Shown in pieces: positions 1-47,969 of a DNA stretch of 47,969 nucleotides. This DNA is from Phycisphaerales bacterium (lineage in GTDB: Bacteria > Planctomycetota > Phycisphaerae > Phycisphaerales > UBA1924): the NCBI GenBank assembly GCA_014379385.1, contig JACMLW010000162.1:1-47969 (forward strand), read 5' to 3'. Made by a program: the position numbers and the translations under genes. Numbering within the stretch: the first letter of the stretch is position 1; each line of letters begins with the position of its first letter. The notes under the pieces are model-generated. The model was not told where the DNA came from, made no database searches, and saw nothing but the letters and a program-made list of their open reading frames with translations.

Positions 1-3000
1 TACCGCGCGCGCCAGATGGCGACCGAGCGCTTGGCGGCGGTCAGGGGATCGCTCCCCGAGAGCGCCCACGCGGAGATCACGCCGATCACGAGCATCACCG
101 GCGAGATCATGCTCCTTGCGGTCTCGAGCCCCGACGGGTCGGTGAGCGAGCTGGAACTGCGGGCCTACGCCGAGTTCGACCTGCGGAACAAGCTGCTCGC
201 TGTCCCGGGGGTGGCGCAGGTGTCGGCCATCGGTGGCGAGCTGCCGGAGTACCAGGTCAACGTTCAGCAGGACCGGCTCGCGCTCTACGGGCTCACGATC
301 CACGACGTCGCCGAGGCGACGCGCGCGGCGCACAGCACGGCGAGCGCCGGGTACCTGGCGGACGTGGACCGTCAGGAACTCCCCATCCGGCAGACGGCCC
401 GCGTCAGGAGCGTCCGCGACATCGCCTCGACCCTCGTCACCACCAAGGATGGCTTTCCGATCACGCTCGGCGAGGTTGCCGAGGTCACGCTGGGGGGGGC
501 GCCCAAACGCGGCACCGCCGCAAACCAGGGCCGACCCGCCGTCGTGCTCAATATCCAAAAATCCCCGGGAACCAACACCCTACTCCTCACCGACGCCGTC
601 GACAGGTCGCTCGATCAGATCGAGAAGAGCCTTCCCAAGGGGATTGCCATCAACCGCGACGTCTTCCGGCAGAGCCATTTCATCGAGCGCTCCGTCACGA
701 ACGTAACGCACGTTCTCCGAGACGCGACCATTATCGTCGCCGTCATCCTCATCATGTTCCTTCTCAACGTGCGGACCACGATCATCACGCTGACGGCGTT
801 GCCGCTGTCGCTGGCCGTCGCGCTGCTCACGATGAAGTGGCTCGGTCTGACGCTCAACGTCATGACGCTGGGAGGGCTCGCGGTGGCCGTGGGCGTTCTG
901 GTGGACGACGCCATTATCGATGTGGAGAACGTCTTCCGGCGGCTCAAGGAAAACGCGACGATCCCCGAGGCTCATCGACGCGGCAAGGTCGTGGTCATCT
1001 TCGACGCGAGCAACGAGATCCGGCCGTCGATGGTCTTCGCGACCCTCATCATCGTCATCGTCTTCATCCCGCTGCTCTTTCTGGAAGGCATCGAGGGCCG
1101 GTTCTTCGCGCCGCTTGGCATGACGTACATCGTCTCGATCCTGGCGTCGCTCGTCGTCGCCCTCACGGTCACGCCCGCCATGTGCAAGGCGCTGCTCCGG
1201 GGGGGGAAGGTCGGCAAGGCCGGGGATGCCACTGACCAGCGGCACGCGGCCGGTCACTCGGACGGTTGGCTGGTTCGATGGCTCAAACGCCGCTATGAGC
1301 CATCGCTCCGTTGGTCGCTGCGCAATCGAGGCATCGTGCTCGGCGCGGCCCTGGTCGCCACGATCCTCGCGGGCCTGCTCGGTCGCACCTTCGGCACATC
1401 GTTCCTCCCGGAGTTCAAGGAAGGCTCGTTCACGGTGTTCGTTTCTTCCCCGCCGGGCACATCCCTAGCGGAGAGCAACCGCTCCGCGATGGGCATCGAG
1501 CAGCGGCTGATCGCCCTCGAGGGCGTCCGCACCGTAACCAGGCGCACGGGCCGCGCCGAGCGCGACGAGCACGCGGAGCCTGTCTCCAACAGCGAGCTCG
1601 ACATCGCCCTGAACCCCGACGCGGACTACGCCGCTGTGCGTGAGGGGATCGCATCCATCGCTCGGGCCGTGCCCGGCGTGACGGTCCAGGTTGGGCAGCC
1701 CATTGAGCACCGCCTCTCGCACATCCTCTCGGGCACCCCCGCGGCCATTGCCATCAATGTCTACGGAGAAGATTTGCCCACGCTCCGCCAACTTGCCAAA
1801 GAGATCGAGGGCGTGCTCAACGGCATCCCCGGCGCCCGCGACGTCACCGCCAACCGTGAGGTGCTCATCACGTCGCTGCCGATCAGTTACCGCCATCCCG
1901 ATCTAGCCGCCGCTGGGCTGACGCCCGCGGACGCCGCAGAGCAGGTGCAGACCGCGCTCTATGGCGAGACGGTGGCGGAAGTGAATCAGGGCGTCCGCCG
2001 CTTCGATCTGGTGGTGCGGCTTGCACCCGACGACCGCCAGCGCATCGAGCAGCTCAAGGACCTGATCCTCAAGGGGCGCGACGGGATGCTGGTCAGGCTT
2101 TCGGAGGTGGCCGACATCGGGCCCGAGCGAACCAGCAACATCATCGCGCGCGAGAACGCGCAGCGCAAGGCCGTGATCTCCTGCAACGTGGCCGACGGGT
2201 ACAACCTGGGCGACCTGGTCGAGCAGGTTCGAGCCCGAGTCGAGCCGATTGTGCAGCGCGCGGGATATATCGTGGTGTTCAGCGGCCAGTTCGAGGCGCA
2301 GCAGTCCGCCGCGCGCACGTTGCTCTTCGCGGGATCAGGCATCGCCCTGGTAATGCTCATGCTCCTGCAGCTCTCGACCGGGTCGTTCAGGGTTGCGGCG
2401 CTGGTGATGGTGAACCTTCCGCTGGCCATCATCGGCGGCGTCGTCGCCATCTTCATTATGGACTCGGTGCTTCATGTCGGCGGTGGCGGGCCGGGCGGCC
2501 TCGTCCGCAACACGCTGGCGCTTTTTGGCTTGGGGTCAACTCCATACCAGGCGCCGGTCATCTCCATCGCCAGTCTCGTCGGCTTCATCACGCTTTTCGG
2601 CATCGCGGTCCGCAACGGTATTTTGCTCGTGAACCATTACAAGCACCTCGCCGAGGTCGACCGGAAGCCGATGGCGGAAGCGATCGTGCTGGGCTCGATG
2701 GAGCGGCTGGTGCCGATCCTTATGACCGCCCTGTGCGCCGCCCTCGGCCTGTTGCCCCTGGCACTCGCGGCGGGAAAACCCGGCAGTGAACTCCTGGCGC
2801 CACTCGCTGTGGTCGTGCTCGGCGGGCTGCTCACATCGACATTCCTGAACCTCTTCGTGGTGCCCGCGGGCTACGCGCTCGTACACCGCGTCGGGGTTCG
2901 GGCGAGCGAGCGCGATGCAGCTACCGCCGGATCGTCGCTGTTCCGCCGCTTCATGCGTGCGTGGGGCCGCCCCCCGTCCGCGAATACCCGTGTTGAGTGA
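1..3000 (+). CDS. Heavy-metal efflux RND transporter, CzcA/CusA type (5' partial)
   Basis: The frame is open to the first base of the window, so the N-terminus lies outside; about 999 residues are visible, against roughly 1,030-1,050 for the family. RND pumps of the heavy-metal-efflux type are inner-membrane proton antiporters that move Cu, Ag, Zn, Co or Cd with a periplasmic adaptor and outer-membrane channel. Visible features are the porter domain, then a block of membrane helices near nt 715-1200 containing the helix-4 motif GVLVDDAIIDVENVF, whose acidic residues match the proton-relay positions of CzcA/CusA. A second porter domain and a C-terminal helix block (about nt 2320-2890) follow. 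A His-rich lipoprotein starts 45 bases downstream, which supports a metal substrate. The exact ion cannot be read. A multidrug pump is less likely given the helix-4 motif. Confidence 0.9.
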   Translation, partial: YRARQMATERLAAVRGSLPESAHAEITPITSITGEIMLLAVSSPDGSVSELELRAYAEFDLRNKLLAVPGVAQVSAIGGELPEYQVNVQQDRLALYGLTIHDVAEATRAAHSTASAGYLADVDRQELPIRQTARVRSVRDIASTLVTTKDGFPITLGEVAEVTLGGAPKRGTAANQGRPAVVLNIQKSPGTNTLLLTDAVDRSLDQIEKSLPKGIAINRDVFRQSHFIERSVTNVTHVLRDATIIVAVILIMFLLNVRTTIITLTALPLSLAVALLTMKWLGLTLNVMTLGGLAVAVGVLVDDAIIDVENVFRRLKENATIPEAHRRGKVVVIFDASNEIRPSMVFATLIIVIVFIPLLFLEGIEGRFFAPLGMTYIVSILASLVVALTVTPAMCKALLRGGKVGKAGDATDQRHAAGHSDGWLVRWLKRRYEPSLRWSLRNRGIVLGAALVATILAGLLGRTFGTSFLPEFKEGSFTVFVSSPPGTSLAESNRSAMGIEQRLIALEGVRTVTRRTGRAERDEHAEPVSNSELDIALNPDADYAAVREGIASIARAVPGVTVQVGQPIEHRLSHILSGTPAAIAINVYGEDLPTLRQLAKEIEGVLNGIPGARDVTANREVLITSLPISYRHPDLAAAGLTPADAAEQVQTALYGETVAEVNQGVRRFDLVVRLAPDDRQRIEQLKDLILKGRDGMLVRLSEVADIGPERTSNIIARENAQRKAVISCNVADGYNLGDLVEQVRARVEPIVQRAGYIVVFSGQFEAQQSAARTLLFAGSGIALVMLMLLQLSTGSFRVAALVMVNLPLAIIGGVVAIFIMDSVLHVGGGGPGGLVRNTLALFGLGSTPYQAPVISIASLVGFITLFGIAVRNGILLVNHYKHLAEVDRKPMAEAIVLGSMERLVPILMTALCAALGLLPLALAAGKPGSELLAPLAVVVLGGLLTSTFLNLFVVPAGYALVHRVGVRASERDAATAGSSLFRRFMRAWGRPPSANTRVE

Positions 3001-3045
3001 ACCTGCGAATGTCTTTCCAACCCCGGTTTCCAAAAGGAGTTCCCC

Positions 3046-3573
3046 ATGTATCGAAAAATGTTGCTGATCGCGGCCCTCTCCTGGAATGCGGCCGCCCTGA
3101 TCATGCTCGGCGGATGCGATGAGAAGAAAGCCGACGCCCCGGCGGCCGGCTCCAACACAAAGGTTGACGACCACAGCGGCCACGACCACGGCCACGAACA
3201 TGCGGATGGGCACGACGCGGCGCGCGGCGGCACCGTCATCGCGCTCGGCGAGCAGATGATCGGGTCGTTCACCGCGACGGCCACCCGCGATGAAGGCCAG
3301 ATCGTCGCCGGAACGGATGCGCCTATCGACGTGACAATCTCCCCCGCGGCGGGTTCTACCGCCAAAGTGATCGCCGTCCGGTTCTGGATCGGCACCGAGG
3401 ATGGCAAAGGATCGGTCAAAGCAAAGGCCGACATCGAGAACCCCGCCGAGCCCCATCGCTGGCACACCCACGCGGAAATCCCGAATCCGCTCCCGCCCGG
3501 CAGCAGGCTGTGGGTCGAAATCGAGTCCGAGAAGGGAGCCACGGCAACCGGGGGTTTCGATCTTAAGAACTAG
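3046..3573 (+). CDS. His-rich lipoprotein, probable periplasmic metal-binding partner of the RND pump
   Basis: A 175-residue protein with a lipoprotein signal; the lipobox LGGC puts the lipidated Cys at residue 24. Residues about 43-58 form a His/Asp cluster (HSGHDHGHEHADGHD) that would bind divalent metal. The rest is beta-rich and resembles no enzyme I recognise. A strong Shine-Dalgarno, AAGGAG, sits about 7 bases before the ATG. The gene follows the pump by 45 bases on the same strand, so the two probably share a transcript. I infer a metal buffer or delivery role for the pump; the family name is not recognised. It converges with the ABC-F gene, with 33 bases between the stops. Confidence 0.8.
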   Translation: MYRKMLLIAALSWNAAALIMLGGCDEKKADAPAAGSNTKVDDHSGHDHGHEHADGHDAARGGTVIALGEQMIGSFTATATRDEGQIVAGTDAPIDVTISPAAGSTAKVIAVRFWIGTEDGKGSVKAKADIENPAEPHRWHTHAEIPNPLPPGSRLWVEIESEKGATATGGFDLKN

Positions 3574-3606
3574 CCCTGCTCCAGCGAACGGCAGCCCGGC
3601 CGCGAT

Positions 3607-5490
3607 CTATCCCGCCTTCCCCTCAAGCTCTTCCCAACGCGAATACAGCTTGGCGATGGCCTCCTGCGCCTCGCCCAGCTCTCGGCACGCAAGCCCCATC
3701 TTCGCATGATCGTCGCTCACCCTTGGATCACCCAGCCTCGCCTCCGCCGCGGCCATCCGTGCCTCGGCCTCCTGGATCCGCGCCTCGATCCCGTCGTACT
3801 CGCGCTGCTCGCTGTAACTCAGTTTCTTTCGAACGAGTGACGTGCTCCGCGCCCCCCGGGCGCCATCCCTGCCCTGAACTGCTGACGCCCGTGACTTCTT
3901 TTTCGCCTCCACCTGCTTGGCAGCGCGTGCCCCCCGCTCACCGAGTGCCTGGTCCACGCTCGCAAACGATTTTGCCCCGCCCTCGCCGTCCAGCGAGATC
4001 ACTTCCATCGCCAGCCGCCGCAGCATCGCCCGATCATGCGTCACCAGCACGATCGCCCCCGGGAACTCTTCGAGCGACTCCTCGAGCGTCTCGAGGGTCG
4101 GGATATCCAGGTCGTTCGTCGGTTCATCCAGCACCAGCACATCCGCCGGCGCCAGCATCAGTCGCGCCACGTGAACCCGCGCCAGCTCTCCGCCGCTCAG
4201 CGATCCTACTTCCTGCGCAAGCTGCTCATCACGAAACAGGAACCGGCGTGACCACGCCGTGATGTGCATCGAACGCCCCTGAAACTGCACGTGGTCACCC
4301 ACCGGCCCGAGCGCCTCGCGCAGTTGCGTAGTCGGATCAAAGTCCTGCCGGTGCTGACTGAACACGACCACCCGCGGCGGCGGTTCCGAGCGCGACACGC
4401 TCCCGTCGTCCGGCTCCAACTCTCCCGTCAGCACGCGGATCAGCGTCGTCTTGCCGCTCCCATTGGGCCCCAGCAGCCCCACGCAGTCACCCGCGCCGAT
4501 CGTGAGGTTCACCCCACGGAACAGCACCCGCCCACCAAGCGACTTCGCCACGCCTTTAGCCGTCAGCAGCTTCCGTGTCTTCCGCCCTGTCCCACCGAAC
4601 TCCACCCTCGCGCCGCCCACCGCCGCAGAGGCATTGCGAGTCCGAAGCTCCGCTAACTCGTCGATCCGGTCATAGCTCGCCTCGATGCGCCCCTTCGCTT
4701 TGGTGCGCCGGCCCTGCGGCCCACGCGCCAGCCACGCCAGGTCGGTCCGCACCTGATTGGCTATCGCCTGCTCGGCGCGCGCCTGCCCCACGAGAAACTC
4801 CTCCTTGCGGCGCAGGAACTCGGTGTAGTTGCCCCCGGCCGCGAGCACGCCCTGTGGGTATGTTGGGCTCAGCTCCACGATCCGCGTCGCCACGCTCTCC
4901 AGGAACGCTCGGTCGTGCGTCACGAACACCGACGCCGTCGCCTTTCCCCCGCCGGGGCTCCGTTTCAGGAATGTCTCGAGCCACTCGATCCCTTCAAGGT
5001 CAAGATGATTCGTCGGCTCGTCCAGCAGCAACAGGTCCGGCTCGCCCCCGCCGTGACAAAGCGCCTCGGCGATCGAGAGCCGCTTGCGCCATCCGCCCGA
5101 GAGTTCCCCCGCGCTCGTCGCCGCGTGCGTGTCGTCAAACCCCACCCGCGCCATCACCATCTCCGCGAGCAGCTCCGCCTCGTGATGGTCCCCAACCCCG
5201 TCCGCGGTCTCCAGTCCCTCGATCGCGGCCTCAACCACAACCTCCCGCGAGGTCAGCTCCCCCGGGTACGCATCCTGCTGGGGCACGTACACAGCACGTA
5301 AGCCTGCCTCAGTTTCGATGATGCCCTCGTCGGGTTGCTCCTCACCTGCAAGCAGCTTGAGCAGCGTGCTCTTGCCAGCGCCATTCGGGCCGATCAGCCC
5401 TAGACGATCGCCGCGAGCGATGCTCATCGAAACCCTGTGGAAGAGCGTTCGAAGACCGTGAGTCTTGGAAATGGCGCGGGCGCTAAGCAG
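3607..5490 (-). CDS. ABC-F family ATPase (Uup-like), probable CTG start
   Basis: A soluble twin-ATPase protein of about 627 residues without membrane segments, typical of ABC-F proteins that act on ribosomes or nucleic acids. Domain 1 has Walker A GPNGAGKST, signature LSGGWRKRL and Walker B LLLLDEPTNHLD. Domain 2 has GPNGSGKTT, LSGGELARV and LVLDEPTNDLD. A charged C-terminal coiled coil points to the Uup branch. The first in-frame ATG (5427) would delete the first strand of domain 1. The frame stays open upstream to a TAG at 5506-5508 and encodes family-like sequence (LSARAISKTHGLRTLFHRVS) with no ATG, GTG or TTG. CTG at 5490 has GAGG eight bases upstream, so I place the start there. A conventional gene caller would give 3607-5427. 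Confidence 0.9.
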   Translation of the reverse strand: MLSARAISKTHGLRTLFHRVSMSIARGDRLGLIGPNGAGKSTLLKLLAGEEQPDEGIIETEAGLRAVYVPQQDAYPGELTSREVVVEAAIEGLETADGVGDHHEAELLAEMVMARVGFDDTHAATSAGELSGGWRKRLSIAEALCHGGGEPDLLLLDEPTNHLDLEGIEWLETFLKRSPGGGKATASVFVTHDRAFLESVATRIVELSPTYPQGVLAAGGNYTEFLRRKEEFLVGQARAEQAIANQVRTDLAWLARGPQGRRTKAKGRIEASYDRIDELAELRTRNASAAVGGARVEFGGTGRKTRKLLTAKGVAKSLGGRVLFRGVNLTIGAGDCVGLLGPNGSGKTTLIRVLTGELEPDDGSVSRSEPPPRVVVFSQHRQDFDPTTQLREALGPVGDHVQFQGRSMHITAWSRRFLFRDEQLAQEVGSLSGGELARVHVARLMLAPADVLVLDEPTNDLDIPTLETLEESLEEFPGAIVLVTHDRAMLRRLAMEVISLDGEGGAKSFASVDQALGERGARAAKQVEAKKKSRASAVQGRDGARGARSTSLVRKKLSYSEQREYDGIEARIQEAEARMAAAEARLGDPRVSDDHAKMGLACRELGEAQEAIAKLYSRWEELEGKAG

Positions 5491-5498
5491 GGGGATAA

Positions 5499-5502
5499 CC
5501 TC
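5499..5502 (-). promoter_or_regulatory. Shine-Dalgarno GAGG supporting the CTG start of the ABC-F gene
   Basis: On the minus strand GAGG is followed by eight bases and then CTG at 5490-5488. The spacing is ideal for initiation and is the main reason for preferring CTG over the ATC two codons earlier. Confidence 0.45.
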
Positions 5503-5508
5503 GGTCTA

Positions 5509-5903
5509 GGAACTTTGAGGCGGGGCAGGTGGATCGAGCATTTCGAGTACAGTGGCTCCGAGCGTACGCGAGGGCATCGTCGGGCTTCCGAGATTCCTCC
5601 CGCGCGCGGCACAACTTGTGCCAGAGCCCCCGAGCAACCCGTCGGGAAGGTGTTCGTACTTTGCAGTCACCACTTGGAACCTCTGACCAAACTTGGTAAA
5701 GTGGGCGAAGTTTTGATCGGTGAAGCGCGTCAGGCCGATGGTTGAGCGGTTGACGTGGACATGTGCGTTTCGTTTTGGCACAGCCGTAAGCAACGGGGTG
5801 GTCGCGCCGGCAACAGAGCCCGAGCGGCTTATCCCACAGCGGCCGCGCGGGCAATGGTTGCCCTGGACCCAATCCATGGTGCGCGGACCGGGAGTGCAAA
5901 GGA
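5509..5903. other. Gene-free divergent region between the ABC-F and cold-shock genes
   Basis: About 395 bases with no convincing gene. Short open frames on both strands have no family-like content. The less GC-rich middle part holds a 12-base near-palindrome, ACCAAACTTGGT (5686-5697), nested inside an inverted repeat CCACTT/AAGTGG (5670-5675 and 5699-5704). Such an element could be an operator or leader structure for the cold-shock gene. A TTGACG hexamer at 5750-5755 lacks a good -10 partner. Nothing further is supported. Confidence 0.35.
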
Positions 5904-6197
5904 ATGAACGAGGGCGCGCAGAACGAGACCATTACGGGCCAAACCGGCACGGTCAAATGGTTCGATCCGAAGAAGGGGTTTGGATTTATCGTCGGGCCTC
6001 AGGGGCAGGACATCTTCGTCCACTTCAGCCGAATCGAGGGCGACGGCTTCAAGGTGCTCAAGGATCAGACCACCGTTGACTACGACGCCGAGATGACCCC
6101 CACCGGCTGGCGGGCCACCCGTGTCGTGCGACGCGAGCCGGTCGAGATCACCATCCCGCCACGCCGCGGCTATTCTCGCTCGCCCCGGCGAACCTGA
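5904..6197 (+). CDS. Cold-shock domain protein (CspA family)
   Basis: A 97-residue OB-fold RNA/ssDNA-binding protein. The cold-shock core spans residues about 12-75 and carries both RNP motifs: KGFGFI (after TVKWFDPK) and DIFVHFS. Residues about 78-97 form an Arg/Pro-rich basic tail, longer than in CspA (about 70 residues), which may add nucleic-acid affinity. GGGAG at 5890-5894 is spaced nine bases before the ATG. The protein should act as an RNA chaperone in the cytoplasm. A histidine kinase gene begins 30 bases after the stop, so the two probably share a transcript. Confidence 0.92.
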   Translation: MNEGAQNETITGQTGTVKWFDPKKGFGFIVGPQGQDIFVHFSRIEGDGFKVLKDQTTVDYDAEMTPTGWRATRVVRREPVEITIPPRRGYSRSPRRT

Positions 6198-6227
6198 TCT
6201 TCGGGGCGGCGATCGAACTTTCTCCCC

Positions 6228-7115
6228 GTGCCTACCCCAGCCATCATCGGCTCTGTCCTGTTGGGTCTCGCTCTCGGCGTTGCGATCGCCGGTGCTGTCG
6301 CGTGGCGGCTCACTCGCCGGCACCTCAAGCGCGTGCGGGCGGCCGAGCGCCGTGCCCGCGCCGCCGAGCGCATGGCCGAGATCGGCGCGATGACCGGCGG
6401 CCTCGCCCACGAGATCAAGAATCCCCTTTCAACCATCGGCCTCAACGCCCAACTCCTGATCGAGTCGATCGAGGATTCCTCGCTCCCCCAGGAAGAGCGC
6501 ACGAGGCTGCTCTCGCGCATGAAGTCGCTCCGGCGCGAGGTCGAGCGGCTCCGCGACATCCTGACCGATTTCCTGGAGTTCGCCGGCAAGGTACACCTCG
6601 AGCCCCAGCCGCTCGACATCAACCACGTCGTCGGCGAACTCGTGGATTTTTACCTCCCCGAGGCCGAGCGCCACGGCGTCCGGCTCCGCACCCAGCCCTG
6701 GCACGAGCCCCTGCTCGCCCCCATCGACGCCAAGCTCTACAAACAGGCCATTCTCAACCTCCTCCTCAACGCGACCCAAGCGATGGCACCCTCCACCATG
6801 GGCCCTCCGGTCCCGCGCCCTGCCGACGCGGCACAGCGAGACCTCATCTTGAAAAGTGAACCAGGTCAGGACGCCGATGGCGCTCCCACTGTCTGCCTAC
6901 ATGTCATCGATACCGGTCCGGGGATCGCCCCCGAGACTCTCGGCCGCATCTTCACGCCCTACTTCACAACCAAGTCGGCCGGCAGCGGCCTCGGCCTGCC
7001 GATGTCGCGCCGCCTGATCGAGGAGCACGGCGGCCGCATCGAGGTTCATTCGGAAGTGGGCCGCGGCTCCGACTTCACGGTCATCGTGCCCATGGCCCCG
7101 GCACCGCCATCCTAG
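6228..7115 (+). CDS. NtrB-like sensor histidine kinase without a sensor domain
   Basis: A 295-residue kinase starting at GTG. Residues about 5-27 form one membrane helix, followed by an Arg-rich helix. The dimerisation/phosphoacceptor motif GGLAHEIKNPLSTI places the phosphorylated His at residue 61. The ATP-binding domain has an N box (LNLLLNATQAM), a G1 box (DTGPGIAP) and a G2 box (GSGLGL). No PAS, GAF or periplasmic domain is present, so it may sense through its membrane segment or a partner. The HEIKNPL form is that of NtrB/AtoS-type kinases that usually drive sigma-54 regulators; no cognate regulator is adjacent. It lies 30 bases after the cold-shock gene. Confidence 0.9.
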   Translation: MPTPAIIGSVLLGLALGVAIAGAVAWRLTRRHLKRVRAAERRARAAERMAEIGAMTGGLAHEIKNPLSTIGLNAQLLIESIEDSSLPQEERTRLLSRMKSLRREVERLRDILTDFLEFAGKVHLEPQPLDINHVVGELVDFYLPEAERHGVRLRTQPWHEPLLAPIDAKLYKQAILNLLLNATQAMAPSTMGPPVPRPADAAQRDLILKSEPGQDADGAPTVCLHVIDTGPGIAPETLGRIFTPYFTTKSAGSGLGLPMSRRLIEEHGGRIEVHSEVGRGSDFTVIVPMAPAPPS

Positions 7116-7132
7116 GCGAAACGCCGCGCCGC

Positions 7133-7390
7133 TCAGTCCACGGGCTCGACCGACGCAAGGGCGTCGGCGTGATACTCGGCGCCGGCCTGATCTGTCCAGC
7201 TCGTGAGCCGCAGACCGGATAGGTCGCCGGCGCTCGGCATGAGCACCGACCCCCTTGACGCATAATGAACGTCGCGAGCCGATGCGCCGCACCCAAAAAG
7301 CGCAAGGCACCCAAGGGCGGCTCCCATCGCGGCGAGGATCGATTGTCCACGGATTGATCTCTGGGCCGGATCACTCAAGGGCGTGCGCAC
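7133..7390 (-). CDS. Small lipoprotein of unknown function
   Basis: An 85-residue predicted lipoprotein. I chose GTG at 7390 because GGAG lies eight bases upstream and this start gives a normal signal: basic residues, a hydrophobic stretch (SILAAMGAALGCLALF) and a lipobox ending at Cys near residue 34. The mature part is only about 50 residues and acidic at the end. No domain is recognised. It converges with the kinase gene, with 17 bases between the stops. A spurious frame is possible, but the combination of signal, lipobox and ribosome site is hard to get by chance. Confidence 0.5.
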   Translation of the reverse strand: MRTPLSDPAQRSIRGQSILAAMGAALGCLALFGCGASARDVHYASRGSVLMPSAGDLSGLRLTSWTDQAGAEYHADALASVEPVD

Positions 7391-7608
7391 GGGGGCTTCT
7401 CCAGCGGCCTCACCGAGTAGAGATCGACCACCCCGCAGGACATCTGCGCGCGGCTTTGAAATCCGATTCCCTGACGGCACGGCTGCTACGGTTAGCCCGG
7501 CCTGCGCAGCCTGTGCTGTCCGAGGTTCGGCAGTACAGCGCGGTTATGGGTCGGAGACCACGCCGGCTTGGGGCTCCCCGGCGGGAGCAGGACTAAGGAC
7601 ACGCCACG

Positions 7609-8493
7609 ATGATCAAGCCGGCATTCAGCACTGTCGCTTGCCTGGACTGGACACTCGACAAGGTCGCCGCCGCCGCGGCACAGTGGGGCTTCGAGGCGGT
7701 CGAACTCCGCACCTTCGGTCCAGATTCGCGCGTGGGCGCCTGCGATCCGGCCCTCACCGACGAAGACAAAGTTCGCTCGCTCTTCGGCGCTCGCGGCGTG
7801 GAGATTCTCTCGCTCGCGACGTCCATGCGCTTCGACGCACCCATCCGCCCTCCCATCATCGGCTTGGCCATTTCCGACACCGAGCGAAGCGTCCGTGAGG
7901 GCAAGCGCGCGGTGGACATGGCCGTTGGGCTCGAGTGCCCGCTGATCCGCGTCTTTGGGTTCGAGTCGCCCGCCCGCGAGAAGCGAGGGCCAACCATCGC
8001 CCGGATCGCCAAGCGCCTCTCGATGGTCGTTGACCACGCCCACCGCACGGGCGTGCGACTGGTGCTCGAGAACGCGGGCGACTTTGCCACCGCGCCCGAG
8101 ATGCTCCGGGTCATCGATGCCGTGGGCAGCCCGCTGCTGGGTGCGGCCTACTCCATCGCCCCAGCGTTCGCACACGGGGAGCAGCCGCGCGACGGGATCG
8201 AGCTGCTCGGCGACCGCCTCTGGCTGGCGCGCATCAAGGACACGCGAGCGGGTCTGCCCGTAGCCCTCGGCGAGGGCGAGCTCCCATGCCACGAGATGGT
8301 GTGCGCCCTGGTGGACGCCAAGTTCAGCGGCCCGCTCGTCTTTGAGTGGGACCGCGCCTGGATCCCCGGGCTTGAAAGCCCGGAGACCATGCTCCCGCGC
8401 GCCGCCCGCACGCTGTACAACTGGGTTGCGGAGCAGTCGGGCGCTTGCCGCGCCCCGGCGGCGCCACAGATTCCGCAGCGTCTGGCCCGTTGA
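7609..8493 (+). CDS. Sugar phosphate isomerase/epimerase-like TIM-barrel protein
   Basis: A 294-residue protein of the xylose-isomerase-like TIM barrel superfamily, which isomerises or epimerises sugars, inositols or related ketoses with a divalent metal. Visible marks are the N-terminal strand PAFSTVACLDWTLD, a GFEAVELRTFG strand, the metal-ligand strand LVLENAGDF, AFAHGEQP, the substrate strand RIKDTRAG and a final FEWDR. Where many family members have an Asp (as in WDxAN), this one reads AAYSIAPAF, so one usual metal ligand seems changed. The substrate cannot be inferred. It is a single gene, converging with the AIM24 gene with 23 bases between the stops. Confidence 0.85.
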   Translation: MIKPAFSTVACLDWTLDKVAAAAAQWGFEAVELRTFGPDSRVGACDPALTDEDKVRSLFGARGVEILSLATSMRFDAPIRPPIIGLAISDTERSVREGKRAVDMAVGLECPLIRVFGFESPAREKRGPTIARIAKRLSMVVDHAHRTGVRLVLENAGDFATAPEMLRVIDAVGSPLLGAAYSIAPAFAHGEQPRDGIELLGDRLWLARIKDTRAGLPVALGEGELPCHEMVCALVDAKFSGPLVFEWDRAWIPGLESPETMLPRAARTLYNWVAEQSGACRAPAAPQIPQRLAR

Positions 8494-8516
8494 GCAACAC
8501 GCCGCGGTTTCCCGCG

Positions 8517-9317
8517 TCAGTTGCCGTCGATCAACCGGCCCAGCCCGCCCAGGATGGAGCCCTCACCCTTGGCCGCGCCTCCGATCGAGGGCGCCGACGC
8601 GATGATCCGGTCGGCCAGTCTCGAGAAGGGCAGCGTCTGCAGCCACACCGTGCCCGGCCCGGTCAGGCTCACGAAGAAGAGGCCCTCGCCCCCGAACAGC
8701 TTGTTGCGGATGCCCGGCACGAGCTGGATGTTGTAATCAACCGTGCGCTCGAATGCCACGAGGCAGCCAGTATCCACACGCAGCACCTCGCGCGGCGCCA
8801 GCGTGCGCTGAATGATCGTGCCCCCCGCGTGGCAGAACGCCTGGCCGCGCCCGGAGGGCGCCGTGAGCTTCTGCAGGATGAACCCCTCGCCGCCGAAGAG
8901 CCCCGTTCCGAGCCGGCGCGTGAAGGCGATGCCGATATCGATGCCTCGCGCGGCGCACAGAAAGGCGTCCTTCTGGCAAAGGATCTCCCCGCCGTGCTCC
9001 CCCAGTTCGATCGGGACGATCCTGCCGGGGTAGGGCGCGGCGAAGCCGACGTCGCGCCGCTGCCCGGCGTTGTTACCGAACATCGTGATGAAGAACGATT
9101 CGCCGACGATCGCCCGCTTCCCGGCCTCGAAGAGCTTGCCCATGAGGCCGGAGCCCTGCCTCATGGAGAGCTGCGTCCCCATCTCGATGCCGTCCTCCAT
9201 GTACATCATCGCGCCCGCCTCGGCCATCACGGCCTCGCCCGGGTCGAGCGTGATGACGATCGCCTGGAGGTCCTCGCCGATGATCGTGTAGTCGATGATG
9301 TCCGGTGACTGCGACAC
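8517..9317 (-). CDS. AIM24/TIGR00266 family protein
   Basis: A 266-residue protein with the repeated glycine-rich beta pattern of this family. Characteristic pieces are AEAGAMMYMEDGIEM near the N-terminus, GESFFITMF in the middle, and two GLFGGEG/KLFGGEG turns at about residues 140 and 210. The family is widespread in bacteria and includes yeast mitochondrial Aim24; the biochemical role is not established. No signal peptide is seen. Transcription diverges from tryptophan dioxygenase across about 117 bases, but nothing else links the two. Confidence 0.88.
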   Translation of the reverse strand: MSQSPDIIDYTIIGEDLQAIVITLDPGEAVMAEAGAMMYMEDGIEMGTQLSMRQGSGLMGKLFEAGKRAIVGESFFITMFGNNAGQRRDVGFAAPYPGRIVPIELGEHGGEILCQKDAFLCAARGIDIGIAFTRRLGTGLFGGEGFILQKLTAPSGRGQAFCHAGGTIIQRTLAPREVLRVDTGCLVAFERTVDYNIQLVPGIRNKLFGGEGLFFVSLTGPGTVWLQTLPFSRLADRIIASAPSIGGAAKGEGSILGGLGRLIDGN

Positions 9318-9434
9318 TGCTGTTCTCTCCTGAGCGCTGGATATCCCACCCTGTCAAAGTCTATCGGAGAACCCGGTTCGGTCTTCCGCCGTCCGCTCCG
9401 CTGAACCCTGTCCCCTGTTCAGCTCCCATCGGCC

Positions 9435-10280
9435 ATGACGACCGCCCCGATCCCCGGACCCGGCAAGCTCACCTACGGCTCCTATCTCAAGGTCGCTGAA
9501 CTCCTCGAGCTCCAGCAGCGAAAGAGCGATCCCGTCCATCACGACGAGATGCTCTTCATCATCGCGCACCAGGTGTACGAGCTCTGGTTCAAGCAGGCGC
9601 TCCACGAGATCGAGGCCGTCATCGGGCACCTTGAACGCGATGAGGCTCTCAAGGCCGGGCGCGTCTTCGATCGGCTTCACCGCATCTCGCACCTGCTTAT
9701 CGAGCAGATCCCCGTGCTCGAGACCATGTCCACCATCGACTTCGCGGCGTTCCGCGACCACCTCCGCCCGGCCAGCGGGTTCCAGTCCGTCCAGTTCCGT
9801 CTGCTCGAGTTTCTGTGCGGCGCCAAGAACCCGCGCATGATGGGCCTCGCCGGCGACGACGAGGCCGTCCGGCGACGCCTCGAGGAGTTCGCCGCGCGCC
9901 CCACGGTGTACGACCATCTGCTACGACACCTCGATCGCAAGGGATTCACGATGCCCCGCGAGGTGCTCGAGCGCGACACCTCGAAGCTGCACGAGCCCGA
10001 CGAGCGCGTTGCCAAGGCGATGGTCCGCGTATATATGGAATCCGATGAGCACTATCCCCAGTTCCGGCTTTGCGAGCAGTTCCTGGAGTTCGACGAACGG
10101 TTCAGCATCTGGCGTTTCCATCACGTAAAGATGGTGGAGCGCATGATCGGGGGTAAGACAGGAACAGGCGGCTCGTCGGGCGCCAAGTACCTCGCCGGGA
10201 CACTCTCGATCCGCTTCTTCCCAGAGATCTGGATGGTTCGCGACTACATCGGCACGGGGTATGGGGGCGAGCATCCCTGA
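9435..10280 (+). CDS. kynA: Tryptophan 2,3-dioxygenase
   Basis: A 281-residue cytosolic haem enzyme that opens the indole ring of L-tryptophan to N-formylkynurenine, the first step of the kynurenine pathway. The length is typical of bacterial enzymes. Recognisable motifs are LTYGSYLK at the N-terminus, HDEMLFIIAHQVYELWFKQ (the distal His region), SGFQSVQFRLLEF, and WRFHHVKMVERMIG, in which His230 aligns with the proximal haem ligand. GKTGTGGSSGAKYL near the C-terminus closes the substrate pocket. No kynureninase or formamidase gene is nearby, so downstream steps must be encoded elsewhere. Confidence 0.96.
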   Translation: MTTAPIPGPGKLTYGSYLKVAELLELQQRKSDPVHHDEMLFIIAHQVYELWFKQALHEIEAVIGHLERDEALKAGRVFDRLHRISHLLIEQIPVLETMSTIDFAAFRDHLRPASGFQSVQFRLLEFLCGAKNPRMMGLAGDDEAVRRRLEEFAARPTVYDHLLRHLDRKGFTMPREVLERDTSKLHEPDERVAKAMVRVYMESDEHYPQFRLCEQFLEFDERFSIWRFHHVKMVERMIGGKTGTGGSSGAKYLAGTLSIRFFPEIWMVRDYIGTGYGGEHP

Positions 10281-10369
10281 CGCTCTCGGTGCCCGAATGA
10301 CGTTTCGAAACGCCGACCGACTTAGGGCCGATCAACACCGCGGCGGGGGCCGTACCTGTTCCACACACG

Positions 10370-12676
10370 ATGAGCGGGACGCAGCAGATCAGCGCTCGGC
10401 ACTGCGACGGTCACGACCGGGGGCGGTCGATCGCGCTGCCGGTGCTCTCCAGTGATCCGGCCGACAAGGGAAAGCATCCCCACGGCCCCAGCAAGGGCGG
10501 CAGCCGCATGGGGCGCTGGCGCGCCGCGGTGCTCATCCTGGTGCATGTGGCCATCGCGATCCACATCGGCTTCTGGCAGGTGCGAGGCAAGGCCGTCTCA
10601 CCGGTCGAGCCGTCCGAGTCCATGCAGACGCTCGAGAAGGGCGTCATCAACGCGGGGACCGTGTTCTTCGCGATGGCGATCCTCTCCACGCTGCTGCTGG
10701 GCCGTTTCTTCTGCGGGTGGGCCTGCCACGTGGTGGCGCTGCAGGACCTCTGCACGTGGATGATGGGCAAGGTTGGCGTGCGGCCCAAGCCGCTGCGCTC
10801 GCGCATCCTGGTGTTCGCGCCGCTGGCGATCGCGCTCTACATGTTCGTCTGGCCGACCGTGAAGCGCGAGGTCGTGCGCCCCGCTATCGAGTACTTCGGG
10901 GGCGCGCCCGCGTGGCACTCAACGCGGGTGTATCTGGGCGATGTCGCGGCTTGGCCGGGGTGGTCCACCGAGTTCATCGTTGAGGACTTCTGGGCAACGT
11001 TCCCCCCCTGGTTCGTTGCGATCCCCTTCCTCGCCATCTGCGGCTTCGCCGTTGTCTACTTCCTCGGCTCAAAGGGGTTCTGCACCTACGGGTGCCCCTA
11101 CGGCGGCATCTTTGCGCCCGCTGATCTGCTGGCGCCGGTCCGCATCCGCGTGACCGACGATTGCCACCAGTGCGGCCACTGCACCGCGGCCTGCACCAGC
11201 AACGTGCGCGTGCATGAGGAAGTCCGCGACTTCGGCATGGTCGTGGACCCCGGGTGCATGAAGTGCCTCGACTGTGTGAGCGTCTGCCCGAACGATGCGC
11301 TGTACGTGGGCCTCGGCCGGCCCGCGATCCTCGCGAAGACCCGGACGCCCGAGGCCAAGGCGAAGCGATCGGCGCTCTCGGCGCGCCGCTTCGATATGCC
11401 CCTGCGGACCGAGCTGGTGATCGCCGCGGTCTTCTTCGGGCTCGTCGTCGCCTTCCGCGGCATGTTCAACCAGGTGCCGCTTCTGATGGCGATGGCGATG
11501 GGCGCGATCGGCGCGTTCGGCGTGTGGAAACTCATCCAGCTCGTGCGGGAGCCGAGCGTGCGTCTGCAGGCGATGCAGCTCAAGGCCAAGGGGCGGCTCC
11601 GGCCCTCGGGCGCTGTGTTCGGCGTGTCCGCGCTGCTCTACGTGATGATGGGAATGTGGAGCGGCGCGGTGCGCCTCCAGACATGGCGGGCCGGCCTGGT
11701 TGACGACAGGGTCCGTGTCCCCGTTGAGGTCGCGTTCGCGCCCGGATACATCGCAGATGAACAGAGCCGGACCGATGCGCTCAAGGCCATCGCGCTCTAC
11801 GGGAGTGCCGGCCCGATCGGGGAGGGGGGCTTCGGCTGGTTTCACAGACCGGCGGTCAGTATCCGACTCGCGTACCTGAGCGTCGTGACCGGCGATCTGC
11901 CGTCGGCACGGGCGCACCTCGAAGACGCGATCGAGAGAGGCACACCGCAAGATCAGTGGGTCATGGGGCTTGGCGCGGTGCGCGGACTCTCGGGGGATGC
12001 GATCACGGACGTCGCGGCGTACTACACCGAGCAGGTCGAAGCGCATCCCGAGCTCTTTGGTGTGCGGCGCTCGCTGGCTCAGTTCTACTTGTCGGCCAAT
12101 CGGGGTGCCGATGCAGCCGCGCTGTATGAATCGGCGCTGCGCGAGCCGGGGATGGACGAGAGCGGCCCACTCCACAAAGACGCAGCCGCTGTGGCGGAGG
12201 CGATGGGCGACCTGACGACCGCGATTCGCGAGCACCAGCGGGCGATGGAGCTGTCGCTGGAGCATCACCCGCGGGCCGACGGCGTGATTGCCCGCGAATC
12301 CGCGTTGTCGCTCGCGCGTCTGGGTGAGACGGCTATCGCGATCGACGGCCTCAAGCGACTTGTGACGAAGATGTCAAGGGATGCATCGGCATGGCATGAC
12401 CTCGCGGTGGCACATGCAGTCGCCGGAGAGGCTGAGCCGGCACTGAAGGCGATGACGACGGCCGCCGACCTCGATCCGAAGGAAGCCATGTTCGCGGCCC
12501 GTGCCGGCGAGATTGCCGCGCAGCTCGGTCGAAATGACGAGGTTGCCACATGGCAAGCGCGGGCCCAGGCGGCGTCTGCCGAGCCGGTTACTCGGGCCAA
12601 GTTTCCTATGTTCGGAACTGGCATTCTTGCGGCGGGGGCGCTTGGTCTGCTCGCGCTGATCAAGTTGCGCCCCTGA
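10370..12676 (+). CDS. CcoG/NosR-like membrane 4Fe-4S protein fused to a TPR domain
   Basis: A 768-residue protein. The N-terminal half has about five membrane helices and two membrane Cys pairs, CGWAC (115-119) and CTYGC (238-242), as in the NosR/NapH/CcoG group. Two 4Fe-4S ferredoxin motifs follow, at Cys265-268-271-275 and Cys296-299-302-306. Two more helices follow, then a long soluble segment (about residues 450-740) with TPR-like helical repeats, and a final hydrophobic helix (GTGILAAGALGLLALI). NosR-type proteins pass electrons from quinol to periplasmic reductases, while CcoG reduces copper for cbb3 oxidase assembly. The TPR half suggests a docking platform. No oxidase or nos gene is near. 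A hairpin terminator lies 24 bases downstream. Confidence 0.85.
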   Translation: MSGTQQISARHCDGHDRGRSIALPVLSSDPADKGKHPHGPSKGGSRMGRWRAAVLILVHVAIAIHIGFWQVRGKAVSPVEPSESMQTLEKGVINAGTVFFAMAILSTLLLGRFFCGWACHVVALQDLCTWMMGKVGVRPKPLRSRILVFAPLAIALYMFVWPTVKREVVRPAIEYFGGAPAWHSTRVYLGDVAAWPGWSTEFIVEDFWATFPPWFVAIPFLAICGFAVVYFLGSKGFCTYGCPYGGIFAPADLLAPVRIRVTDDCHQCGHCTAACTSNVRVHEEVRDFGMVVDPGCMKCLDCVSVCPNDALYVGLGRPAILAKTRTPEAKAKRSALSARRFDMPLRTELVIAAVFFGLVVAFRGMFNQVPLLMAMAMGAIGAFGVWKLIQLVREPSVRLQAMQLKAKGRLRPSGAVFGVSALLYVMMGMWSGAVRLQTWRAGLVDDRVRVPVEVAFAPGYIADEQSRTDALKAIALYGSAGPIGEGGFGWFHRPAVSIRLAYLSVVTGDLPSARAHLEDAIERGTPQDQWVMGLGAVRGLSGDAITDVAAYYTEQVEAHPELFGVRRSLAQFYLSANRGADAAALYESALREPGMDESGPLHKDAAAVAEAMGDLTTAIREHQRAMELSLEHHPRADGVIARESALSLARLGETAIAIDGLKRLVTKMSRDASAWHDLAVAHAVAGEAEPALKAMTTAADLDPKEAMFAARAGEIAAQLGRNDEVATWQARAQAASAEPVTRAKFPMFGTGILAAGALGLLALIKLRP

Positions 12677-12700
12677 CGGAGTCGCGCTGTTCCCATAAAG

Positions 12701-12767
12701 AAAACCGCCGCGGCGCGCCCACTCGTCGTTGGCGATGAGGAGGGGCACGGTGGGCCGGGGCGGTTTT
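12701..12767. terminator. Long nested hairpin, probable bidirectional terminator
   Basis: AAAACCGCC (12701-12709) pairs exactly with GGCGGTTTT (12759-12767). Inside, GCCCAC (12717-12722) pairs with GTGGGC (12750-12755), and a third helix is possible around 12722-12740. It has a T run on either strand and sits between the convergent Fe-S-TPR and PEP-CTERM-like genes, so it can end both. Confidence 0.6.
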
Positions 12768-12836
12768 GCTCTCGCTCTCTTCCAGCGTTGGGCGGGGGCC
12801 AGAAACCGATGCACCGCGCACCGGGAAAGAAATACA

Positions 12837-13493
12837 TCATCGACGACGGCGGGCCAGCCCGGCGATTCCGGCCGCAGCAAGCAGGACGCACGATCCGGTC
12901 GAGGGGACGCTGCTGAGTGTGAGGCTCGCCGCCGAGACGATAGCGTCGTCGGCGTAGATCATCGGGAACGCGCCGCCGTGGGCGGCCAGGAAGTTGACAA
13001 GGTCGGACCGCGAGTAGGAGTCGAGCAGATCGAAGGCGAAGGTACCTGTCTGGGGGTTTGGATCGCCGAGCGCGAGCGGGATGCCGATGCTGGGGAAGAG
13101 GTCCATCGGGCGAACGATGTCGGCTGGTGGGCCCGGCGAGAAGAAGGTAGTGATGGTGATCGAGAGCACCGCGGAGGTGAGCGCGCCGTCGGGCGCGCCG
13201 AGCTCGGACATGAGCATGTTGAACTGCGGCAAGGCTGTGAACTCGAACGTCCAGGTCGTCGGCTCATCAGCGCCGTCGCCGGTGAACGGCGCGGCCGGGT
13301 TGGCGCCGATCAGAAAGTCGCCGTTCTGAAGCGACTGATCAGAGGGAATGAGCGCTGGGACCGTTGATCCAATCACCGTGTCGGTGAGGCTCACCGCTGC
13401 GGGTGCCTGGGGGGCAATGGCGAGCATGGTCAAAGCAAAGCCGAGGCCGGCGAGTTGGCGCATCGAACTACATTGAGTGATCACGGGCGACAT
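12837..13493 (-). CDS. Exported protein with PEP-CTERM-like sorting signal
   Basis: A 218-residue secreted protein. GGAGGAG at 13503-13509 selects the ATG at 13493 rather than the longer frame from 13517. Residues about 1-34 form a signal peptide ending near PQAPAA. The middle is a beta-rich stretch of low complexity with no recognised domain. The C-terminus has the tripartite pattern of surface-sorting signals: VPSTG, a hydrophobic helix (SCVLLAAAGIAGLA) and an Arg run. PEP-CTERM-like tails are abundant in planctomycetes and are thought to be processed by exosortase; here the motif is a variant (VPSTG, not VPEP). No exosortase is in the window. Confidence 0.72.
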   Translation of the reverse strand: MSPVITQCSSMRQLAGLGFALTMLAIAPQAPAAVSLTDTVIGSTVPALIPSDQSLQNGDFLIGANPAAPFTGDGADEPTTWTFEFTALPQFNMLMSELGAPDGALTSAVLSITITTFFSPGPPADIVRPMDLFPSIGIPLALGDPNPQTGTFAFDLLDSYSRSDLVNFLAAHGGAFPMIYADDAIVSAASLTLSSVPSTGSCVLLAAAGIAGLARRRR

Positions 13494-13586
13494 GGTGACT
13501 CTCTCCTCCGTCGCCACTCAATGCGACAGCCGTCACCCTACCAGCTAAACAGGCACAACAAAATAACGAAGTTCGACCCCTCGATG

Positions 13587-14801
13587 CTAGTTCTTTTTCG
13601 GTACCAGCCGCATGACCTTGTCGTCGCCCTCTCGCACGCGTCCGCGCCCATCACGGTTGGAGGTCGTGAAGTAGATCGCGCCGTCGGGGCCGACCACGAC
13701 CTCGCGGACGCGGCCGTACTCGGTCGCAAGCCATTGGCACGCCACGACTTTGCGCCCATCGAGCACCACGCGGATGATGCCGGGTGTCGGCGCGCGGACC
13801 AGCCCGCCCAGGGCGCCGACGAGGAAGTTGCCCCTCATATCAGGGAAAAGCTCGCCGTCGTAGAAGACGCCGCTCGCGGGGGCGACGGCGGGCGACCATT
13901 CCACGAGGGGTGATTCGAGACCGGGCTTTGACTCGTCGTGGTGGATGATTGGCCACCCGTAGTTCTTGCCGGCCTCGACCGCGTTCACCTCGTCTCCGCC
14001 GCGCCCCAGCTCGCCGGAGGGGCCGTGCTCCGACTGGAACATCAGGTTGGTGCCGGGCTGCCAATCCATTCCCTGGGGATTGCGGTGACCGAACGACCAG
14101 ATCTCGGGGCGGACGCCCTTGGTGACGTGCTCCTCGCCGAGGAAGGGGTTGTCGTGCGGGATGCTGCCGTCATCATTGAGGCGGAGGGTCTTACCGCCCA
14201 GCGAGGTCATGTCTTGTGCAAGCTCGCGCTTGAACATCTCGCCGGTCGTCACATAGAGCTTCTTGTCGGGACCGAAGGCGATTCGGCACCCGGCGTGGTT
14301 CACGGAGGCGGGAATGCCCTTGACGATCACGGTGGGCTCGACGAGCCCATCGCCCGGCTGGGCGCCGTCGGCCGAGAGGGGAGCGGGGGCGGGATCAAAG
14401 GTGTAGCGCACCACGCGCACGTCCTTGTCTGTATGCCCGTAGCTGAGGTAGACGTACCTGTTGTCCTTAAAGTCCGGGTGCAGGCAGATGGCCATGAGGC
14501 CGATCTCACCGCCGCGACTCTTGACGACGTCGGGGACGGTAAAGAGAGGATTCGGGTCGAGCTTGCCGTTCTCGACAAGGCGAACGCGCCCGGGTCGCTC
14601 GGTCACAAGCACGCGGTTGTCGGGAAGGAAGGCGATCGCCCACGGAACTTCAAGGCCCGTCGCCACGGTCTCGACGGTGAATGACGGGAGGGGTAGCTTG
14701 GTGTCGGCGCCGGGGTGAACGACCGGCTGCTCGGGCTGCGCCATCGTGGGCGTGCAGAAAACGGTCAGGAAGATTGCGACAAGCGAGGCGAGGTGCGGCA
14801 T
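13587..14801 (-). CDS. PQQ-dependent aldose sugar dehydrogenase-like protein, secreted
   Basis: A 404-residue protein with a signal peptide ending near MAQPEQ (residue about 22). It is a six-bladed propeller of the soluble glucose dehydrogenase/YliI type that oxidises sugars with PQQ in the periplasm. Motifs include VATGLEVPWAIAFLPD, a TERPGRVRLV strand, GGEIGLMAICLHPDF, GCRIAFGPDKKLYVTTGE, SFGHRNPQGMDW and a final GPDGAIYFTTSNRDGRG. The length matches the family. AAGGA lies eight bases before the ATG. Cofactor use cannot be proven from sequence; no PQQ synthesis genes are nearby. Confidence 0.9.
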   Translation of the reverse strand: MPHLASLVAIFLTVFCTPTMAQPEQPVVHPGADTKLPLPSFTVETVATGLEVPWAIAFLPDNRVLVTERPGRVRLVENGKLDPNPLFTVPDVVKSRGGEIGLMAICLHPDFKDNRYVYLSYGHTDKDVRVVRYTFDPAPAPLSADGAQPGDGLVEPTVIVKGIPASVNHAGCRIAFGPDKKLYVTTGEMFKRELAQDMTSLGGKTLRLNDDGSIPHDNPFLGEEHVTKGVRPEIWSFGHRNPQGMDWQPGTNLMFQSEHGPSGELGRGGDEVNAVEAGKNYGWPIIHHDESKPGLESPLVEWSPAVAPASGVFYDGELFPDMRGNFLVGALGGLVRAPTPGIIRVVLDGRKVVACQWLATEYGRVREVVVGPDGAIYFTTSNRDGRGRVREGDDKVMRLVPKKN

Positions 14802-14953
14802 GTGAGATCCTTGGGAGCGGAGAACCGGCCGGGGCGCTGGGGGCCCCTTGGGGTTGATTCTGGATGAAACTGGGCGGGAGTGTCGTCATCAAGAAGGTTA
14901 CCGACAGAACGCGCGCGGTTGTGCGCGCCAAGTGAACGGCTGCAAAATTGTTG

Positions 14954-14984
14954 CTGACCGGCTGTTGTACCCCCAATCGGTCAG
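14954..14984. promoter_or_regulatory. Inverted repeat in the divergent region, possible operator
   Basis: CTGACCG (14954-14960) and CGGTCAG (14978-14984) are exact inverted copies separated by 17 bases. They lie between the divergent sugar dehydrogenase and CsbD genes, about 86 bases before the CsbD start. A dimeric regulator site is possible; no regulator gene is adjacent. Confidence 0.3.
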
Positions 14985-15069
14985 ATGGCTGCTCGTAACC
15001 CCGGTCTAGATCATTGGTTGTGGTCGTTCGGAGGTGACCCGATGGCGATTCTTGAGGTACCGTTTGGGT

Positions 15070-15279
15070 ATGAGCAACGAGAACATAAAAGGCGGGGCGA
15101 AGCAGATCAGAGGGAATATCAAAGAGGCGGTCGGAGACTTGACAGGCGATCGAAAGCTCAAGGTAGACGGCAAACTGGATCGGGCCGAGGGGAGCCTCCA
15201 GAAAGGATATGGAAAGATCAAGGAGGCGGTGAAGGATACCGTAGACGACCTGGATCGCGGGGCGGGGCGTGACAGATAG
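15070..15279 (+). CDS. CsbD-family stress protein
   Basis: A 69-residue, highly charged, soluble protein of the CsbD family, a small stress-induced group of unknown mechanism. The start at ATG 15070 gives the typical opening MSNENIKGGAKQIRGNIKEA, then GDLTGDRKLKVDGKLDRAEG and a GKIKEAVKDTVDD repeat. The longer frame from 15034 adds residues unlike the family. In other bacteria CsbD-like genes are general-stress induced, so the inverted repeat upstream may matter. An intrinsic terminator begins about 60 bases after the stop. Confidence 0.9.
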   Translation: MSNENIKGGAKQIRGNIKEAVGDLTGDRKLKVDGKLDRAEGSLQKGYGKIKEAVKDTVDDLDRGAGRDR

Positions 15280-15340
15280 GAGCGTGCTCGGACCAGGGGG
15301 CAAACAGGGGATTGCGGCCACAAACGGTTGGGCCGCGCAC

Positions 15341-15398
15341 AACAACGAGGTGTGGCCGCCTGATTGATGGAAGGACGCGGTCGTGCCTCGTTGTTTTT
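15341..15398 (+). terminator. Intrinsic terminator after csbD
   Basis: AACAACGAGG (15341-15350) pairs perfectly with CCTCGTTGTT (15386-15395), with an inner GGCCGC/GCGGTC helix. The 3' arm runs into five T residues. Confidence 0.65.
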
Positions 15399-15480
15399 GC
15401 GCGCGGTTGACGGTGGCAGGGGGCAGTCTGAGAGGGTGACCGTACACTTGCTCCGGGCGATTTACCCAGGGAGTGAGCAG

Positions 15481-15969
15481 GTGAACGAGTACGCATCTCT
15501 CTCAGAGTCGAGGCTGATCGACCGGTACGAGGCAAGTGCCGGTTTGCCTGCGGCTGGGATCAGGGGTCTGAGCACCGGGCAGCTCCTAGGAATCCCGGTG
15601 CCGGGGGGGTGGAGCATCCAGCAGATCGTCATGCACCTGGCGGACAGCGACCCGATCGGGTCGTACCGCATGAAGCGGGTGATCGCGCACGAGAACCCGA
15701 AGATCGACGCCTACGACGAGTCGGCCTTTGCCCGGCGGCTTGGGTATGACCATCAGGATCTGCGCACGGCGAGCGAGCACTTCCGACTGAACCGCGTGCT
15801 CACGGCCGCGATGCTGCGCACGCTGGCGGCCGATGCGTGGGAAAGGGCGGGGGTGCATGAGGAGCGCGGCCGGCTTACGCTGCGGCAACTGGTGGAGATC
15901 TACACGGAGCACGCCGAGCACCACATGCGGTTCCTTGATCGAAAGCGAGAGATGGTTCAGGCCAAGTGA
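15481..15969 (+). CDS. DinB/YfiT-like metalloenzyme-fold protein
   Basis: A 162-residue four-helix-bundle protein of the DinB superfamily. Members bind a divalent metal through three His and often transfer thiols (bacillithiol or mycothiol). GTG at 15481 has GGGAG eight bases upstream, and this removes an unlike N-terminal part of the longer frame from 15364. Motifs are PVPGGWSIQQIVMHLADSD, with the first metal His, and TEHAEHHMRFL, with the other two. The substrate is unknown. The stop overlaps a possible GTG of the next frame, but the SMP-30 gene most likely starts at 16032, so the two may be co-transcribed. Confidence 0.85.
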   Translation: MNEYASLSESRLIDRYEASAGLPAAGIRGLSTGQLLGIPVPGGWSIQQIVMHLADSDPIGSYRMKRVIAHENPKIDAYDESAFARRLGYDHQDLRTASEHFRLNRVLTAAMLRTLAADAWERAGVHEERGRLTLRQLVEIYTEHAEHHMRFLDRKREMVQAK

Positions 15970-16031
15970 GCTTGGCGCAAGAGTCAACTGAGAGTCAACA
16001 GCCGCGGGCAGGGCCCGCGACAGGAGCAGGT

Positions 16032-17108
16032 ATGACAAGCAGCAGGTTGCGGTGTGGGTGCTCCATGGCCGTGTCGCTGGGTTTGGCGGGCGCGGTGCTG
16101 GGGCAACCCAGCACGGGGATCCAGCCGGACCAGATTGGGCCGAGCACCACGCCGCAGGCTTCTAAGGACGACAAGCTCGGCGCGGTGATGGACCTCGACA
16201 TGTACGCGCCTAAGACGGCGGCGCGCGAGCTCTGCGGCGGCTTCAAGTTTACAGAAGGGCCGGTTTGGGTGCCGGCCAGCGAGGGCCATCCGCGGGGGTA
16301 TCTGCTGTTCTCCGACATCCCCGCCGACACTATCCAGAAGTGGACGCCCGCCGAGGGAGAAAGCCCCGCTGTGGGGACGGTTGAGGTGTTCAGGAACCCG
16401 AGCCGCTTCGCCAACGGACTCGTGTTCGACAAGGAGGGCCGACTGGTCGTATGCGAGCACGATCGCCGGCTCTCTCGCACGGAGAAGGATGGCACGATCA
16501 CCTCGCTTGCCGAGAAGCACAACGGCCTACGGCTCAACAGCCCCAACGATGTGTGCATCAAATCGGACGGCGCGATCTACTTCACCGATCCGCCGTACGG
16601 GATGCGCCCGCCGCTGGGCCCCCGGATGGAGAAACGAGAACTCTCCTTCTCCGGCGTCTTCCGAGTGAACAACGATGGAACGCTCGACCTGCTCGTTTCC
16701 GACATGCCATCCCCCAATGGCATCGCCTTCTCACCCGACGAGAAACTGCTATACGTCTCGGATACCGGGGTGGGCCACATCAAGGTGTTTGAGATCGACG
16801 AGAAGGGCCTCGTGAAGCCGGGCTCGGGCAAGGTCTTTGCCGAGGTGAAGAACCCTTCGATGCAGCCGGACCAGCCCCCCAGCACCGCGGGCCCGGATGG
16901 GTTGAAGGTTGACGTCAACGGCAACGTGTACTGCGCCGCCGCCGGGGGTGTGTGGGTGTTCGCGCCCAGCGGCGAACAGCTCGGCACGCTCTCGACGCCG
17001 CGCGGCGCCGCCAACCTCTGCTTCGGCGATGCGGATCACAAGGCGCTGTATGTGACGTGCCGGTCCTCGGTCTACCGGATCCCGCTCAAGGTCGCGGGTT
17101 GTCCCTGA
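16032..17108 (+). CDS. Secreted SMP-30/gluconolactonase-like protein
   Basis: A 358-residue protein. ATG 16032 has AGGAG five bases upstream and gives a signal peptide (SMAVSLGLAGAVLGQ), so I prefer it over the frame start at 15966. The mature protein is a six-bladed propeller of the SMP-30/gluconolactonase family, which hydrolyses sugar lactones with Ca or Zn. Visible motifs are FKFTEGPVWVP with the first metal Glu, SRFANGLVFDKEGRL, LNSPNDVCIKSDGAIYFTDP with the metal Asn, and PNGIAFSPDEKLLYVSDTG with a conserved Asp. A role with the sugar dehydrogenase 1.2 kb upstream (oxidation to lactone, then hydrolysis) is plausible, but they are on opposite strands. Confidence 0.9.
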   Translation: MTSSRLRCGCSMAVSLGLAGAVLGQPSTGIQPDQIGPSTTPQASKDDKLGAVMDLDMYAPKTAARELCGGFKFTEGPVWVPASEGHPRGYLLFSDIPADTIQKWTPAEGESPAVGTVEVFRNPSRFANGLVFDKEGRLVVCEHDRRLSRTEKDGTITSLAEKHNGLRLNSPNDVCIKSDGAIYFTDPPYGMRPPLGPRMEKRELSFSGVFRVNNDGTLDLLVSDMPSPNGIAFSPDEKLLYVSDTGVGHIKVFEIDEKGLVKPGSGKVFAEVKNPSMQPDQPPSTAGPDGLKVDVNGNVYCAAAGGVWVFAPSGEQLGTLSTPRGAANLCFGDADHKALYVTCRSSVYRIPLKVAGCP

Positions 17109-17152
17109 CCCGCTCGGGCAGGGGTCTCGCTCCGTCTCGATTCTCGCCTGAC

Positions 17153-18250
17153 TTACAGCAGCCCCGCTGTTTCCGGCAGGCCGAGCATCAGGTTCGCGTT
17201 CTGAACCGCCTGGCCCGAGGCGCCCTTCACGAGGTTGTCCTCGGCGGCCACCACCACGGCGTGCCCGCCCACCACCCGCGCGTTGAGATGGACACAGTTT
17301 GTCCGCTGCACATCGCGCAGGGTCGGGGCCTCGTCGCGCACCACGATGAACGGCTCGCGCTCGTACGCAGCGCGGAGCGCAGCGCGCAGTTGCTCGGTCG
17401 TCGTCTCGCTATTCACCGGCGCCGCGTAGATCGTCTCGAGGATGCCGCGTTCGAGCGGGAGCAGGTGCGGCACGAAGAGCGGATCGGGCGCGGCCGGGCT
17501 CGCGCGCTCCGAACCGGTTGAGGCAGGCCCTACCCCCCACATGGTGAGGCTCTGGGCGATCTCCGGCTGGTGCCGATGGACGCCGATGCCGTACGCGGAA
17601 AAATTCTCGTTGGCTTCCGGGTAGTGCAGATTCTGCTTGGGCGAGCGCCCCGCGCCGCTTACACCGGACGCCGCGTTCACGATGATCGAGTCCGTCCGCA
17701 CCAGGCGAGCGCGCAGCAGCGGGACCAGCGCGAGCGCCGCGGCCGTGGGGTAACAGCCGGGGTTGGCCACCAGCTCGGCGTTGCGGACGCGGTCACGTGC
17801 CAGTTCGGTCAGTCCGTACACCGCGCGCTCCAGGTTGGCTGGGTCGGTGTGAGGGTGTCCGTAGGCGCGTTCGTAGACCGCCGCGTCGCGCAGCCGGTAC
17901 GCCGCCGAGAGATCAACGACCTTCACGCCACGCGAGAGCAGCGGGGGGGTGTGCTCCATGGCCGCCTCGTGCGGGAGGCAGAGGAACGCGAGCCGGCAGG
18001 CCGCGGCGATCGCGTCATGATCAATGGCGCGGCACTCGGCGGCGGCGGCGGAGAGCCGCCCCCGAAGGCGCGGGAACTCGTGATCGATGCGCGGGGCCGG
18101 CACCCGTGCCGAGGCGAGGTAGGCCACGTGCATGCCGGGATGGCGTGCGATGATCTCGATCAACTCGAGGCCGGTGTAGCCGGTGGGACCGAGAATGGCG
18201 GTGGGGACCGAACCGCTCTTCAAAGCGATGGTCTGCGAGGCGCTGGGCAT
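17153..18250 (-). CDS. argC: N-acetyl-gamma-glutamyl-phosphate reductase
   Basis: A 365-residue cytosolic enzyme reducing N-acetylglutamyl-5-phosphate to the semialdehyde with NADPH, the third step of arginine synthesis. The N-terminal Rossmann motif ILGPTGYTGLELIEI binds NADP. The active-site motif NPGCYPTA has its nucleophilic Cys at residue 166. VNAASGVSGAGRSPKQNLHY and YGIGVHRHQPEI are typical of the catalytic domain. It is slightly longer than most ArgC because of an insert near residues 250-262 (before PDPLFVPHLLPLERGI). No other arg genes are in the window, so arginine genes are scattered. The phosphatase gene lies 18 bases from its start side, on the same strand. Confidence 0.95.
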   Translation of the reverse strand: MPSASQTIALKSGSVPTAILGPTGYTGLELIEIIARHPGMHVAYLASARVPAPRIDHEFPRLRGRLSAAAAECRAIDHDAIAAACRLAFLCLPHEAAMEHTPPLLSRGVKVVDLSAAYRLRDAAVYERAYGHPHTDPANLERAVYGLTELARDRVRNAELVANPGCYPTAAALALVPLLRARLVRTDSIIVNAASGVSGAGRSPKQNLHYPEANENFSAYGIGVHRHQPEIAQSLTMWGVGPASTGSERASPAAPDPLFVPHLLPLERGILETIYAAPVNSETTTEQLRAALRAAYEREPFIVVRDEAPTLRDVQRTNCVHLNARVVGGHAVVVAAEDNLVKGASGQAVQNANLMLGLPETAGLL

Positions 18251-18268
18251 GGCCGCATTGTTGCGGCC

Positions 18269-19753
18269 CTAGACCGGCGCCGCGGCCGCGACGTGGCCGC
18301 CGGCTCGCCCGATGGCCGGAGCGCCGTTTGCGTGAACCTGGCCGCTACCAACAGAGGCGGTTGGCGGGTATCCGAGCAGGCGCGTGACTTCGAGCACGAT
18401 GGTGTCGTCCCGCGCCGGGCCTTGGCGGTGCTCCTCGACCGCGCCCACGATGGCCGACATGCACGAGCCCGGTGAGTGCGCCGCGGCGTTGGCGACCACA
18501 CGCTGTAGCCCCACCACGCCGAGGTACTTACCGTGGTCGTTGCGGGCCTCGATGGCGCCGTCGGTGTAGGCGAGCAGCACGTCGCCGGGGCCAAAGTGGC
18601 GGCTCTCGGGGGCCGGATCAAAGTCCGGGGCGGCGCACACGCCCAGCACGAACGACGTCGATGCGAGCTGGTCGATCGTGCCATCGACGCCGCGCACGAA
18701 CGCGGGCGGGTGCCCTCCGCTGGCGAACTCGAGCTGGTTCCGCGCCGGATCAATGCGGACGCACAGGGCGGTGGCGTAGATGGAGTGCGTTGCGAGCGTG
18801 AGGTGAACGTACCTGTTGAGGGCCTTGAGCACGTCGCCGGGTTTCGCCAGCGGATCCTCGGCGTACAGACGCTCGATCTCACCAAACAGGCGGTTCACCG
18901 TGAGCGCCGCCGCGATGCCGTGGCCAGTGACATCGATGAGCAGCACGTCAAAGGGCGGGGGCTCTCCGGCTGTGGCGGGCGCGAAGCGCGCGTAGATGTA
19001 ATCGCCGCCGATCTGCAGCATTGGCTCGTAGTGATACTGAAACCGGATGGGCCCCGTGTTCACCGGGGCGGGGAAGAGCCCCTGGTGGATGCTGCGTGCA
19101 TCGGCCAGCTCGCGGCGCATCTGGCCGTAACGGGTCTCGATGAATCGCGAACGGAAGAGCTCGAGCCGCTTGGTATGCCGGAACCAGGAGATGAGCACGC
19201 CGGGGGTGAACGCGACTATCAGCGAGAGCAGCATGGTGACCGAGTTAAGCAGCCGGTCGCCCACCGTTCCCTGAAAGAACAGGAGCGTCGTGACGACCGA
19301 GAGGCCCAGCACCGGGACCGTCGGCCGCAGAGCCTGGCGAGGCATCCACGGCAGCATCACGCAGGCCATCATGTGCGCGAACCAGATGAGGGTGATCGCG
19401 TCGAAAATCCCGTACTGGTAGATCAGGCCATGCACCATGGGCCCGACCCCCTGGAGCACGATGAGCCAGAAGCTCGCTCGCAGCAGCGTTGATCTTGAAA
19501 CCGGGCGCGACTTCGCCCAGAGAAACGCCGCGAGCGTGGCGAGGGGCGCGACAAGAAACAGCCCGCGCTGCGCGAGGTCCAGGAACGGCAAGCTCCCTCG
19601 GATCAGCTCGTCTGTGAGACGCGCCACCACAAGGGCCATGCTCAGAAAGCCCGTCACGCCGCTGAACCACAGGAATCGGCGACGCAGCAGGCGCGAGGTC
19701 TCGACCTCGAGCTCCTGGTGAAAGTCGCTGGTGAAGGTGAAGCCGGTCGTCAT
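18269..19753 (-). CDS. Membrane-anchored RsbU/SpoIIE-type PP2C phosphatase
   Basis: A 494-residue protein when started at ATG 19753 (MTTGFTF); the open frame extends to 19846 with a TTG, and no clear ribosome site decides. Residues about 25-215 hold six or so membrane helices, then a linker (RYGQMRRELADARSIHQGLFP) typical just before these phosphatases. The catalytic domain has GGDYIYAR, IDVTGHGIAAAL, TDGAIEA and DDTIVLEV, the metal-binding Asp set of PPM phosphatases. Such proteins dephosphorylate anti-sigma-antagonist (STAS) proteins in partner-switching pathways. No anti-sigma or STAS gene is nearby. The gene precedes argC on the same strand by 18 bases and may be co-transcribed with it. 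Confidence 0.88.
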   Translation of the reverse strand: MTTGFTFTSDFHQELEVETSRLLRRRFLWFSGVTGFLSMALVVARLTDELIRGSLPFLDLAQRGLFLVAPLATLAAFLWAKSRPVSRSTLLRASFWLIVLQGVGPMVHGLIYQYGIFDAITLIWFAHMMACVMLPWMPRQALRPTVPVLGLSVVTTLLFFQGTVGDRLLNSVTMLLSLIVAFTPGVLISWFRHTKRLELFRSRFIETRYGQMRRELADARSIHQGLFPAPVNTGPIRFQYHYEPMLQIGGDYIYARFAPATAGEPPPFDVLLIDVTGHGIAAALTVNRLFGEIERLYAEDPLAKPGDVLKALNRYVHLTLATHSIYATALCVRIDPARNQLEFASGGHPPAFVRGVDGTIDQLASTSFVLGVCAAPDFDPAPESRHFGPGDVLLAYTDGAIEARNDHGKYLGVVGLQRVVANAAAHSPGSCMSAIVGAVEEHRQGPARDDTIVLEVTRLLGYPPTASVGSGQVHANGAPAIGRAGGHVAAAAPV

Positions 19754-19918
19754 GAGTTTCAGGACCGTCCCGCCTGTGGCTCGCCGTTCGCGCTCTCCAC
19801 CCCAGTGGCCGGAATCGGCCGCCGTTCCCCCCTGCATCTCGCCCAAACCAGAGTGTATCTGACTTTGGGCCGGCCGGTCACTGCGGCCCTCCGCCCCCGG
19901 ACGCGGTATCGTGACGCC

Positions 19919-21859
19919 ATGCGATCAATCTTCCCGTTCCTACTGTGCGTCGCGGCCGTCGCCCCGTTTGCTCGCGCGGCCCCTGCCAGCCAGCCGGACG
20001 CCCCGACACCAAAGCCACCGGCGACGCCCCGTAACGAGGTGCAGGCGGCCGAACCCGCCGCGTCCACCGCCCTCAAGGCCCTCCTGGACGAGCACATGGA
20101 GTTCCTTGTTCGAATCTACCCGGTCGAGATGGGCTCGATGCGCGGCGACGAGCGGTACAACGACAAACTGAGCGACCTGAGCCCCGCCGCGTTCGCATCG
20201 CGACGCGCCGAGATGCAGAGTCGGCTCGGTCGCTTGGGGCAGATCCATCCCTCTGGGCTCACGTCCGCTGAGCGGCTGAACGCGGATTTGCTCGGGTATG
20301 AGCTCTCACTAGCAATTGAACAGGGCCGGTACTTCCCGGAGCAGATGCCGATCAACAGCCTGCGCGGCCCGCACATCGACCTGCCGCAGTTGCCGACCAT
20401 GCTCCCGTTCCGCACGCCCAAGCACTACGCCGACTACGCCGCGCGCCTCGAGGCGATTCCCTTGCTCCTTGACCAGACGATCGAGCAGATGCGGGCCGGC
20501 CTCGCGGCCAAGCGCGTCCCCCCGAAGGTGGTACTCAGGCAGAGCGTGGGGCTCGTGCGTGCGCTGGCAAGCCCGGCTATCGAGCGAGATCCGGCGCTCA
20601 GCCCCTTCTATGCCCCCTTCACAAGCCTGCCGGAGGCCGACGCCGGCGCGGCCCGCGCCCGGGCCGCCATCTCCGGCGCTCTCGTCCCCGCGTACCGCCG
20701 CCTCGCCGATTTTCTGGAGAAGGAGTACCTGCCCGCCTGCCGCGAGACGCTCAGCATTAGCGAGGGCGTTGACGGTCCCGCGGCGTACCAGATGGCCCTT
20801 CGGTATCACACAACCACGGACCTGACGGCAGATGAGATTCACCAGATCGGGCTTGACGAAGTGTCCCGTATCCGTGCCGACATGCTGAAAGTCATCGCGC
20901 TCACCGACTGGGAGGAGCGGACGCAGCTTGAGGGTGACGAACTGATCTCCGCGTTCCTCGAGTTTCTCCGCACCGACAAGCGGTTTTATTTTAGGAGCGG
21001 CGAAGAAATCCTCATGCGGTACCGTGACTTGGCCAAGCGGATCGATCCGGAGCTGCCGCGCCTGTTCAAGACGCTGCCGCGCAATACGTTCGGGATCAAG
21101 GAGATGCCGCCGCTGGCCGCCAAGACAGGCCCGATGGCGTACTTCAACCCGGGCTCAATCCGTTCCGGGGTGCCCGGCACGTTCTATGCCAACACGTTCT
21201 ACCTGGAGATGAGCCCGTCATATCTGATGGTGTCGCTCACACTGCACGAAGCGGCGCCGGGGCACCACTTCCAGCTCGCGATCGCCGACGAGCTTGAGGG
21301 TGTCCACAAGTTCCGGACCGTGGCGGATTACACGGCGTACTCCGAGGGATGGGCGCTGTACTGTGAGCGGCTGGGGCTGGAGATCGGGGATGCGGCCGAA
21401 GGCGCCACGCCCGCGAAGCCGGGCGATGTGGTCGGCGGTCTCTACTCGGACCCGTACGACTCATTCGGGCGGTTGAGCGACGAGATCCTCCGCGCGGTGC
21501 GGCTGGTGGTGGACACGGGTGTGCATAACAAGGGGTGGGCCCGCGACCAGGTGGTTCGGTACATGCGCGACAACACGGCGTGCTCGGAGGCCGAGATCCA
21601 GAGCGAAGCGACGCGATATATCGGGAACGCGGGTCAAGCGTGCGCTTACAAGATCGGCGAGTTGACGATCAGGCGTTTGCGGGCCCGCGCCGAGAAAGAA
21701 CTGGGGCCGGCGTTTGATCTGCGCGAGTTCCACGACCGGGTGCTGGGCGGCGGCGCGATGCCGATGCCGGTCCTGGAAGGAACGATCGATCGGTGGATCG
21801 AGGAAGCCGGAGTGAGGAACGCCGGGGTCAGTTCTCCCGCGGCCGGTCCAAACCGCTGA
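19919..21859 (+). CDS. Exported DUF885 family metallopeptidase-like protein
   Basis: A 646-residue protein. ATG 19919 gives a signal peptide (RSIFPFLLCVAAVAPFARAAPA); the longer frame from 19718 runs antisense through the phosphatase start and is unlikely. Pro-rich low complexity follows, then a helical DUF885 domain. The zinc-peptidase-like motif HEAAPGHH has His443, Glu444 and His449, with YSEGWALYCERLG downstream supplying the expected third-ligand Glu. The family is related to gluzincin peptidases and common in Proteobacteria and planctomycetes; substrates are not established. It is divergent from the phosphatase gene, with about 165 bases between starts. Confidence 0.88.
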   Translation: MRSIFPFLLCVAAVAPFARAAPASQPDAPTPKPPATPRNEVQAAEPAASTALKALLDEHMEFLVRIYPVEMGSMRGDERYNDKLSDLSPAAFASRRAEMQSRLGRLGQIHPSGLTSAERLNADLLGYELSLAIEQGRYFPEQMPINSLRGPHIDLPQLPTMLPFRTPKHYADYAARLEAIPLLLDQTIEQMRAGLAAKRVPPKVVLRQSVGLVRALASPAIERDPALSPFYAPFTSLPEADAGAARARAAISGALVPAYRRLADFLEKEYLPACRETLSISEGVDGPAAYQMALRYHTTTDLTADEIHQIGLDEVSRIRADMLKVIALTDWEERTQLEGDELISAFLEFLRTDKRFYFRSGEEILMRYRDLAKRIDPELPRLFKTLPRNTFGIKEMPPLAAKTGPMAYFNPGSIRSGVPGTFYANTFYLEMSPSYLMVSLTLHEAAPGHHFQLAIADELEGVHKFRTVADYTAYSEGWALYCERLGLEIGDAAEGATPAKPGDVVGGLYSDPYDSFGRLSDEILRAVRLVVDTGVHNKGWARDQVVRYMRDNTACSEAEIQSEATRYIGNAGQACAYKIGELTIRRLRARAEKELGPAFDLREFHDRVLGGGAMPMPVLEGTIDRWIEEAGVRNAGVSSPAAGPNR

Positions 21860-22208
21860 TGCGGAGAGTGTTCGGGTTTGAAGGAAATGATGCGGATCGG
21901 TCGATTGAAAAGCGGTCTCTCGCTGGACCTCAGATGTCCATTCCACCCAGAACAATGGTGGAAATGCGGGTTTCGACTGGACAAGTCTGCATCTTTCCGC
22001 CACAATAAACGAATGGGCCATTCGGCCTGTATGGACCGCAGCCCATCTCGTGGGCCACTTCTTCGCGTGTCTGTGTGAATCTCGTATGAAGTTGGTATAA
22101 AGGGTGGCGGGTCCACTCAGGCAGGCTCGCAGCCTGCGCGGTTGCCAAAACGGGTTGAGGCATCAGGCGGACGCATCGTGAACGCTTTAATCATGGGACA
22201 CCTCAACG
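21860..22208. other. Gene-free stretch upstream of the small acidic membrane protein
   Basis: About 350 bases with no convincing gene. A short-loop hairpin, GCAGGCT-CGC-AGCCTGC, is at 22121-22137 without a T run. TATAAA at 22096-22101 could be a -10 element, but the -35 position is poor. Composition is less GC-rich than the flanks, as expected for a regulatory region. Confidence 0.3.
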
Positions 22209-22523
22209 ATGGCTGACGACGAAGCGAAAAAGAAGAAAATACAGATCGGCGTGGCGGTCGGTTGCTTCGCCGCGGCAGGTCTGGCCTACTGGCTCATGAA
22301 CCGTGAGTCTGCCCCCGAGCCACCGCCGGCGCCAAGCGCGGCCGCAGAAGAACTCGCGACACAGCCGATCGACCCGGCGAAGCGGGCCGAAGAGCCTGAG
22401 GTGACCATCGGGTTGCCCGCGAGCGGGAATCGGGCACTCGACCCGGATTACGAGCAGGAACTTGAGGAGGACATGCCCGAAGAGGACATGCCCGAGGACG
22501 AGGAACCCGAAGAGCCCCGGTAA
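22209..22523 (+). CDS. Small membrane protein with acidic repeat tail, unknown function
   Basis: A 104-residue protein. A Lys-rich start (AKKKKIQ) is followed by one membrane helix (residues about 11-30, ending YWLMN) and a Pro/Glu-rich outer region. The tail is strongly acidic with a repeated EEDMP unit; the DNA carries a 15-base tandem repeat (22467-22480 and 22482-22495). No domain is recognised. By the positive-inside rule the tail would be periplasmic. It lies 168 bases before the orphan pseudopilin on the same strand. The Shine-Dalgarno is weak, but the composition suits a real gene. Confidence 0.65.
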   Translation: MADDEAKKKKIQIGVAVGCFAAAGLAYWLMNRESAPEPPPAPSAAAEELATQPIDPAKRAEEPEVTIGLPASGNRALDPDYEQELEEDMPEEDMPEDEEPEEPR

Positions 22524-22691
22524 CTGTTGGGAGATCCCGACGGTGGGGTGCGACGAATAGCACACCTCCAGACAGTTGCCCCTAGACAAACTGGCCAAGA
22601 GAGTCTGGATCAAGATAGTTTGGTAAGAATCCTGGCGGAAAACGGCTGGCACCAGCGATCTCAACGTCGCGACTGAACACAGGAGAATCCA

Positions 22692-23594
22692 ATGCGTAGG
22701 CGTGGCTTTACACTCATCGAGTTGCTGGTGGTCATCGCGATCATCGCGCTGCTCATCGGGATCCTGCTCCCGGCCTTGGGCAAGGCGCGCAAGAGCGCCT
22801 ACATGTCCATGTCGCTGAGCAACCTCCGGCAGCAGAGCGCCGCGTGCGCCGCCTACCGGGCCTCCAACCGCGAGAAGCTCCCGCTCGAGCTCACAACCAA
22901 CACGCGCCGCCCCCCGAACGCCTCCACCGGCAACGGCTGGTGTACCTGGAGTTACGGCGGCAAGAATACCGACAGCACGATTCCAAACGTCGGCGGATCC
23001 TTCTGGTATGGCTACGCAGGCGGTGTGTTCGACGTTGAGGCGGCCGACCGTCCGATGAACGAGTACATGTACCCCGACGCCGATCTCGAGGCTCCGAATC
23101 CTCCGGCTCGGTTGCCAGCTCTGAGCCCCAGCCGCAGCCAGCTCCAACTCTTGGCGTTCAAGGATCCCAGCGACAGGCTGAGCCACCAGCGCGACTGGCC
23201 GAACCCGACCGTTTCCCCGGTTATCTCCAGCTACGACGACGTCGGCACCAGCTATCACTACAACATCCAGTGGTGGGAGCAGACGTCCGGCCTCCCGACC
23301 GGCTTCGCCCAGCGCTTCTCGTTCGGCGTGCAGCGCATGGCCCTCGCTGATGCCTATGACCCCGCCCGCTTCGTTTGGCTGCATGATCAGTACGCCGACA
23401 TCGTCGTGCATAACACCCAGGCCAACTTCAGGCTCGTTAACGGGTACAACGACATCAACAAGTCGCTCATGACCTTCCTCGACGGCCATGCCGCGTACCA
23501 CACCGTCTATCCTCAGGGTCCGAACCACGACCCGCGCTCCTTCTCCAATGCCCTCTACACGTTTATCTTTGACGACCTCGTCTTCGATCCATAA
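22692..23594 (+). CDS. Orphan type IV pilin-like/pseudopilin protein
   Basis: A 300-residue protein. AGGAG lies about nine bases before the ATG. The N-terminus is a textbook class III signal: short basic leader MRRRG, cleavage before F, Glu at position +5 ([20 protein letters not shown]) and a hydrophobic assembly helix. Residues about 50-300 form a globular domain rich in Tyr and Trp, and near the end [13 protein letters not shown] resembles the late DG motif of planctomycete prepilin-like families. Planctomycetes carry many such paralogues; their assembly and role are largely unknown. No secretin, ATPase or prepilin peptidase is nearby. A strong terminator follows the stop by 29 bases, so the gene ends a unit. 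Confidence 0.9.
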
Positions 23595-23623
23595 GCCGGC
23601 ATTCCGCGACATCGTTCACTCAC

Positions 23624-23659
23624 AAAGGGGCGCCTCATTTGGCGCCCCTTTGCTTTTTT
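23624..23659 (+). terminator. Intrinsic terminator after the pseudopilin gene
   Basis: AAAGGGGCGCC (23624-23634) and GGCGCCCCTTT (23641-23651) form an 11-base perfect stem with a six-base loop, followed by GC and six T residues. Confidence 0.88.
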
Positions 23660-23709
23660 GATGGTCTCCCTACAGCACCTCTCAGCATGAAACCCCGTAC
23701 ATTGACGCC

Positions 23710-25878
23710 ATGTGCGGCATCGCCGGCATTCTGCGATTGAGCCCAGCCGGTGCGTCCGTTAGTTCGGGGATCCGCGCCGAACTTGACTTCCCGGCGCCGT
23801 TCCTCGCATCACTTGACTCGGCCATCAAACATCGCGGCCCCGACGGCAGCGGCCAGTTCGCCGACTCGATCCCGGGGGTTCCGCCGCTCCGCGGCGGATT
23901 GCCCACTCAACCCGTCCATACACGAGGGGCTCATTCCGAATCCGCATCCGTAGTTGACGTCGTCCTCCTCCACCGTCGGCTCAGCATCATCGATCACGAC
24001 GGCGGCGCCCAGCCAATGATCGTCGGCGACGGCCCCGATGACCGCACCGCCGTCATCTTCAACGGCTGCATCTACAACCACCGCGAACTCAGACGCGAGC
24101 TCACCGCCCTCGGCGACTCCTTCACATCCGACCACAGCGACACCGAGGTTATCGTCCGCGGCTGGCGACGCTGGCGCGACGACCTGTGGACCCGACTCGA
24201 GGGCATGTTCGCCGTCGCGCTCTGGGACCGCCGCACCGCCACCCTTCGCCTCGCGCGCGACCAGTTCGGCGAGAAGCCGCTTTACTACCTCGAATCGCGC
24301 GACGAGCCTTCGCGCCAAGTCGCATTCTCGAGCGTCCCGCTCGCGTCGCCGTCCAGCCCCAAACCCGCATCACTCGCCGCGTGGCTCCGCTTCGGCGCCG
24401 CTACCTCGCCGCCAAGTAACTGGCTCTCTCTTCGCCCCGGCGAGCTGCTCGTATTCGGCGATGCCAAGCCCAGTGCCGTGGGCTGGGGGGGCAGCCCGCG
24501 CGGCCCTTCTCAGGGTTCATCCTCGTCGCGAGCCGCGTTCCGTGTGCCGCTGGCCGCAACGATCGCCTTCGGTCTCCTCAACTCAAGCACCCGCGCCACA
24601 CCACCTCCCCGCGATTACCCCCTTGCCCCGGAAGAAGTGGAATCGCTCCTCCGCCGCGCCGTCGAGCGGAGGCTCGAGGCCGACGTGCCTCTGGGCGCGT
24701 TCCTCTCCGGCGGCGTCGATTCATCTCTCGTCTCGCTCTTCGCCCGGCGCGCCCTCGGCTCGCTCGACACCTTCACCGTCGCAATGCCCGATCCGCGCTA
24801 CGACGAGTCAGCCTTTGCCGCGGCCGCCGCGCAGGCAATCGGCTCGCGCCACCACACGCTCGACTGCAACGCGCATCCCGCCGACGACCTGGTTCACCTC
24901 ATCCGCCAGATCAATCTCCCCTTCGGGGACAGCTCACTCCTGCCCGCCTACTGGGTGAGCCGCGCGGCCCGCGCGCACGTCAAAGTCGCGCTCAGCGGCG
25001 ATGGCGGCGACGAACTCTTCGCGGGGTACAACCGCTACTACGCACTCCCGTGGCTCGCGCGCTTGCGACCCCTCGGTCCCCTCGCGCCCGCCCTCGCCGC
25101 GCTCTTCCCAACATCGAACCCCCGCTCGACCTCTTCGCGAGCCGCGCGTCTCCTCCACGCCGCGGTCCACCACGGCTACTTCGACCTCGTCTCGATCTTC
25201 CCGCGCGCCACGCTGCCCCCCGAACTCCGCGCGCACGCCCCAACCGATGACAACGACCGCGCATCGCCCGCCGATCAGCCCCCGCGCTCTATCGCCGCCG
25301 CCATCTGGCACGACCTCGCGCACTACCTCCCCGCGGACCTGCTCCGCAAGACCGACGCCGCGTCGATGTCCTGCGCCCTCGAGGTCCGCTGCCCGTTCCT
25401 CGATACAGACCTCGCCCGTGCCGCCCTCTCCGCCACGATCGAATCGCTCACGCCCCGCGCTGAGCGCAAAGGGCTGCTCAAGGCCGTAGCCCGCCGCCAC
25501 TTCCCCTCGTTCATCGTCGATCGCCGCAAGATGGGCTTCGCGATCCCCATCGGCGAGTGGTTCCGCACCGACTTCGGATCGATGCGCACGCTCCTGCTCG
25601 ACCGGTTCCGCGGCGCCGAGCCCTTCGGCCCGCCCTCGCTCGGCATCGATATCGATCGTTCGTTCACCGAGCGGCTCATCCGCGAGCACGACGCGGCGGG
25701 CGGCAACAGCACCAACCCGTGGAAGGGTCGCGACCACGGCCAGCGCCTCTACGCGCTGCTCGTGCTCTCCATCTGGGCCGAGCACGCGGGACGCGTACAC
25801 AGGATTGAGGCCTTCGCCGCTGCGCCTACCTCGCGGCATCCGGAGCCGGCACGTCCGTCTTCGTCTCCTGACCGATGA
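23710..25878 (+). CDS. asnB: Glutamine-hydrolysing asparagine synthetase
   Basis: A 722-residue cytosolic enzyme making asparagine from aspartate, ATP and glutamine. The ATG is followed directly by the Cys2 nucleophile (MCGIAGILRL). The amidotransferase half also shows HRGPDGSGQF, HRRLSIIDHDGGAQPM, FNGCIYNHRELR and DQFGEKPLYY. The synthetase half has the pyrophosphate loop FLSGGVDSSLV (Ser333) and ALSGDGGDELFAGYNRY. It is about 100 residues longer than many AsnB proteins. Visible extra segments are a loop of about 45 residues before HRRLSII and a Ser/Pro-rich stretch near residues 250-300. Its 3' end overlaps the convergent PD40 gene by 53 bases. AsnB-like enzymes also serve in polysaccharide clusters, but none is here. 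Confidence 0.93.
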   Translation: MCGIAGILRLSPAGASVSSGIRAELDFPAPFLASLDSAIKHRGPDGSGQFADSIPGVPPLRGGLPTQPVHTRGAHSESASVVDVVLLHRRLSIIDHDGGAQPMIVGDGPDDRTAVIFNGCIYNHRELRRELTALGDSFTSDHSDTEVIVRGWRRWRDDLWTRLEGMFAVALWDRRTATLRLARDQFGEKPLYYLESRDEPSRQVAFSSVPLASPSSPKPASLAAWLRFGAATSPPSNWLSLRPGELLVFGDAKPSAVGWGGSPRGPSQGSSSSRAAFRVPLAATIAFGLLNSSTRATPPPRDYPLAPEEVESLLRRAVERRLEADVPLGAFLSGGVDSSLVSLFARRALGSLDTFTVAMPDPRYDESAFAAAAAQAIGSRHHTLDCNAHPADDLVHLIRQINLPFGDSSLLPAYWVSRAARAHVKVALSGDGGDELFAGYNRYYALPWLARLRPLGPLAPALAALFPTSNPRSTSSRAARLLHAAVHHGYFDLVSIFPRATLPPELRAHAPTDDNDRASPADQPPRSIAAAIWHDLAHYLPADLLRKTDAASMSCALEVRCPFLDTDLARAALSATIESLTPRAERKGLLKAVARRHFPSFIVDRRKMGFAIPIGEWFRTDFGSMRTLLLDRFRGAEPFGPPSLGIDIDRSFTERLIREHDAAGGNSTNPWKGRDHGQRLYALLVLSIWAEHAGRVHRIEAFAAAPTSRHPEPARPSSSPDR

Positions 25879-27175
25879 GATTCTCGATCCCTCCCGGCAC
25901 CGCCCGCGCAATCCACACCTGGCTCGAGGGGCGCGCCCCCTCATCCGTGTTGCGCTGCGCCGTCCACATCATCAGCGAGCCATCGTCGCTGAACACCGGC
26001 AGCACGTCGGCCCCGCCCGACTGGGTCACGCGCGCGCGCCGCAGCTCGGCCGCATTCTTCACCGCAGGGTCCACCTCGACCGCGAACACCTCGTAGTTCT
26101 GGTGCCCCATCTCGCTCGAGCCGTACACCAGGAACTTCCCCGACGGGTGCCAGTACGGCGCCCAGTTCACCGCTGAGTTGTCCGTGATCTGCAGCTCCCG
26201 CTCGATCCCGGTGATCGCTCCTGCCTCGTTGAACTTCAGCTCCGCGATGAACAGTTGCAGCAGGTCGTCGCCGCGCCGGTCCGACCGGTAGCAGATCCAC
26301 TTCCCATCCGGCGAGAAGAAGGGGCCCCCGTCGTACCCGCTCGCCTCCACCAGCGGCACATGCACCTCCCGCAACGTGTCGTACACGAAGAGATCCGCAT
26401 CGGGCCGGTCGTGCTCGTCCTTGGCCTCGCGCACATGCGCGTACAGCACATACCGACCGTCAGCGCTGTACGAGCACTCCGCGTCGTATTGCGGACGCGA
26501 GATCAGCACCTCGGGCGCCCCGAACCTCAGCGGCGCCACCTTGAAACCGGTGCATAGCAACACCTCGATCGACGCATCCTCCTTCGTCCCCGTGCGCTCC
26601 ACCTTCTCGGCCGCCGCCTGGCGGACTCTCACGATCTCCATCTCCGCCGGGAACATCCACACGTACTTGCGCGCCCCAACCTGGAAACCCGACTTCTGCT
26701 GGTCGCTCGGGCGCGTGAGCGTCGAGCCGAACAGCACCTCCCCCCGCGTCGGATGGAACCACCCGCACGTGTTCGCCGACCCCTCCGGGCTGATCCGCAC
26801 CGGATCCCCCGTCCCCGTGATATTCCCCTCCCCGTCCCGCACCAGCGGGGCCACATACATCGAATAGAACGAGTCCGGCTCTGCTCCCTCCACAGGCACC
26901 GGCACCGCCTGGAACACAATCCACTGCGGCGGGCTCTGGTGATCGAAGTACGCCTCGCCCGCCTTCACGAATCGCTCGCGCAGAGTCACCTGCACATGCC
27001 CCTCGAGCACGCCCGATTCCGCCGCCCGCCAGTCCACCGCTCGCTCTGATCCCGCCGCGGGAGTCGGCGCCGGAGGCCGCAAATGTTCCTCGCCCGCGTC
27101 CCGCCCCCGCGGTCCATCGGCCAACCCCATCACCGAAGCGCTCAACACAAGCCCGCCCACAAGTCCTGCCACCAT
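25826..27175 (-). CDS. Exported TolB-like PD40 beta-propeller protein
   Basis: A 449-residue protein starting MVAGLVGGLVLSASVMG, a signal peptide. GAGGG lies about six bases before the ATG. The body carries PD40/TolB-type propeller repeats, visible as YSADGRYVLYAHV, FFSPDGKWICYRSDR, WHPSGKFLVYGS and FSDDGSLMMWTAQ. TolB-like propellers work in the periplasm and bind peptides or envelope partners. It is the last gene of a minus-strand trio behind a TonB-like protein and an unknown secreted protein (37 bases from the latter), which suggests an envelope function. Its 3' end overlaps asnB by 53 bases on the opposite strand. Confidence 0.85.
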   Translation of the reverse strand: MVAGLVGGLVLSASVMGLADGPRGRDAGEEHLRPPAPTPAAGSERAVDWRAAESGVLEGHVQVTLRERFVKAGEAYFDHQSPPQWIVFQAVPVPVEGAEPDSFYSMYVAPLVRDGEGNITGTGDPVRISPEGSANTCGWFHPTRGEVLFGSTLTRPSDQQKSGFQVGARKYVWMFPAEMEIVRVRQAAAEKVERTGTKEDASIEVLLCTGFKVAPLRFGAPEVLISRPQYDAECSYSADGRYVLYAHVREAKDEHDRPDADLFVYDTLREVHVPLVEASGYDGGPFFSPDGKWICYRSDRRGDDLLQLFIAELKFNEAGAITGIERELQITDNSAVNWAPYWHPSGKFLVYGSSEMGHQNYEVFAVEVDPAVKNAAELRRARVTQSGGADVLPVFSDDGSLMMWTAQRNTDEGARPSSQVWIARAVPGGIENLIGQETKTDVPAPDAAR

Positions 27176-27212
27176 GACGGTCCCTCGTTCTGAGAATCCT
27201 TCCCATCCCTGT

Positions 27213-27920
27213 TCACCTGAGCGTGCGAACAGTAGCCGGTCGTGCCGCGGCCGCCAAAAGCTCGCTTGTCCGCTGCGCCCGGTATCGCTCGTCGCGCATC
27301 ACGTGCGGCGGTGGTGCCCCCTCTGTTCCTCCGCGCGCGCCAGACATGGCCCCGGTTGGATTCGGGTCCGACTCAGACACCTGCAGCTCGGCCCGCATCG
27401 CCTCGGGCACGGCGGCGCTCATGCTGTCTCCACCCGAGCGCAGCGACACCGACAGGTCCATCAGGTTCTCGGAGGCGGGATGGCCGGGAGCGCCGGAAAG
27501 AGATGATCCCGCATCATCCTCCACCGGCCCATTGCCTATATAGAAAATCGTTCCCGGCGGCACCTGCGCCTGCGCCCCATCACGCGTGGTTGAGTACAGC
27601 GACCGATCGAAGACCGCCGTCAGGCCGCCTGATTTGCGTGCAAACCCGCCGCGACGCAGCCCGAACGCCCCCGGGGGGAGCCTGTACACCGATCCAAACC
27701 CAGTCGGCACGCGCATATCTACGCTCATCTCGCGCCGGATCACGCTCTGCGGGCCCACATCTTCCACCCCCTGCTCCACGCGCCGCAGCCCCGTCGGATC
27801 GGGGCTCGCCCGCTCCCCTCCTTGCGACCCCACCTGCGCCAGAGCCATCGGCGCCCACAGCAGCGATGCGCCCACTGCGAAAACCAGCCTTTGATTTCTC
27901 ATCGCGCATCGCCGGCTCAT
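27213..27920 (-). CDS. Secreted protein of unknown function in the TonB/PD40 cluster
   Basis: A 235-residue protein. The start ATG (27920) overlaps the TGA of the TonB-like gene as ATGA, suggesting translational coupling; an internal ATG at 27902 (MRNQRLVFAVGASLLW) also gives a good signal peptide, cleaved near MALAQ. The mature part is Gly/Arg/Ser-rich. A short folded-looking segment (RVPTGFGSVYRLPPGAFGLRR, about residues 70-90) is followed by VPPGTIFYIGNGP. The C-terminal region is charged (VMRDERYRAQRTSELLAAA). I do not recognise the family. The position between TonB-like and PD40 proteins implies a shared periplasmic job. Confidence 0.75.
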   Translation of the reverse strand: MSRRCAMRNQRLVFAVGASLLWAPMALAQVGSQGGERASPDPTGLRRVEQGVEDVGPQSVIRREMSVDMRVPTGFGSVYRLPPGAFGLRRGGFARKSGGLTAVFDRSLYSTTRDGAQAQVPPGTIFYIGNGPVEDDAGSSLSGAPGHPASENLMDLSVSLRSGGDSMSAAVPEAMRAELQVSESDPNPTGAMSGARGGTEGAPPPHVMRDERYRAQRTSELLAAAARPATVRTLR

Positions 27921-29308
27921 CGCAGCACGATCCGTACCCGGATGCTCAGCCCGGCGGTCGGATCATCGGGCAATCTGGCCAGCGCTTCCCCTTTCGCGGT
28001 CCATAGGTACACGGCATTCAGCACCGGTTCATCGACATCCTTGTACCCCGATCTCACCAAAAACACCGCCGACACCACCTTCCCCCGCCGATCGAACTTC
28101 AGCCGGAGCTCCGGGTTCCGCGGCGCGGCCGTCAGCCGCGTGAACTTGCTGAACTCCGGCCGCTTCGTCCGTATGTCCAGCCCCTGGCCCGCCGCCGGCT
28201 TTCCCGGCCTGATCTCAATCGTCGCCTCGGTTGACGTCGCGTCCGATTCGCGGTCACTCTCGATCGCCTCGCGCCCCATATTGCCACCGGGCGCCGCCGC
28301 GTTCGCTGCCCCCGGCCGCGGGGCAATCGGCTCGCGCTCTGCCCTCGCAGCTTCCCCCGTGGGTCCGGCGTCCCCAGTATTTCGAGTCTCCTCGGCAGCA
28401 TCGTGAAGCCCGGGTTCCTCTGCGTCATTCGAGGTCAACTCTGCTGGTTCGTCTTGTTCAGCCTCCCCCTCAACCACAAACGCGGCGCTCAGCCGCGCTG
28501 TGCGATCATCGCCCACGCCGGTCTCAATCCCAGCCGGGCGCGCCAGTTCCACCCGCTCCTCGATCGCCAGGCCCTCGGCAGTCTCGTCCTTGGCTTGCGC
28601 GCCATCCCCTTCTGTCGGCTGTTCCGCCACGCCGTTCGGCGAGCCCTCCGCACCCGCGGATTTCGCCGCCACCGCCCTTGGCTCTCGCTCAACCTCCGCC
28701 TCCGTGATCGGCGGACCAACCGGCGCCCAAGTCTCCGTCATCTCCTCGACCAACTCAGGCGTGTTCGCCGCGGCGTTCTCGCTGGAGGGCCGCCTCGCCT
28801 CCAGCTCGTTTGGCGGCAAGATTGATTCCAGTGCAGGCGGTACGGCTGGGCCCCCAGCCACAGCCGGTGGCCCCGGCTTTCCTGGCGAGGGATCGAGCTC
28901 CGGCTGATTGGTGGTCGAGAGCGACGCGAAGTGTTCGGTCGGCTCGGCGAACCCAAGCCATGCCGGCACGTCATGCTCTGACTCCGCAATTCCCAGTCTA
29001 AAAAGCGGGTCCGGTTGCGGTGGCTCAGGCGGTAAGGGAGTCGGTTTCTGTTCAGACGGTGGAGTTGGTGGGGGAGGTGAAGTGGGCGGGAAGAGCGAAG
29101 GCGGTGGCGCCAAGTCCGCCGGATCAACCAGCGCGAGCGTCATCCCACCCGCATCCGATGCCACGGAAGGCGTCCACTCCGGCCTGCCCGGTTCCGGGCT
29201 ACGCTCCACCGGCATGGCGCGCATCGCCACCCCGACGCCCACATGCGCCATCGGGCTGACAACCATCGCCAGGCCCCAGACCCAGTACCTTCGCCCGCAA
29301 CGATGCAT
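27917..29308 (-). CDS. TonB-like energy-transducer protein
   Basis: A 463-residue protein started at ATG 29308 (MHRCGRRYW); the frame to 29341 uses TTG. An N-terminal helix (WGLAMVVSPMAHVGVGV) anchors it in the inner membrane. A very long Pro/Glu-rich spacer (about residues 50-370), including PPTSPPPPTPPSEQKPTPLP, would cross the periplasm. The last 80 residues form a TonB-C-like domain (LRLKFDRRGKVVSAVFLVRS and ILNAVYLW-like helices). TonB proteins transmit proton-motive energy from ExbB/ExbD to outer-membrane receptors. No exbB, exbD or receptor gene is adjacent. The SMVXF-like membrane His of true TonB is not clear. It is the first gene of the trio and is divergent from tlpA-like. Confidence 0.75.
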   Translation of the reverse strand: MHRCGRRYWVWGLAMVVSPMAHVGVGVAMRAMPVERSPEPGRPEWTPSVASDAGGMTLALVDPADLAPPPSLFPPTSPPPPTPPSEQKPTPLPPEPPQPDPLFRLGIAESEHDVPAWLGFAEPTEHFASLSTTNQPELDPSPGKPGPPAVAGGPAVPPALESILPPNELEARRPSSENAAANTPELVEEMTETWAPVGPPITEAEVEREPRAVAAKSAGAEGSPNGVAEQPTEGDGAQAKDETAEGLAIEERVELARPAGIETGVGDDRTARLSAAFVVEGEAEQDEPAELTSNDAEEPGLHDAAEETRNTGDAGPTGEAARAEREPIAPRPGAANAAAPGGNMGREAIESDRESDATSTEATIEIRPGKPAAGQGLDIRTKRPEFSKFTRLTAAPRNPELRLKFDRRGKVVSAVFLVRSGYKDVDEPVLNAVYLWTAKGEALARLPDDPTAGLSIRVRIVLR

Positions 29309-29378
29309 CTCATAAACTGTACGCTTCCCTTGCGGGGCCAACCGGCTCCGCTTCCATTTCGACCCTCAGGAGATCTCG

Positions 29379-30542
29379 ATGTCTAGGCACCTGTTCTCGC
29401 TCTCGGCCGCGCTCCTCGCCGCGGCTCCTATCTTTGCCCAACCCGCGGACAAGCCCGCTGCCCCAAAGCCGGATTCCGTCCCCGCCATGAAGATCCAGCC
29501 GGTCGCGCCGGACAAGTCAGAGAAGCCGGCCATCACGCTGGTCATCGGCGACAAGGCCCCCGCCCTGACCGTGGACACCTGGGTCAAGGGCGAGCCCGTC
29601 ACCGGCTTTGAGAAGGGCAAGGTCTACGTGGTCGAGTTCTGGGCCACCTGGTGCGGGCCCTGCATCCGCAGCATGCCGCACATCTCCGAGATGCAGCGCG
29701 ACCTCAAGGACAAGGGCGTCACCATCATCGGGACGAACATCTGGGAGCGCGAGTACAACGACGAGACCCTTCCCACGATCAAGAAGTTCGTTGAGGGCCA
29801 GGGCGAGAAGATGGCCTACACCGTTGCTTACGACGGCCCCTCAAAGACCATGGACAAGACGTGGATGCGCGCCGCCGGCCAGAACGGGATTCCCTCCGCC
29901 TTCATCGTGAACAAGGAAGGCACTATCGCCTGGATCGGCCATCCCGGCGTCCCCGCGTTCGAGGAGATCCTCGGCAAGGTGGTCGAGGGCACGTTTACCG
30001 CTGAGGACGCCGCCAAGCGCAAGCAGTCCGACGCCGCGATGCGGGCCGCGAGCATGGAGATTCAGAAGGCGGTTCAGGAGAAGCGGTTCGAGGACGCCTT
30101 CAAGAAGATGGACGAGCTCTCCGCCTCCGATCCCGAGATGGCATCGAGCTTCGCCATGCAGCGCTTCCAGATCACGCTGATGCTTCAGAAGGACGAGCAG
30201 GCCGCGTACGCCTTCGCCCGCAAGGCCGCGGCCCAGCACTTCGGCAAGGACTCTCAGGCGCTCAACACGATCTCGTGGACGATCCTGGACACGCCCGGCC
30301 TTGAGCACCGCGACCACGACCTCGCGCTCGAACTGGCCATCAAGGCCGATGAACTCACCGGCCACAAGGACCCGATGATCATCGACACGCTCGCCCGCGC
30401 CCACTTTGAGAAGGGCAACAAGGCCAAGGCCATCGAGCTCCAGGAGAAGGCCGTGGCGCTGGCCGCGGATTCCGATGAGCAGCTTCAGAGCGAACTCAAG
30501 GGCCGCCTCGACGAATACAAGGCCGCCGCCGACAAAAAATAA
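29379..30542 (+). CDS. Exported TlpA-type thioredoxin with C-terminal helical domain
   Basis: A 387-residue protein. AGGAG lies six to seven bases before the ATG. A signal peptide (LFSLSAALLAAAPIFAQ) is followed by a Pro/Lys-rich linker. The thioredoxin domain has the redox motif WATWCGPC with Cys92 and Cys95, and the cis-Pro region NGIPSAFIV. Residues about 215-385 form alpha-helical, Lys/Glu-rich repeats resembling TPRs (ARAHFEKGNKAKAIELQEKA). It should act as a periplasmic disulfide reductase; the C-terminal part may bind its client. Lysine is almost always AAG, a codon bias suggesting high expression. A strong terminator follows. The gene diverges from the TonB-like gene across only 70 bases. 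Confidence 0.9.
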   Translation: MSRHLFSLSAALLAAAPIFAQPADKPAAPKPDSVPAMKIQPVAPDKSEKPAITLVIGDKAPALTVDTWVKGEPVTGFEKGKVYVVEFWATWCGPCIRSMPHISEMQRDLKDKGVTIIGTNIWEREYNDETLPTIKKFVEGQGEKMAYTVAYDGPSKTMDKTWMRAAGQNGIPSAFIVNKEGTIAWIGHPGVPAFEEILGKVVEGTFTAEDAAKRKQSDAAMRAASMEIQKAVQEKRFEDAFKKMDELSASDPEMASSFAMQRFQITLMLQKDEQAAYAFARKAAAQHFGKDSQALNTISWTILDTPGLEHRDHDLALELAIKADELTGHKDPMIIDTLARAHFEKGNKAKAIELQEKAVALAADSDEQLQSELKGRLDEYKAAADKK

Positions 30543-30604
30543 GCTTCCGGTCCCGCGGTGGAAGCGTTCTGGGCTCCGCCGCGGTGGGTTGCCATTTGCA
30601 TGAG

Positions 30605-30629
30605 AACGGGCCGTCTTCGGCCCGTTTTT
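30605..30629 (+). terminator. Intrinsic terminator after the TlpA-like gene
   Basis: AACGGGCCG (30605-30613) and CGGCCCGTT (30618-30626) form a nine-base perfect stem with a TCTT loop, ending in a run of five T residues that starts in the stem. Confidence 0.92.
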
Positions 30630-30751
30630 CATTTATCTGGCAGCAAGACAGGCGGCCACGACCCAGATTCGATCGCTCGGCCGCGCATGGGTTTGTCGTC
30701 CGCGCCACCCCGATTCGCGGACCGCCCCAATCTTCCGGCGAAACACTGTTA

Positions 30752-30779
30752 TTGGAAAAACCAACCCCGCATCCATAGA
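30752..30779 (+). promoter_or_regulatory. Possible promoter of tRNA-Tyr
   Basis: TTGGAA (30752-30757) and CATAGA (30774-30779) are 16 bases apart and lie just upstream of the tRNA. The -10 match is poor (three of six), so this is tentative. Confidence 0.22.
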
Positions 30780-30787
30780 GTCTGCCC

Positions 30788-30809
30788 CTCCCGTTCTGGC
30801 GGGAGTTTT
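30788..30809 (+). terminator. Short hairpin with T run just upstream of tRNA-Tyr
   Basis: CTCCCG (30788-30793) pairs with CGGGAG (30800-30805) around a six-base loop and is followed by four T residues, eight bases before the mature tRNA. It may be a weak terminator or a leader processing element. Confidence 0.4.
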
Positions 30810-30817
30810 GATCGATC

Positions 30818-30900
30818 GGGCGTGTACCGAAGTGGACAAACGGGACAGACTGTAAATCTGTTGGCTAACGCCTTCGCTGGTTCGAATCCAGCCGCGCCCA
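30818..30900 (+). tRNA. tRNA-Tyr (anticodon GUA)
   Basis: The cloverleaf can be drawn by hand: acceptor GGGCGTG/CGCGCCC (one G-T pair), anticodon stem ACAGA/TCTGT around CTGTAAA with anticodon GTA, a long class II variable arm (TGGCTAACGCCTTC), and T arm GCTGG-TTCGAAT-CCAGC. The discriminator is A at 30900. No CCA is encoded. The long variable arm is normal for bacterial tRNA-Tyr. Confidence 0.96.
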
Positions 30901-31159
30901 CTTGCTCGTCTCGCAGGCTCTCGCACCTCGCGTAGACCCTGCTCCCACCAATACTTCCGTTTGATCGTGCCGCTCAGTGCGAACGAACGCGGGAACAAGC
31001 TTATTTCAAGAGGGAACCCTTGCTGCGCTCACGCTGCCGTCATGCATCGCGCCGTCGGTGTGCTCTAATGAGCCGCCCGCTCGGTCGTTTCCGCGTGGGA
31101 TTGCAGGCAACCGCCCGCTCCTTCCAACCTTGTGGATCGCGGGCGACTGGAGCACGGCC

Positions 31160-31486
31160 ATGAAGAAGAAATCGCTGGTCATCGGGTTGAGCGCGTTCGC
31201 GATCCTCGCCGCGGGCGGGGCATTCGCGATCAGCCAGGTCGTTCGTAGCAACGACGAGAACGAGCCGGTGTTCACCCTCGACGAGGTGCCCGCGGCGGTG
31301 CGGGCGACGATCCTCGCGCACGTGGCCGAGGCCGATATCGTCGTGATCGAACTGGACACCGAGTCGGGCTCGCCGGTGTACGACGTCGAGAAGACCGACG
31401 GCTCGGAGATCATGGTCGCTGCCGACGGCGCCTACCTGGGCGTTGAGGCCGACGATGACGATGATGCCGAGGGCGACGACGACTGA
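31160..31486 (+). CDS. Small exported PepSY-like protein with poly-Asp tail
   Basis: A 108-residue protein. ATG 31160 has GGAG nine bases upstream, and the start gives MKKKSLVIGLSAFAILAAGGAF, a signal peptide or anchor. Residues about 35-95 resemble a PepSY-like domain: VPAAVRATILAHVAEADI, then VIELDTESGSPVYDVEK and MVAADGAYLGVE. The C-terminus is an Asp run (DDDDDAEGDDD). PepSY-like domains in exported proteins are proposed peptidase inhibitors or metal binders; the Asp tail would suit Ca or Mg. A long intrinsic terminator follows 29 bases after the stop, so it is a single-gene unit. Confidence 0.82.
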   Translation: MKKKSLVIGLSAFAILAAGGAFAISQVVRSNDENEPVFTLDEVPAAVRATILAHVAEADIVVIELDTESGSPVYDVEKTDGSEIMVAADGAYLGVEADDDDDAEGDDD

Positions 31487-31514
31487 GTTGCCCTAGCGTG
31501 GACTGTCGGCACAT

Positions 31515-31568
31515 GCTCCCGCGTTACCCGGCCAATGCGCCGGCACGACGCGGGAGCTTTGGTTTTGG
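31515..31568 (+). terminator. Intrinsic terminator after the PepSY-like gene
   Basis: GCTCCCGCGT (31515-31524) pairs with ACGCGGGAGC (31548-31557), with a further CCGGC/GCCGG helix inside the loop, followed by TTTGGTTTT. Confidence 0.75.
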
Positions 31569-31658
31569 GCGAGCCGTGTGCCCGGGGGGCGGAGGGCTGG
31601 GCGTCCTGGCGACTATGCTCGCCTCTGGGGAAAGAAGGTGGGCGAGAGGCGCCGCAGC

Positions 31659-33341
31659 ATGAGCCAGGTCGTCGCGATCAATCCCCTCCGCGAGCTTGTG
31701 GAGCAGTACCGGAAGACGGAGCAGACCATTCGGCTGGGCGGGGGCCTGCAGGCGATCGAGCGGCAGCGCGAGAAGGGGCGGCTGACGGCGCGGGAGCGGG
31801 TTGACTTGCTGGTGGACGACCCGAAGGCGTTCCAGGAGCTGGGGCTGTGGGCCGCGCACGGGATGTACAAGGAATATGGGGGTGCGCCGGGGGCCGGGGT
31901 TGTCACAGGCATCGCGTCGGTGCAGGGTCGGAGCTGCATGATCATCGCGAACGACGCGACCGTGAAGGCCGGCGCGTTCTTTCCCATGACGTGCAAGAAG
32001 ATCATCCGGGCCCAGACGATCGCGATGATGGCGCGGCTGCCGCTGATCTACCTGGTGGACAGCGCGGGGGTCTTTCTCCCATTGCAGGAGGACGTGTTCC
32101 CTGATACGGACGACTTCGGACGGATCTTCCGAAACAACGCGGTCATCAGCGCCGAGGGCATCCCTCAGATCGCGGCGATCATGGGGTACTGCGTGGCGGG
32201 CGGCGGGTATCTGCCGGTGCTGTGCGACACGCTGCTGATGACGGAGGGGAGCGGGCTGTATCTTGCAGGGCCCGCGCTGGTCAAGGCCGCGATCGGGCAG
32301 AGCGTGACGGACGAGGAGCTCGGCGGCGCCACGATGCACGCGGCCGTCAGCGGCACTATTGATTTCAAGGAGAAGGACGATCAGGCGTGCATCGAGCGGC
32401 TGCGATCGCTGATGGCGAAGCGGGGGGGGCAGTGGGTGGCGCAGGACGCCGATCCGGAGTGCATTGTTCCGCAGGAGCGCGTGCCGGCGCGTGACGCCGA
32501 GGACGCGTACTCGGTCTTCACGGACAAGCCGGGCGCGCAGTACGACGTGAAGGACGTGATCGCTTGCATCGTCGATGCCTGCGCGGAGGGCGATCGCGTT
32601 GCGCCCGACTTCGACGAGTACAAGGCCGAATACGGCCAGTCGATCGCGTGCGGGTACGCCAGCATCGGCGGTCTCTCGTGCGGTATTGTGGCCAACCAGA
32701 AAAAGCTGACGACGCGCCAGCTCCCGGGCGGCAAAGAAGGGCCGGGGAAGTTCACGAACATGCCGGGGGTGATCTACGACGACTCGGCGGACAAGGCCGC
32801 GCGGTTCATCATGGACTGCAACCAACGGAAGATCCCGCTGGTGTTCCTGCACGACACGACGGGGTTCATGGTGGGTCGCGACAGCGAGCAGGGGGGGATC
32901 ATCCGCGCGGGCGCCAAGATGGTGAACGCGATGAGCAACAGCGTGGTGCCCAAGATCGTCGTGGTGATGGGGGGCTCGTACGGCGCGGGCAACTACGCGA
33001 TGTGCGGGCGGGCGTTCGATCAGTTCATCAGCTTCGCGTGGCCGTGCGCCAAGTGCGCGGTGATGGGCGCCAACCAGGCGACGGGCGTGCTGACGACCAT
33101 CGAGGAGGCGAGCCGCAAGCGCAAGGGGGAGACGATCGATCCCGAGACGCACAAGGCGATCTACGCGGCGATCCACGCGGGGTATACCGAGCAGGCGGAC
33201 ATCCGGCACGCGGCCGCGCGGGGGTGGGTCGACCGCATCATCGAGCCGCACAGGACGCGCGAGGAGCTGATCGCCGCGCTCGAGGCGGCGGCGGGGTGGG
33301 ACTACTCGAGGCCGTTCAAGACTGGTGTGCTACAGGTGTGA
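31659..33341 (+). CDS. Acyl-CoA carboxylase carboxyltransferase subunit, methylcrotonyl-CoA type
   Basis: A 560-residue enzyme transferring CO2 from carboxybiotin to an acyl-CoA. ATG 31659 ([10 protein letters not shown]) is preceded by AGAGG at ten bases; the upstream frame from 31578 is GC-rich noise. The N half has [53 protein letters not shown] and [14 protein letters not shown]. The C half has [38 protein letters not shown] and a [13 protein letters not shown] strand. These oxyanion-hole glycines and the FPD motif fit methylcrotonyl-CoA carboxylase beta better than the propionyl type. No biotin carboxylase or biotin carrier gene is adjacent. Biotin ligase lies 4.6 kb downstream on the same strand. 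Confidence 0.9.
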
Positions 33342-33514
33342 TCGTTATCGGCCACGGGCTCGAAGGCCCGGAAGGGGTGAGCGACGTCACAGACCACACG
33401 GTCACGGCAGCCGGGCAACTCTATCCAGTGTCTCATCCCCAGTTACCGGCGCGTCTGCCCGATGGTCAGTGTTCGTCGGGCTTGTTATTCATACGCACCG
33501 AACCAGAGAACTCG

Positions 33515-35719
33515 ATGGCCATGATTGCACCGATCCCCGAGAACGAGCAGGAGCGGTTGTGCGCGCTGGGCGAGTGCTCGATCATGCACACCGCTCCCGA
33601 AGCGGCCTTCGACGACCTCACGAAGCTCGCCGCGCGCCTGCTCGGGGCGCCGATTGCGAGGCTCAGCCTGGTGGCCGACGATATCCAGTGGTTCAAGTCG
33701 AAGGTGGGCGACGACACGCCGCAGACGCCGCGTAGCATCGCGTTCTGCGCCCACGCGATCATGTCGGACGACGTGTTCATCGTCGAGGATGCGCTGACCG
33801 ACGAGCGATTCCGAACGAGCCCGCTGGTGGTCGGCGAGAACGGCGTGCGGTTCTACGCGGGCGTGCCGCTGCGCACGGGCGACGGCTATGTGCTCGGGTC
33901 GTTCTGCGTCGCCGACCGCGTGCCGCGCCGGTTGGATGTGCAGCAGATCGAGACGCTGCGGGCGCTGGCGGGGCAGGCGACGATGCAGCTCGAGCTGCGC
34001 CGGCAGATGACGCGGATGCGGCGGACGGAGGCGGTGCTGGGCGAGGCGGAGCAGCGGTTCCGGCAGGCGTTCGAGCACGCGCCGATCGGGATGGCGCTGG
34101 TGGCGCCCGATGGGCGCTGGCTGCGGGTGAATCCCTCCCTCTGTGCGCTGCTCGGGTACAGCGAGGCGGAGCTGCTCGTCCTCGACTTTCAGACGCTCAC
34201 GCACCCCGACGACCTCGGCGCGGACCTCGACTTGGTCCGCCGGACGCTCGCGGGCGACATCACGACGTACACGATGGACAAGCGGTATTACCGCAAGGAC
34301 GGCGAGCTGGTTTGGGCGCTGCTGGCGGTTAGCCTGGTGCGCGACGAGGGGGGGCAGCCCGCGTACTTCGTGTCTCAGATCAAGGACATGACGGCGCGCA
34401 AGCAGGCGGAGGAGAACCTCGAGACCTACGCGGGAGAGCTGCTCGTCGCGAAGGCCGCGCTCGAGCATCAGGCCGCGGAACTGTTGCACGCCAAGGGTGT
34501 TCTGGAGCGGCAGGCCGTCGAGCTTCACCACGCGCGCCACGAGGCGGAGCTGGCGAACCGCGCCAAGAGCGAGTTCCTGGCCAACATGAGCCATGAGATC
34601 CGCACGCCGATGACGGCGATCCTCGGCTACACCGAGCTGCTGCTGGAGTCACCCGGCGACAGCGCGGCCGTCACCGAGGCGGCGCAGACCATCCAGCGCA
34701 GCGGAGATCACCTGCTCACCGTCATCAACGACATCCTGGACCTCTCCAAGATCGAGGCGGGAAAGATGGTCGTCGAAACAATCGAGTGCTCTCTGGATCG
34801 GATCGTGAACGAGGTCCAGGCGATCATCCGGCCGCGCGCGGAGGCGAAGGGCATCTCGTTCGAGGTGGTGCGAGTGGGTGAGATTCCGGACGCCGTGCGA
34901 TCGGACCCGACGCGCCTTCGCCAGATCCTGCTCAACCTCGCGGGCAACGCGGTGAAGTTCACCGAGCGCGGCTCGGTGGAGCTGATCGTGCGGTTGGCGA
35001 GCAAAGCCGCGAACCCGGCTGGGACCGATCGCGTGCAGTTCGAGCTGCGCGACACGGGCATCGGGCTGAGTGTCGAGCAGCTCGGGCGACTCTTCAAGCC
35101 CTTCACGCAGGCCGACACCTCGACGACACGGCGCTTCGGCGGCACCGGGCTGGGGCTGACCATCTCGCGCCGGCTCGCCGAGATGATGAACGGGACATTG
35201 TTGGCCGCGAGCACGCCTGGCGAGGGGAGCGCCTTTGCGCTGACCCTTGATTTCGAGGTGGTGGCCGGGGGAGCGCGGCCTCTCCAGGTCTCGTCGTGCG
35301 CCGAACCGTTGCCGGTGCTGCTTGGGCGGCGTGTGCTGGTGGCCGAGGACGGCGTGGACAACCAGCGTTTGCTCTCGCTGCACCTTCGGCGCGCGGGTGC
35401 GCGGGTAGAGCTGGTGGGCAACGGGAAACTCGCGATCGAGGTCGCGATGAAGACAGCCTCCTCGGGAGAGCCGTTCGACGCGATCCTGATGGACATGCAG
35501 ATGCCTGTGATGGATGGGTACACGGCCGCGGGAAGGCTTCGCGAGTTGGGCAACCGGGCGCCGGTGATCGCGCTGACGGCGCACGCGATGGCGGGGGACC
35601 GGCAGAAGTGCATCGAGGCGGGGTGCTGCGACTACCTGACCAAGCCGGTGTGCCGGGACGACCTCCTCCGCATGATCGGCCGCTGGGTCGGACAGCGGGC
35701 CTCCCGGCTCGCGGCCTAG
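33515..35719 (+). CDS. Soluble hybrid sensor kinase, GAF-PAS-HisKA-HATPase-REC
   Basis: A 734-residue cytosolic protein. Start ATG 33515 was chosen because the 951-base frame extension before it overlaps the carboxyltransferase gene and has no protein-like content. Order: GAF domain (about 25-165, with [16 protein letters not shown]), PAS domain (about 180-300, ending [11 protein letters not shown]), a coiled coil (about 300-345), HisKA with [14 protein letters not shown] (His360), ATPase with DTGIGLS and GGTGLGL, and a receiver with [12 protein letters not shown] (Asp660) and YLTKPV. The GAF opening resembles those of light/redox or unknown-ligand sensors; no chromophore Cys is assigned. The output step (phosphotransfer protein) is not in the neighbourhood. 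Confidence 0.92.
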
Positions 35720-35798
35720 TCACGGTCTCGGGCACCGGTCCCCGCTCAAGGCGGCCGGCGAACCGGTGGCAAACGCGGCGATCCGCTACATTGGGCGC

Positions 35799-37979
35799 AT
35801 GAGGAACGCATCGAGAGCGGCGGCGGGGGCAGCGTTGCTGGCAACGGTCGCGGCGTGGTGTCTTGCGCAGCCCGAAGAGCGCCCTGAGTCGGCCGGCGCG
35901 CCGGCGCCTCTAAGTGTCGCGGCGGCGGGGGAAAGGGCGGCGTCAACGAAACAACTCATTGAGGTGGCGAGCGGGGCCGCGACAGCGCAGAGCCTGATGG
36001 ACACGCACGGGCTGCTGGCGTCGGAGCCGCACATGGCGGGGACGATCGGCGACCTGCGCACGGCGCAGCGGATCAGCGAGATCTTCAAGGGGCTGGGGCT
36101 CGAGGTGCAGCAGCACGAGGTGGTGGTCTACCTGTGCAAGCAGAGATCGGCGGCGCTCGAGTTGGTCCTGCCCGACGGGCAGGTGATGACGTTGCCAACC
36201 AGCGAGCGCCCGGTCGAGGGCGATGAGTTCAGCACCGATGCGGCGCTGGCGCAGGGGTGGAACGCCTACAGCGGCTCGGGCGATGTGACGGCGGGCGTGG
36301 TGTACGCCAACTACGGGACGCGCGAGGACTTCGCGAGGCTGCGCGAGCTGGGCGTTGATGTGCGCGGCACGATCGTGATCGCCCGCTACGGCGGGAACTT
36401 CCGCGGGTACAAGGCGAAGTTTGCGGAGCAGGCCGGCGCGGTGGGGCTGGTCATCTATACCGACCCGGCGGATGCCGGATACTGCCGCGGCCTCATGTAC
36501 CCCGAGGGCGGGTACGCAAACGACACCTGCATCCAGCGCGGGTCCCTGATCACCCTGGACTATCCGGGTGACCCACTGACACCGGGCGTGGAAGCGACGG
36601 CGCATGCGCCGCGGCTGGACCCGGACGAGATCAACCTGCCACGTATCCCGGTGCTGCCGGTGGGATGGGGCGCGGTGCAGCCGATCATGGAAGCGATGAA
36701 GGGTGCGCCGGTGCCGGAGGGGTGGCAGGGTGGGATGCCGATGACGTACCGGCTCAGAGGGGATGGGTCGGGCACGAAGGAGATCGCGGGGCCACGGGTC
36801 CGTCTGGCGGTCGATCAGGAGCGCTCGCTCGCGAAGACGTTCAATGTGATCGGGACGCTGCGCGGGTGGGAGGAGCCGGACTCGTTAGTGTTGGTTGGTG
36901 CGCACCACGATGCGTGGGGCTACGGCGCGTGCGACCCTTTGTGCGGGACGATCACGGTGCTGGAGGCGGCGAAGGGGTTTGCGAGGGCCGCGGAGCAGGG
37001 GATGCGGCCGCGGCGGTCGATCGTGTTCGCGGCGTGGGGGGCCGAGGAGTTCGGGATCATCGGGTCAACGGAATGGGTGGAGTCGCGGCGCGAAGAGCTT
37101 CTGCGGAGCGCGGTGGCGTACATCAATCTGGATATGGCGTCGATGGGAACGCAGTTCGGCGCCAGCGCATGGCCGTCGCTGCGGCCGGCGATCGTGGAGG
37201 CGGCTCGGGGGGTGCCCCAGGCGCGCGATGGGGGCAAGACGGTGCTGGAGGAATGGACGGCGCGGGCGGGTGGGGCAGGGTCGCCGGGGATCGGTGACGT
37301 GGGTGGGGGGTCGGACCACGTGGCGTTTTTGTGCAGTGTGGGCGTCGCGTCGGCGGGTCTTGGGTCGGGCGGGTCGCAGGGGACGAGCTACCACAGCGTG
37401 TACGACAACTTGGCGTGGTACTGGAAGGTGGTAGGGGTTGATTACGAGCCGGCGCTGATGGTGACCCGCATGACCAACGCGCTGGTGGGGTCGTTGGCCA
37501 ATGAGCCGATCGTGCCGCTGCGGTGCGCGCCGATCGGCGAGGATTGCCTCATGAAAGTGGAGGATCACGCGAAGGCGATGAGGGCGACCAAGGTGTTGGA
37601 GGGCGTGGATGTGACGCCCGTGGTGAGCGCTGCGAAGGCGTATGTGGAGGCGGCGCGCGAGGTGGATCGACTGCTGGAGAGCGGGGCCGAGAAGTTGAGC
37701 GCAGAGCAGCGGCGCGGGGTCAACGCGGAGCTGCTGGCGATGGATCGAGCGTGGCTGTCGGCGGATGGGCTGCCGGGACGGCCGTGGTACAAGAACACGT
37801 ATGCCTCGCCGGACGAGGACTCGGGGTACGCGGCGTGGGTAATGCCGCTGCTCGCGAAGGGAATTCGGGACGAGGATGCCGTGGCGTGCGCCGAGGCGGT
37901 GAAGGCGTATGTGGGTGTGCTCGACGGGATGCGTGCGAGGCTGGAGCGAGTGCGCTCGATGTTGAGCAAGGCGCCGTGA
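35799..37979 (+). CDS. Secreted M28 peptidase, glutamate carboxypeptidase II-like
   Basis: A 726-residue exported protein. ATG 35799 gives signal RAAAGAALLATVAAWCLAQ. Order: PA-like insert (about 150-330), M28 catalytic domain, and a C-terminal helical dimerisation domain. Zinc ligands line up with human GCPII: GAHHDAW (His369), DPLCGT (bridging Asp379, ten residues on as in GCPII), AEEFG (catalytic Glu and ligand), YINLD and YHSVYD (last His). In GCPII an Arg follows the first His; here it is His370. The family releases C-terminal Glu or other acidic residues from peptides. Translation of birA begins at the stop (GTGA overlap), so the two genes are coupled. Confidence 0.92.
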   Translation: MRNASRAAAGAALLATVAAWCLAQPEERPESAGAPAPLSVAAAGERAASTKQLIEVASGAATAQSLMDTHGLLASEPHMAGTIGDLRTAQRISEIFKGLGLEVQQHEVVVYLCKQRSAALELVLPDGQVMTLPTSERPVEGDEFSTDAALAQGWNAYSGSGDVTAGVVYANYGTREDFARLRELGVDVRGTIVIARYGGNFRGYKAKFAEQAGAVGLVIYTDPADAGYCRGLMYPEGGYANDTCIQRGSLITLDYPGDPLTPGVEATAHAPRLDPDEINLPRIPVLPVGWGAVQPIMEAMKGAPVPEGWQGGMPMTYRLRGDGSGTKEIAGPRVRLAVDQERSLAKTFNVIGTLRGWEEPDSLVLVGAHHDAWGYGACDPLCGTITVLEAAKGFARAAEQGMRPRRSIVFAAWGAEEFGIIGSTEWVESRREELLRSAVAYINLDMASMGTQFGASAWPSLRPAIVEAARGVPQARDGGKTVLEEWTARAGGAGSPGIGDVGGGSDHVAFLCSVGVASAGLGSGGSQGTSYHSVYDNLAWYWKVVGVDYEPALMVTRMTNALVGSLANEPIVPLRCAPIGEDCLMKVEDHAKAMRATKVLEGVDVTPVVSAAKAYVEAAREVDRLLESGAEKLSAEQRRGVNAELLAMDRAWLSADGLPGRPWYKNTYASPDEDSGYAAWVMPLLAKGIRDEDAVACAEAVKAYVGVLDGMRARLERVRSMLSKAP

Positions 37980-38728
37980 ACAGCGGGCCCGTGTGCGGAA
38001 GCGAGGGGATGCTGGTCGAGGAGTTCGACGAGCTCGACTCGACGAGCCTGCACGCGCGGCGGCTGGTGGAGTCGGGGAGAGCGAGCGAGCGCGGAGGGGG
38101 GGGGGCGAGGCTGATTGTCGCCGCGACGCAGACGGACGGCCTGGGAAGGCTTGGCCGGGCGTGGATGAGTCCGCGCGGCGGGCTGTGGTTGACCCTCATG
38201 TGGCCGATGCGCGGTGATCTCGCGGCGGTGACGGAGGGGCTTGGACTGCGGATCGGCGTGGCGTGCGTGCGGGCGATCGATGGGATGCTCGCGGGGCGGG
38301 GGGCGGCGCAGCTTAGGTGGCCGAACGACGTGCTGATCGGCGGGCGCAAGGTCTTGGGCGTGCTGACGGAGACGATGCAGAGCGGCGAGGTATCGTGGGT
38401 GCTGGTGGGTGTGGGAGTGAATGCGAACTTTGGGGCGGGCGAGCTTCCGCCGGGGTTGCGGCGCGAGCCAGCGACGTTGCGCGACGTGCTGGGTGGGCCC
38501 GTGGACCTGACGGGCCTGTGTGATGCCATTGTCCAGGGGCTTGCCGGCGCCCTGCGCGGACGCGGTGTGGGCGCGGAGGAACTGGTCTACGCGAGGTTGA
38601 AGCTGTATGGGGTTGGCGGCGAGGTGAGCGTGCGCGGCGGGAGCGGCGTGCTGCTGGGGCTAGGTGAAGACGGAAGGCCGCAGGTGAGGATGGAGAGCGG
38701 CGAAGTGGTGAGCGGCGAAGCAGAGTGA
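37976..38728 (+). CDS. birA: Biotin-[acetyl-CoA carboxylase] ligase, without HTH
   Basis: A 250-residue ligase. GTG 37976 overlaps the peptidase stop (GTGA), the expected coupling; an internal ATG at 38009 is an alternative. Motifs are STSLHARRLVESG, TDGLGRLGRAWMSPRGGLW (biotin loop; the usual GRGRxGR is GLGRLGR), WPNDVLIGGRKVLGVLTE (ATP/biotin contacts with the catalytic Lys) and VGVGVNANFG. The N-terminal HTH repressor domain of E. coli BirA is absent, so this is a class I enzyme that only biotinylates. A run of ten G residues (38096-38105) lies in the first quarter. It would serve carboxylases such as the nearby carboxyltransferase. Confidence 0.9.
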   Translation: MNSGPVCGSEGMLVEEFDELDSTSLHARRLVESGRASERGGGGARLIVAATQTDGLGRLGRAWMSPRGGLWLTLMWPMRGDLAAVTEGLGLRIGVACVRAIDGMLAGRGAAQLRWPNDVLIGGRKVLGVLTETMQSGEVSWVLVGVGVNANFGAGELPPGLRREPATLRDVLGGPVDLTGLCDAIVQGLAGALRGRGVGAEELVYARLKLYGVGGEVSVRGGSGVLLGLGEDGRPQVRMESGEVVSGEAE

Positions 38729-38822
38729 ATTGGGAGGACAGAGCGCGAGACACAGAACGCAGGCTCGGAGCGAGCGCCAGGAGTCAGAACGCCCTTGAGC
38801 GGTGGTCGGGATCGGGCTGTGT

Positions 38823-39116
38823 CTACTCGACGGTGTCGGAGCGGCTGACGCGGGCATCGGCGGGGGGTGCGGGGGTCTGGATCGTGGAGCTTCCGGTGTC
38901 GGCCGAGAGGATGGGCTTGTTCTTCGCCGCCGCGCGCCCGGACTCGGTTTCAATGTCGTCGTCGATGCCCTTGAGGCCCTTCTTAAACTCGACGATGCCG
39001 CGGCCCATACTTCGGCCGACTTCGGGGAGGCGGCGGCCGAAGAGGAGCAGGGCGATGCCGAGGATGATGAAACCCTCGAGCGGGCCGATGTTCTGGAACA
39101 GACCGAGCGTGAGCAT
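38823..39116 (-). CDS. tatA: Twin-arginine translocase subunit TatA/E
   Basis: A 97-residue inner-membrane protein forming the Tat protein-conducting assembly. AAGGAG at 39122-39127 is five bases before the ATG at 39116, deciding the start over the frame from 39209. The short N-terminal helix (EGFIILGIALLLFG) is followed by the hinge RRLPEVGRSMGRGIVEFKKG and a charged amphipathic helix, then a Ser/Pro/Thr-rich tail. Length and motif fit TatA better than TatB. It is a single gene in this window; tatC is not here. Confidence 0.93.
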   Translation of the reverse strand: MLTLGLFQNIGPLEGFIILGIALLLFGRRLPEVGRSMGRGIVEFKKGLKGIDDDIETESGRAAAKNKPILSADTGSSTIQTPAPPADARVSRSDTVE

Positions 39117-39264
39117 GCGAGCTCCTTGTGGTGTACGGGATGGCGAGGCGGCGAGCGAGGGATCGGGATCGTGCGGGGAAGGATAGAGGGGGCGCGGAGT
39201 CCGGACCAAGCGGAGCGGGCGGCGCCGAAGGGCTTGGGCTCAACGGCTGCGGGCGTTGAATATT

Positions 39265-39864
39265 TCAGGAATGCAGGACGGAGTAGACGCCGCGGGCGGC
39301 GATGTGAGCCGCGACCTCGATGCCGCCGGGGGAGAGCGAAAGACCGTCGTGGGCGATGGAGTGGTCGAGGTTGCGCTCGAGCGTGCTGTGTAGGTCGGCG
39401 ACGCCGATGTTAAGGGGGCCCATGAGGCCGACGGCGATCTGGTTGTACTGCGTGATGGTGCGGTTGAGGCGCACGGCGAGGTCGGCGGCGATGTTGTGAG
39501 CCGCGGCGAGGAGCGAGGGATACACGGGGGGTGATGGGATAAAGATGACTTGGCGGCCGCAGAAGCGCTGGAGGTGAAGGGCGGCGTCGCCGAGGTCGCG
39601 CTCGTAGTTGCTGAAGGAGGTGGGCTCGGCCTCAAGGGAGGCGATCGTGTGCTCGATGGCGTGGGGACCGGCGGCGAAGAGGGCGATATCGGGCTGGTAC
39701 TGCGCGATGAGATGTTCGACGAGGGCGGCGAGCGAGGCGGCGTCGCCGGTTGAGTGCGGCGGGGCGACGAGCGAGATCTGGTCGGCGGCGAGGAGTTCGG
39801 CGAGGCGGGCGCGATAGGTGAGGTGGAAGGAATCGCCGATGTGGAGCACGGTGCCGCGGTGCAT
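39265..39864 (-). CDS. SGNH/GDSL-hydrolase-like protein with altered catalytic block
   Basis: A 199-residue protein. The ATG at 39864 gives MHRGTVLHIGDSFHLTYR; the longer frame from 40209 is antisense to folD and Arg-rich noise. GDSF near the N-terminus matches block I of SGNH hydrolases (nucleophile Ser). PDIALFAAGPHAIEH is a strand-helix like block III, but its Asn is absent. The C-terminal block V reads HDGLSLSPGG, where catalytic members have DxxHLSxxG, so the usual catalytic His is missing at that site. It may be a non-catalytic or differently wired member. It starts 38 bases from the end of folD on the same strand, so it may be co-transcribed. Confidence 0.65.
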   Translation of the reverse strand: MHRGTVLHIGDSFHLTYRARLAELLAADQISLVAPPHSTGDAASLAALVEHLIAQYQPDIALFAAGPHAIEHTIASLEAEPTSFSNYERDLGDAALHLQRFCGRQVIFIPSPPVYPSLLAAAHNIAADLAVRLNRTITQYNQIAVGLMGPLNIGVADLHSTLERNLDHSIAHDGLSLSPGGIEVAAHIAARGVYSVLHS

Positions 39865-39902
39865 GCGGGCAGAGTACCAGAGAGAGCGGGGAGAGTGGCG
39901 GC

Positions 39903-43230
<3,328 letters not shown>

Positions 43231-43305
43231 GGGGGGCGAGGTGGGGCGGGGCTTGGCGCGGTACGCTGGGCGGCGCGCCGAGGGTGCGAAAGGGACGCCT
43301 GGATC

Positions 43306-43839
43306 ATGCACAACATCGAGTTCAAGGCGGAGCTTCGGGATCTGGCGCTGGCGCGGCAGATCGCGATCTCGATCGGCGCGAAGTACACGGACACCGTCGA
43401 GCAGACCGACACGTACTACCGGTTGGCGGATGGGCGGCTGAAACGGCGCGAGGCGCGGCGGGCGAGCGCGGAGAAGGGTGTGGCGCAGGAGGTGGACATC
43501 GAGGTGATCCACTACCACCGCGTGAACACGGCGGCGATCCGTCCCAGCCGATTCAACGTGTACACCGCGGAGCAGGCGAGCGAGCGGTTCGGGGCGACCC
43601 CCGGGCCGGTGTGGGTTGTGGTGACGAAGCTGCGCGAGGTGTACCTGTACGAGGGCGTGCGGGTCCATCTTGACCAGGTGCTGAACCTGGGGACGTTTAT
43701 TGAGTTTGAGGCGCCGGTGCGGCCGGAGCAGGCGGTGTCGACCTGCCGCGAGATCGTGCAAAGACTGCGGGATGCGTTTCGACCGGCGATGGGGGAGCCG
43801 ATCAGCACCAGCTACAGCGACCTATTGGCGGAGGAATAG
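43306..43839 (+). CDS. CYTH domain protein (class IV adenylate cyclase/triphosphatase fold)
   Basis: A 177-residue protein of the CYTH superfamily, whose members hydrolyse triphosphates (thiamine-PPP, PPPi) or make cAMP. The signature near the N-terminus is NIEFKAEL, where the canonical form ExExK has Glu first; here that position is Asn. Further pieces are DTYYRLADGRLKRREAR (Arg/Lys-rich strands) and YEGVRVHLDQVLNLGTFIEFE, a substrate-binding strand set. The family and length (about 170) fit CyaB-like proteins. No cyclase partner is adjacent. Which reaction it does is not decidable. It converges with the receiver gene, with nine bases between the stops. Confidence 0.8.
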   Translation: MHNIEFKAELRDLALARQIAISIGAKYTDTVEQTDTYYRLADGRLKRREARRASAEKGVAQEVDIEVIHYHRVNTAAIRPSRFNVYTAEQASERFGATPGPVWVVVTKLREVYLYEGVRVHLDQVLNLGTFIEFEAPVRPEQAVSTCREIVQRLRDAFRPAMGEPISTSYSDLLAEE

Positions 43840-43848
43840 GCGCGCCGC

Positions 43849-44268
43849 TCAGCCGCGCATGGTGACGGCCTCGACATCGGGGCAGATGGCGAACTCGCCG
43901 TTGTGGACGCGGCGGATGGCCTCGATGATGGAGTCGGTTCCACCGGATTTGGAGACGTAGCCCCAGGCGCCGACCTCGAACGCGCGGTCAACCAGCTCTT
44001 TTCGGACGTGGCCGCTGAGCATGAGGACGCGGGTGTTTGGCGAGGACTGCGCGAGTTCCCGGACGGCGGTAAAGGAATCTTTTCCGGGCATGTCAACGTC
44101 GAGGACGATGACATCGGGCTTGAGGCGGGCCGCGATCTCGGAGAGGCTGTCGGCGCTCGAGAGAACCCCGACGACGTCGAACCCGCCTTCGAGGCGCAGC
44201 CGGATCTGGAGCGCGTCGGCGACGAGCGCGTTGTCGTCAACGCAGATGACGCTGATGGATCCGGTCAT
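43849..44268 (-). CDS. Single-domain response regulator (REC only)
   Basis: A 139-residue receiver. ATG 44268 has GGAGG at 44276-44280, seven bases upstream, and overlaps the stop of the upstream gene (ATGA). The acidic pair is DDN, the phosphoacceptor is Asp57 (VIVLDVDMPGKD), and the Thr/Ser and Lys switch are MLSGHV and YVSKSG. The sequence most resembles the receiver half of NarL/LuxR regulators, but no DNA-binding domain follows. It likely acts by protein contacts or as a phosphate relay for the two kinases upstream in the same operon. Confidence 0.88.
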   Translation of the reverse strand: MTGSISVICVDDNALVADALQIRLRLEGGFDVVGVLSSADSLSEIAARLKPDVIVLDVDMPGKDSFTAVRELAQSSPNTRVLMLSGHVRKELVDRAFEVGAWGYVSKSGGTDSIIEAIRRVHNGEFAICPDVEAVTMRG

Positions 44269-45854
44269 AGGGAAGCCTCCTGCGGGTCGGTGGCGCTGGA
44301 CTGAACCGGGCGCGGCGCGGGGTTGGCGACGCACGCGGCGGCGATGCGGTGTAGGGCCTGGCGGAGATCGGCGGGCCCGGGATTCGGCCCCATGTGCTCG
44401 ATGTGCTCCTCGAGGCCGACGGAGGAGGTGCGGCCAAGCACGAGGGCGCGGCGTCCATTGCCTGAACGGACGAAGCGGGTTGCGTCGTGGATGATATGGT
44501 CGTCGGCGTCAACGACCCAGACCCGGGTGCTGACGCCATCGCGCCGGTCGGCGCCGGCCGTCTCGAACCCAAGGGATCGCAGGACGGTGGAGGCATAGCT
44601 GCGGAGGCGCATATCGCGCAGCGCGACGACCGCAACGAACCGCTTGATGGAGATCGCGGGAGACGGTGGCGAGGCCATGGGCACCATGAAGCTGAAACTG
44701 GTGCCACGGCCCAGCTCGGAGTCAAGCGAGAGGACGCCGCCGGCGCGCTGGACGAGGCTATGGACGAGGGCGAGGCCGAGGCCGGTGGAAAGGCCGCGGG
44801 CCTTGGTGGTGAAGAAGGGTTCGAGGCAGCGGCGGCGGACGTCCGGGGTCATGCCGGGGCCGTTGTCGGTGACGCAGAGGCGGACGCTTGAGCCGCCCGG
44901 CGTGGTTTCGGCGATGACCTGGACCTTGCCCGGGCGGTGCTGGATGCCGCTGCCCATGGCGTCGCCGGCGTTCTGGACCAGATTGAAGACGATCTGCGTA
45001 AGCAGGTGGGGCGCGAGGAGCACGGGCGGGAGGCCCGGCATCAAGCTCCACTCGAGCGAGACAACGCGAGGGAGGGCGTTGCGGAACAAGGGCTCGACCT
45101 GAGGCCACCAGTCGGCGAGGTCGGTGGACTCGTCCTTGCCGCCGGACTCGGGATCGAGCGAGAGCAGGCGGAGCCCCTTGGCGAGGCTATTGAGGTGGTC
45201 GACGCAGGTGCGGATGCTGCGGAGGTGGTCGAGGACGGGCGGGGTGAGGGAATCGAGCTCGAGCGAGTCGAGGCGCATCTGTATCGGGAGGAGGAGGTTG
45301 CCCATGTCGTGGCCGAGGCCCGCCGAGAGCGTGCCGAGAGCCGCCATTCGCTCGGCGAGCCGGAGCTTGCTCTGCGAGTCCTTGAGTTCCGCCGTGCGTT
45401 TGTCTACCTCGGCGGCGTGTTCGCGGGCCTCTTCGGTCTTCTTGTGGAGGTTGACGAAGACGGAGACCTTGGCGCGGAGGATCTCGGGGATGATGGGGGC
45501 GCAGATGTAGTCAACGGCGCCGAGGGAGTAGCCGCGGAGGGCATCGGTCTCGGAGAGGCTGATGGCCGAGACAAAAATGACCGGGGTGTGGGCGGAGCGG
45601 CGGCGGCTGCGCATGAGCTGGGCGGTCTCAAAGCCGTCCATGCCGGGCATGTTGACGTCAAGGAGGACTGTGGCGAACTCGCGGGAAAGGAGGAGGCGCA
45701 GGGCCTCCTGCCCCGAGGTGGCGATGATAAGGTTCTCGCCAAGGGGCTCGAGGGCGGTCTGGAGCGCGAGCATCTTCGCGGGGTTGTCGTCAACCAGGAG
45801 GATGTCCACCTTCTGCCGGTGGGCGTCAATGTTGTTGGCTGCGACGGGTTCCAC
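44265..45854 (-). CDS. Receiver-histidine kinase fusion with atypical phosphoacceptor
   Basis: A 529-residue soluble protein. Residues 1-140 are a receiver (ILLVDDNPAKM, VLLDVNMPGMDGF, CAPI where Lys is usual). A coiled coil follows (about 140-170), then a kinase core with AGLGHDMGNLLLPIQM (His182). HDMGN replaces the common HEIRTP, placing it in the group with HDxxN boxes. The ATPase has VFNLVQNAGDAM, DNGPGMTP and LSTGLGLALV. The last 130 residues look like a degenerate receiver without a clear Asp pocket. Its receiver lacks the switch Lys (CAPI), so it may be a sensor of an upstream kinase rather than a normal output. It overlaps the lone receiver gene by four bases. Confidence 0.88.
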   Translation of the reverse strand: MEPVAANNIDAHRQKVDILLVDDNPAKMLALQTALEPLGENLIIATSGQEALRLLLSREFATVLLDVNMPGMDGFETAQLMRSRRRSAHTPVIFVSAISLSETDALRGYSLGAVDYICAPIIPEILRAKVSVFVNLHKKTEEAREHAAEVDKRTAELKDSQSKLRLAERMAALGTLSAGLGHDMGNLLLPIQMRLDSLELDSLTPPVLDHLRSIRTCVDHLNSLAKGLRLLSLDPESGGKDESTDLADWWPQVEPLFRNALPRVVSLEWSLMPGLPPVLLAPHLLTQIVFNLVQNAGDAMGSGIQHRPGKVQVIAETTPGGSSVRLCVTDNGPGMTPDVRRRCLEPFFTTKARGLSTGLGLALVHSLVQRAGGVLSLDSELGRGTSFSFMVPMASPPSPAISIKRFVAVVALRDMRLRSYASTVLRSLGFETAGADRRDGVSTRVWVVDADDHIIHDATRFVRSGNGRRALVLGRTSSVGLEEHIEHMGPNPGPADLRQALHRIAAACVANPAPRPVQSSATDPQEASL

Positions 45855-45896
45855 TAGTTCCTCTCGCGGCGACGTGCCGCGCTCTGATCGGGGAGT

Positions 45897-47969
<2,073 letters not shown>

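Follow-up and report, generated by a model that had tools for sequence, protein, structure and literature searches.

The locus lies in a contig of 47,969 nucleotides from a draft genome of a Phycisphaerales bacterium (GenBank assembly GCA_014379385.1, contig JACMLW010000162.1). The whole contig (C227), which is the stretch of DNA that was analysed, will be hereafter referred to as the window, and the genome as G000. The host assembly is a 3.12-Mb draft in 227 contigs and is 92.75% complete. Three consecutive genes on the minus strand encode a TonB-like protein (P0001), a middle protein, which we call MID (P0002), and a protein with PD40 propeller repeats (P0003) (Table 1). The stop codon of the TonB-like gene and the start codon of MID overlap as ATGA at 27917-27920, and 37 bases (27176-27212) separate the MID stop, which ends at 27213, from the PD40 start at 27175. 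The original prediction had described the three genes in just this way. An alternative start of the TonB-like gene is a TTG at 29341. Neither promoter-like sites nor minus-strand terminator-like sites were found in 25700-29500, which is a weak test. All three products have hydrophobic N-terminal stretches as judged by eye, consistent with export or membrane anchoring, and this agrees with the earlier expectation that they are periplasmic or membrane-anchored.

Table 1 Features of the locus, in coordinates of the window.
Feature	Position	Strand	Description or basis
TonB-like protein P0001, 463 aa	27917..29308	-	Membrane helix, Pro/Glu/Ala-rich linker, TonB-type C-terminal domain
Ser18-x3-His22 in the P0001 membrane helix, TonB/TolA motor-contact signature	29243..29257	-	Alignment of members
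Conserved linker stretch of P0001, EHDVPAWLGFAEPTEHFAS, with W[LI]G motif, possible motor box	28922..28978	-	Member pattern
TonB-type C-terminal domain of P0001, last 115 residues	27920..28264	-	Alignment, model, Foldseek
MID P0002, 235 aa: hydrophobic start, beta core, linker, C-terminal helix motif	27213..27920	-	
MID beta core, residues 76-130, GF..VY...F.R..G...AVF.RS.Y...PPGT.F.IG	27531..27695	-	Alignment; pLDDT by blocks 75-93
MID C-terminal helix motif, residues 207-226, family consensus W.DE.YR..RV..LL	27243..27302	-	Alignment, model
Thioredoxin-like/TPR protein, divergent, recurrent neighbour of TonB-like genes	29379..30542	+	Redoxin 5.2e-17
PD40 propeller protein P0003, 449 aa	25826..27175	-	Outside the conserved unit; in-line neighbour in G000 only

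The first protein is TonB in its predicted architecture. Its single N-terminal membrane helix, RRYWVWGLAMVVSPMAHVGVGVAMRAM, contains the Ser-x3-His signature. A clear membrane helix is present in 42 of the 45 TonB-like members, and 41 of these 42 have the histidine and 35 the complete S-x3-H; the sole member with a clear helix that lacks the histidine (L098) was translated from a frame that had been extended too far upstream. The W[LI]G pattern is found in 26 of the 45 members, in one of which (L175) it lies inside the membrane helix. By analogy with PMC12204202, this linker stretch may be a motor box. For the C-terminal domain, an alignment of 40 of the 45 members was used, with L107, L117, L169, L171 and L184 left out. 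The commonest Pfam families among these 40 at E<=1 are TonB_2 (20/40) and TonB_C (12/40). The domain of P0001 itself misses the Pfam cut-off (E 0.018, 15.6 vs 22 bits). When the C-terminal profile of the members was compared with PDB sequences at E<=1, all 15 matches were to TonB, HasB or TolA, with a best E of 0.01. The domain was modelled with a pLDDT of 86.0, and the first 18 rows of a Foldseek search with this model are TonB, TolA, HasB or FusB (best E 1.4e-3, probability 1.00, TMt 0.70), none of them under E 0.001. The helix signature, the profiles and the Foldseek matches thus bear out the name TonB-like that was given to the protein at first sight.

The original prediction recognised no family for the middle protein. 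None was found here either: no Pfam family listed is common to two of 26 MID members, the best NCBIfam match has an E of 0.11, and no PDB sequence matches at E<=5. With P0002 as the single query, 39 of 61 genomes, G000 among them, have a match at E<=1. A profile made from 26 sequences extends this to 130 of the 163 genomes in the family at E<=1e-3, again including G000, so that the middle frame is conserved. In a sample of the phylum the profile matches 25 of 392 genomes, all within the order of G000, six of them weakly (E 3e-6 to 7e-4). This sample was sorted by kinship; 31 of its genomes were read as belonging to the order, and among the other 361, with 347 of them outside the listed rows, there is no match. 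MID is, on sequence evidence, a genuine protein family restricted to the order and not a chance open reading frame. P0002 was aligned with 25 of 26 members, L116 being left out. In this alignment a short hydrophobic stretch at the N-terminus is followed by a conserved core of about 55 residues, a variable linker and a conserved tail. Residues F104, Y109 and P121 are invariant across the 26 aligned sequences. The AlphaFold model has a mean pLDDT of 66.8; the values are close to 90 in the core and in the tail helix (211-226), and most of the linker stays under 50. Structure prediction thus gave a confident core and last helix, and fold searches with this partly confident model gave nothing usable (Foldseek best E 2.0, VIA-align best Z 2.8). 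Since the model is confident only in these two parts, MID may still have a known fold.

Both genes are present in 30 of 36 relatives of the same family (TonB-like at E<=1e-4, MID by profile). In 23 of these 30, MID lies behind the TonB-like gene, in line and on one strand, in agreement with the tight coupling first proposed for the two genes. The 23 include three genomes (G001, G022, G026) with one Rrf2-like gene between the two and one (G023) that has the MID tail only. In G027 the pair fits across a contig break, and in the remaining six (G009, G011, G012, G019, G035, G036) the genes are apart. They are also apart in all nine genomes from other families of the order that have both (G037, G040, G041, G044, G046, G048, G049, G054, G058). 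A TonB-like gene occurs with no MID in G003 and G017, and MID with no detected TonB-like protein in G021 and G034.

We then scanned 84 stretches of DNA selected for matches to TonB-like, MID, PD40 or ExbD, so that the following ratios are not rates in genomes. The TonB profile matches 63 stretches and the MID profile 50, and 41 have both in line. Of the 63 TonB-bearing stretches, 30, from several families of the order, have ExbD upstream of the TonB-like gene, and 27 have a thioredoxin-TPR gene on the strand opposite to it, at most 2.5 kb away. FloA is found behind MID in 23 of the 84 stretches. Many relatives in the family repeat, in parts, a recurrent layout of a GT2 glycosyltransferase, ExbD, the divergent thioredoxin-TPR gene, the TonB-like gene and MID, to which a BamE-like lipoprotein is added in some of them; the layout ends with FloA, NfeD and ClpP/NfeD-like genes in reverse orientation. 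Genes of the fetched loci were called by our own script, with rough starts, and the script missed MID in the window. The names Rrf2-like, RluA-like, CYTH-like, TatA-like, MotB-like and, for one gene of contig C83, TPR-like were assigned by eye. At the window locus the thioredoxin, TonB-like and MID genes are kept, and there is no ExbD, FloA or BamE-like match. The conserved unit, as judged from gene order, is the TonB-like gene with MID; the other companions are absent or distant in the genome of the window.

In the original prediction the TonB-like protein was described as lacking exbBD. This is correct for the window locus, but three ExbD and three MotA/ExbB matches are found elsewhere in G000, and ExbD adjoins the gene in many relatives as counted above. 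ExbB was not seen beside the TonB-like gene in the loci that were read. According to PMC12204202, tonB infrequently co-occurs with exbB-exbD, so that their absence beside the gene is by itself nothing unusual. Each of the 61 genomes has both the ExbD and the MotA/ExbB family, and a part of their places in these genomes was listed. One ExbD of G000 is on contig C83 and two are on C208, and MotA/ExbB matches are on C17, C83 and C225. By eye, the motor genes of C83 are accompanied by a 1069-aa TPR-like frame, in a layout that recalls the one described in PMC12204202 for vWA transducers of the PVC group, and the match on C225 adjoins a MotB-like frame. In a tree of ExbD proteins, 33 from TonB-like-bearing stretches stand on one side (100/97) and six others, including all three of G000, on the other, a division to be read with a warning of long branches. 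On this grouping no ExbD of the locus type was found in the G000 assembly, and the motor for G000 is therefore a guess. In G015, an assembly of 8 contigs that is 98% complete, ExbD and MotA/ExbB have two matches each. One listed ExbD and one MotA/ExbB adjoin on its contig C4, and a second ExbD was seen by eye in the same stretch. Since the TonB-like protein of G015 keeps Ser-x3-His, the C4 motor is the likely candidate there, and by extension the TonB-like protein of G000 would likewise use a motor encoded elsewhere.

The TonB-dependent receptors were followed by one profile, that of the Plug domain. Of the 61 genomes 23 have it, but within the family it is limited to 6 of 37, G000 included. 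In most of the family, therefore, the transducer probably serves something other than receptors. G000 has one Plug protein, on contig C100 (E 1.2e-18), so that ordinary receptor service is possible in this genome. P0001 could then be an ordinary TonB for this single receptor, with MID an unrelated exported protein that is co-transcribed by chance. It would fit that a search of G000 with P0001 as the only query gave no further copy at E<=1, and that a tonB gene distant from the motor genes is common according to PMC12204202. We regard this explanation as somewhat unlikely, because 28 of the 31 family genomes with no Plug match at E<=1e-5 retain the TonB-like gene (E<=1e-4), and because of the position of MID behind it in most relatives that have both. 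A TonB that is mostly without a receptor needs another client, for which MID is at present the best candidate.

MID could instead work mainly with the BamE-like lipoprotein to assemble the outer membrane, the neighbourhood of the TonB-like gene being secondary. A BamE-like gene lies behind MID in 10 of the 50 MID-bearing stretches, and two of these 10, L120 and L354, contain no TonB-like gene. The best Pfam family for all 10 genes is BamE/SmpA (PF04355), each below the cut-off, and no such gene was seen in the window. The TonB-like gene, however, is found by MID in 41 of the same 50 stretches, a set chosen for either gene, and in L183 and L352 (genus g24), where MID has lost its core, the surviving tail sits directly behind TonB. 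This makes a primary link with BamE quite unlikely.

The PD40 gene, by contrast with the pair, has no conserved place at this locus. The Pfam search of P0003 reports PD40 repeats only (8e-20). The gene is common in the family, with a match at E<=1e-90 in 107 of the 163 genomes. Its 80 named matches are mostly from Phycisphaerales or other planctomycete assemblies. An RluA-like neighbour, named by eye, was seen at 62 of 108 PD40 loci, many of which are short and among which some genomes are represented more than once (L204 and L286 appear to come from the same genome). Both PD40 (E<=1e-90) and MID are found in 79 of the 163 genomes, a number that leaves out genomes with a weaker or split PD40 gene (G014, G004 and others). 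The two genes are on different contigs in 66 of the 79, some of which may still have them as neighbours across contig ends, at least 35 kb apart in 11, about 0.7 kb apart and convergent in G137, and in line in G000 alone. The trio is therefore a local arrangement, and the proposal that it forms one distinct system was rejected: co-location in relatives holds for the TonB-like gene and MID and not for all three. The position of the PD40 gene is best read as a local rearrangement. In G114, G115 and G184 (L336-L338), whose PD40 proteins are among those most similar to P0003, the place occupied by PD40 in the window belongs to the BamE-like gene.

Because the PD40 side has no synteny support, it is possible, but very unlikely in our judgement, that a misassembly between 27176 and 27212 joins two unrelated regions and that the trio of the window is not real. 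The contig is only 48 kb of a draft in 227 pieces, the junction occurs in no other of the 79 genomes, and the PD40 side is neither supported nor contradicted by synteny. The junction nevertheless falls cleanly between two intact genes, and the FolD, LigA and CYTH-like genes of the window (39903-43839) were matched at most 7 kb from TonB-MID in L347 and L348, a synteny that supports the TonB side of the contig. A Tol-Pal-like system with the PD40 protein as TolB, in line with the envelope-maintenance idea of the original prediction, is highly improbable and largely refuted by synteny: the same-strand order with its short gap, the repeats and a partial match to the propeller of the TolB model TIGR02800 speak for it, but the score of 58.6 bits is far below the cut-off of 343.15, the TolB N-terminal domain is absent at E<=1, and PD40 is often found beside the RluA-like gene instead, so that P0003 was rejected as TolB.

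The reading that we favour, and to which we give an even chance, is that of a Ton-type force transducer across the envelope with MID as its dedicated exported partner, powering a process other than uptake through receptors. The TonB-like protein would sit in the inner membrane and transmit force as the Ton/Tol transducers do. By its Ser-x3-His helix it would dock on an ExbB/ExbD motor, presumably with the upstream ExbD in many relatives and with a motor encoded elsewhere in G000, and its TonB-type C-terminal domain would reach across the periplasm. MID may be the exported partner on which, or through which, the TonB-like protein acts, and the BamE-like lipoprotein could be a third partner in some relatives. 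That the pair serves something other than receptors is suggested because most genomes of the family show none; most likely it would power another outer-membrane or periplasmic process, for example the maintenance or assembly of the outer membrane.

Several known systems share parts of this arrangement. The TonB of the Ton system (PF03544/PF13103) has the same Ser-x3-His membrane helix, Pro-rich linker and C-terminal fold, whereas the protein described here comes from a family in which 31 of 37 genomes have no Plug match, is followed by a conserved partner gene, and in many relatives has ExbD next to it, with no ExbB seen beside it in the loci that were read. TolA of Tol-Pal, homologous to TonB, is also a motor-driven transducer that does not need a receptor, but TolB was not seen beside the gene, and the matches of both fold and profile point more to TonB than to TolA. 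No OmpA/Pal match was found among the 27 frames of the window scanned with Pfam. The vWA force transducers of the PVC group, as described in PMC12204202, share an SHLS-type helix and motor, an open client and planctomycete hosts, whereas the C-terminal domain here is of the TonB type and not vWA.

The TonB-type transducer itself represents a variant of a type already known. The MID family is undescribed as far as the searched libraries and literature reach; a literature search recognised no paper as treating the pair of TonB-like protein and MID. Ton and Tol-Pal are the two well-known uses of the ExbB/ExbD-type motor family. The pair could represent a third use of the Ton/Tol machinery in one Phycisphaerae-type order, neither receptor uptake nor Tol-Pal, which acts on MID, sometimes with a BamE-like lipoprotein, and which is perhaps an energised assembly or repair of the outer membrane; we consider this wider proposal unlikely, and put it forward tentatively. 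A family that is poor in receptors and keeps a TonB-type transducer with a conserved partner would provide a handle on other motor-driven processes, and on the upkeep of the outer membrane in planctomycetes.

The profile search of the family genomes with the middle protein, which in the window is encoded beside the TonB-like gene, gave tail-only matches in seven genomes of genus g24. In two of the fetched g24 stretches, L183 and L352, the part of the middle protein that persists behind the TonB-like gene consists of the linker and the DE.YR..RV motif; the beta core is missing. In genome G008 the middle protein has the C-terminal end RMRDGVVEDYWID; the BamE-like lipoprotein ends very similarly, in MRDGVVEKVWQD, and the resemblance would fit a fusion of the middle protein with a remnant of the BamE-like gene.

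Among the 79 family genomes that hold both the PD40 propeller and the middle protein, G137 is the only one, besides the genome of the window, in which the propeller gene lies close to the pair; in G137 the propeller and middle genes run towards each other, and the propeller gene still has its RluA-like neighbour. A gene named by eye as an Rrf2-like regulator is found behind the TonB-like gene or ahead of the middle gene in some relatives (L100, L112, L113, L176 and L185).

Coordinates of features in the window and in fetched stretches (L)
Feature	Position	Source
Region with propeller gene near the TonB-like/middle pair	L341:7167-10840	G137
Middle-protein tail behind TonB-like gene	L183:8427-8642	genus g24
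Middle-protein tail behind TonB-like gene	L352:7771-8013	genus g24
Middle protein of G008	L096:4344-5015	
Stretch without gene call	L158:5328-7984	G000 (genome of the window), contig C83
TatA-like, FolD, LigA, CYTH-like gene block	38823-43839	window
Small membrane-anchored frame, 104 aa, very acidic	22209-22523	window

The block of TatA-like, FolD, LigA and CYTH-like genes has counterparts in L347, at most 7 kb from the TonB-like and middle genes, and all of its members except the TatA-like one are also matched in L348. The small acidic frame had no Pfam match at E<=1 in the Pfam scan. On contig C83, about 2.6 kb without a called gene extend from the ExbD gene to the next called gene, and the cluster there, which comprises ExbD, TPR-like and ExbB genes, is reminiscent of the published vWA transducer loci of the PVC group (PMC12204202).
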